Assembly (NCBI GenBank): GCA_021851715.1
Contig: JAJZCR010000030.1
Span: forward strand, 1-37,816
Length of the DNA: 37,816 nt
Reading direction: 5' to 3'
Origin: Planctomycetota bacterium
Lineage (GTDB): Bacteria; Planctomycetota; Phycisphaerae; WQYP01
The notes under the pieces were generated by a model. The model ran no database searches, was not told the origin of the DNA, and was given only the letters and a program-made list of their open reading frames with translations. Below, piece after piece: positions 1 to 37,816 of the stretch (within the stretch, counting starts at the first letter, position 1; every line of letters starts with the position of its first letter). Both the position numbers and the translations under genes were made by a program.

Positions 1-365
1 GTGCCACGCCATTCTGCCTGCGATGGGACTCCGCGAGACATTTCGCCGCTGGTCCGCCATCACAAAGGCATTGGCTGATACAAAAAGGAAACGCAAGCGG
101 CAAATCTTAAGTTAACGCTCATGGGCGGGACGCCCGCGCTCCCAGGGGCGACGGCTTCGCCGAGAGAGGTGTGGGGGTGAGCAGGTGAGTCCCGATGGGC
201 TGCTCTCCCGAACGGCGTTGGGCCTACGGGACAATCTGTCGATTTTACGGTCGGTGGTCCATGTGGTATCATTGAAAACATTGGCTGTCGCGGTAAGACG
301 GTGGCCTGATGGTCGGTACCGGGCTTATTTTCGGCCGACTCTGGTCGTGTTGAAGAAAGGATCCA
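1..365. other. Non-coding leader region with two small hairpins
   Basis: No convincing gene is visible before hpnH. The stretch holds two adjacent short inverted repeats: GGGCG-GGA-CGCCC at 123-135 and GGCGA-CGGCT-TCGCC at 147-161, followed by a G-rich run (170-178). GC-rich text of this kind often occurs as dispersed intergenic repeats in planctomycete-type genomes, but that cannot be tested from one copy. No good -35/-10 pair for hpnH was found; TTGAAA near 273 with TAAGAC 16 bases later is weak. Confidence 0.35.
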
Positions 366-1523
366 ATGGGTGTTCCAATTTCGCAAATGTGGACCGTAGC
401 CCGTTACGTTCTTACCCAAAAAATCAAGGGCAAAAAACGCTATCCGCTGGTGCTGATGCTGGAACCGCTGTTTCGGTGCAATCTGGCCTGCGCCGGTTGC
501 GGAAAAATTCAATATCCGGCCCATATTCTCAAGCAAAATTTGACGCCCGAACAATGCTTCTCCGCCGTGGAGGAATGCGGTGCTCCGATGGTGAGCATTC
601 CCGGCGGTGAACCGCTGCTGCACCCGCAAATCAAGGAAATTGTGGAAGGCCTGGTCGCTCGGCGCAAATACATTTATTTGTGCACCAATGCACTTCTCCT
701 GAAAGAAAAGATTCATCTGTTCAAGCCTTCCCAATATCTCACCTTCAGCGTACACCTGGATGGCGAAAAAGATCATCATGATTTTTCTGTCTGCCGGGAA
801 GGCGGCTTTAATATTGCGCTGGAAGGGATCAAAGAGGCGGTGAAGCGTGGCTTCCGTGTTACCACCAACACCACGCTTTTTGACGGGACTGATCCGGTGA
901 GCGTCCGCCGATTTTTTGACCAGATGATGGAGGTTGGGGTGGAAGGCATGATGCTGTCGCCGGGCTACAGTTACGAAAAAGCCCCCGACCAGGACCACTT
1001 TTTGGGCCGGGCCAAAACCCGGACGCTCTTTGGCACTATTTTGAGCAATCGCAACAAGAAGTGGCGGTTTAATCAAAGCCCGCTGTTTCTGGAATTTCTC
1101 ATGGGACGGCGATCCTACGTGTGCACGCCCTGGGGAATGCCCACGTATAATGTCTTTGGCTGGCAAAAGCCCTGCTACCTGCTCCAGGATGGATATGCCG
1201 ATACATTTTCCGAGTTGCTGTCCCAGACGCAATGGGAAAAATATGGTGCGGAATCTGGTAATTCAAAGTGCGCCAACTGCATGGTCCACAGTGGCTACGA
1301 AGCCAGCGCGGTGGATGATACTTTTGGTTCAATTCGTGGCTTTCTGGCCACGGTTCGCTCTACCCTTTTGGGCGGAACCTATGCCAACGCCTCAGCCCTG
1401 GAGGTTTTGGAGCAGCCGGTTGAGCCCCGGGCGGCCAGACTTGTGGAATTAAAAGTTACCGCACCGCGGCGCATGCCGCACGAGTTGGCTGATACGCAAA
1501 GTGTTTCATCGCCACGATCATAA
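366..1523 (+). CDS. hpnH: Radical SAM protein HpnH (adenosylhopane synthase type)
   Basis: This is a 385-residue radical SAM enzyme. In the characterised family HpnH couples the 5'-deoxyadenosyl radical to diploptene, giving adenosylhopane, the first step of bacteriohopanepolyol side-chain synthesis. The cluster motif is CNLACAGC (C38, C42, C45, spacing CxxxCxxC), followed by a GGEP motif (80-83) that contacts SAM. Further cysteines lie in the C-terminal third (CTPWG, CYLL, CANC), as is usual in this family. Length fits HpnH, with a slightly long, basic tail. The ATG at 366 has GAAAGGA upstream at good spacing. No squalene-hopene cyclase or other hpn gene is in the window, so hopanoid production is inferred from this gene alone. 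Other radical SAM families with a SPASM-like tail are the alternative, but the whole-length pattern favours HpnH. Confidence 0.9.
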
Positions 1524-1574
1524 ACCAATGCGCTGGCTGTCGCCGTTTTCCACCCAACCCTTGGAGATTCTCCT

Positions 1575-2003
1575 TTGCCGCAAGAAACCAAGTCACATGT
1601 CTCTCTTTCGCCCGCTGATGATCCGATCGTTCCCTCCGGTGAGCAGGAGAATTTGGAAGGCTGGATTCCTCCGTTGGCTTCGCCTGAGCAAGTTATAGCA
1701 GCGTTGGAAAAGGCGTTTGGCTATCGGGGCGATGTCAGCATTCATACCCGCCAGGGGCAAATCATTGAGGGCTACGTTTTTGATCGCGGCGGCAATGGGC
1801 GTGGCCTGGAAAATTGCTACGTGCGGCTGTATTCGAAGGGCAGCACCGAAAAAATTCGTATCGCGTACAGCGATATTACCCGGCTGGAATTTTCGGGCAA
1901 AGATGCGGCCGCCGGCAAAAGTTTTCAGACCTGGCTGAAAAAATATCAGGAAAAAAAATCCGCCGGCGAAACCAATATTCGCATTGATCCGGAAGAACTC
2001 TGA
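1575..2003 (+). CDS. Conserved-looking protein of unknown function next to hpnH
   Basis: This 142-residue soluble protein has no signal peptide and no membrane segment. It starts at TTG (1575), chosen because GGAG lies about eight bases upstream and the in-frame alternatives start inside the conserved-looking part. After a flexible acidic N-terminus (1-35), residues 50-110 look like a small beta-barrel: alternating hydrophobic strands (VSIHTRQGQIIEGYVFDRG, YVRLYSKG, KIRIAYSDITRLEFSG) with a glycine-rich turn, reminiscent of Sm-like or PRC-like barrels. The C-terminus is a charged helix. It lies 51 bp after hpnH on the same strand, so co-transcription is likely. I do not recognise a named family; a role linked to hopanoid synthesis is only a guess from position. 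Confidence 0.6.
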   Translation: MPQETKSHVSLSPADDPIVPSGEQENLEGWIPPLASPEQVIAALEKAFGYRGDVSIHTRQGQIIEGYVFDRGGNGRGLENCYVRLYSKGSTEKIRIAYSDITRLEFSGKDAAAGKSFQTWLKKYQEKKSAGETNIRIDPEEL

Positions 2004-2106
2004 TCATCATTACCGGCGGCAGCAAGCTGGTTTGGGGTATAAAACGCAGGCCGTGAGTGCCGCGGCCGATTAGGCGCTGGGCACAATAAAGATAAAAGAC
2101 AGACGA

Positions 2107-2421
2107 TTACGGTCCGGTGGGGGGAGCAAAGCCGTGCGTCCAGTTACCGGGCGCAGCCGAATTGGGGATATAGTCTGGGGGCACAGATTGGCCGTTGACG
2201 CGCTGTGCCTGATAGGTTTCGCCGCGGCCATTTTGCAGATTTCCCGCGGGCATGCTGCGACTGAGCCTGGCGTCCACGCTGTTGTCTTTAATCACCCTGG
2301 TTTCACATCCGTCCAGGCTTGCAAGAGCGATCACCGTGCCCGCCAATAGCGCCAGAGCCACCAGCCGCCGCGCACGGTGGCCGCCGAAAAGTACCCGTCT
2401 GCTTTTGTATTGAGAATACAT
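2107..2421 (-). CDS. Small putative lipoprotein
   Basis: This 104-residue protein has a basic N-terminus, a hydrophobic segment (about residues 19-36) and a lipobox-like end LDGC, so the lipidated cysteine would be near residue 39. The mature part is short, polar and rich in N, G and P (PPDYIPNSAAPGNW), without a recognisable domain. It starts 23 bp after the rnr stop on the same strand, which suggests a transcriptional tail of that unit. There is no strong Shine-Dalgarno before the ATG. It could be a spurious ORF, but a signal-plus-lipobox at the right place argues for a real gene. Confidence 0.5.
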   Translation of the reverse strand: MYSQYKSRRVLFGGHRARRLVALALLAGTVIALASLDGCETRVIKDNSVDARLSRSMPAGNLQNGRGETYQAQRVNGQSVPPDYIPNSAAPGNWTHGFAPPTGP

Positions 2422-2444
2422 AACGCACGCGTGTAATGGTATGA

Positions 2445-5123
2445 CTAGCGGCGTGACCGCCGTCTATTGCGGTTCCCGCGAGCCAGCGTATATCCGCGTC
2501 TCCCGGGTTCGCGGGTAAGTTGTCCCGGTCTTTGACCGGTATGTCTATCCCCGGTCTTTGCCGCGTTGTCTCCCCTGTCAGTATAGGCGCGCTGGCGTGA
2601 GCTGGAATCCTTGTTGCGGTCTTCACGCGGTCCGCGGCGCTGCAGGGCTTTAGGCTGCTGCCGCGGCTGGACCTGCCGCAGCGTGGCTTTGCCGCCGGCA
2701 CTTGAACCATGCTCCAATAAAAGCAGGTCCATCTGTCGCGTGGACAAATGAACCGCTACGATTTGCACGCGCACCGGATCACCGAGCGAAATGCGGCGCC
2801 CAGACCGTTGGCCACGCAGCGACGCGGTGCGTTCGTCGAAGAACCAGTAATCCGGCGGCAGATCACTGATGCGGATAAGTCCTTCCACCAGAAACCTTGT
2901 GGATTGAATAAAGATGCCGAAATTGTTAACACCCGTCACCACGCCATCAATCACATCGCCAATATGTTCAGCCAGCAGGCTTAGTACCTTGACCGCGCGC
3001 AGTTCCCGTTCGGCATTTTGCGCCCGGCGCTCGGTAAAAGACAGATGTCGTGACAATCGCAGGAGTGTCTTTTCATCTGGTACGTTGCCAAGACTCAGCG
3101 GCATGAGCAAGTTGAAATTGCCGGAGCCTGCAGCGGTGACTTTCGGCGTGGTGCCGCGGCCATCGCGGGGCGGCACGGTATGCTGGCCAGCCTCGGCCAT
3201 GGCTTTACGTCGCTGCGAACTGCGTCTTTCCGCCGCGGGTGTCGGTCCGCCTTTGGTCGGCGCTGCTCCACCAATAAGGGAATCCAGGCAGCGGTGAATG
3301 ACCAAATCGGCATAGCGGCGAATCGGGGAGGTGAAATGCGCGTAGTTTTCGCTGGCCAGGGCGTAATGGCCCATGGGTAGAGGGGAATACTCGGCCGTGC
3401 TGAAGGTTTTCAGAACGGATAAATGCACGGCATACGCAATGGGCGTGCCCCGAACACTGTCCAACAGGCCCTGAATGACGCTGCGGTCCAGTTCGCGGGG
3501 CAGGCGGCGACCGGTTATCGCCACGAATTGCCGCACCTGTTCAGTGGATTCACTATCGGGTTCGGGATGAATGCGCCGCAGAACTGTCAGGCCGCGCTGG
3601 GTTAGAAACCTGGCGACGGCTTCGTTGGCTTCTACCATCAACATTTCAATAATCTTATGGGTGAAGGCATCATCTTCCGGACGGGCATCAATGACCCGTC
3701 CGGTTTCATCCATGACCAGTTCAACTTCGGGCAAATCGAGTACGATCATCCCCTGGCGCAGCCGCCGGGTTTGGATGGCGCGGGCCAGGCGATCCATGTC
3801 GGCAAGCAGTTGGCGTACCGGTGGTTCCACTTCCGGGATGTGGGGGTTGGGCGGGGAATCCAAAAGACCCTTGGAATAAGGCTGTGCCTGGCCTCGGGCG
3901 TCGTCAATAATAGCCTGCGCCTGCTGGTAAGTCAGGCGTTTTCGCGACCGGATGATGGTATTGGCAAAGCGTGTTGAAATCACCCGGCCGCGTTCGTCGT
4001 AGCGTATAAAGGCACTTTTGGTAAGTCGTGGTTGATCCTGCTGGAGCGAACAAACACCGTTGGAGAGCAGTTCCGGCAGCATGGGAATAACGAATCTCGG
4101 GAAATAGATGCTGTTGCCGCGCTGGCGGGCTTCAATATCCAGGGCGGATTCAACCGGCACAAAATGGGCGACATCGGCAATGTGTACGCCGAGTTCATAA
4201 GCCGCGGGACCGGGCCGATCCAGTTCGTCCGGTCCGAGCAATGCTTCGATCTGCTCCTGTGTCTGGTCGGCCTCGGACGAGGTCAGCACACGCAGGCTGA
4301 TGGCATCATCAAAATCGCGGGCGTCATCGGGGTCGATGGTAACGATGGTCTGCTGGGAAAGGTCTTCGCGTCCCGTGATAGAGCCAGGATCAAATTCCAT
4401 CGCCGCCCGGCGTGCCTGCTCCAGGGCTTCCGCGGGATATTCCTGTGGTAAATCAAATTGTCGCATGACTGAGGCTAATTCCACCTCCGGCTCGCCATGG
4501 GGGCCGAGCACTTCGGTAATCACGCCCTGGGCCGGTTCGTCTCCGCGGGCGAAACGCACCAGTTCGACCACCACTTTGTCGCCGTTGGAGGCATTTTTGG
4601 CCCCAGCATCCTGCACCTGGATGGGGGCTTTGAACACTGCGCCGTCCGGTACCACCACCCAGTTGCTGACCTGCTTTTTCAGTGTTCCTACGCAGCGTGT
4701 ACTGGCTCGGCGTAAAATATCGATAACACGGCCGGGTGCGCTTTTGCCGCGTGCATTGCGTTTGTCCGCTACAACAATTTTCACCAGCACCAGGTCTCCG
4801 CCCAGGGCATCCGAAGTGTCCTGGGCGGGAATAAAAATATCTTCCCGTCCGGTGGGTTTGAGCGGGCTGACAAATCCAAAGCCACGGCTGGTTGCGTGGA
4901 ACATGCCGACAACCTGGTCTTTTTCGTCCGGGAAAGCCACGGCATCGCCAAGATTCTGGGGAATGATCCGGCCTACGCGAATGAGTTCTTCCAGGGCCGT
5001 GCGAAAGGCCGTACGGTCGCTTTCGCCAATATGCAGGCGACGGGCAATTGCCGCGACCGCCATCGGTCCACCATCTTCGGCAGCGAGCATGCTGATGATT
5101 TGTTCGGACAAGGATACGGGCAC
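2445..5123 (-). CDS. rnr: Ribonuclease R (3'-5' exoribonuclease)
   Basis: This 892-residue RNase II/R-family enzyme degrades structured RNA processively 3' to 5'. Order of domains: N-terminal winged helix (about 1-65), cold-shock-like RNA-binding domains (about 70-215), RNB catalytic domain with TIDPDDARDFDDAIS (D264, D270, D272, D273 are the metal-binding aspartates), S1 domain (about 722-805) and a strongly basic Arg/Gln-rich tail (806-892). Start is GTG at 5123 with GGAG eight bases upstream. Two oddities stand out. About 60 low-complexity basic residues (AAPTKGG to PLSLGN) are inserted near the end of RNB, where the E. coli enzyme has about 20. The arginine-rich tail is also long. The gene lies between aroA (217 bp upstream) and a small lipoprotein gene. 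Confidence 0.95.
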   Translation of the reverse strand: MPVSLSEQIISMLAAEDGGPMAVAAIARRLHIGESDRTAFRTALEELIRVGRIIPQNLGDAVAFPDEKDQVVGMFHATSRGFGFVSPLKPTGREDIFIPAQDTSDALGGDLVLVKIVVADKRNARGKSAPGRVIDILRRASTRCVGTLKKQVSNWVVVPDGAVFKAPIQVQDAGAKNASNGDKVVVELVRFARGDEPAQGVITEVLGPHGEPEVELASVMRQFDLPQEYPAEALEQARRAAMEFDPGSITGREDLSQQTIVTIDPDDARDFDDAISLRVLTSSEADQTQEQIEALLGPDELDRPGPAAYELGVHIADVAHFVPVESALDIEARQRGNSIYFPRFVIPMLPELLSNGVCSLQQDQPRLTKSAFIRYDERGRVISTRFANTIIRSRKRLTYQQAQAIIDDARGQAQPYSKGLLDSPPNPHIPEVEPPVRQLLADMDRLARAIQTRRLRQGMIVLDLPEVELVMDETGRVIDARPEDDAFTHKIIEMLMVEANEAVARFLTQRGLTVLRRIHPEPDSESTEQVRQFVAITGRRLPRELDRSVIQGLLDSVRGTPIAYAVHLSVLKTFSTAEYSPLPMGHYALASENYAHFTSPIRRYADLVIHRCLDSLIGGAAPTKGGPTPAAERRSSQRRKAMAEAGQHTVPPRDGRGTTPKVTAAGSGNFNLLMPLSLGNVPDEKTLLRLSRHLSFTERRAQNAERELRAVKVLSLLAEHIGDVIDGVVTGVNNFGIFIQSTRFLVEGLIRISDLPPDYWFFDERTASLRGQRSGRRISLGDPVRVQIVAVHLSTRQMDLLLLEHGSSAGGKATLRQVQPRQQPKALQRRGPREDRNKDSSSRQRAYTDRGDNAAKTGDRHTGQRPGQLTREPGRRGYTLARGNRNRRRSRR

Positions 5124-5340
5124 AGCTACTCCTGGAAAAAGGGCCTGTACATTTGGTAAGTATACCGGGTTTGCCGGTGCGATGCGCTATGTTCGGTCAG
5201 CGGCTGGCTCCGGGGAAGTTTATCATGGTTCGGCACGGCCCGCCGTGGCCATCCACGGGACGCAGAGAGATAAGTACCTTCAGGGATTGTCCGGGATGTG
5301 GTGACGGCGGTCCATCTGGCTGGGCTGACCGGAACCGGCT

Positions 5341-6663
5341 TTAATTTGCGGTAACCATGGCGGCCAGATCGGAGAAGAAACCGGGGTAGGTTTTGGCACA
5401 GCAGCCGGGGTCTTCAATTTGGATGCCGGATTGCCGCAGGCCGGCCACGGCAAATGCCATCGCCATGCGATGATCATCATACGTGTGGATACGTGCCGAT
5501 TGGGCCACCGCCGGCGGCTCAATGGTAATGGAGTCCTCGGTCGTACGCACGTGCGCACCCAGCCGGGATAATTCGGTTTGCAGAGCGGCGAGGCGATCAG
5601 TTTCCTTGAGCCGCAGATTGCCCACGCCCGTGACGTGTGTCGGGCCTTTTGCAAAAAGAGCCACCACCGCCAGGGTCTGCACCATGTCTGGAATGTTGTT
5701 CATGTTAATGTCAATGCCGCGCAGTTGGCCGGTGCCGCGCAGCACGATCTGATCGTCGAGAATTTCCACTGCCGCCCCAACCTGCTTGAGTACTTCCGCA
5801 AAAGCCACATCGCCCTGCAACGATTTATTGCTCAGGCCGGCGATGCGCACCCTGGCTCCGGGAATTAATGCCGCGGCAGCCAGAAAATAGCTGGCGTTGC
5901 TGGCATCTGGTTCGATGGCGTAATCGCGGGAGCGGTAACGCTGGCTGGGAGCGAAGATGATGTTTCGTCCTGTGGCAGTGGGTTGCTGCGCAAAGGTGAT
6001 GCCGAATTGATCCATCATATTCAGTGTTATTTCAATATACGGTTCACTGGTGATGGGGCCATCCAGGCTGATGCACACCGCCTGTCGTGCCAGCGGCGCG
6101 GCCAGTAAAACGGCGGAAATATACTGGCTGCTCTGGCTGGCGGAAAAGCGGCATGTGCCGCCGGCAAGGCCGGTACCGGTCGTGCATACCGGGGGAAAAC
6201 CCAGCGTACCTTTATACTCAAGCTGCCCGCCGATCGCGGCTAATGCCGTAATCAATTCCCCAATGGGTCGCTGGTGCATCCGCGGCACACCATGGAGACA
6301 ATGCCGCCCCGACGAGGCGGCGCATAAGGCGGTTAGAAAACGCATGGTGGTGCCGGAATTGCCGCAGAAAAGGCTGGACTGGTCTGCGGGAATGCGGCCA
6401 CCCTGGCCGACCACCCGGACTTTTTTCGTAGACTCTTCCACGTGCAGTTCAAAACCAAGAAGTTGCAGTGATTCCATCATGCGGCAGGTGTCATCGGAGA
6501 AGAGGAGACCGGTAAGGGTGGAAGTCCCGTCAGCCATGGCCGCCATGGGCAGTGCTCGATTGGTTATGCTTTTGCTGCCTGGTATGTGTACAACAGCATC
6601 GAAGGGTTGCAGTACCGGCTGCATGGTGATGACATGGGCATGCGATGGAACAGATGGATCCAT
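5341..6663 (-). CDS. aroA: 3-phosphoshikimate 1-carboxyvinyltransferase (EPSP synthase)
   Basis: This 440-residue enzyme joins shikimate-3-phosphate and PEP in the sixth step of the shikimate pathway. Visible motifs: PGSKSITNRAL (catalytic Lys31), CGNSGTTMRF (100-109), RPIGEL, NIPDMVQTLAV (catalytic Asp), LRLKETDRLAAL and DDHRMAMAFA. At the site of E. coli Pro101, next to the PEP/glyphosate pocket, this protein has Phe109, while the Gly equivalent to Gly96 (G104) is kept. I chose the ATG at 6663 because upstream in-frame sequence runs back into the preceding gene and has no EPSPS character. An inner ATG (6624) aligns better with short family members and is possible. The preceding gene ends 43 bp upstream, so aroA is probably in its operon. 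Confidence 0.95.
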   Translation of the reverse strand: MDPSVPSHAHVITMQPVLQPFDAVVHIPGSKSITNRALPMAAMADGTSTLTGLLFSDDTCRMMESLQLLGFELHVEESTKKVRVVGQGGRIPADQSSLFCGNSGTTMRFLTALCAASSGRHCLHGVPRMHQRPIGELITALAAIGGQLEYKGTLGFPPVCTTGTGLAGGTCRFSASQSSQYISAVLLAAPLARQAVCISLDGPITSEPYIEITLNMMDQFGITFAQQPTATGRNIIFAPSQRYRSRDYAIEPDASNASYFLAAAALIPGARVRIAGLSNKSLQGDVAFAEVLKQVGAAVEILDDQIVLRGTGQLRGIDINMNNIPDMVQTLAVVALFAKGPTHVTGVGNLRLKETDRLAALQTELSRLGAHVRTTEDSITIEPPAVAQSARIHTYDDHRMAMAFAVAGLRQSGIQIEDPGCCAKTYPGFFSDLAAMVTAN

Positions 6664-6706
6664 ATTTTCGCCCGTCCGATGAAGGTGAGTATATTGGCGT
6701 GGTTCC

Positions 6707-7753
6707 TTATCTGGAAGGTATCCGCGCGGGAATGGGGAGCTTGGCAAACAAGGCCTGAATTTTTCCGGGTTGATTTTGCGATCCGGTGAGGTGGTTGACG
6801 TGCAGGAGGATTGCCGCGGGATCGCTTTGATTGGTGAATTGAGCCATGGAGAAGTCCTCGGTGCGTGCCACCTGATCCATGGCATGGCCGCAGGCGGAGA
6901 TGGCGTCAAAGGCCGCGAGCTTCTGTTCACGTGAAAGCAGTCCCGCCTGATTGTATTGTGCGATGAAACTCATGATTTGGGCCAGTTTGGTCAAGGTGGC
7001 CACTTGCTGTTTCCGTGGGAGTGCTCCGCCATGCGTGGCCAATGTGGCAAGGTCATCGACAATCCGCTGGCACACCGGCAGAGTGTCGGGTGGTTGCTTG
7101 GCATAGGTGGAGGTAAGCTGGGTCAGCACATGCAAGATCGTGGAAAATAAATTTGGCACGCCGGGTGATGCCTGCACTAATGCATGACACAGGTTCATTT
7201 CCACGATGGGGTCTTTTTCAACTTTCAAAGCGCCTTCCAACTTGCGAAGGGCCTGATGAAACGCGGGGGGAATGGCGGCAAGTTGCGGGAGAATTTTTCC
7301 CAATCCGAGGGCGGCCCAATAGCGAACGGCGGGGCTGGCGTTGCCCAAGCCGTCTTCGAGTGCCGTCTGAGCGCTGATATCATTAATTTTGGCAATGGTG
7401 ATAACGGCATTAAGGGCGGTTTTCGGGTTGTTCAGCAGAGGCGAAAATTCCTGTCCCACCATGACGCCATAGCTGTTGAGGAAGATCGCGGATGCGGGAT
7501 GCGCCGCTTCGTGCAAGATTTGCAGAACATGCTCACGGGCACGAGCCCTCTGCCTGGAATTCCTGGCAGTCGCCATTTTTTTACTGTAGTATGTCACGTA
7601 CGTTTGAATGGTTTGCTGCTCCGCCGCCCCGATTGAGTTGGAGGAGGGGTTGGGCCGCGCCGGGACCGCGGCATCTAGAGATTCACTGGCGCGCAATGCC
7701 ATGGCTGATATTACCATTAAAAGCAGGACATGTTGCCACCGCCAGAATTGCAT
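6707..7753 (-). CDS. Exported helical-repeat (HEAT-like) protein of unknown function
   Basis: This 348-residue protein has a signal peptide (MQFWRWQHVLLLMVISAMALRA) and, from about residue 60 on, only amphipathic helices. The middle part (PKTALNAVITIAKIND, SPAVRYWAALGLGKILPQL, DPIVEMNLCHALVQA) shows the roughly 35-residue spacing of HEAT/ARM-type repeats, so a periplasmic binding or scaffold role is plausible. The start at 7753 is favoured over one 54 bp upstream because TTGGAGA sits at ideal spacing and the signal peptide then begins at residue 1. A TTGACA-type promoter lies 64-92 bp upstream. Nothing indicates an enzyme, and the link to the downstream aroA is only positional. Confidence 0.65.
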   Translation of the reverse strand: MQFWRWQHVLLLMVISAMALRASESLDAAVPARPNPSSNSIGAAEQQTIQTYVTYYSKKMATARNSRQRARAREHVLQILHEAAHPASAIFLNSYGVMVGQEFSPLLNNPKTALNAVITIAKINDISAQTALEDGLGNASPAVRYWAALGLGKILPQLAAIPPAFHQALRKLEGALKVEKDPIVEMNLCHALVQASPGVPNLFSTILHVLTQLTSTYAKQPPDTLPVCQRIVDDLATLATHGGALPRKQQVATLTKLAQIMSFIAQYNQAGLLSREQKLAAFDAISACGHAMDQVARTEDFSMAQFTNQSDPAAILLHVNHLTGSQNQPGKIQALFAKLPIPARIPSR

Positions 7754-7816
7754 GTTGATCTCCAATTGATGCTGCGCCCCAAAGACGCGATAAACGCTTA
7801 CCTCCACCAGATTTAG

Positions 7817-7845
7817 ACGCTAACGCGCTGGTGCCAGCCTGTCAA
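7817..7845 (-). promoter_or_regulatory. Sigma-70-like promoter for the HEAT protein-aroA-rnr unit
   Basis: Reading the minus strand, a perfect -35 box TTGACA (7845-7840) is followed after 17 bases by TAGCGT (7822-7817), which keeps the T, A and final T of the -10 consensus. Transcription would start near 7810, giving a leader of about 57 nt before the ATG at 7753. Confidence 0.5.
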
Positions 7846-7919
7846 GGGATGCCAAAACGCTTTGTTGTACCGAGGTAAACTTGTTACCCCTGCGCTGAAA
7901 TGGAAGTATCACGGGGATT

Positions 7920-9035
7920 TTAGATGGTAACTTCGTGAGTACGGGTCAGGCGCTGGACTTCGAGTAAAAAAGAATCGGCGGCGGCTAAGGAGGGAAACTC
8001 GGGTCCGCCGACATCCAGCCAGACGCCGCGCGGTCCAATGGCCGCGAGCACGGCCAGGGCGTCGGCGGGATTTTCCGCCAGAACCTGGACTGCTTTTCCG
8101 GCGCTGCGGATGCGGCGGTAGACATTCATCCAGTCGCTGGCAGGCCCATGTCCGGCTCCGAACACCCATTGGATGGCATGGAGGTCAGGCAGTTCCAAAA
8201 GCCGATCGAGGTGACGCAGGGCCTGCACACCGTCAAGGTGAAAGATGCTGCGTGCCAGGGGTTGCATTTCCACCAGAATATCGGGCAAAATCAGGTTGCC
8301 GGCCACCTCATCTGAAACCATGCACCAGAAATCACAACTCGGAACATAGGCCGGTCCTTGATGGTAACAGGCGGTCCAGCAGGTGCTGCCAAAACCCGCC
8401 TGCTGAACCATGGCGTATTGTCTGTTCAATGCCGCGGCAAATCCGTTAGATACGTGGCGGCCAGCCTGTCGGATTAGTTCCGGGACATCGAGAATATCCT
8501 CACACAACGCCTGGGGATCGCGCAGCGCCGCTAAAATATCATAGTTGCCATGCAAATCCGTCATGCCCACCACAAACCGTTGGTCGCAGATATCCAGGGC
8601 ATAGCGCATCATAGCTTCGATGGTTTGCCAGTAGATGTTGGAAAAATCTGGCGGCGAGTCGATAATTTTCTTCCACTCGTGAGGGTGATGGACCACCGGG
8701 GAAGACCAACTGGTGTCGGTGCTGAATTCGAGAGGGCATCCGAACAGGGTGGCGGTAATTTCCGGGCCGAGATTGGGCCAGAAGATTGGGAAGGAATCGC
8801 CGGGATAAACGCGCCGGGACATGGATTCCACGGCCGTGTCCACTATGTATTGCACGTCCATCCAGCGGTCGCGGAGCAGGGGAGGTTGAGGACGTGCCGG
8901 GGCCATGGCGGTGCAGGCTGGAGCCGCGGCCCGGAGGGTAACAGGGGGACGGTCCAGCACCTGGCAATTCCACCAGGCTTCAAACCGGTCGATGGTGCGG
9001 GCAAAATTGGGCTTGAGCTGGAGTTCACGGATCAT
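7920..9035 (-). CDS. UroD/MtaA-fold protein A (corrinoid methyltransferase-like)
   Basis: This is a 371-residue member of the uroporphyrinogen decarboxylase superfamily, which includes corrinoid-linked methyltransferases such as MtaA, MtbA and CmuA. The C-terminal half carries the barrel strand with FHLDG (H266, D268, G269) and the helix-strand QALRHLDRLLELPDLHAIQW. The cysteine of the usual HxC zinc motif is replaced by Asp, and no distal Cys is evident near the C-terminus (GVWLDVGG). It may therefore be a substrate-binding or non-zinc relative. It is rich in Trp and Cys in the N-terminal part. It is the last gene of the eight-gene C1 cluster, 50 bp after its neighbour, with a GC-rich hairpin between. 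The SD is weak. The substrate is unknown. Confidence 0.75.
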   Translation of the reverse strand: MIRELQLKPNFARTIDRFEAWWNCQVLDRPPVTLRAAAPACTAMAPARPQPPLLRDRWMDVQYIVDTAVESMSRRVYPGDSFPIFWPNLGPEITATLFGCPLEFSTDTSWSSPVVHHPHEWKKIIDSPPDFSNIYWQTIEAMMRYALDICDQRFVVGMTDLHGNYDILAALRDPQALCEDILDVPELIRQAGRHVSNGFAAALNRQYAMVQQAGFGSTCWTACYHQGPAYVPSCDFWCMVSDEVAGNLILPDILVEMQPLARSIFHLDGVQALRHLDRLLELPDLHAIQWVFGAGHGPASDWMNVYRRIRSAGKAVQVLAENPADALAVLAAIGPRGVWLDVGGPEFPSLAAADSFLLEVQRLTRTHEVTI

Positions 9036-9055
9036 GGTTTAGTCCGATCGTGGTG

Positions 9056-9073
9056 CCGCCGTGGTCGCGGCGG
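9056..9073 (-). other. GC-rich hairpin between UroD-fold genes B and A
   Basis: CCGCCG (9056-9061), a six-base loop and CGGCGG (9068-9073) form a 6-bp GC-only stem inside the 50-bp intergenic space. There is no T-run after it on the minus strand, so it is more likely an mRNA-stability or translation-coupling structure than a terminator. Confidence 0.35.
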
Positions 9074-9085
9074 AAAAGGCACCCT

Positions 9086-10252
9086 TTAAATACCAAATTC
9101 TTTGCCGGCGTGATACATCGCTTCGGTATTTTCCAGCGGAGTAAAGGGAGCCAGGTTGTTGCCTTCCCGCAGGAGAAATAAACCTCCCTCCAGAATGCCG
9201 GACTGCATAATGCGTTGCACCTCCGTGCGAACTGCGGCGGGATTGCCGGTACGCAGCAATTCCACGTGCGGACCTCCATTCATACGGACCTTGGGGCCCA
9301 ATTGGCGCCGCAACTCGCCAAAGTTGACCGGGAAACCGGTATCAAAAGCCCAGACATTTAATTCGTCACGAATGGTTAAAAAGTGACGGGTGGCATCTCC
9401 GCATAGATGTATGCTGCGCCGCCCGGCGGGGCACAGAGCGTCACAAAGCCGGCGATGGTGCGGCAGCACGTGCTGACGGTACATATCGGTGGAAATCAGG
9501 GCGATACTGTCATCGGCAAAACCGAAATCTGTGACGGTCAACGGCATACCGGTCCGTTTTCGCCAGGCGGTCATGCGGTGAATTGTAGCTTCGGTGATGA
9601 AGTCGAAGAGTCGGTGCAATCGTTGCGGTTCTTCGGCCATAGCCGTGCAGACGAAATCCGGTCCAAAGAGGTTGCAGGCCACGGTCATCACGCCGTCGGT
9701 TCCCAAGCCGGGCACATTTATCTCAATGGGAATGTCCAGGTAGGTTTTCCGCGCCGCCAGATTTTTAAAATATTGAAAATAATCCCAGCTACGGGCCAGC
9801 AGGCCGCCAAAGGGGTCCGGCAGCCCGGAATCCATGACCCGTTCGGGGCAATCGGTAAATGCGGGTGTGGTATCGGGCACCTGGCCTTCGAGATAGATAA
9901 TGGGGCAGCCAAACCAGCCGGCCTCGTAGTAATTTTGAAAATCCGGTGAAAGCTGCCAGCGCTGCGGCAGGCCCAACTCGGCATCCTGCAGGATATTGTG
10001 GCGGGACCAGCGTTGAAATTGCAACTGCAGGTCAAACATGATATCGGGATTTTCTGAATACGTCTGGAAGGTGATTCCCGATGGATTGGCGTGGTCGTTG
10101 AGGAGGAAGTAGCGGGAATTGGTGCCCACGATCACCGGGGTGGCAGTAGGCTCTCCGGCATTAAAGGCCTCCCAGACTTTTTTTACGCCGACGTTATGTC
10201 GGGCGAAATCCAGGTGCGCCAGGCGGTCGGTTGCCAGCGAATGTGGTTGCAT
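9086..10252 (-). CDS. UroD/MtaA-fold methyltransferase B (HxC type)
   Basis: This 388-residue UroD-superfamily protein is the most MtaA-like of the four. It has IHLCGDATRH (H282, C284), the HxC zinc pair that activates the thiol or methyl acceptor in MtaA/MtbA. Its ending also has the typical family shape (MNGGPHVELL, then EGGLFLLREGNNLAP and a TPLEN helix). The distal third ligand, usually a Cys in a GC motif, is absent: the equivalent stretch reads REGNN. The likely role is methyl transfer between the cluster's corrinoid protein and a small substrate or acceptor. The SD AAGGAG lies nine bases before the ATG. It is the seventh gene of the minus-strand cluster. The true acceptor cannot be read from sequence. 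Confidence 0.8.
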   Translation of the reverse strand: MQPHSLATDRLAHLDFARHNVGVKKVWEAFNAGEPTATPVIVGTNSRYFLLNDHANPSGITFQTYSENPDIMFDLQLQFQRWSRHNILQDAELGLPQRWQLSPDFQNYYEAGWFGCPIIYLEGQVPDTTPAFTDCPERVMDSGLPDPFGGLLARSWDYFQYFKNLAARKTYLDIPIEINVPGLGTDGVMTVACNLFGPDFVCTAMAEEPQRLHRLFDFITEATIHRMTAWRKRTGMPLTVTDFGFADDSIALISTDMYRQHVLPHHRRLCDALCPAGRRSIHLCGDATRHFLTIRDELNVWAFDTGFPVNFGELRRQLGPKVRMNGGPHVELLRTGNPAAVRTEVQRIMQSGILEGGLFLLREGNNLAPFTPLENTEAMYHAGKEFGI

Positions 10253-10309
10253 GGTGATCTGCTCCTTTTTGTTGCCGCCGCCGTCCGACCCAGTTCCGCA
10301 AGCCGTGAT

Positions 10310-11413
10310 CTATCCCGGTGATTTCAAACTGGCGGCTGTTTCATACATGGCGAGGACATTTTCCACGGGTGTAACCGCCTGGATGTTGTGACAAGGGGCA
10401 CAGAACCAGCGGCAAGATTTGAAAATTTCCGCGGTCTGGCGCACTTCCTCGGCCACCTGCTGGGGGGTGCCGAAGGGGAGTGTCTGCTGGTTATCAATCG
10501 CCCCATGAAAGGCCACCAGGTGACCGTAGTCGCGGGCCAGGGTTTCCCGCTCCATTCCCGGACATCGCCATTGGATAGGGTTGAGCACTTCAATACCGAC
10601 CGTGTGAATGAGATCTGGAATGAATGCATGGGCAGCGCCGTCGGTGTGGTAAAAAACATGAATGCCGAAGGATCGGGCCAGGTCGGCCATGCGTTTCTGA
10701 TATGGCAGAAGGAACCGGCGGTAGATTTCCAGGCTGAAGAGCGGTCCGGTCTGGCCGGCTAAATCCTCCGCGACGTAGGTCATGTCAATATGACCGCGGC
10801 CCGCCTGAAAAATGCGCCGATTGTGTTCAAAAAAGAAGGCGAACATTTTTTCCAACGCGGCTTCGACCATGTCGGTATTGAGCAGCATGTCTTCGTAAGC
10901 CTGTTCCATGCCGCGCATGCCGGCGTAGATGAGGAACGGCTCGTATCCCCCGGCTTGAATAATGCGGTACCCATCATCATGGTGCAATGCCTCGGTCATG
11001 GGCGAATAATCAAAATCATCCGGGTCCGGCCAGCGAAATGCCCGTACTTGTTCGGGTGTGGTCATGGCGGCCAGCGGACCGGTGGTGAACTCGTCATAAG
11101 ATCCGGTCCCGTAGTCGATGCGGCGGTGCCGGTTGCCCCACATATCGGCCTGGGGATCATCAGGATGAGCTTTGAGCTTCCAGCGTGGTCCTACCCCACG
11201 TGGATGGTCAATATTGAGCCGCCGCCAGAGAATTTCATCAGTGCTCCTGGCGGATCCCAGGTCTACAGGCGGGTGTTGCGCCTGTGTATCGGTGATACCC
11301 AGCTTGGAGAGTAATTTGGCGTGGAATTCGCCCGTGGCCCAGTAGTCGGTGGGTATGCGGTCGGCGGGCTGCTTGTTAAGTAGCGCCAGCCAGCGTTGTC
11401 GCGGTGTCATCAT
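10310..11413 (-). CDS. UroD/MtaA-fold protein C (HxD ... C type)
   Basis: This 367-residue UroD-superfamily protein has a classic N-terminus (MTPRQRWLALLNKQPADRIP) shared by corrinoid-linked methyltransferase relatives. The metal-site strand reads FYHTDGAAH (H256, D258) and the distal loop reads FCAPCHNIQAVTPVEN (C341, H342). It thus keeps the distal Cys that protein B lacks, but has Asp instead of the first Cys. It starts nine bases after the stop of gene D, and its SD (AAGGGA) overlaps that stop, so translation is probably coupled. Methyl transfer to or from a corrinoid is the family expectation; the substrate is unknown. Confidence 0.8.
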   Translation of the reverse strand: MMTPRQRWLALLNKQPADRIPTDYWATGEFHAKLLSKLGITDTQAQHPPVDLGSARSTDEILWRRLNIDHPRGVGPRWKLKAHPDDPQADMWGNRHRRIDYGTGSYDEFTTGPLAAMTTPEQVRAFRWPDPDDFDYSPMTEALHHDDGYRIIQAGGYEPFLIYAGMRGMEQAYEDMLLNTDMVEAALEKMFAFFFEHNRRIFQAGRGHIDMTYVAEDLAGQTGPLFSLEIYRRFLLPYQKRMADLARSFGIHVFYHTDGAAHAFIPDLIHTVGIEVLNPIQWRCPGMERETLARDYGHLVAFHGAIDNQQTLPFGTPQQVAEEVRQTAEIFKSCRWFCAPCHNIQAVTPVENVLAMYETAASLKSPG

Positions 11414-11422
11414 GATAGTCCC

Positions 11423-12505
11423 TTAGGCATAGCGTCCGTATTTCTCAACCATTTGCATGATGGCCTGATAGGTTTTCCAGCTTACCTGCGGCGGCACACT
11501 GTGATCGCTATGATAAATGTAACCTTTGGTGGCCATGCCGGCGACGAATTTGGCTTTAATTTCGTCTTCGATGCCGGCCAGATCGTTGGTGGCCATTTTC
11601 ATCACATCGATGTTTCCGAAGAATGCCAGTTGGCGGCCATATTTCGGGCAGAGCGTGCGAATATCCACGCCGGCTTTGGCCTCCAGGGGTTGCAGGCAGT
11701 CAAATCCTGCTTGTACGTATAAATCCATTACGCCGTTGATATCGCCATCGGTGTGATAGATAAATTTCATGTTGTGCGCGTGGGCCCATTCGGCCATACG
11801 CCTGTGATCAGGCCAGATCAGTTCTTTATACATGCGTGGTGAGCACATGGTTGCATGGTTGTAGGCCATGTCGCCGTATATCCACAGGCCATCGGGTTGA
11901 ATGCCGGTGGCCATGGCGGCATCAAAGTTACGCAGGACCTGGTCGGTAAAGGTGCGGGAAACATCGCGAATCCATTCGGGGTCTTCCACCATGGCCATGA
12001 GCGTAATTTCATCGCCCATGAGCGACCGGGTTTCTTCAAAACTTTCGACGCCGGTCAGGTGGCACCAGAGGCCCTTCGCACGGCCCCGGCGGTAATTGCG
12101 CTTCACCGCATCCGGATCAATTTGCAGGCCGGTATCCAGCAGGGCTGGTTTGAAGGTGTGTTCCCACACCTCCCGCGAGGAGCACTCAAAGCCCAGATGT
12201 TCCGGTGTTCCGCTTTTTTCTTTCCAATAGCGCACGCGTTTGCCTTGGGAATCGCGCACCACGCGGGTCTGGGCGTCTTCTTCAATCAGCGTGTCCTGGC
12301 CCGGAAAAATACAGGGCCATACCCAGCACAAGCCGTGAAAGTCGCTGCCAAGCATATCTAAAACAGTCTGGGCATCGCCGGAAAGGCCTTCGTCTTTCCA
12401 GCGGGTGATGGTTTCGCTCCAGAATGATTCATGTCGCGGCACGCGGTCGTGATCCTGGCGTGCGAAGGCGCGATTCACACGTTCCTGACTCGTAAGGCTG
12501 GCCAT
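11423..12505 (-). CDS. UroD/MtaA-fold protein D (HxD ... H type)
   Basis: This 360-residue UroD-superfamily protein starts MASLTSQERVNRAFARQDHDRVP, the usual first helix of this group. I chose the ATG at 12505 because AAAGGA lies at good spacing and upstream residues are Ser/Pro-rich coding overlap with the amidohydrolase. The metal-site strand is FIYHTDGDING (H251, D253), and the distal loop is YHSDHSVPPQVSW (H332, D334, H335) with no Cys. The site is thus His/Asp-rich rather than thiolate-rich. It begins one base after the amidohydrolase stop. A carboxylate/histidine site could still bind Zn or another metal. Activity and substrate are unknown. Confidence 0.8.
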   Translation of the reverse strand: MASLTSQERVNRAFARQDHDRVPRHESFWSETITRWKDEGLSGDAQTVLDMLGSDFHGLCWVWPCIFPGQDTLIEEDAQTRVVRDSQGKRVRYWKEKSGTPEHLGFECSSREVWEHTFKPALLDTGLQIDPDAVKRNYRRGRAKGLWCHLTGVESFEETRSLMGDEITLMAMVEDPEWIRDVSRTFTDQVLRNFDAAMATGIQPDGLWIYGDMAYNHATMCSPRMYKELIWPDHRRMAEWAHAHNMKFIYHTDGDINGVMDLYVQAGFDCLQPLEAKAGVDIRTLCPKYGRQLAFFGNIDVMKMATNDLAGIEDEIKAKFVAGMATKGYIYHSDHSVPPQVSWKTYQAIMQMVEKYGRYA

Positions 12506-12506
12506 G

Positions 12507-13757
12507 TCAATTCCTTTGAGATAAGAGCGGTGATGCGACGATGGGTGAGGTGCCGTCGGGCTTGACTGCCTGTCCATTGCGGCAGATCAACTGGACCCGG
12601 CGCAAAGAGTTCATATCCTTGAATGGCGAGTCGTCCAGGCCGATGAAATTCGCGGCTTGTCCCACGGCCACATCCGCGGGCGACGCGTTCCAGAGTTGGC
12701 GTGGCACGGCGGTAGCGGCGCTGAGCACCTGCTGAACCGTCAGCCCGGCCTGCCGCAAAAACAGCACTTCATCAATGAGGCCTGTGCCATGCGGTACGCC
12801 GTAACTTCCGGCATCTGACCCTGCGACCACGGGGACTCCCTTCGCGGCGGCCCCGGCAACGTTATGAAAATGATTCTGCAAAATGGCGTGGAGTTTATCC
12901 AGGGTGGCCGGGTTCCATTGGGTGACATCGGGACGGGAGAATTGAAAATAAACCGGTGCAAAGGTGGGCACCCAGGCGGTGCCTTTGTCGGCCATTTTCT
13001 TAACGATATCCGGTTCCATAAAAAAGCCATGCTCAATGGAATCGATGCCCGCTTCCACGGCAATGTTAAGCCCTTCAGGCCCATTGCAATGGGCGTACGT
13101 TTTCAGGCCCAGGCGGCGGGCTGTGCGCACAATCAAACGTGTTTCTTCAAGGTCAAATTGCACGGGGCCCTTGACGCAGCCATTTTCAAAATCAATGATG
13201 CCGGTCAACAGAATTTTCAGATCGTCGGCGGTGGCGGCCAGGGTTTCAATGGTGTTTTCAATACCGGCTGCATCGCGGACTTCCAGGGCCATGAAGCTGC
13301 CGTATCGGCCGGTTTTGCGAATGGCCCGCCCGGGGCTGCGCAACTCAGGTACTACGCCTGAGGCGTGGGAAATTTCTTCTTTCAAGTGAGTGTTGATGCC
13401 GTGGATATCGCCGGCGTCGCGGATCAGGGTAATGCCCGCGGCGAGATTGGCCGCCAGATTGGCGCGGCCGGTGCTGAGCATCTGCGAGCGGCCGGCTGCC
13501 AGGTATTCTTTGCGCCGGGCCAAGTCCAATTCGCCGCCGTCGAGAAACAAATGGCAGTGGGCCTCGACCAGCCCCGGCATGACAAATGCCGTGTGCAAAC
13601 GCGTGGTGGCGGCATCGTTGGCTGGAAAACCATTGCTGGATCGAAGCTCGCAGATGTCCCGGATAATCCCATTGGCGATGGTCAACAGATAGGGGCCTGC
13701 ACTGTGGTTCTGCCGCCCGTCAAAAAAGCTTTCCGCCTGAATCAGCAGGTTATTCAT
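12507..13757 (-). CDS. Metal-dependent amidohydrolase in the C1 cluster
   Basis: This 416-residue amidohydrolase-superfamily protein of the imidazolonepropionase/prolidase-like type is cytoplasmic, with no signal peptide. The full binuclear metal set is visible: H67 and H69 (MPGLVEAHCHL), candidate carbamylated K181 (LKILLTG), H223 (YAHCNG), H243 (IEHGFFM) and D315 (GSDAGSYG). Flanking beta-sandwich pieces are at both ends (1-60 and 345-410). Family members hydrolyse C-N bonds of amides, lactams and dipeptides, and some are deaminases. The ATG overlaps the stop of the preceding methyltransferase gene (ATGA), and the next gene starts one base after its stop, so it belongs to the operon. It might open or release the N-methylated or amide substrate that the UroD-fold proteins act on; that is inference. 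Confidence 0.85.
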   Translation of the reverse strand: MNNLLIQAESFFDGRQNHSAGPYLLTIANGIIRDICELRSSNGFPANDAATTRLHTAFVMPGLVEAHCHLFLDGGELDLARRKEYLAAGRSQMLSTGRANLAANLAAGITLIRDAGDIHGINTHLKEEISHASGVVPELRSPGRAIRKTGRYGSFMALEVRDAAGIENTIETLAATADDLKILLTGIIDFENGCVKGPVQFDLEETRLIVRTARRLGLKTYAHCNGPEGLNIAVEAGIDSIEHGFFMEPDIVKKMADKGTAWVPTFAPVYFQFSRPDVTQWNPATLDKLHAILQNHFHNVAGAAAKGVPVVAGSDAGSYGVPHGTGLIDEVLFLRQAGLTVQQVLSAATAVPRQLWNASPADVAVGQAANFIGLDDSPFKDMNSLRRVQLICRNGQAVKPDGTSPIVASPLLSQRN

Positions 13758-14644
13758 GCCTCGTCCCTCTGGTAGAGCTGGCGAATACGCTCCAGCGTGT
13801 CGAAACCGTCCAGCGTGATGGCCTGCTGGAATCCCTGCAGCACAAAATCGTCGGGAGGCAGAATGCGGTAATCACGGCCGGGCGTGCCTAAAACAGTGTC
13901 CAGACCGTGCGGCATGGTCAGGGTGAGAAAGGCGGATTCTATTTTTACCGGAAGAGGACTGCCATCCACGGCAACTTTGGGCAGCATGATGCCCAGATTG
14001 GAAAGCCCCACCACCATATGAATGCCGCGCAGGTCGGTATCTGCGCCGATGAGGCGGATGGCTTCCACAGCCCGCCGCACCAGGCCATTGGTATCCATCG
14101 CAATTGGCGTGAGGGATACATCCACAAATAAGTCTTCGGGTGCCAGACCATAGCCATCAGAGAGAATGTTATGCACCATGCGATGCACGGTGGAGGCAAT
14201 TTCGGCGGGAGTTTCATTGGCGATGGGTTGGCCGTTTTCCATCCGTTCAGAGGCCATGAGCACCACTTTGGCGGGGGTTATCTTGAGCACATCCAGCATA
14301 TCCCATCGCAATTCAGAAATGGAATTGACGATGGGTTTACGGCCCTGAGCTTTGGCCGGCTGCCAGGCCTTCAGGCAGATTTCCTGTACGGCACGGTTGG
14401 GATAATCAAATGACAAGGGCAGATGGCTGACGCTTTGCACGGCCTGGATGACATCCACCAAAAAACCGCTGTCGTGCTCCGCCCGATCTCCAATATTAAT
14501 AGTCAGGTAATCGCAGCCTTTGGCGGTCTGGGATCGGGCCAGTTCCTGCAGGCCGGGGATATCACCACCGTCGAGCATGGCCTTGGATTTGGCGAATCCG
14601 GGATTGATGCGCTCGCCGATGATTTTCAAACTGGGAATGGACAT
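13754..14644 (-). CDS. Methyltetrahydrofolate:corrinoid methyltransferase (MeTr/AcsE/MtrH-like)
   Basis: This 296-residue pterin-binding TIM barrel transfers the N5-methyl group between methyl-THF and a corrinoid protein. Typical signatures are IGERINPGF at the N-terminus, GCDYLTINIGD, KPIVNSISELR, LFVDVSLTPIAMDTNG and GLSNLGIMLP. The Asn in the last one corresponds to the pterin N5-contacting Asn of acetogen MeTr. Length fits the stand-alone enzyme. The ATG at 14644 has GAGGG upstream; a longer reading would be buried in metVF. The gene overlaps metVF by 19 bp and the amidohydrolase by 4 bp, so translational coupling is likely. In this setting it would link the corrinoid protein to the folate pool. 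Confidence 0.88.
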   Translation of the reverse strand: MSIPSLKIIGERINPGFAKSKAMLDGGDIPGLQELARSQTAKGCDYLTINIGDRAEHDSGFLVDVIQAVQSVSHLPLSFDYPNRAVQEICLKAWQPAKAQGRKPIVNSISELRWDMLDVLKITPAKVVLMASERMENGQPIANETPAEIASTVHRMVHNILSDGYGLAPEDLFVDVSLTPIAMDTNGLVRRAVEAIRLIGADTDLRGIHMVVGLSNLGIMLPKVAVDGSPLPVKIESAFLTLTMPHGLDTVLGTPGRDYRILPPDDFVLQGFQQAITLDGFDTLERIRQLYQRDEA

Positions 14645-16011
14645 GCTGCCCTCATACCACGAGTTTTGACCGATGAAATAGCGGTATCGTCGCCTGGTTC
14701 CGACAATAACGGTTCCAGCGGCGATGGCTTCCAATCTGATCGACTCGCCGGCAAATCGCCAACCAAGCCCGGCAACACCGCGTGATCCGGACCAAAAAGC
14801 ATCAGATGGACGCCGGACACGCCGGGAATGTCATAGACCTCCGCAATAATTTTGCGGGCAGCGGCCAGCCCCGCGGTAACAATATCGGGTGCCTGTTTCA
14901 AATGCTGGATCGTGTCCGGCGGGAGATAGGCACCGGGGATTTTGGGCAGCATATCCAATACTTTTGTGGAAGTTACCACGGGTACCCCGACAATCAGAAA
15001 TACATCTTCATTCATTTTTTCCTGGCGGAACAGGTCCATGAATTGGCGGAATCGCGGCACGTCAAAAACCAACTGGGTCTGGATAAAATCCACCCCGGCG
15101 GCAATTTTTTGCTTGAGTCGGCGAATGGGCACGTCAATTGGCTGGGTATAGGGATTGATAGCGGCGCCCAGGAACGGCTGTGGGGCGGGCCGCATCGATT
15201 CGCCGGTGAAACGGATGATGCCGGTCTGGCGCAGATGCCGGGCTTCATAAATCATCAGCGCGGCATCCATATCAAACACTTGTTTAATCTTGGGCAGGCC
15301 GCTGTAGGAATCACCGGTCAGGCACATCACGTTATGAACATCGTTGAGCTGATTTTCAAGCAACTCCGCGATAAAGGTGGTCCGGGTATGATCCCGGCAG
15401 GTAGACTGGCAAATGGCTTCTATGCCCATTTTGCCCAGCTTCACCGCGGCCATGGGCGATGAAATGGATGGCCGGGCATTTAAATACGCAGTGGCGTTAA
15501 CGGCATCAAAGTGATCGCGTACCAGCAGGGCTTGGCACACAAAGCTGTCCCACCGGGCGGTACGCGGGGCGCGAATTTCGCAGGTTTTGACGAAGGCTCC
15601 GGATTTTAACCGCCGTTCAAGTTGTGAGGGCGTGGCCACAGGCTGGCGGGTACGTTGCTGGCCTAAATCCAGATAGGGCAATGGCGTGCGGCCGCTGCGG
15701 TCTGATCCGGAGAGCATATTCAAATAAGAAGAGGTATTAAATAAACGGGCGTCGGGCGAAGGCAGCAGTGGCGGCGTATCCAGGGAAGAGCCCGCAGTGC
15801 GGTGACCGATGCGCACCCAAACACATCGGCGATCTGGGTATACTTCACATTCTCCATGCAAGGTGCCGCCACAGGGACCATTGCGCAGGCCTTTGGGGCA
15901 AGTCATGGGACAGATCAGACCGGTTTGGCTAAGCACACATTGGCCGCAGGATTGGCAGTCGAACACCAATCCTTTCAAAAATGCCTCAATGTGTGCCACG
16001 GTTTTCTGCAT
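14626..16011 (-). CDS. MetV-MetF fusion: methylenetetrahydrofolate reductase with N-terminal Cys-rich domain
   Basis: The 461-residue protein has two parts. Residues 1-65 hold eight cysteines (C19, C22, C25, C34, C38, C47, C55, C63) in the pattern CQSCGQC...CPMTCPKG...GPCGGT...C, the hallmark of the MetV-type domain that accompanies MetF in acetogens and probably binds Fe-S. Residues about 125-430 are a MetF barrel (AVNATAYLNARPSISS; MGIEAICQSTCRDHTRT; NVMCLTGDSYSG; DFIQTQLVFD) that interconverts methylene-THF and methyl-THF using FAD. A Pro/Ser-rich linker (70-120) joins them. MetV and MetF are usually separate genes. The C-terminal 30 residues overlap the next gene and look unstructured. 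The gene follows the corrinoid gene by 62 bp, across a terminator-like hairpin. Confidence 0.88.
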   Translation of the reverse strand: MQKTVAHIEAFLKGLVFDCQSCGQCVLSQTGLICPMTCPKGLRNGPCGGTLHGECEVYPDRRCVWVRIGHRTAGSSLDTPPLLPSPDARLFNTSSYLNMLSGSDRSGRTPLPYLDLGQQRTRQPVATPSQLERRLKSGAFVKTCEIRAPRTARWDSFVCQALLVRDHFDAVNATAYLNARPSISSPMAAVKLGKMGIEAICQSTCRDHTRTTFIAELLENQLNDVHNVMCLTGDSYSGLPKIKQVFDMDAALMIYEARHLRQTGIIRFTGESMRPAPQPFLGAAINPYTQPIDVPIRRLKQKIAAGVDFIQTQLVFDVPRFRQFMDLFRQEKMNEDVFLIVGVPVVTSTKVLDMLPKIPGAYLPPDTIQHLKQAPDIVTAGLAAARKIIAEVYDIPGVSGVHLMLFGPDHAVLPGLVGDLPASRSDWKPSPLEPLLSEPGDDTAISSVKTRGMRAACPFPV

Positions 16012-16049
16012 GGATACCTGCCTTTGTCGGATGGTGCTCTGATTTGCGG

Positions 16050-16072
16050 AAAAAAAGCGGCTGTTGAAGCCG
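16050..16072 (-). terminator. Intrinsic terminator/attenuator after the corrinoid gene
   Basis: On the minus strand, CGGCT (16072-16068), loop TCAAC and AGCCG (16062-16058) form a 5-bp stem, followed by C and seven T (16056-16050). It begins just two bases after the TAA of the corrinoid gene and ends before the metVF start, so it lies inside the operon. With such a short stem it is probably leaky. Confidence 0.6.
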
Positions 16073-16073
16073 T

Positions 16074-16712
16074 TTAGGCTGCCGCCACCAGTCGCCGTGC
16101 CGTGTCCACCGCGCCGGCGGCATCGGCGGCAAAGCCATCCGCACCGATCTCCTTGGCAAAGGATTCGGTAATCGGGGCACCGCCGACCACAACCTTTAAT
16201 CCCGGTAGATTAGCGGCTTTCAAGGCCATAACCGTTTGTTTCATAGCCGGCATGGTGGTGGTAAGCAGGGCAGACAGGCCGACCACTTTGGCCTTATGTT
16301 CGCGGACGGCGGCGATGAATTTCTCAGCAGGTACATTGGATCCCAAGTCTACAACGCCGAAGTTTGCCCCCTTCCACATCATGGCGACAAGGTTTTTCCC
16401 GATGTCGTGAAGATCTCCCTGCACCGTACCGATCACGGCGGTAAATTCAGGCTTGATGCCCGCCTTTATCAGCAGCGGCTCCAGCACGGCCATGCTTTCG
16501 CGCATGGCCCGCGCAGCAATCAGCATTTCCGGAACAAAGACCTGATTGCACTGAAACTTGCGGCCCACATCGTCCATGGCGGCTACCATGGCGGCGAGCA
16601 CTTGGGCAGGCGGGGTGGCGGCTTCGATGGCCTGTTTGGTCAGACGCACCGCTTCGGCACGGTTGCCCTTGCCGATGGCCAACGTAAGCGAATTGAGATC
16701 AACCTCTACCAT
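16074..16712 (-). CDS. Corrinoid (B12-binding) methyl-carrier protein, MtbC/MtaC-like
   Basis: This 212-residue protein has the two-domain layout of methyl-carrier corrinoid proteins. A four-helix cap (about 1-88, with VGRKFQCNQVFVPEMLIAAR) precedes a Rossmann-like B12 domain with GTVQGDLHDIGKNLV (D100-x-H102-x-x-G105; His102 is the lower cobalt ligand), VVGLSALLTTTMPAM and VVVGGAPIT. It shuttles methyl groups between a substrate methyltransferase and a folate or other acceptor methyltransferase. I chose the ATG at 16712 because GGAG is eight bases upstream; earlier in-frame residues run into the promoter. It is the first gene of the cluster. A MetH-type role is unlikely because no MetH domains are attached. 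No reductive activase (RamA-like) is in the window. Confidence 0.92.
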   Translation of the reverse strand: MVEVDLNSLTLAIGKGNRAEAVRLTKQAIEAATPPAQVLAAMVAAMDDVGRKFQCNQVFVPEMLIAARAMRESMAVLEPLLIKAGIKPEFTAVIGTVQGDLHDIGKNLVAMMWKGANFGVVDLGSNVPAEKFIAAVREHKAKVVGLSALLTTTMPAMKQTVMALKAANLPGLKVVVGGAPITESFAKEIGADGFAADAAGAVDTARRLVAAA

Positions 16713-16755
16713 GACACATTCTCCAAAGCCTGGGAACATGCCGACGCACAAAATA

Positions 16756-16784
16756 ATTCTACAATTATGGGGTCGAATACGCAA
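16756..16784 (-). promoter_or_regulatory. Candidate sigma-70 promoter of the C1 cluster
   Basis: On the minus strand TTGCGT (16784-16779), a 17-base spacer and TAGAAT (16761-16756) give a fair -35/-10 pair in the AT-richer part of the 140-bp gap. The start would be near 16749, about 37 nt ahead of the ATG at 16712. That is too short for a cobalamin riboswitch in the leader. Confidence 0.4.
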
Positions 16785-16852
16785 GTGCCAGTGGGTGGGG
16801 GCTTAAAATTGGCCCTCCGGCCTTACGACAGCGTCAAATGCCGCTTGGGGCA

Positions 16853-18292
16853 TTATTCCAGATACACCTGATCTCCGGCGGAAATGGGCGGAATATCGGA
16901 CTTTCTGTCCAAAACATCCTGTGGATACAAGGCAAAGGATGGGGCGATTTCGATGATGCAATCGGGCGTGCCATCGGTCCGGCGGGGAATCTCAACGCCG
17001 GCTGCTGCCAGCCACGCGACGTTGCGAATATTGGTTATTTCGCGGGAGGATACCACCGAATCAATACCTGTGGGGGCTTTGATCGGGGCGAATTCGTCGC
17101 CGCGACTGGTTTCATAAATGATAGAACGAGCCGTGAGGGGTAGCGCATCGAAAACGAAGGTTTCCATCTTAACCGCGTTAGGCTGGTCTGGTTTTATGGA
17201 TTGGCCGGAAATGGGATCAATACAAGGCACTTTTTTCTCCGCTCGATGATAGGGCAGAGCGAAGCCGTGGTCATTGAGTGATTCCACAAAATCGCGGCGC
17301 ATCGCATGAAGGGCAATGCTGCCAGCACGAAACCTAAGTTCGCCGTTGGGCAGTCGTTGTTCAGCGAGAGAATCGGGCAGATCGGAATATTCGATAACCG
17401 TCAGTTTGCCGTTTACGAGACAGAAATTGCCGAGTTTCTCCTTGCCGAAGGCCTTGGGCAGCATTTTGCTCGACATCTGGGCCTCGTCCAGATCATGCAG
17501 GCCGATAAAGAGAGGATCAATACAGCGGACAATGGGGTTATCTACCTGGAAATAGCTGATTTGCTCAATCCCTCGACGTCGCATATCCGTCAATGCTCCG
17601 CTTTTATGTAACGCTAAAAGCGATCCGCCATGTCCATTCGGTGATAAGGCGAGGCTGGCCGGTGTTTCCAGCAAGGCTTTACCGTCAAAACCAATAGCGG
17701 GCAGCATGTCTTGCGGAAAGAACATCACCTGCTGCGGATTCAGATGAAAGTATTGATGGCTTTCCCAGAAACTGACTGTAGCTGCATGGTTGATAGGGCT
17801 GGTCATAACATACAATGGAATCGAGCGGCCATAACGTTTAGCCAAGGCCATGAGAAATTCGGCAAAGCATTGGAAAAGGGGTTTTTGACGCACGGGCGTG
17901 GCCGGGAACGTTCCCTTGGGGCCGTCCCAGCCAAGTCGAGTGCCTTGGCCGCCAGCCACAACGAAGGCGGCAATTTTTCCTTGGCGCAGCAAGTCTTCGC
18001 CACGGGCAAAGGCCTTGCGGTATTTTTGCTGTTGAGCAGCATCGTTAGGTACGTACGGGTAAACGGTGGGGGGGGACAGATCGGCTGGAATTTTCCAGGC
18101 CTGAGGCTTGAGTACGACGGACTGCACCAACTGGTGTACCAGCGGCCAGTCGAGAGAGGCTATCTGCCGGTCAAGTTCCAATTTTTCCGGCGAGGATAGG
18201 CGGTGGTAAAAGTTCATGAGATGTTGTTGGCCGAACTGCCCCAGCAGGTTTGACAATGCCTGGTGATCGGGAGGCGGTGGAACTGGTTGCAT
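16853..18292 (-). CDS. UDP-N-acetylhexosamine pyrophosphorylase (UAP1/UDPGP type)
   Basis: This 479-residue enzyme of the eukaryote-like UDPGP family is not GlmU-like. It makes UDP-sugars from UTP and a sugar 1-phosphate, most likely UDP-GlcNAc or UDP-GalNAc. The nucleotide loop is VAGGQGTRLGWDGPKG (about 112-127). Further family motifs are SPNGHGGSLLAL, YFQVDNPIVRCIDP (uridine and metal site) and KMETFVFDALP. The N-terminal helix pair (LLGQFGQQHLMNFYHRLS) is also typical of UAP1, which supports the ATG at 18292, with AAGGG upstream. UDP-GlcNAc would feed cell-surface polysaccharide, for example the WecA-type enzyme at 30147-31265. It overlaps a small membrane-protein gene by 122 bp. Confidence 0.88.
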   Translation of the reverse strand: MQPVPPPPDHQALSNLLGQFGQQHLMNFYHRLSSPEKLELDRQIASLDWPLVHQLVQSVVLKPQAWKIPADLSPPTVYPYVPNDAAQQQKYRKAFARGEDLLRQGKIAAFVVAGGQGTRLGWDGPKGTFPATPVRQKPLFQCFAEFLMALAKRYGRSIPLYVMTSPINHAATVSFWESHQYFHLNPQQVMFFPQDMLPAIGFDGKALLETPASLALSPNGHGGSLLALHKSGALTDMRRRGIEQISYFQVDNPIVRCIDPLFIGLHDLDEAQMSSKMLPKAFGKEKLGNFCLVNGKLTVIEYSDLPDSLAEQRLPNGELRFRAGSIALHAMRRDFVESLNDHGFALPYHRAEKKVPCIDPISGQSIKPDQPNAVKMETFVFDALPLTARSIIYETSRGDEFAPIKAPTGIDSVVSSREITNIRNVAWLAAAGVEIPRRTDGTPDCIIEIAPSFALYPQDVLDRKSDIPPISAGDQVYLE

Positions 18293-18515
18293 GATAAACC
18301 CTTACAAGCGAATTTACGATGGGGAGTTTATCCGAACCGGGCGTAATTCCCAACAGCAATAGCACCAGAAGAGTCATCCCGATGGCGGGGGTCATCAGCA
18401 CAATGAAGCTTAGCCAGTGCAGAGGATGAAGAATGTGGAAGACCTTCTCACTGGGATTGGCAGTGGGTTCCTGCCCGCGATAACCGAAAGCGTCAATGGG
18501 GCGGAGGTGTATCAT
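18171..18515 (-). CDS. Small single-pass membrane protein overlapping the pyrophosphorylase gene
   Basis: This 114-residue ORF starts with ATG at 18515 and has a near-perfect SD (AAGGAG, eight bases away). It encodes a polar N-terminus, one strong hydrophobic stretch (residues about 35-57, SFIVLMTPAIGMTLLVLLLLG) and a Pro/Ser-rich tail. The last 40 residues overlap the first 122 bp of the pyrophosphorylase gene in another frame. Either this overlap is genuine or the true coding part is only the first 70 residues. I do not recognise a family. The SD and membrane segment argue for a real product; the long overlap argues against the tail being conserved. Confidence 0.5.
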   Translation of the reverse strand: MIHLRPIDAFGYRGQEPTANPSEKVFHILHPLHWLSFIVLMTPAIGMTLLVLLLLGITPGSDKLPIVNSLVRVYHATSSTASRSPGIVKPAGAVRPTTSHELLPPPILAGKIGT

Positions 18516-19057
18516 TTTTCGACTCCTTAATTAAATGGGCCAACACCTGTACACAACCAAAATTGAGCCTTATTGGAAGCTCCCGTTACTTTGTTTTGGC
18601 CTGCCCTTCCGGACCACCCGCACGGGTGAGCCAGACCTTGTTGCGGCAGGTCGGCCTTGGGCTATCTCATCGCCCACAGATAGGCATTGCAATTGGCGTG
18701 CCAAACTCATAAAATCGACCCTTGGCGGGGGAAAATAGCTAAACACGGTGACTTTGTGGGCATTGTGCTGGGGAAGATCAAGATGCCATGCTTCCGTACC
18801 CACGCGCAGGAAGCGGTTTGCCATGTCATTTGCCGGTAACCCACGGCTATATTCACGGCGGATATTGAATGCTTTTCTTTCGCCTTTGGTCTTGCATTTG
18901 AACCAGATGATTTTATGGACGCTGGCAATAGAAGTGGTTCTCGCGTACACTACTTTGCCTCAATTTCCGGCAGGATGCCGCAAAGGCCCATCGGGTCAAT
19001 GTTGCAATCCGCGGAAAGCGGGGTGGTTGGTTTGACTTAAAAAAAAAGAGGTGTGCA
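18516..19057. other. 542-bp gap without a supported gene, upstream of rpmI
   Basis: No tRNA or known leader RNA is recognisable here, and infC, the usual gene before rpmI, is absent. A minus-strand frame from GTG 18950 to 18570 (126 codons) has a GAGG seven bases upstream and a fairly natural N-terminal half (HKIIWFKCKTKGERKAF), but its end becomes Arg/Gly/Pro-rich and no family fits. I give it about one chance in five of being real. The promoter of rpmI-rplT must lie here, but no box pair stands out. Confidence 0.4.
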
Positions 19058-19261
19058 TTGCCAAAAATGAAAACCCACAAGGGAATCAAAAAACGGGTAA
19101 AGGTGACGGCAACTGGGAAAATAAAATTTCACCGGCATAACAAGGGTCATTTGCAGAGCCATAAATCGGGGAATCGTCGCCGGCGTTTGCGCGGCACGAC
19201 CACGATCACAGGGCCTTATGCCACCAAGATGATAACCCTGCTCGGGCCGGGGGCTCGTTAA
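19058..19261 (+). CDS. rpmI: Large-subunit ribosomal protein bL35
   Basis: This 67-residue, very basic protein matches bL35 over its whole length (PKMKTHKGIKKRVKVTATGK, then HNKGHLQSHKSGNRRRRLRG), a component of the 50S subunit. It starts at TTG (19058) with AGAGGTG upstream; the family always begins right before this PKMKTHK motif, which fixes the start. The usual partner rplT follows after 82 bp. infC, which normally precedes it, is not in the window. Confidence 0.96.
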   Translation: MPKMKTHKGIKKRVKVTATGKIKFHRHNKGHLQSHKSGNRRRRLRGTTTITGPYATKMITLLGPGAR

Positions 19262-19295
19262 AAGCCGGCCGCAGCCAGTGTGGTGATGCGGCTTT
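19261..19295 (+). promoter_or_regulatory. Inverted repeats between rpmI and rplT
   Basis: Two mutually exclusive stems overlap: AAAGCCG (19261-19267) with CGGCTTT (19289-19295), and GCCGCA (19268-19273) with TGCGGC (19287-19292). Only three T follow, so this is a possible weak attenuator or L20-type control element rather than a clear terminator. Confidence 0.35.
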
Positions 19296-19343
19296 AAGGA
19301 TAAAGAAAAACGTTAAGACAGTAATTTTGCACAGGGGTGTAAT

Positions 19344-19712
19344 ATGCCACGAGTAAGAATTGGGGCGGCACGTAAACAGCGGCACAAACGATTGCTGAAA
19401 CGCGCGAAGGGTTTTGTCGGCGGGCGGAGCAAACTCTATAAGACGGCCCATGAAACATTGCTGCGGGCGGGTGCCAACCGGTTCAGCGGGCGCAAGGAAA
19501 AGAAGCGGGACTACCGCGCATTGTGGATTACGCGGTTGAATGCCGCAGCTACGCAGCGCGGCTTGCGTTACAGCCAGTTCATTGACGGCCTGGCCAAGGC
19601 CAAGATTACGCTTAACCGCAAGAGCCTGAGTGAACTTGCCATTGCGGATCCGGCGGCGTTTGACCAAATTGCGGCCAAGGCTCGCGACGCCCTGGGGCTG
19701 GTGGCGGCCTAA
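19344..19712 (+). CDS. rplT: Large-subunit ribosomal protein bL20
   Basis: This 122-residue protein matches bL20 end to end (MPRVRIGAARKQRHKRLLKRAKGF, then the globular half with LWITRLNAAATQRGLRYSQFI). It binds 23S rRNA early in 50S assembly and in other bacteria also represses its own operon. The ATG at 19344 has AGGGGTG upstream. pheS follows after 93 bp, the same order as in many bacteria. Confidence 0.97.
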   Translation: MPRVRIGAARKQRHKRLLKRAKGFVGGRSKLYKTAHETLLRAGANRFSGRKEKKRDYRALWITRLNAAATQRGLRYSQFIDGLAKAKITLNRKSLSELAIADPAAFDQIAAKARDALGLVAA

Positions 19713-19805
19713 TTGTCGTGCAGTTGCACCTCTGCCTGTGGGAAGCTCAATCCACGGTCGGTTGCCGGAAAAATTGCCACGCCATTTTCAAACTGATGAC
19801 GAACC

Positions 19806-20816
19806 ATGGACTTGGAACATCTGTTAAGTTCTGCCCGCACGGAACTCTCTGCGATTTCTTCACCAGAGCAGTTGGAGGCCTTTCGCGTAAAGTATCTGGG
19901 CACCAAGGGGTTGCTCAAGGAGGCCAGTGATCATCTGCGCACCATGCCTCCGGAAGGCAAGCGAGTCTTTGGGCAGCAGCTCAACACCGTCAAAGCCGCG
20001 ATAACAAAAGAATTTGAAGGATGTCAGGCTCGAACCGGTTCTAACCCGGAGCCGACCGGTCCGCTGGTGGATGTCACCGAGCCGGGGTCGCTGAAGTTTG
20101 ACCATTACCAGCCCGGCTCGCTGCATTTGATCGGACAAACCATTGATCGGCTGATTGATCTGTTTGCGATGATGGGATTTGCGGTGGCCAGTGGTCCGGA
20201 ACTGGAAGACGAATTTCATAATTTTGAGGCCCTGAATGTGCCGCTGACGCATCCGGCCCGTGATCCGCTGGATAATTTTTATCTGGAAGGATCGGATGGT
20301 GCGCCTCTTTACATGATGCGTTCGCAAACCAGCAGTGTTCAGATACGGGTGCTGGAAAAGCAACGTCCGCCGATTCGTATTGTCGCTCCCGGCCGGGTGT
20401 ATCGCCCGGATACGGTGGATGCGACGCACAGCTACATGTTTCATCAATTGGAGGGGTTGGTCGTGGATGAACATGTTACGATGGTGGATCTTAAAACATG
20501 TATCGATCAGTTTGCCCGCGGCTTCTTCGGGGCGGAGGTAAAAACCCGTTTCCGGCCCAGCTTTTTCCCGTTTACCGAACCGAGTGCGGAATTTGATGTG
20601 AGCTTTGAGTTCGCCGATGGTTCCACAAAATGGATGGAACTGGGCGGGTGCGGCATGGTGGACCCCAACGTGTTGCGGATGGTGAACGTGGATCCGGAAA
20701 AATATGCCGGTTTTGCCTTCGGGCTGGGGATTGAGCGCGTGGCCATGCGGCGGCACGGAGTGGAGGACATTCGGGCCTTTTATGAAAATGATCTGCGATT
20801 TCTGCGGCAGTTTTAA
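19806..20816 (+). CDS. pheS: Phenylalanine-tRNA ligase alpha subunit
   Basis: This 336-residue class II aminoacyl-tRNA synthetase subunit charges tRNA-Phe together with PheT. An N-terminal helical hairpin (1-85) is followed by the catalytic domain with GFAVASGPELEDEFHNFEAL, APGRVYRPDTVDATHS (motif 2), FRPSFFPFTEPSAE and GLGIERVAMRRHG (motif 3). Length fits bacterial PheS. The start at 19806 lacks a strong SD but gives the family N-terminus. pheT is not downstream: an amidase gene follows after 133 bp, so the beta subunit must be encoded elsewhere. Confidence 0.96.
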   Translation: MDLEHLLSSARTELSAISSPEQLEAFRVKYLGTKGLLKEASDHLRTMPPEGKRVFGQQLNTVKAAITKEFEGCQARTGSNPEPTGPLVDVTEPGSLKFDHYQPGSLHLIGQTIDRLIDLFAMMGFAVASGPELEDEFHNFEALNVPLTHPARDPLDNFYLEGSDGAPLYMMRSQTSSVQIRVLEKQRPPIRIVAPGRVYRPDTVDATHSYMFHQLEGLVVDEHVTMVDLKTCIDQFARGFFGAEVKTRFRPSFFPFTEPSAEFDVSFEFADGSTKWMELGGCGMVDPNVLRMVNVDPEKYAGFAFGLGIERVAMRRHGVEDIRAFYENDLRFLRQF

Positions 20817-20850
20817 CGGTGAAACGCTGCCACAGGCTGACGTCGGCAGA

Positions 20851-20880
20851 TTCACAATTTTATGAAAGGCGCAATATAAT
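20851..20880 (+). promoter_or_regulatory. Strong candidate sigma-70 promoter for the aguB-aguA unit
   Basis: TTCACA (20851-20856) and a perfect TATAAT (20875-20880) are separated by 18 bases. A start near 20887 would leave a leader of about 63 nt before the ATG at 20950. It separates the translation genes from the agmatine genes. Confidence 0.55.
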
Positions 20881-20949
20881 TTTACGCTGAAGCAAAGCCG
20901 CGGCTTGAAAATCCCGACAGGGTGAATTGGTCAGCAACAGGAAACCACG

Positions 20950-21834
20950 ATGGCACGCACGGAAAAATTCAGGGTAGGTCTGCTGCAGATGAGCTGCGTG
21001 GATCATGCAGCAACGAATATGGACAAGGCGGTTGCGCTCATTCGGCAGGCGGCCCAACGCGGTGCGCAGGTGATCTGCACGCAGGAACTCTTTCGCAGCT
21101 TGTATTTCTGCCAGACCCAGGATTTACAGCTTTTTGACCTGGCGGAAACCATTCCGGGGCCGTCCACGGAAGTTTTCGGGCGGCTGGCCAAAGAACTGGG
21201 CGTGGTGCTGGTGGCGTCGCTCTTTGAAAAGCGGGCGGCGGGAATTTATCACAATACCGCAGCGGTATTGGATGCGGACGGATCTTTGCTGGGGCTGTAC
21301 CGCAAGATGCACATTCCGGATGATCCGCTTTATTTTGAAAAATATTATTTTACCCCCGGCGATCTGGGCTTTAAGGCCTTCGACACACGGTTTGGCCGCC
21401 TGGGGGTGTTGATCTGCTGGGACCAATGGTATCCGGAGGCAGCTCGGCTAACGACCATGCAGGATGTAAGCGTACTGTTTTACCCGACGGCCATCGGCTG
21501 GCATCCACGGGAAAAGGCGGAATTTGGTGAAGACCAGGTTAGCGCCTGGCAAACCATGCAGCGATCACATGCGATTGCCAACGGCGTATACGTAGCGGCG
21601 GTCAACCGCGTGGGCCATGAAGGGGCGGCGGGCGGCGGGATTGAATTTTTCGGCAGTTCATTTATCTGTGATCCGTTCGGACGGGTGCTGGAGCAGGCGG
21701 GGCGGCAGGAAGAAGAAATATTAATTGCTGAAATTGATCCTGCCCAGCAGGAAATCACGCGACGCAATTGGCCGTTTTTTCGAGATCGGCGTATTGAGTA
21801 TTACGGCCCGCTGACCAGACGTTTTGGCGACTAA
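20950..21834 (+). CDS. aguB: N-carbamoylputrescine amidohydrolase
   Basis: This 294-residue nitrilase-superfamily enzyme hydrolyses N-carbamoylputrescine to putrescine, CO2 and ammonia. The catalytic triad is visible: E46 (CTQELFRS), K119 (YRKMHIPDDP) and C156 (LICWDQWYPEAA). The loop DDPLYFEKYYFTPGD and the end IEYYGPLT are typical of AguB rather than other carbon-nitrogen hydrolases. The ATG has AGGA seven bases upstream. Agmatine deiminase, the enzyme of the preceding step, is encoded 69 bp downstream, which strongly supports the assignment. Confidence 0.94.
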   Translation: MARTEKFRVGLLQMSCVDHAATNMDKAVALIRQAAQRGAQVICTQELFRSLYFCQTQDLQLFDLAETIPGPSTEVFGRLAKELGVVLVASLFEKRAAGIYHNTAAVLDADGSLLGLYRKMHIPDDPLYFEKYYFTPGDLGFKAFDTRFGRLGVLICWDQWYPEAARLTTMQDVSVLFYPTAIGWHPREKAEFGEDQVSAWQTMQRSHAIANGVYVAAVNRVGHEGAAGGGIEFFGSSFICDPFGRVLEQAGRQEEEILIAEIDPAQQEITRRNWPFFRDRRIEYYGPLTRRFGD

Positions 21835-21903
21835 CATCCGTGGGTGACGCATGGGCGGCCGGGTCGGCTGTAAGCCTGGGCCCAGCGGCTATCGAAAGAT
21901 TTT

Positions 21904-23016
21904 ATGGGCACCACGCACCAGCACAATACCCTTCCCGCCAAGCTTGGATTTTCCATGCCCGCTGAGTGGGATCGCCATGCCGCCACATGGCTGGCCTGGC
22001 CGCACCACCGGGCGGATTGGCCGGGGAAATTTGGCCCGATTCCGTGGATATTTGCAGAAATTGTACGTTTGATCGCCGCCGGGGAATTGGTGCATATTCT
22101 GGTGCAAAATGCCGCCGAGCGTTCGCTGGCCAGGAAAACACTGGCTCGAAACCATGGCGAAGATGCTGGAAACGTCCGCTTTCACGTTCTTCCGACGGAT
22201 CGCATCTGGACGAGAGATTCCGGACCGACCATGGTACGTCGTGGCCGGGGTGCCGCAGCTCAAGTGGCGGCTGTCGGCTGGCGGTTTAACGCCTGGGCGA
22301 AGTACAAAAATTACCTCCTGGATCAGCACGTACCACGGTTTATCGCCCGAAAAGCCACTCTGGCCCTGTACCAGCCGATGGTGAAGGGGACGGATGGAAA
22401 ACCGCGGCGTTTTGTGCTCGAAGGCGGCAGCATAGATGTCAACGGATCGGGCTGTGTTTTAACTACGGAAGAATGTCTGCTTTCGTCCAGACAACAGCGC
22501 AATCCCGGACTGGATCAGGCGGGAGTGGAACAGACTCTCTGTGATTTTCTGGGGGTGCAGAAAGTGCTGTGGCTGGGGCAGGGCATCGCCGGTGATGATA
22601 CGCACGGTCATATTGACGATACGGCCCGGTTTACTGGTCGATCCACCATTGTCGCGTGTGTCGAGCAGAATCGGCAGGATCCCAACTATGAGCCCCTGAT
22701 GGAAAATATGCGGCGGCTGCGAAAAATGCGCGATCATCGCGGACGCCCCTTTGATGTGGCGGAACTGCCCATGCCCAAGCCGGTGATTTTTGACGGGCAG
22801 CGGCTGCCGGCCAGTTATGCCAATTTTTATGTCTGCAACGCCGGGGTGCTGGTGCCGGTATTTAATGATCCGGCGGATGGTGCGGCACTAAAGGTGCTAG
22901 AGGCGTGTTTTACCGATCGGCCGGTGATACCCGTTTATTGCCGCGATTTGGCCTGGGGCCTGGGCACGTTACACTGCATGACGCAGCAGCAGCCGGCTGC
23001 AGTTGAAGGGGAATAG
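21904..23016 (+). CDS. aguA: Agmatine deiminase
   Basis: This 370-residue enzyme of the guanidino-modifying (PPADI-like) fold converts agmatine to N-carbamoylputrescine and ammonia. Motifs: MPAEWDRHAATWLAWPHH at the start, WTRDSGPTMV, LEGGSIDVNG, GDDTHGHIDD and the nucleophile C358 in GTLHCMTQQQP. Length fits the family. The first ATG has only a weak SD (GAAAGAT). With aguB it makes a complete two-step route from agmatine to putrescine; arginine decarboxylase is not in the window. Confidence 0.95.
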   Translation: MGTTHQHNTLPAKLGFSMPAEWDRHAATWLAWPHHRADWPGKFGPIPWIFAEIVRLIAAGELVHILVQNAAERSLARKTLARNHGEDAGNVRFHVLPTDRIWTRDSGPTMVRRGRGAAAQVAAVGWRFNAWAKYKNYLLDQHVPRFIARKATLALYQPMVKGTDGKPRRFVLEGGSIDVNGSGCVLTTEECLLSSRQQRNPGLDQAGVEQTLCDFLGVQKVLWLGQGIAGDDTHGHIDDTARFTGRSTIVACVEQNRQDPNYEPLMENMRRLRKMRDHRGRPFDVAELPMPKPVIFDGQRLPASYANFYVCNAGVLVPVFNDPADGAALKVLEACFTDRPVIPVYCRDLAWGLGTLHCMTQQQPAAVEGE

Positions 23017-23070
23017 CAGTTTCCACGCGGTCGGACAGGGCGTGCCGGTTGATCATAAAGGTGATATGTC

Positions 23071-23961
23071 ATGAGAATCTTAGTAACTGGTGGCGCGGGA
23101 TTTATTGGATCCAACCTGGCACATACGCTGGAGCAAAAAGGTCATGATGTGGTGGTGCTGGATAATTTTTTGTCCGGCAGTTTCCGCAACCTGGTTGAAT
23201 TCCACGGGGACGTGGTGGCCGGTGGATGCGATGTCCGGCCCGCGGGTCGCTTCGACATCATCAGCCATCAAGCTTCCATTACGGATACCACCGTAACGGA
23301 TCAAATGGCCATGATGCGCAACAATGTGGAAGGGTTTCGCACGGTACTTTCATGGGCGGCTGAATGGAAGGCGCGGGTGGTATGGGCGTCGTCGGCGGCG
23401 GTGTATGGGAATTTGCCGGCACCGATGCGTGAATCCATGAAGCCTTCGCCGCTGAATGTGTATGGTTATTCCAAGCTGGCCATGGAACATCTGGCTCGGC
23501 GATGGCACCAGGAAACAAAACTGCCGATTGTCGGCCTGCGTTATTTTAATGTGTACGGTCCGGGAGAAGGGCACAAGGGCAAATTTGCCTCCATGATTTA
23601 TCAACTCGCCCAGCAGATGAAAAAGGGGAACCGGCCACGAATTTTCCACGATGGGGGGCAAAGACGTGATTTTGTCTGGATTGGCGATGTGCTGGCGGCC
23701 AATCTGCTGGCCATGCAGGCCCAGGGTTGCCACGTATGCAATGTCGGCAGCGGGAAGGCGGAAAGTTTTAACACCGTCATTGCCGAACTCAACAGTGTGC
23801 TTAAGACCTGCCTGGAGCCGGATTATTTTCCGAATCCGTACGACTTTTTCCAGAAACACACCGAGGCGGATATTTCGCTCACTTGGGCCGCCCTGGGCTA
23901 CGCTCCGGAGGTTGGCTTGCAACAAGGCGTACAGCAGTATCATGCCTCCGGAGCCCTGTAA
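23071..23961 (+). CDS. NAD(P)-dependent sugar epimerase, HldD/RfaD-like
   Basis: This 296-residue extended short-chain dehydrogenase has the Rossmann motif GGAGFIGSNL (7-16), the SSAAVYG strand and the catalytic Y131-x-x-x-K135 (VYGYSKLAME). The later segments GHKGKFASMIYQLAQQMKKG, GGQRRDFVWIGDV and NPYDFFQKHTEADI resemble ADP-L-glycero-D-manno-heptose 6-epimerase (HldD), the last step of ADP-heptose supply for LPS core. The substrate is not proven, and UDP-sugar epimerases are alternatives. No other heptose gene is nearby. It lies 54 bp after aguA. A lipoprotein gene starts one base after its stop. Confidence 0.82.
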   Translation: MRILVTGGAGFIGSNLAHTLEQKGHDVVVLDNFLSGSFRNLVEFHGDVVAGGCDVRPAGRFDIISHQASITDTTVTDQMAMMRNNVEGFRTVLSWAAEWKARVVWASSAAVYGNLPAPMRESMKPSPLNVYGYSKLAMEHLARRWHQETKLPIVGLRYFNVYGPGEGHKGKFASMIYQLAQQMKKGNRPRIFHDGGQRRDFVWIGDVLAANLLAMQAQGCHVCNVGSGKAESFNTVIAELNSVLKTCLEPDYFPNPYDFFQKHTEADISLTWAALGYAPEVGLQQGVQQYHASGAL

Positions 23962-23962
23962 G

Positions 23963-24691
23963 ATGAACAAAAGACCGCAAGGTGGCTGCATCACGCAGGT
24001 GCCTAATGTGGCCGTGGTCTGGTTTTCGCCCACGTACATCTGTTTCCTCCTCGTGGCGGCTGCAATGCTATTACCGGCCGGATGCGCGGCCATCGTGCCT
24101 CCGAAAATGAAGGTTGGCCACGGCCCAACTTCCGGCCCTGCAGCCATTTCGCATTTCTTGGCGCAGTGGCCGAGGCCATCCTCGCGGTTGTTTACCGGTA
24201 CGTTGGTCATGGCCCATCAACACATCGTTGTCATGGGGTTATGGCGTTTTCGCTCGCCATGGAGTTTCCGGCTGGCTGTGGCCAGAAAAAATGGGCGGCT
24301 GCTTTTTGAGACGCGTGCCAATTGGGCCGGAGTGCATGTGTTGCGACTGCAACCGGGCTTTTCGAAGAATCTTGCCCTGGCGATCAGTCATGATATTTCC
24401 CTTGCCACGCGGTCGCCCCTGAGCCTGGGGGCCCTCCGTGTGGGACGACACCAGAGCCAGATTGTTGCCAGGGATGCGTGGGGGCATATCATCATCTGGC
24501 AGTTCGCGGGATCTGCGGGTCGCCTGCGGCAGATGCTGGTGCGTCGCCATACGGGCGATATTTTAACCGTGCAATATGGCCGCTATGGCTTGCGCGGTTG
24601 GCCGGGTGCGATGGCGTTTTATAGACCAGCCCTGGATTACGCGATGGCCATTCAATTCCGGCGCATCCAGCATCCATACCACCGGCGGTAA
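23963..24691 (+). CDS. Putative outer-membrane lipoprotein
   Basis: This 242-residue protein has a long n-region, a hydrophobic segment and lipobox LPAGC (Cys near residue 44: YICFLLVAAAMLLPAGC). The mature part has alternating short strands (TGTLVMAHQHIVVMGLWRF, FRLAVARKNGRLLFETRANW, HIIIWQFAG), compatible with an open beta-barrel or sandwich like LolB-type carriers, but similarity is not strong enough to name it. The ATG at 23963 follows the epimerase stop by one base, with GGAG upstream. Longer frames starting inside the epimerase gene are not credible. It may act in envelope lipid or LPS handling, judged only from position. Confidence 0.65.
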   Translation: MNKRPQGGCITQVPNVAVVWFSPTYICFLLVAAAMLLPAGCAAIVPPKMKVGHGPTSGPAAISHFLAQWPRPSSRLFTGTLVMAHQHIVVMGLWRFRSPWSFRLAVARKNGRLLFETRANWAGVHVLRLQPGFSKNLALAISHDISLATRSPLSLGALRVGRHQSQIVARDAWGHIIIWQFAGSAGRLRQMLVRRHTGDILTVQYGRYGLRGWPGAMAFYRPALDYAMAIQFRRIQHPYHRR

Positions 24692-24730
24692 AGTGATGAA
24701 CCTGTATTGTGCGGGCGGCAACTTGGCGGC

Positions 24731-24835
24731 TAGAGCAGTTCTCATCAATAATGTCGCATGTTTTAAGGTGATGTGTTGTTCTTTATGTACGAATATATAC
24801 CACACATGCGACAAGACTTTATGAGAACCGCTCTA
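24731..24835. mobile_element. MITE-like element with ~31-bp terminal inverted repeats, TA-flanked
   Basis: This is a 105-bp palindromic unit. The left arm (24731-24761) begins TAGAGCAGTTCTCAT and ends TGTCGCATGT. The right arm (24804-24835) is its inverse complement with few mismatches and one indel (TAGAGCGGTTCTCAT ... TTGTCGCATGT read inward). The about 42-bp centre is AT-rich, unlike the surroundings, and has no ORF. Both ends carry TA, the target duplication of Tc1/mariner-IS630 elements, so it looks like a non-autonomous derivative. It lies between two convergent genes, where it could also act as a bidirectional terminator. No transposase is in the window. Confidence 0.6.
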
Positions 24836-24909
24836 TCCTGGTAAAGTCCTTGCGCAGGGCCATGAACGCCGCCGTTATACAATTTTGCTCCTGGCGTGAC
24901 CGGGATGGG

Positions 24910-26061
24910 TTAAGACTCATGCGGTGAGGGCGCGGGTGGGCGGAAGACGATGTGAATATCAGATCCGAGTTGCTGCATGGCAAGGATTTCTCCTGGACGG
25001 GTGTGCGTCAGCCGGCGAAGGAGTTGGCCTTCTACGGCATGGCGGGCCTGGGCATCGCCAAGGATCATGGGAGCAATGTAGACATGTATTTCATCGGCGA
25101 GATTAGCTGCCAGCAGCGAAGCCATCAGGCGTGGGCCTCCTTCCACAAGTACGTTAGTCATGCCCCTGTGACCAAGCTGCTGCAGGGCGCTGCGTAAGTT
25201 CAGGTGGCCATGGGAGTCGGCGTCGACAGCCAACATTTCCACCCCGGCCTGGATGAGTCGCTGCCGGCGCGTCAGGTCCGCTGGCTTTAGCCGCTTTCCA
25301 TGCAGCAGCAGCACCGGGGCCACGGCGGCAGTGCGCACCAGTTGCGAAGTCCGCGGCAATTGGCATTTGCGGTCAATGAGCACACGGGTAGCAATACGCG
25401 GTGGTTTCTGGTGGCGGGGCAGTCGGGCGGTTAGCAGTGGATCATCGGCTAACGCGGTGCCGATTCCGACGATAATTCCATCCACCCCGGCGCGCAAAAG
25501 ATGAACCTGCCTTCGGGACGCGGCGGAACTGATCCATCGTGAATGGTTATGGCGATCGGCCACGCATCCATCAAGCGTTTGGGCCCATTTGGCAATCACG
25601 TAGGGCATTCCGGTGGCGAGGCGCTTGATAAAAGGGCGGTTGAGTTGCCGGGCCTGCTGCTGCCCTGTGCCCACCAGCACTTTTACCCCGGCCCGCCGCA
25701 ATGCCGCAAACCCGTGGCCGCGAACCTGGTGGTAAGGATCCATCATCGCCGCCACGACGCGCTTGATACGAGCGTTGATTAAAGCCTGCGTACAGGGACC
25801 GGTCTTGCCGGTGTGGCAGCAGGGTTCAAGGGTGACATAGAGCGTGGCGCCTCTGGCTTTGGGACCCGCCTGGCGCAAAGCTTCAATTTCCGCATGCGGA
25901 CCGCCAAAGCGGCGGTGCCAGCCGCGACCCACAATGGTTTTGTCCCGGACAATAATGGCACCCACCATGGGATTTGGTTCAACCAAGCCCCGTCCGCGAG
26001 CGGCCAGCGCCAGGGCCAACTGCATATATTTTTCATCAAAATCTGTGAGATTGTGAGCCAT
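24910..26061 (-). CDS. ribD: Bifunctional riboflavin biosynthesis deaminase/reductase
   Basis: This 383-residue enzyme performs two steps of riboflavin synthesis: deamination of the pyrimidine (N-terminal cytidine-deaminase fold) and NADPH-dependent reduction of the ribosyl side chain (C-terminal DHFR-like fold, from about 150). The zinc site is GGPHAEIEAL (H56, catalytic E58) with PCCHTGKTGPC (C81, C90). The reductase shows AKWAQTLDGCVAD, GVDGIIVGIGTALADDPLLT and NVLVEGGPRLMASLL. I chose the ATG at 26061 because GAGGA is eight bases upstream; a GTG five codons earlier is possible. No other rib gene is adjacent. Confidence 0.95.
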   Translation of the reverse strand: MAHNLTDFDEKYMQLALALAARGRGLVEPNPMVGAIIVRDKTIVGRGWHRRFGGPHAEIEALRQAGPKARGATLYVTLEPCCHTGKTGPCTQALINARIKRVVAAMMDPYHQVRGHGFAALRRAGVKVLVGTGQQQARQLNRPFIKRLATGMPYVIAKWAQTLDGCVADRHNHSRWISSAASRRQVHLLRAGVDGIIVGIGTALADDPLLTARLPRHQKPPRIATRVLIDRKCQLPRTSQLVRTAAVAPVLLLHGKRLKPADLTRRQRLIQAGVEMLAVDADSHGHLNLRSALQQLGHRGMTNVLVEGGPRLMASLLAANLADEIHVYIAPMILGDAQARHAVEGQLLRRLTHTRPGEILAMQQLGSDIHIVFRPPAPSPHES

Positions 26062-26156
26062 TTTTCTGATCCTCACGGACTTCTTACGGGGTATCTGCCG
26101 ACTCGCTGATGGCGGGCAGAATTATTCATGGACCGGCCTTGCACAGGCGAAGTTGT

Positions 26157-26185
26157 TTTTTTTACCCTGGTCCCTCGGCTATAAT
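26157..26185 (+). promoter_or_regulatory. Candidate promoter of the paired exported-protein genes
   Basis: A perfect -10 TATAAT (26180-26185) is preceded at 17 bases by only a T-run (26157-26162); TTGTTT at 26153 is 21 bases away. The -35 is therefore weak and may need an activator. The leader to the ATG at 26253 would be about 60 nt. Confidence 0.45.
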
Positions 26186-26252
26186 AACATGAATGAACGA
26201 TTCACGGACCTTGGGCCGCGAATAGTGTAACTGTTTTCAGGAGGTTCATACC

Positions 26253-27065
26253 ATGTTACACGATTCCATCACTAACGCAGGTATCCGCCGCAACCAACGC
26301 CGGAATTTGTGGAGTGTACCTTGTAAGCTCTGGGCTACGGTGTTGCTGGCTGTGGTTGGCGTGGCGCTGACTCATGGAACTTTCGCCAGCGCCGCGCAAA
26401 GTTACAGCGTCAATACTAAAAATGCGATTCGTTATATTTTGCCGCATACGCGGATGAATAACGCTCCTTTCCAGGATGCCATTCAATATCTGCGTGATAC
26501 GACCGGGGCGAATATTTTCGTGAACTGGGCAGCATTGGAAGCGGCAGGTGTCATGAAAACGAGTCCCGTCGATTTGAACTTGAGGTATGTTTCGGCGGAA
26601 GAACTGGTCAACTTGATGCTGGCCCAGGTTTCGCCGCAAACGCCGCTGATTTCGTATGTGCATGACAACGTGCTGACCATTACGACGGTGGCAGAAGCGA
26701 ACCGACGGCGGGTAACGCGGGTATATGACATTCAAGATTTGATCATGACGATTCCAAATTTCACCAATTTTCCGCAGTTTAATCTGCAGTCTGCAACGCA
26801 AAACACCAGCACCAGCGTGAGCAGCGGCAGTGCGGGTACTGCGGCGAATCAGGCGAATTTATTTAGTGGGAGCAGTGGCACGGCATCCAGCACGTCCGTT
26901 TCGACGCCGGCCACTCGAGCCAAGGCAATTGTGCGGCTCATTGAGCACACTATTCATCCAAGTTTGTGGACTTCCGGGGGAGGCCAATGCACGATCACCT
27001 ACTTCCGCGGTCAATTGGTGGTTAGCGCGCCGGTGTATGTGCAACAGCTTATTGGAGGCCGTTAA
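26253..27065 (+). CDS. Exported protein with secretin/STN-like segment (paralogue 1)
   Basis: This 270-residue protein has a long basic n-region and a signal segment (about 27-47, ending ASA). Residues 65-150 (MNNAPFQDAIQYLRDTTGANIFVNW, LNLRYVSAEELVNLML, ISYVHDNVLTITT) show the alpha-beta pattern of the STN/secretin N-domain, as found in secretins and TonB receptors. A Ser/Thr-rich linker (185-222) leads to a C-terminal segment (VRLIEHTIHPSLWTSGGGQ, FRGQLVVSAPVYVQQLIG). There is no secretin pore domain. The ATG has a perfect AGGAGG eight bases upstream. The next gene encodes a paralogue. The role is unknown; a periplasmic partner or regulator of a secretion or pilus system is a guess. Confidence 0.65.
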   Translation: MLHDSITNAGIRRNQRRNLWSVPCKLWATVLLAVVGVALTHGTFASAAQSYSVNTKNAIRYILPHTRMNNAPFQDAIQYLRDTTGANIFVNWAALEAAGVMKTSPVDLNLRYVSAEELVNLMLAQVSPQTPLISYVHDNVLTITTVAEANRRRVTRVYDIQDLIMTIPNFTNFPQFNLQSATQNTSTSVSSGSAGTAANQANLFSGSSGTASSTSVSTPATRAKAIVRLIEHTIHPSLWTSGGGQCTITYFRGQLVVSAPVYVQQLIGGR

Positions 27066-27085
27066 GGCTTAAGGCGGGCGCAGGC

Positions 27086-27949
27086 ATGAAGGGTACAGGG
27101 CTTTGGTGTTTTACCAGCGGAGGCCGGGGCGATTTATCTTTTTTATGGCCACTGCGCGGACTGGCAGGCGCGGCTGTGGTGTTGGCCTGCCTAGGTAGTG
27201 TACCGACGCTGGTACAGACAGTGGTGGCGGCTCCGGCAAGCACCAGGCCTGCGAAAAGCATTTTTCCCAAGGATCCGAACTTTCGTCCCGCCGAAACTGG
27301 GCGTTGTTTTTTTGTAGTAAACGATGCGGCGTTGCTGGCCCATGTTGTGCCGGCGCTGGTCCTCAAGCAGGTAACCCTTCCACAGATTCTGGATAAGCTT
27401 TCCCGCATGACCAAAACCAATCTCGTGGGCAGTTGGGCGGCGATGCAACGCCGGCATATTGATCTGAAAAGACGGGAGAATGTACGGTTGGGGGCGGCCT
27501 CCTATAGACAAGATATGGTGGCGGTCCTCAAACAATTCGCCCCGCATGTGCACATGGTGATTACCGCGCAGGAAAACGTATTATTTGTTACGACGCAGCA
27601 GCAGGATGATGAAACACTTATTACGCGGACCTATCACCTGGAGGATTTGATTGAAAACTTGCCGCGCATCATTCGCGCCGGCACCAACCTGGAGACCTTT
27701 CGCAAACCCGGCGCGAAAAACGTCGCCCGCAAGCCGGGACCGCATCATCCCATTTCCACCAATATCCTGGAATTGATTACCAACACGGTGCGGCCAAGGA
27801 TATGGCTGAATCATGGCGGTAAGGCCAATATCAGTGAAGTGAACGATCTGGTCACGGTGACGGCACCGGCCAGTGTGCAAGCCATTCTCAAGGGGCCTTC
27901 GCATTACAATCCCCATGCGGCACCGCTTTATCTGATGGTGAATTATTGA
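27086..27949 (+). CDS. Exported protein with secretin/STN-like segment (paralogue 2)
   Basis: This 287-residue paralogue of the preceding protein starts 20 bp after it. A signal segment (about 20-49, ending VAAPA) is followed by an STN-like region (LVLKQVTLPQILDKLSRMTKTNLVG, ENVLFVTTQQQ). Two blocks shared with paralogue 1 follow: TYHLEDLIENLPRI against VYDIQDLIMTIPNF, and LELITNTVRPRIWLNHGGK...LVTVTAPASVQAIL against the equivalent C-terminus. The Ser-rich linker is replaced by a basic one (FRKPGAKNVARKPGPHHP). The SD is weak. The 3' end overlaps the convergent Wzy-like gene by 7 bp. Function unknown. Confidence 0.62.
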   Translation: MKGTGLWCFTSGGRGDLSFLWPLRGLAGAAVVLACLGSVPTLVQTVVAAPASTRPAKSIFPKDPNFRPAETGRCFFVVNDAALLAHVVPALVLKQVTLPQILDKLSRMTKTNLVGSWAAMQRRHIDLKRRENVRLGAASYRQDMVAVLKQFAPHVHMVITAQENVLFVTTQQQDDETLITRTYHLEDLIENLPRIIRAGTNLETFRKPGAKNVARKPGPHHPISTNILELITNTVRPRIWLNHGGKANISEVNDLVTVTAPASVQAILKGPSHYNPHAAPLYLMVNY

Positions 27950-30150
27950 CCGGCGGCGTGGCTGACGGCCAGGGCGTGGATCAGCCGATGGATTTCGGCA
28001 AGTTCCCGCGGACTGAATCGGGCGGGTTCGGTAGGCGGTAATTGGGCATTTAGTTTCAGGGCCAATTGCAGTTGGGCTAGACGCTGTGCGGGTGTTAACC
28101 CGCAGGCGGGTGTACTGACGAGACGAAAGCGGAAGCGGGCATCGGCACGGTTTAGTGCGAACATTTTCTGTACTTGTGCGGCCGGGTCTTCTCCGAGCCG
28201 CATTTTTATGGCGATGATCTGGCTTAGCCAGTTTTGTGATCGGGTATCTCGCCGCAGCACCGCCTGGGCATCGCGAAGTGCGGCTGGCAGGTTGCCGGCG
28301 GCCAGGTTCTGGGAATACTGGTCTGCAAAACGTGCGGGATCCCAGGGCTGAGTGCGACGGACTATGGGTGCCCAGATGAGCACGGCGGCCAGTACGGCTC
28401 CGAGAAAACCCAGTGTTCCCAAGGCTGCGCCCGGCCAGAAGAGTGCAGAACCTTTGAGCGGCGCAGAGCCCTGGTCCGGGCTTGAGGGTAAAAGTGGGGT
28501 GGCCAAGGCCCCCAGCACCATCCAAAAAAGCATGGCTACAGAACTTGTAACCTGGGCCATGTTGACTTGATCGTAGAGAAACATACCCGCGGTTCCCAGT
28601 ACTCCAGCCAGGGCGACAAAGCGGCGGAATTCCGGCTTTAATTGGGTCCAGGCGTAGGAGGCCAGCGCCATACCGATGACGGCGGCGAAGCCATACAGAG
28701 TGTCGAGCAGGGCAACGTATTCCACTGTATGCCGGGTGGTGCCAAGCACCATAAAATGAATCCACCACCAGGCCAGAGCAAATAACGCCACGGCCCAGAC
28801 TGACAGGGGTTGAGACGAAACACGTGCACGGGGCGTTGTGGGCTGAGTTTCCAGAACCAGGCTGAAATAAACGGCAATCACCGCTGCCCACAGCACCATG
28901 GCTGGAAGGCCCATTTCCGCGGCAACTCGGACCAGTACGCTGTGCGGATTTTTAACGTCTTCCGGCGCACTGGGCAGTTTATACTGAGTATAATAATAGC
29001 CGAAGTTATTTAATCCCACGCCCAGGAGTGGATGATGAAAGATCATCGGCACGGCACCTGTCCAATATTCCCAGCGAAATTTGAGGCTTTTGGTGGGCAG
29101 GCTGTGAAAATGAAAACCCCAGATCAATAAACCGGCTGTTCCCACTGCAGCCAGCAGCACCACTGCGATGGCCACGTGGCGGCGATGGAGCGCCACCCAG
29201 TGTCGCCATCGCCACGCCGCCAGCAATGCCAGCAGGCAAAGGACCGCGCTGGCCAGACCACCTTTACTTTTAGTGAAAACAACGATTGCAAGGCCGGCCA
29301 GGAAAATAACAGCCGAACAAACGGCGAGAAATTGGGGCAAAGGAATATCACCCTTGCTGGCGCTACCGGGATTTGGAGCAGCGCGGCGCGGCGAGCGGGC
29401 TGGGGACAAGTTACCCGGTGAGGTTGGTGGTTGGAAAGCTGGGGAATCGGTGCTACGCGAGTTGAAGAGTGCAATACCCAGTGCCGCCACCAGCATCAGC
29501 AGGGGGCACATGGCTTCGGCAAAGGCATCGCTGAGGTCAAAAAAGCCGGTTACTTCTTTGGAATTCAATCGGCCGATATACAGTTTCATTTCCGGCGAGT
29601 TGAGTTTCCAGCCCATCTGGCGGGCATATTGAGCTTCATGCTGAACAAAATAGTGAATGGTTTCGGGGATTTCCACGTAACGTTGATAAAATCCCTTCAC
29701 ACACAGCATGGTCAGAAAGCCGACCATGACCACTACGACCCATTGTCGCCGCCGATCGGTGGTACAGAGGATTAACATGGCCCAGCCGGCCAGAAGTCCC
29801 ATGCCGGTATCAAAAACACCGACCAGGGCGGCGAAACGATTGGCCGCATGAAACGTGCCAGCTATCGCCAAGGTCAGGATCAGCAGAATTAAAGTCAGCA
29901 GCAGCCAGGCGACTTTGCGGATTTTTCCCATGGTGATCAGGGCAAGCCCGGTGAGTGCCAGCGTGACAATGCCGGCACCGACAATTTCTGCCGGACCTGG
30001 AAAATGGAGAATGGTTCGGCCGGCGTGCCCCACCATTGCATGCGGTATGGTGCGGATGGTAACTTCCAGAAGGGTCATGCGCACCGCAAGCACCAGCAGC
30101 AGGCCGGAGAATGCCGTCCAGGCCAGAAAAGTTTGCAGGCGAGGTTTCAT
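27943..30150 (-). CDS. O-antigen ligase/polymerase (Wzy/WaaL)-like membrane protein
   Basis: This 735-residue integral membrane protein has about a dozen hydrophobic segments, a large periplasmic loop with HHPLLGVGLNNFGYYYTQY and KNPHSVLVRVAAEMGLP, the signature region of the Wzy_C/O-antigen ligase family, and a soluble helical C-terminus (about 620-735, TPR-like). It would polymerise or ligate lipid-linked glycans at the outer face of the inner membrane. I chose the ATG at 30150 because it overlaps the stop of the WecA-type gene (ATGA); longer readings add only charged residues. A Pro/Ser-rich loop (about 240-280) is unusual. The substrate glycan is unknown. Confidence 0.8.
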   Translation of the reverse strand: MKPRLQTFLAWTAFSGLLLVLAVRMTLLEVTIRTIPHAMVGHAGRTILHFPGPAEIVGAGIVTLALTGLALITMGKIRKVAWLLLTLILLILTLAIAGTFHAANRFAALVGVFDTGMGLLAGWAMLILCTTDRRRQWVVVVMVGFLTMLCVKGFYQRYVEIPETIHYFVQHEAQYARQMGWKLNSPEMKLYIGRLNSKEVTGFFDLSDAFAEAMCPLLMLVAALGIALFNSRSTDSPAFQPPTSPGNLSPARSPRRAAPNPGSASKGDIPLPQFLAVCSAVIFLAGLAIVVFTKSKGGLASAVLCLLALLAAWRWRHWVALHRRHVAIAVVLLAAVGTAGLLIWGFHFHSLPTKSLKFRWEYWTGAVPMIFHHPLLGVGLNNFGYYYTQYKLPSAPEDVKNPHSVLVRVAAEMGLPAMVLWAAVIAVYFSLVLETQPTTPRARVSSQPLSVWAVALFALAWWWIHFMVLGTTRHTVEYVALLDTLYGFAAVIGMALASYAWTQLKPEFRRFVALAGVLGTAGMFLYDQVNMAQVTSSVAMLFWMVLGALATPLLPSSPDQGSAPLKGSALFWPGAALGTLGFLGAVLAAVLIWAPIVRRTQPWDPARFADQYSQNLAAGNLPAALRDAQAVLRRDTRSQNWLSQIIAIKMRLGEDPAAQVQKMFALNRADARFRFRLVSTPACGLTPAQRLAQLQLALKLNAQLPPTEPARFSPRELAEIHRLIHALAVSHAAGQ

Positions 30151-31265
30151 ACCAGGTGGTCTCCGACTCTCTCGAGGATTCCGACGATGACTAGAATTGC
30201 GACGCACTGCGTGGCAATGAGGATGGCTCCGGCGTTGTTAGTCAAGGCAAGCAGCGGCGCGGAAAGACCACTGGCCAGGGTGACGGCATAAATGACCAGT
30301 ACCGCACCCCGCTGCGTGAAACCATGCCGCGTCAGCCGGTGGGAAAAATGATTCACATCGCCCTGCATGGGGCTGCGATGCCGCCAGAGCCGTATGGCAA
30401 TGATCACGAAAAAATCATACAGAGGCACGGCGGTGACAAGCAGAGGCATAAAGACGGCCCACCATTTTGAGCCGCTGTGGTAGTAGGTGGTGCGAATGGT
30501 AAGCGCCGCCAGAAAAAAGCCCAAGACCATACTGCCGCCATCGCCCATGAAAATCGCCGCTGGCGGAAAGTTATAAAATAAAAAGCCCAGTGTTGCTCCC
30601 AGATACAGCAGTAAAAGCCCGCAGACAAACCATTGGCCTGCGTGTAAGGCCGCCAGAAAAAACATGAGTCCGCAGATAAAGGCCACCCCGGCGGAAAGAC
30701 CATCCATGTTGTCCATGAAATTAAAGGCGTTGGTCAGTATGACTATCCATAGCACGGTGGCGATGCCGGAGATTATCATTCCGCCCCGGAACAGATGATC
30801 CAGCAGGGTGAGAATGCGAAAACCACCGGGGGCGGCAAATTCGCCGCCGATGACCAGGGCTGCAGCAATGACAATTTGTCCTACAAGCTTGGGGACAGCA
30901 GCCAAGGGCCGATGATCATCCAGCAATCCGAGCAGATGGATGGCCGCGGTGCATAAGAACAACACCAGGGCCAGTGCGCGATGGGCCAGCAATCCGGGAA
31001 TTTCCACGGTTACGGACCTGGGCAGCACATGGGTCAGCCATGGCAGCTCCAGCAATGGAGTGAAAATAATTGCAGCCAATAATGGCAGACCAATGCCGCA
31101 GAAAATGGCCATGCCGCCATTGCGTGGCTTGGCCGAGAGATGGACTTTGCGTTGACCGGGTTGGTCCATCATTCCCAGTCGCGGTGCCAACCGAACGGCG
31201 ATGGCCGTGCCCATGGCGGAAAGTCCCAAGGCAGCAACAAACAACACCAAGCCCAAAATCAACAT
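30147..31265 (-). CDS. WecA/TagO-type undecaprenyl-phosphate glycosyl-1-phosphate transferase
   Basis: This 372-residue polytopic membrane enzyme starts lipid-linked glycan synthesis by moving a sugar 1-phosphate (usually GlcNAc-1-P) from UDP-sugar to undecaprenyl phosphate. Family motifs: PRNGGMAIF, GLLDD (D116, D117), NAFNFMDNMDGL (N182, D185, D188), FMGDGGSM (D242) and DVNHFSHRL (H306, H309), the last specific to the WecA/TagO branch. About eleven hydrophobic helices are visible. Its UDP-GlcNAc could come from the pyrophosphorylase encoded at 16853-18292. It lies 62 bp after the DUF4416 gene and is coupled to the Wzy-like gene downstream. Confidence 0.9.
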   Translation of the reverse strand: MLILGLVLFVAALGLSAMGTAIAVRLAPRLGMMDQPGQRKVHLSAKPRNGGMAIFCGIGLPLLAAIIFTPLLELPWLTHVLPRSVTVEIPGLLAHRALALVLFLCTAAIHLLGLLDDHRPLAAVPKLVGQIVIAAALVIGGEFAAPGGFRILTLLDHLFRGGMIISGIATVLWIVILTNAFNFMDNMDGLSAGVAFICGLMFFLAALHAGQWFVCGLLLLYLGATLGFLFYNFPPAAIFMGDGGSMVLGFFLAALTIRTTYYHSGSKWWAVFMPLLVTAVPLYDFFVIIAIRLWRHRSPMQGDVNHFSHRLTRHGFTQRGAVLVIYAVTLASGLSAPLLALTNNAGAILIATQCVAILVIVGILERVGDHLV

Positions 31266-31327
31266 AAAACCACCCTACACACCCTGCACCACATACCGAT
31301 TGATTCACCTCCGTACCGTGTCGATCA

Positions 31328-31948
31328 TCAGCCTCTGCCGCCCGGGCCCAATCTTTGCTGGAGCAACTTCAAATAAGTTTCCCGGGCCTGGGTCAAAAAA
31401 TTCAGAGCCACGGGGGTTTGATAATCCGCATAAGTCCAAGGCCATGGAGTCCATCCGCTTTTGCTCCAGTGAAGCGTTACCTCGCCGTAAATACCATCGC
31501 CCAAATATACCCGGTGGCTGTGGTCCTTGGTGGAGGCCAGGATCACTTTGAAGCGATTGAGATACCCCGGATCAATGTTAATGGGGCGGCGCGGCCCATG
31601 GGGAAATTGCCGGGCCAGCACAATCTCGGTCTTGTTGGTCTGGTGTTTGCAGCGGCTTAATTGTTCCGGGTCAAACAGGGTGCTGAAGCAAACCCACTGC
31701 CGTAACAGCCCCTGGCCCATTTCATCGTCATAATATGAAGTGAAAGTAAACGGCAGGGGATCGGACATTGCGTCAATAGGCCCGTAGCAGTCCATCAACT
31801 CGCGGCGAGCGGCTGCGAGCTGGTCTGTGTTTGCGGCTAAGAGGCCGGCAAACTGCAGCACCGGAAAGGCGGGAGTGGCAATTCCCATGTGAACTCCAAT
31901 GACAATGGCTGTTGGTGCCTTACCGGGCGATGGACGACCTTGCGCCAT
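31328..31948 (-). CDS. DUF4416 family protein
   Basis: This 206-residue protein has the conserved core of DUF4416: PLPFTFTSYYDDEMG, INIDPGYLNRFKVILASTKD, HRVYLGDGIYGEVTLHW and PWPWTYADYQ. The family has no established activity. It is often encoded near surface-glycan or UDP-sugar genes, and here it precedes a WecA-type and a Wzy-like gene. I set the start at ATG 31948 because the family begins shortly before APTAIVIGVHMG; a frame-open extension to 32068 adds 40 unlikely residues. No good SD is visible for either, so the start is uncertain. Confidence 0.8.
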   Translation of the reverse strand: MAQGRPSPGKAPTAIVIGVHMGIATPAFPVLQFAGLLAANTDQLAAARRELMDCYGPIDAMSDPLPFTFTSYYDDEMGQGLLRQWVCFSTLFDPEQLSRCKHQTNKTEIVLARQFPHGPRRPINIDPGYLNRFKVILASTKDHSHRVYLGDGIYGEVTLHWSKSGWTPWPWTYADYQTPVALNFLTQARETYLKLLQQRLGPGGRG

Positions 31949-32515
31949 AGGCCCGGTGGTGGGAGCCGGCGAAGCTTGCTCCACCGACAACAACCGCCAA
32001 ACCGTAACCGCAGCCGCATCGGCAGGCAAGCACGCGATGCTATCGGAGATCACCCAAGGCGGAATCATATGGGCTAGACCCTATGAATATAACCGTTCGC
32101 GGGCCTGAGGGAAGAAGTGAAGGCGTTGGCTGCGGCGAATTGAATTGCGGACTGTTTGATACACCAAACCAAACACACTGCGTTGTTGCGTGGCTTGGTC
32201 GGCCCGTCGATCCAGGTCGCTCTGGCCAGCCATTTTCTGATGCTCTTCTTGGACGAGCAAACCCCCTGGGATCGGAAATAATCTGCCATGGCCGGTTCCT
32301 GTGTGGCCTGGCGGGAGAGCTTGGAATTATTTGCGTTCCGGACCATTGTGCCTTGATCGCCCGAAGGGCCGTGCGGGGTTACGACATTACTACTCCGATC
32401 TGCCGCCGCCAGGCTCAGGTAGCGCCGAAAAACAGCGCCAGTGTGTCTGCGGCAACAATTCTCGACTCAAATCGCGCTCCACTGTGGATCATGGAGCGAA
32501 AACGCGAAGGTGTGA
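31949..32515. other. 567-bp gap between DUF4416 gene and XylR-type regulator
   Basis: No supported gene, tRNA or clear terminator is visible. Several open frames exist on both strands (for example 32083-32556 plus and 32074-32346 minus), but none shows SD, family motifs or natural composition. At 32089-32100 the minus strand reads GCGAACGGTTAT, a 10-of-12 match to the two GTRAACGGTTAC sites in front of the GH78-like gene; it lies about 140 bp upstream of the DUF4416 start. Confidence 0.4.
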
Positions 32516-33724
32516 TCAAGTGTTACGGACCAATTTTCGGTACGCCATGGGCGTAAACCCAGCGGACCGGCGGAACACCACGGAAAACCTGGCGGCGTTG
32601 GTAAAACCAGATTGAACCGCGATGACGCTCATGGATAAGTCCGTTTCGGCCAGCAATTTCCGCGCCGCCTGCACCCGTGCCAGCCAGATCTGCTCCTGGA
32701 TGCCGGTGGACAATTCCCTGCGAAATTTGCGCTCTAAAGATCGCCGGGACACCGCCAGATGGGTGGCGATCATGGCTACGCGCAGGTTCCGCCGTAAATT
32801 AGCCTGTATCAATAGCAGAGCCTGGTGAACATCAGGGTCCGCAGAAACCAACCGGTCCGTGGAACTGCGGCCAACCACAGGCAGTGGGGGTAGCACAATG
32901 GGAGATCGGGGGCGGGTCTCGTCGGCCATCATCGCCTCAAGCTGGGCGGCGGCCTCATACCCTATCCTTTTGGATGGCAGAGGTATGCTCGACAGCGGTG
33001 GATTGGCTAAGGTGCACATCAACTCGTCATCGTCAACACCCAATACGGCCACCTCGTCGGGAACCCGGATGCCGGCCTCAAAGCAACTGCTTAAAATCAC
33101 CAGGCCGGTTTGGTCGTCGCTGGCGAATACCGCCAGCGGCTTGGGCAAGCCCCTTAACCAGCGAGCCAATTTTGCATTTGTCTCCACCCACGCCGAAAAT
33201 TTGCGCGGGATGGCCGCCGCGGGCCTGTGCCAGAATATTTCACAGGTAATCGCCTCGTTGCGTAGCACATTGGCAAAACCACGATGCCGCTCGATCGAAA
33301 AACGTGTGCCCGCCACGCCACAGAAGGCAAAATGCCTAAATTTTCGCTCCAGAAAATAGTTGGCCGCCATCATCCCAACCTTCTGATGGTCCACCCCAAC
33401 CAACAAGCATGGGTTGGCAATCAACCGATCGGCCACGTCCACAATCGGTACGCGCAATTTTTTCCCGGTGGCGGCAATCTCGGGGGTTTCAATCATTCCG
33501 ATGATCCCATGCGGCTGCCAGGCGAGCAGTGCGGGAATCGCACCGTTGTCCGGCACCAATCCCTTGCACATCCAATGCGAAAATCCCGTGGTAAATTGGC
33601 GAATTCCCTGCATGAACTGGTGCTGGTTGCCAACCTTCGGCCAGAAAATCAAAGCCACCCGCTTGCGGTCCTGAATCGTGGTATCCAGCACTTGGTGGTT
33701 TGAAATTGTATCGGCCCTTGCCAT
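32516..33724 (-). CDS. XylR-type transcriptional regulator (LacI-like sensor + AraC HTH)
   Basis: This 402-residue regulator has two parts. Residues about 20-285 form a periplasmic-binding-protein/LacI-like sugar sensor (VALIFWPKVGNQHQFMQGI, GVDHQKVGMMAANYFLERK, AVFASDDQTGLVILSSCFEAG, EVAVLGVDDDELMC). Residues about 300-400 hold two AraC-type helix-turn-helices (HLAVSRRSLERKFRRELSTG; MSVIAVQSGFTNAARFSVVFRRSAGFTPMAYRK). The DNA-binding part is C-terminal, as in E. coli XylR, not N-terminal as in LacI. I chose the ATG at 33724; the upstream in-frame residues look non-coding. It is divergent from the PEP-CTERM and GH78-like genes and probably controls them in response to a sugar. Confidence 0.88.
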   Translation of the reverse strand: MARADTISNHQVLDTTIQDRKRVALIFWPKVGNQHQFMQGIRQFTTGFSHWMCKGLVPDNGAIPALLAWQPHGIIGMIETPEIAATGKKLRVPIVDVADRLIANPCLLVGVDHQKVGMMAANYFLERKFRHFAFCGVAGTRFSIERHRGFANVLRNEAITCEIFWHRPAAAIPRKFSAWVETNAKLARWLRGLPKPLAVFASDDQTGLVILSSCFEAGIRVPDEVAVLGVDDDELMCTLANPPLSSIPLPSKRIGYEAAAQLEAMMADETRPRSPIVLPPLPVVGRSSTDRLVSADPDVHQALLLIQANLRRNLRVAMIATHLAVSRRSLERKFRRELSTGIQEQIWLARVQAARKLLAETDLSMSVIAVQSGFTNAARFSVVFRRSAGFTPMAYRKLVRNT

Positions 33725-33936
33725 ACGTCCGCACCTGAAACCGCCATGCGAAGGTGATTTTCCGCAGGGCAAACCCGCTGCAAACCGCTATCGGCAATAT
33801 CCACTTGCCGTCTTCATCGCAACTACTCCGGGGTGTCGCCAATCGACAATAAATTTGCGCTAATGGAAAACCCGCATGGGGTAGAATCACCTTGTCGGCG
33901 GTGATGCGTCGCCGGAGTGCTTGTGGCGATCCCCAA

Positions 33937-33955
33937 CATGCCGGTTGTCGGCATG
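33937..33955. promoter_or_regulatory. Palindrome CATGCCG-N5-CGGCATG
   Basis: These are perfect 7-bp inverted arms with a 5-base spacer, in the gap between the divergent regulator and PEP-CTERM genes. It could be an operator for a dimeric regulator or a small hairpin. It lies 213 bp from the regulator ATG and 164 bp from the first possible ATG of the exported protein. Confidence 0.4.
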
Positions 33956-33979
33956 GGTATTGTGGAAAGGGGGTTATAA

Positions 33980-33996
33980 GGTGGAAAAATTCCACC
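33980..33996. promoter_or_regulatory. Palindrome GGTGGAA-N3-TTCCACC
   Basis: These are perfect 7-bp inverted arms around AAA. With only three spacer bases it is better suited to protein binding than to an RNA hairpin. It lies 25 bp after the previous palindrome and is different in sequence. Confidence 0.4.
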
Positions 33997-34058
33997 AATG
34001 AGTTGGCCAGGACGGGCCGACTTGAGTTTTCTTCAGGGATATCTCCAACTGTATGTTT

Positions 34059-34076
34059 GCCAACCGTGTGGTTGGC
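34059..34076 (+). promoter_or_regulatory. Hairpin GCCAACC-GTGT-GGTTGGC in the leader of the PEP-CTERM gene
   Basis: A perfect 7-bp stem with a 4-base loop lies 43 bp before the ATG at 34120. No T-run follows. It may stabilise the mRNA 5' end, modulate initiation, or be a third operator. Confidence 0.4.
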
Positions 34077-34230
34077 GGGCAGTGGGAGAGCAATGTAATT
34101 CCTTTTTAAGGAGGCTACCATGAGTAGCGAAACAAGTATAGTTTCATCCGCCGCCGGTTGCGGCAAACCGCGGCCCATTCGGTCAGTGGGCAACACGCGT
34201 AGCTCCGATATGGAGCGGAAGGAGTGTTTT

Positions 34231-34944
34231 ATGTGTCGTAAATTTCTTTCGTCGATCCCGACAGCGGTGGCCCTGTCTTTATCGGCCGTCGCCGGATTCG
34301 CGGTGGTTGGCCTTACAACAGGAGTGCGGGCGAACACCCTGCTTAACTTTCAAGTCATGGGCGCGGCCGGTAATACCGCGATCACCGAGCAAACCGGTGC
34401 CGCCGCGATTGGTACGAGCGGGGACTCTTGGAATTATCTCTTCGACAGCAGCGATCTCAACGGCTGGCCAACCTTGAACACTGTGGTGAATTCCGCGGAC
34501 ACCGTGGCATCGGGGGTTACCGCGTCATTCCAAGCGGATCACTGGCAACCAAGCACCACCTCCGGAGACGTTCCGATATTGAGTAACGCCGGCTACCAAG
34601 GCTCCACAGTAAAGCCCCTCCTGACGATCGGCGGCTTGGGCGCGGGGCAGGAGTATGATTTGGTGGCGTACGTTGGGTTCAGCCCTTATGCCTTCGGCGA
34701 CAACTCAATCACGGTGAATGGCACCGCAATCGGGACGCTCCCTGCTGATAACGTGACCACTTTGGTCAGTGGAACGAATTATCTTAAACAAACGGTTTTC
34801 GCCAGTAACAGCGGAACCATTGCCATTGGTGCTGTCAATGCCCTAAGTGGTGCCCAACTGCAAGCGGTACCTGAACCCGCGAGCTTGGGTTTGGTAGGCC
34901 TTGGTGCATTGTGCCTGCTGGTGAAGCGCCGCCGATCGACGTAA
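34231..34944 (+). CDS. PEP-CTERM exported protein
   Basis: This 237-residue secreted protein has an N-terminal signal (MCRKFLSSIPTAVALSLSAV, cleavage after VRA), a Gly/Ser/Thr/Asn-rich beta-type mature part and the sorting tail VPEPASLGLVGLGALCLL followed by KRRR: a VPEP motif, membrane helix and basic end. Exosortase would recognise this tail. Two starts compete. The ATG at 34231 has GGAAGGAG six bases upstream and puts the signal peptide at residue 1. The in-frame ATG at 34120 also has a perfect AAGGAGG but adds 37 polar residues before the signal. I prefer 34231. The gene precedes a GH78-like enzyme and faces the XylR-type regulator, so an extracellular glycan-related role is plausible. 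Confidence 0.85.
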   Translation: MCRKFLSSIPTAVALSLSAVAGFAVVGLTTGVRANTLLNFQVMGAAGNTAITEQTGAAAIGTSGDSWNYLFDSSDLNGWPTLNTVVNSADTVASGVTASFQADHWQPSTTSGDVPILSNAGYQGSTVKPLLTIGGLGAGQEYDLVAYVGFSPYAFGDNSITVNGTAIGTLPADNVTTLVSGTNYLKQTVFASNSGTIAIGAVNALSGAQLQAVPEPASLGLVGLGALCLLVKRRRST

Positions 34945-35000
34945 CTCAGTTGAATTATCTGCGTTCAGGCCCATTGTGGGATTGGCCGGCCCGCAGGGCC

Positions 35001-35012
35001 GTAAACGGTTAC
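35001..35012. promoter_or_regulatory. Operator-like site GTAAACGGTTAC (copy 1)
   Basis: This near-perfect palindrome is centred on CG (GTAA-ACGG-TTAC), the layout of LacI-family operators. A second copy with one change lies 113 bp downstream, both in the 223-bp gap before the GH78-like gene. Confidence 0.35.
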
Positions 35013-35032
35013 CGGACGGGCAGGCTGGAAGA

Positions 35033-35055
35033 CCCGCACCACAGTGCGGGCCTTT
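35033..35055 (+). terminator. Terminator-like hairpin after the PEP-CTERM gene
   Basis: CCCGCAC (35033-35039), loop CACA and GTGCGGG (35044-35050) form a perfect 7-bp GC-rich stem, followed by CCTTTCTC. The T-run is poor, so termination may be partial. It lies 88 bp after the stop codon. Confidence 0.5.
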
Positions 35056-35113
35056 CTCGCAGCGCGAATTGGAACGCCTGGGGCCGCCGTCAGGTCGGCT
35101 ATTGAGCGTAGCC

Positions 35114-35125
35114 GTGAACGGTTAC
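35114..35125. promoter_or_regulatory. Operator-like site GTGAACGGTTAC (copy 2)
   Basis: This differs by one base from the copy at 35001-35012 and lies 42 bp before the start of the GH78-like gene, where binding would block initiation or the promoter. Confidence 0.35.
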
Positions 35126-35167
35126 GTTTATTAACATTGGACCGCCTTATATGAAGGATGGCTGCGG

Positions 35168-37708
35168 ATGCACCACTTACCTTCGAAGATTCAGCATTTG
35201 TCCCACCAGCGTGTGGTAACGCCGAGCTTTTTATGCTCGTACCGCATTGTTGCCGTGATAGTATTGTTATCCGGATTATTTTTGGCCCCGGCGGCGATGG
35301 CTGGTTCGGCGGGGCGGCCCTGGGCGGATCGACCGCCCACCCTAGATCCAACATACGGGCTGCCACGGCCTGCGGCTGTGCCACATTTAACGGTCGCCCC
35401 GGCTTGGATATGGACGGCTCAAACCCGCAACAATCAGATTATTTATCTGCGGCATTCCTTTACACTTAAAACCGTGCCGCATCAGGTGGAGCTTTATGCG
35501 ACGGCGGATAACCACTTGGAGGTCTTTCTTAACGGGAGGGAAATAACCAGCACCTTCCACAAGCACAATGAGGTGTGGCGGCGTGCCCGCAAGGCGGCAG
35601 TGGCGGCCTTGCTGCATCCGGGAAACAATGTTATCGCTATCCGCGCTAAAAATGATACCGCATGGGCCGGGGTGTTGGTCTGGATAGTCGCCGGTACCAA
35701 AACGCTCTGCCTGAGCAACAGCCATTGGCGGGTGGCGTACCGTGTTCCCGCTGGGCCGGCGTGGATCAAACCGCGATTTGACGATGCCCGCTGGTCATAC
35801 GCGAATGTCGTGGCGTCCTATGGCGGTGGCCCGTGGGGAAGCAATGTAAGCCCGTTACCCGCAATTCACTGTGGTTATCTGGCACACCTCTATTTTCAGC
35901 CACTGCGGGCAACCGTGCTGCATGGGCGTGCGGCGTTCCAAGGTCTGGCATCGGTGTCGGCGGCGTTGACCCCTGGGGATATTGCCACGATTCGTCCGGA
36001 ATATCAAGGGCGTTGCCTGTTGGCGCCCGCACACCAGATTCATCTGGTGGTAGCGCCTGGGGAATCCAAAAAACAACCGGAATTACTGATCAGTTTTGGC
36101 CAGGAAGTGGCGGGCCGCATTCAAGTGCGTGGTACCGGCGGCGGCGTGTTGATTGGCACCGGGGAATCACGGGGCGAAGCGTTGCATGGGCCATGGGGCG
36201 GGGTGCATACGCTGATTTTGGCGAATGGAAAAACTCGGTCTACGCCGTATAGCGCCTTTCGTTATGCCACGGTGAGTTTCCAGGGATCAGGGCCGATTAG
36301 ACTCAATGAATTGCGGCTGGATTTTAAGTATTATCCGGTGCAATACCGCGGGGCGTTTGCCTGTTCCGATCCGCTGTTGACCAAAATATGGTACACCGGC
36401 GCGTACACCGTGCATCTGTGCATGCAGGAACAAATCTGGGACGCGCCCAAGCGTGATCGGGCCATGTGGATGGGTGATCTGCAGGTTTCAGGGCAGGTCA
36501 TCAACAATGTATTTTTGGACCGCTTTCTGATGGAATTAACCATGCGGGATCTGCGGCAAGAAGCACAAGGGGGCCGTCCCGCGACGGCATTGCCGGCATC
36601 CTACATTAACAATACTTCCTACGGCGGGATTCCGGGGTATTCCAATGCGTGGTACTGCGGCCTGGCCGACTTCTACAAACATACCGGTGCGATAGGGTAC
36701 CTGCGTTCGCAGCGGCAACTGATGCTTTCCATGTTGCGGTACATCAAACAAGGCTTCAACCGGAAAAATCTTTTTGCCAACAAAAACAAGGGCTGGTGTT
36801 TTGTGGACTGGGCCGAACATCTGGGTTTCGGCAATGCGCCGCAGGCGATTATCGCGACGGATTTGGACACCTGTCTGGCGGTGCGGCGGGCGGTATTTTT
36901 GCTTAACGCCATCGGTGATAAGACCAACGCCGCGAAGTATGCGCGCTGGGATCGGAAGATCACGTTGGCAGCGCGGAAATGCCTGGCCAATCCCAAGACG
37001 CACACATTCACCAATCTGAGGCAAGTCAACGCCATGGCCATTGATTCACATGTAGCCGACGCCCAACAGCGGGCGGCGATCTACGCGCGGATACTGGGGC
37101 CAAAATGCGCATCTTGGAAGCAGAAGGCCACTCCCTATTACAATAACTTTGTCATTTTTTCTCTAAGCTGTCTGGGACATTTCAAGCAGGCGTTCACGTT
37201 TATTCGTTATTACTGGGGGGCGATGATCCGAAGAGGAGCCACCACTTTTTGGGAAAGATTCAGTCCCACCTGGCCCACCAGACATTTTCACAAGGCTGCC
37301 GGTTATGGCACGAGTTTGTGCCATGGCTGGTCCGCTGGTGTCACCAGTTGGTTAAGCGAATGTGTTTTAGGAGTACAACCTCAAACCGGCGGCTTTGCCC
37401 AGGCCAGTATCGTGCCGCATCTGGGCACCTTACGCTGGATCCGAGGGCGTGTTCCAACACCGCGCGGCAATATTGTGCTCTCGGTGACCAGGGATCATGG
37501 GGCGGAGTCGATGAAAATCAAATTGCCACCGGGAGTTGATGCGACCGTTGGCGTGACCGGGCGGTCTGTCACGGTAAACGGTCTTCCCGTTGTACCCGTT
37601 CGGCAGGGCGCAAGACGGTGTTACATCCACCTGACCGCGGCCGGAAATTTCAGGATTGTCGGGTACGAACCGGGATCGCATCGGGTTCCCGCCGTCGGTT
37701 CACAATAG
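35168..37708 (+). CDS. Secreted GH78-like (alpha-L-rhamnosidase family) glycoside hydrolase
   Basis: This 846-residue exported protein has a signal segment (about 26-45, ending AMA) and an N-terminal jelly-roll-like domain (about 80-220, LRHSFTLKTVPHQVELYATADNHLEVFLNG). A second beta domain (to about 390) and an (alpha/alpha)6 barrel (about 395-740) follow, and a beta-sandwich forms the end. The barrel begins EQIWDAPKRDRAMWMGDLQ (D425, R429, D430, D437), the counterpart of the GH78 segment RDERLGWTGD, and ends GTSLCHGWSAGVTSWLSECVLGVQP. The usual acid Glu of RDER is not at its place, so activity or substrate may differ from classical rhamnosidases. The start has a weak SD. It probably acts on rhamnose- or uronate-containing polysaccharide outside the cytoplasm. 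Confidence 0.85.
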   Translation: MHHLPSKIQHLSHQRVVTPSFLCSYRIVAVIVLLSGLFLAPAAMAGSAGRPWADRPPTLDPTYGLPRPAAVPHLTVAPAWIWTAQTRNNQIIYLRHSFTLKTVPHQVELYATADNHLEVFLNGREITSTFHKHNEVWRRARKAAVAALLHPGNNVIAIRAKNDTAWAGVLVWIVAGTKTLCLSNSHWRVAYRVPAGPAWIKPRFDDARWSYANVVASYGGGPWGSNVSPLPAIHCGYLAHLYFQPLRATVLHGRAAFQGLASVSAALTPGDIATIRPEYQGRCLLAPAHQIHLVVAPGESKKQPELLISFGQEVAGRIQVRGTGGGVLIGTGESRGEALHGPWGGVHTLILANGKTRSTPYSAFRYATVSFQGSGPIRLNELRLDFKYYPVQYRGAFACSDPLLTKIWYTGAYTVHLCMQEQIWDAPKRDRAMWMGDLQVSGQVINNVFLDRFLMELTMRDLRQEAQGGRPATALPASYINNTSYGGIPGYSNAWYCGLADFYKHTGAIGYLRSQRQLMLSMLRYIKQGFNRKNLFANKNKGWCFVDWAEHLGFGNAPQAIIATDLDTCLAVRRAVFLLNAIGDKTNAAKYARWDRKITLAARKCLANPKTHTFTNLRQVNAMAIDSHVADAQQRAAIYARILGPKCASWKQKATPYYNNFVIFSLSCLGHFKQAFTFIRYYWGAMIRRGATTFWERFSPTWPTRHFHKAAGYGTSLCHGWSAGVTSWLSECVLGVQPQTGGFAQASIVPHLGTLRWIRGRVPTPRGNIVLSVTRDHGAESMKIKLPPGVDATVGVTGRSVTVNGLPVVPVRQGARRCYIHLTAAGNFRIVGYEPGSHRVPAVGSQ

Positions 37709-37816
37709 CGCAATACAAGTGATAATTGATTCCACTTTTTTTGAGGAATGAAAACATTGTAAATAATCGGGAATTTTATTTTTTTTCTTCCGGGGGGGTA
37801 CTTTACTCGTCGTTTG

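Follow-up and report, generated by a model that had tools for sequence, protein, structure and literature searches.

The operon described here occupies positions 16784 to 7920 on the minus strand of a 37,816-nucleotide stretch of DNA from a Planctomycetota bacterium (referred to as the window) and probably encodes a corrinoid-dependent demethylation pathway. Its gene content matches a complete MT1–carrier–MT2 pathway within one tight operon, in which four divergent paralogs of the uroporphyrinogen decarboxylase (UroD) family, designated as A–D, accompany a single corrinoid protein. The genes are arranged in the order corrinoid protein, methylene-H4folate reductase (MTHFR/MetV), methyl-H4folate:corrinoid methyltransferase (MeTr), amidohydrolase, D, C, B and A. 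Together with the gene directly upstream, they are as follows.

16853–18292, minus strand: UDP-glucose pyrophosphorylase-like protein (PF01704), directly upstream of the operon
16074–16784, minus strand: methyl-carrying corrinoid protein, MtgC/MtbC-like (PF02607, PF02310)
14626–16011, minus strand: MTHFR with an N-terminal MetV-type Cys domain, DUF5981 (PF12225, PF02219)
13754–14734, minus strand: MeTr (MeTr/MtgA type), MT2 (PF00809)
12507–13757, minus strand: amidohydrolase, Xaa-Pro dipeptidase/imidazolonepropionase-like (PF01979)
11423–12505, minus strand: protein D, URO-D family, 360 aa with the ATG at 12505 as start (ORF, PF01208)
10310–11413, minus strand: protein C, URO-D family, 367 aa (ORF, PF01208)
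9086–10252, minus strand: protein B, URO-D family, 388 aa (ORF, PF01208)
7920–9035, minus strand: protein A, UroD/MtaA fold, 371 aa (ORF)

The corrinoid protein has an intact DLHDIG cobalamin His motif (DxHxxG, residues 124–129), matches NF047996 (MtgC) best with 171.5 bits, which is under the cut-off of 370, and is 95–96% identical within the genus. Its orthologs align only from residue 20, and an internal start near 16712 is therefore possible. MTHFR scores 84 bits against PF12225 and 79 bits against PF02219, while MeTr, whose likely start is 14644 (MSIPSLKIIGERINPG), matches PRK07535 with an E-value of 8.6e-26, under the cut-off. The amidohydrolase scores 122 bits against NF051886 (cut-off, 500) and also comes after MTHFR–MeTr in two related loci (L196 and L238). 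Because it always comes after MeTr, a role in place of methenyl-H4folate cyclohydrolase was considered, an idea that is weakened by the presence of FolD in the genome. The longest ORF of D begins at 12577. The UDP-glucose pyrophosphorylase-like gene is syntenic in the genus (L068, L070 and L071) and probably unrelated to the operon. Thus, the corrinoid protein and a pterin-binding MT2, both parts of demethylation systems, are encoded in the operon, and the reductive activator RACo, which Pfam scans of the window's main ORFs did not detect, is encoded on another contig (C133) of the same assembly, adjoining a further UroD.

The original prediction that the paralogs are not simple duplicates was borne out: the best BLASTP identity among them is 31% over 98 aa, and A has no significant match to B, C or D. 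Four recent duplicates were rejected on the basis of these low identities and the separate distributions of the subfamilies, and the interpretation of A–D as old, separate subfamilies is supported. B, C and D score 79, 66 and 51 bits, respectively, against PF01208 (gathering score, 23.9). None of the four reaches the MtaA/MtbA cut-offs of NCBIfam; B and C do align, below the cut-off, to methyltransferase models of the MtaA/CmuA type, with best MtaA/MtbA-type scores of 58 (cut-off, 244) and 54 (cut-off, 235), respectively, and B also matches the MtaA structure 4ay7 in a phmmer search (E = 2.3e-5). Protein A has no match in Pfam or NCBIfam, and a search of solved structures with it found nothing. 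However, the AF2 models of A and C (pLDDT of 93.0 and 91.8) both have 4ay7 as the best PDB fold match (E = 8.7e-9 and TM = 0.56/0.61 for A; E = 9.2e-15 and TM = 0.66/0.71 for C). The model of A matches 4ay7 and UroD with E-values of 9e-9 to 1e-7 and TM of approximately 0.6, and profile–profile comparison by hhalign relates the A family to the C family with a probability of 95%. A may be regarded as a candidate MT1 on account of its modeled fold and its neighborhood. It had also been suggested that some of the paralogs are decarboxylases; this is not favored, given that the HemE equivalog model TIGR01464 matches none of A–D at an E-value of 0.001 and that the neighboring genes form a corrinoid methyl-transfer pathway. 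One weak match to B was found in a plasmid collection.

The motifs and residues first noted in A–D were confirmed from the ORFs and their translations. The HxD/C motif is HLDG in A (H266/D268, codons within 8232–8240), HLCG in B (H282/C284, 9401–9409), HTDG in C (H256/D258, 10640–10648) and HTDG in D (H251/D253, 11747–11755). At the position of MtaA C316, B has N365 (9158–9160), giving a His-Cys-Asn set, and D has H335 (11501–11503) in the distal loop YHSDH; for A, no third ligand was identified, which leaves His-Asp only. In C, the residue previously proposed as the distal-loop ligand, C341 in APCH, exists but lies one residue before H342 (10388–10390), which is the one that aligns with MtaA C316. 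The C loop APCHNIQAVTP aligns without gaps to APGCGIAPMTP of MtaA, and three alignments (a profile alignment to 4ay7, a 269-row MAFFT alignment and a B–C hhalign alignment) place H342 there, so that C341 was rejected as the third ligand and C and D share one triad. The putative metal sites therefore do differ, but they are of three types (HD- in A, HCN in B, HDH in C and D) rather than the four originally proposed. As originally noted, the full HxC...C set of MtaA/MtbA is present in no copy, and the paralogs do not share a canonical zinc site.

These residues are conserved within each subfamily. H266/D268/G269 of A are invariant in 19 relatives, H282, C284, N365 and N366 of B in 16, and H256/D258/C341/H342 of C in 22; in 20 relatives of D, H251, D334 and H335 are fixed and residue 253 is either Asp or Cys. 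Next to one C ortholog (L148) lie genes for a PhyH-like protein and for a regulator of the AraC-like type (translation read by eye). Among 259 relatives, Cys, Asp or His accounts for 98.8, 99.6 and 88.5% of the residues at the three putative ligand positions, and the triads follow the tree with 21 changes, compared with a mean of 156 after shuffling. The pattern of these ligand-type residues is thus more than chance, and the view that the putative ligand sets differ between subfamilies and are fixed by clade is supported.

Nevertheless, these residues might serve in acid-base catalysis or substrate binding without forming a metal site, with their variation tracking only the substrate. True UroD, which is not known to bind a metal, has His at the third position (alignment to 4wsh), and Asn in B and the missing residue in A would be poor ligands. 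Moreover, CdmB and Moorella MtvB function without zinc (PMC13222342), and ligand-like residues are therefore no proof of a metal. We consider this possibility rather unlikely, because the two HxD/C columns are the only ones among 324 alignment columns that are at least 90% Cys/Asp/His and because they coincide with zinc ligands of MtaA. According to Kountz and Balskus (PMC10418091), His-Cys-Cys marks S-methyltransferases, and carboxylates replace Cys in O-methyltransferases of the superfamily. Asp/His in place of Cys in C, D and A suggests O-methyl or other hard-donor substrates, whereas B, which keeps one Cys, may differ in substrate type.

The eight-gene block is kept in three further genomes of the same genus, and the D-C-B-A part is found on a contig end in a fourth. 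A corrinoid protein is encoded within 6 kb of relatives of D (at least 48% identity) in 31 of the 47 assessable loci, and this linkage is seen in Planctomycetota, Verrucomicrobiota and Armatimonadota. The related clusters contain up to ten UroD-type proteins with mixed triads around a D relative and a corrinoid protein, along with RACo, DUF1638 and a homocysteine (PF02574) or H4folate methyltransferase, and some also encode MtaB or MttB; RACo, DUF1638, PF02574, MtaB and MttB all belong to corrinoid methyl transfer. Relatives of A (48–56% identity), B (42–66%) and C (45–57%) recur beside D in other phyla.

It is conceivable, although not the likelier case, that only D is a corrinoid methyltransferase and that A–C are recruited UroD-fold lyases, hydrolases or decarboxylases acting on the demethylated or a sugar-like product. 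The loci of the nearest A, B and C orthologs in related genomes outside the genus contain no corrinoid gene (0/7, 0/6 and 0/12, respectively), and A–C may therefore not depend on the corrinoid protein; the surroundings of the C ortholog at L148 and the divergence of A beyond the reach of any Pfam model point in the same direction. On the other hand, members of the A, B and C subfamilies lie inside D-plus-corrinoid clusters of all three phyla mentioned above, and the MtaA/CmuA model alignments of B and C and the fold matches of A and C to MtaA argue for methyltransferases.

A further reading, that at least one UroD paralog is an MT2 passing methyl groups from the methyl-corrinoid to a thiol or another acceptor, so that the operon methylates rather than demethylates, appears improbable. 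MtaA, the closest solved structure, is itself an MT2, and MtaB (a methanol MT1) adjoins the corrinoid gene and D in some relatives. However, the MT2 role is already covered by other genes, MeTr in this operon and PF02574 in the relatives, and thiol activation of the MtaA type uses the His-Cys-Cys set that A–D lack.

In the demethylation pathway that we favor, D as the core, and less surely A–C, would be MT1-type enzymes that demethylate substrates of the O-methyl type and load the methyl groups onto one carrier; MeTr would pass the methyl group to H4folate; MTHFR/MetV would oxidize methyl-H4folate and so supply the C1 pool with methylene-H4folate; and the RACo-type activator encoded on the other contig would reactivate the corrinoid. 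The sequences show the genes, their conserved order, the ligand-type residues and the recurrence of the cluster; from these we infer the methyltransferase function of A–D, their substrate class, their binding of a metal (Zn or a different one) and the sharing of one corrinoid protein by all four. A flow of methyl groups into the C1 pool or into catabolism, instead of methionine or acetate synthesis, fits the rest of the genome, which encodes a MetH-sized protein outside the operon (a 1221-aa frame that includes the only PF02574 homocysteine domain in the assembly), FolD and a heme-copper oxidase; CdhC/ACS was not found in the assembly, which is 88% complete. Methionine synthesis as the purpose of the operon was rejected because the 1221-aa PF02574 protein is encoded elsewhere, as was acetogenesis because no CdhC was found in this incomplete assembly.

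More broadly, and tentatively, these clusters may represent an undescribed class in Planctomycetota, Verrucomicrobiota and Armatimonadota, in which a library of UroD-fold methyltransferases with three systematically varied metal positions (HDH, DDH, HCH, HCC, HCN, HCD and HD-), each matched to its own methylated substrate, serves one methyl carrier, and in which homocysteine or H4folate receives the methyl groups, in bacteria that respire oxygen. We found no literature joining UroD, Planctomycetota or Verrucomicrobiota, and methyltransferase. If the proposed role of these clusters is right, many proteins of Planctomycetota and Verrucomicrobiota labeled as uroporphyrinogen decarboxylases would belong to a demethylation hub, oxygen-respiring bacteria would demethylate several substrates by corrinoid systems, and the metal site would be a readable code for substrate class, with predictions testable across many genomes. 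With its natural set of HDH, HCN and HD- sites on one fold and one carrier, the operon would allow a direct test of how the preference for O-, S- or N-methyl groups depends on ligand hardness.

Among known systems, MtaA/MtbA (4ay7) share the fold, the putative ligand positions and, in a pathway of the same type, the use of a distinct corrinoid protein, but none of A–D has their His-Cys-Cys set, and the MT2 acceptor here is H4folate as judged from gene content. In the type 1 mlp clusters (PMC10418091), one corrinoid protein is likewise surrounded by several members of the UroD superfamily; however, these clusters have His-Cys-Cys, contain Ram and, by definition, have no H4folate methylase within 20 kb, whereas our operon contains MeTr (13754–14734) and neither Ram nor His-Cys-Cys. 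Split methionine synthases and the roseobacter MtgBCD systems (PMC5764234, PMC12478193) resemble it in their separate corrinoid and pterin-binding modules, and they resemble the clusters of the relatives in their PF02574 homocysteine modules with RamA-like and DUF1638 helpers, linking demethylation to methionine synthesis in aerobes. Their demethylases are of the MtgB type and not UroD, though, and our operon lacks PF02574 while a full-length gene of the MetH type lies elsewhere in the genome; a stand-alone PF02574 homocysteine methyltransferase, expected of a split methionine synthase, was absent from the assembly search. The chloromethane methyltransferase CdmB (PMC13222342) is also a UroD-superfamily MT1 with a carrier and a pterin MT2, but no metal was found in it and no multi-paralog operon has been described. 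The bacterial and archaeal O-demethylase systems Mtv, Odm, Vdm and Mto (PMC8630106) combine a UroD-superfamily MT1, an MtgC/MtbC-like carrier, a pterin-binding MT2 and a RACo-type activator, a likeness that is drawn from their published description; in contrast to them, the present operon has four unlike UroD subfamilies, includes MTHFR/MetV and an amidohydrolase, and has its activator on another contig.

The eight genes at 16784-7920 on the minus strand are separated by intergenic gaps of at most 62 bp, and several neighboring genes overlap; thus, they likely lie on one predicted transcript, which ends with four UroD-type proteins (A–D).

Genes of the operon in transcription order
16784-16074, minus: corrinoid protein, first gene
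16011-14626, minus: MTHFR with a MetV-type Cys domain, second gene
14734-13754 (probable start 14644), minus: methyl-H4folate methyltransferase (MeTr), third gene
13757-12507, minus: amidohydrolase, fourth gene
12505-11423, minus: D, UroD-type, fifth gene
11413-10310, minus: C, UroD-type, sixth gene
10252-9086, minus: B, UroD-type, seventh gene
9035-7920, minus: A, UroD-type, eighth and last gene

Three further genomes of the same genus retain the eight-gene order, and a fourth has its D-C-B-A portion where a contig ends. The assembly comprises 3.87 Mb in 154 contigs, of which C77 is the window, and the nearest named relatives of this genome are the Planctomycetota MAGs JAJYDW, JAJYZF, and JAJZNX. 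Elsewhere in the window, a PF04371 deiminase adjoins a carbon-nitrogen hydrolase (20950-23016), a pair that probably represents an agmatine-to-putrescine pathway, and a radical SAM protein bearing DUF3463 is encoded at 366-1523, a domain combination known from the hopanoid protein HpnH.

The highest BLASTP identity among A–D is 31% over 98 aa (C and D), while A exhibits no significant BLASTP match to B, C, or D and no match to the Pfam and NCBIfam models. A is nevertheless predicted to have the MtaA/UroD fold, since its confident metal-free AlphaFold2 model, built with the subfamily alignment (pLDDT 93.0), matches MtaA (PDB 4ay7) best among solved structures and UroD next (E 8.7e-9, TM 0.56-0.61). 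The model of C obtained in the same way (pLDDT 91.8, metal-free) has the same two top matches (E 9.2e-15, TM 0.66-0.71).

The original prediction assigned four different metal sites to these proteins, and the residues that it named were found at their positions in A–D (D being counted from the ATG at 12505). However, C341 is not the distal-loop site residue of C: a profile of 22 C orthologs aligned with MtaA ('aPChniqavtP' on 'APGCGIAPMTP') places H342 at the third zinc ligand, C316, with C341 one residue earlier. This register also emerges when 269 proteins are aligned with MAFFT and when the profiles of B and C are compared, which puts H335 of D and N365 of B in the same column; the distal loop of D also aligned with the His of true UroD. 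The residues at the three ligand positions (the triad) are therefore His-Asp-His in both C and D, His-Cys-Asn in B, and His-Asp with the third residue absent in A, so that the triads do differ, but C and D are alike.

Each subfamily has its own fixed residues. Of the 324 well-filled alignment columns compared across 259 relatives, just two are at least 90% Cys/Asp/His, namely the two HxD/C columns (H 215 and D 41 in the first; D 175, C 80, and H 3 in the second), while the third triad column contains H 162, C 30, N 19, and D 9. On a FastTree tree built after removal of the triad columns, from which only the contrast with shuffled labels was taken because of its very long branches, 21 triad changes are needed versus a mean of 156 with shuffled labels. 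At the sequence level, confinement to the three usual soft/hard ligand letters argues for putative metal sites, although it is not proof of metal.

The association with methyl transfer is strong for D but less so for the other three, since 31 of the 47 assessable loci of D relatives with at least 48% identity have a corrinoid gene no more than 6 kb away, whereas corrinoid, RACo (corrinoid activator), DUF1638, homocysteine S-methyltransferase, or MtaB genes were found in none of the loci of the closest A (0/7), B (0/6), and C (0/12) orthologs in related genomes. For D relatives below 48%, the count is 2 of 11. A locus was assessable when a corrinoid gene was present or 6 kb was available on both sides, a rule that favors positives.

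When a single genome from each species was scanned with the alignment of D, 80 loci emerged, chiefly in Planctomycetota and Verrucomicrobiota but also in Armatimonadota, Anaerolineae, and others. Neighbor clustering revealed a recurrent set consisting of a corrinoid protein, RACo (PF14574), DUF1638, homocysteine S-methyltransferase (PF02574), and many UroD-type proteins, with MtaB (PF12176) in some loci and MttB (PF06253) in L238. Among 36 corrinoid-bearing loci, 33 have at least two UroDs (up to ten), 26 at least three different triads, and 17 at least four; these counts are approximate, because ORFs were called mechanically and some are spurious, and do not represent independent events, because many Opitutae loci are near-identical. 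The corrinoid protein-MTHFR-MeTr-amidohydrolase series recurs in L238 (Planctomycetota FR_30), where RACo precedes it and MttB and UroDs follow, as well as, with D after the corrinoid gene, in L196 (Opitutales). One Verrucomicrobiia cluster (L172) combines relatives of A (56%), C (57%), D (73%), and the second UroD of our contig C133 with homocysteine S-methyltransferase and RACo, and B relatives (60-66%) occur together with D in L174, L187, and L213. The arrangement in the window is one version of a recurrent multi-UroD corrinoid cluster.

Two other neighbors were observed. In L187 (8957-9946), a CobW-family GTPase, possibly a metal chaperone, lies between B-like and D-like genes of a multi-UroD corrinoid cluster. 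In Opitutae/Verrucomicrobiia clusters, D is adjoined by proteins of about 450 aa without a Pfam match (neighbor cluster c15; L174 1267-2637 and 15 others), which by eye resemble an A-like UroD relative.

In the rest of the assembly, the single RACo copy found lies on contig C133 directly behind an Asp-Asp-His UroD (L086, 4248-7412). FolD and heme-copper oxidase genes are present, and a 1221-aa frame is, judged on its PF02574 domain, compatible with full-length MetH; CdhC was not found in this 88% complete assembly. The complete His-Cys-Cys triad (HICG, GC) occurs in a UroD-family protein on contig C93 (L001, 7223-8227, minus), which scores 171 bits, under the cut-off, against the TIGR01463 MtaA/CmuA model. 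Since this protein is the top URO-D match of the genome, the assembly may lack the true HemE. On contig C57 (L167, 7447-9284), an Asp-Asp-His UroD-type protein adjoins a phytanoyl-CoA dioxygenase-like gene (PF05721), and such pairing with a D-type UroD also occurs in L202, L206, L207, L211, and L227.

The most economical reading of the gene content is that a UroD-type substrate-to-carrier methyltransferase (MT1) would transfer the substrate methyl group to the Co(I) carrier, yielding CH3-Co(III), from which MeTr would methylate H4folate, and MTHFR/MetV would convert CH3-H4folate to CH2-H4folate; in the relatives' clusters, homocysteine would be the acceptor instead. The amidohydrolase may release or process the substrate. 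According to Kountz and Balskus (PMC10418091), S-methyltransferases of this superfamily have His-Cys-Cys, while O-methyltransferases have carboxylates instead of Cys; this rule would suggest O-methyl substrates for C, for D, and perhaps for A. It has exceptions, since CdmB and Moorella MtvB are active without zinc (PMC13222342).

Multi-UroD clusters of Planctomycetota/Verrucomicrobiota were not described in the literature searched, mostly outside subscription journals. Corrinoid systems that pass methyl groups from UroD-type MT1s via a carrier to a carrier-to-acceptor methyltransferase (MT2) are already known, namely Mto (PMC8630106) and Cdm (PMC13222342), as are those coupling demethylation to methionine synthesis in aerobes (PMC12478193), with RamA-like and DUF1638 helpers (PMC5764234). 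Several UroDs per cluster, as in the window operon, are a known feature of type 1 mlp clusters.
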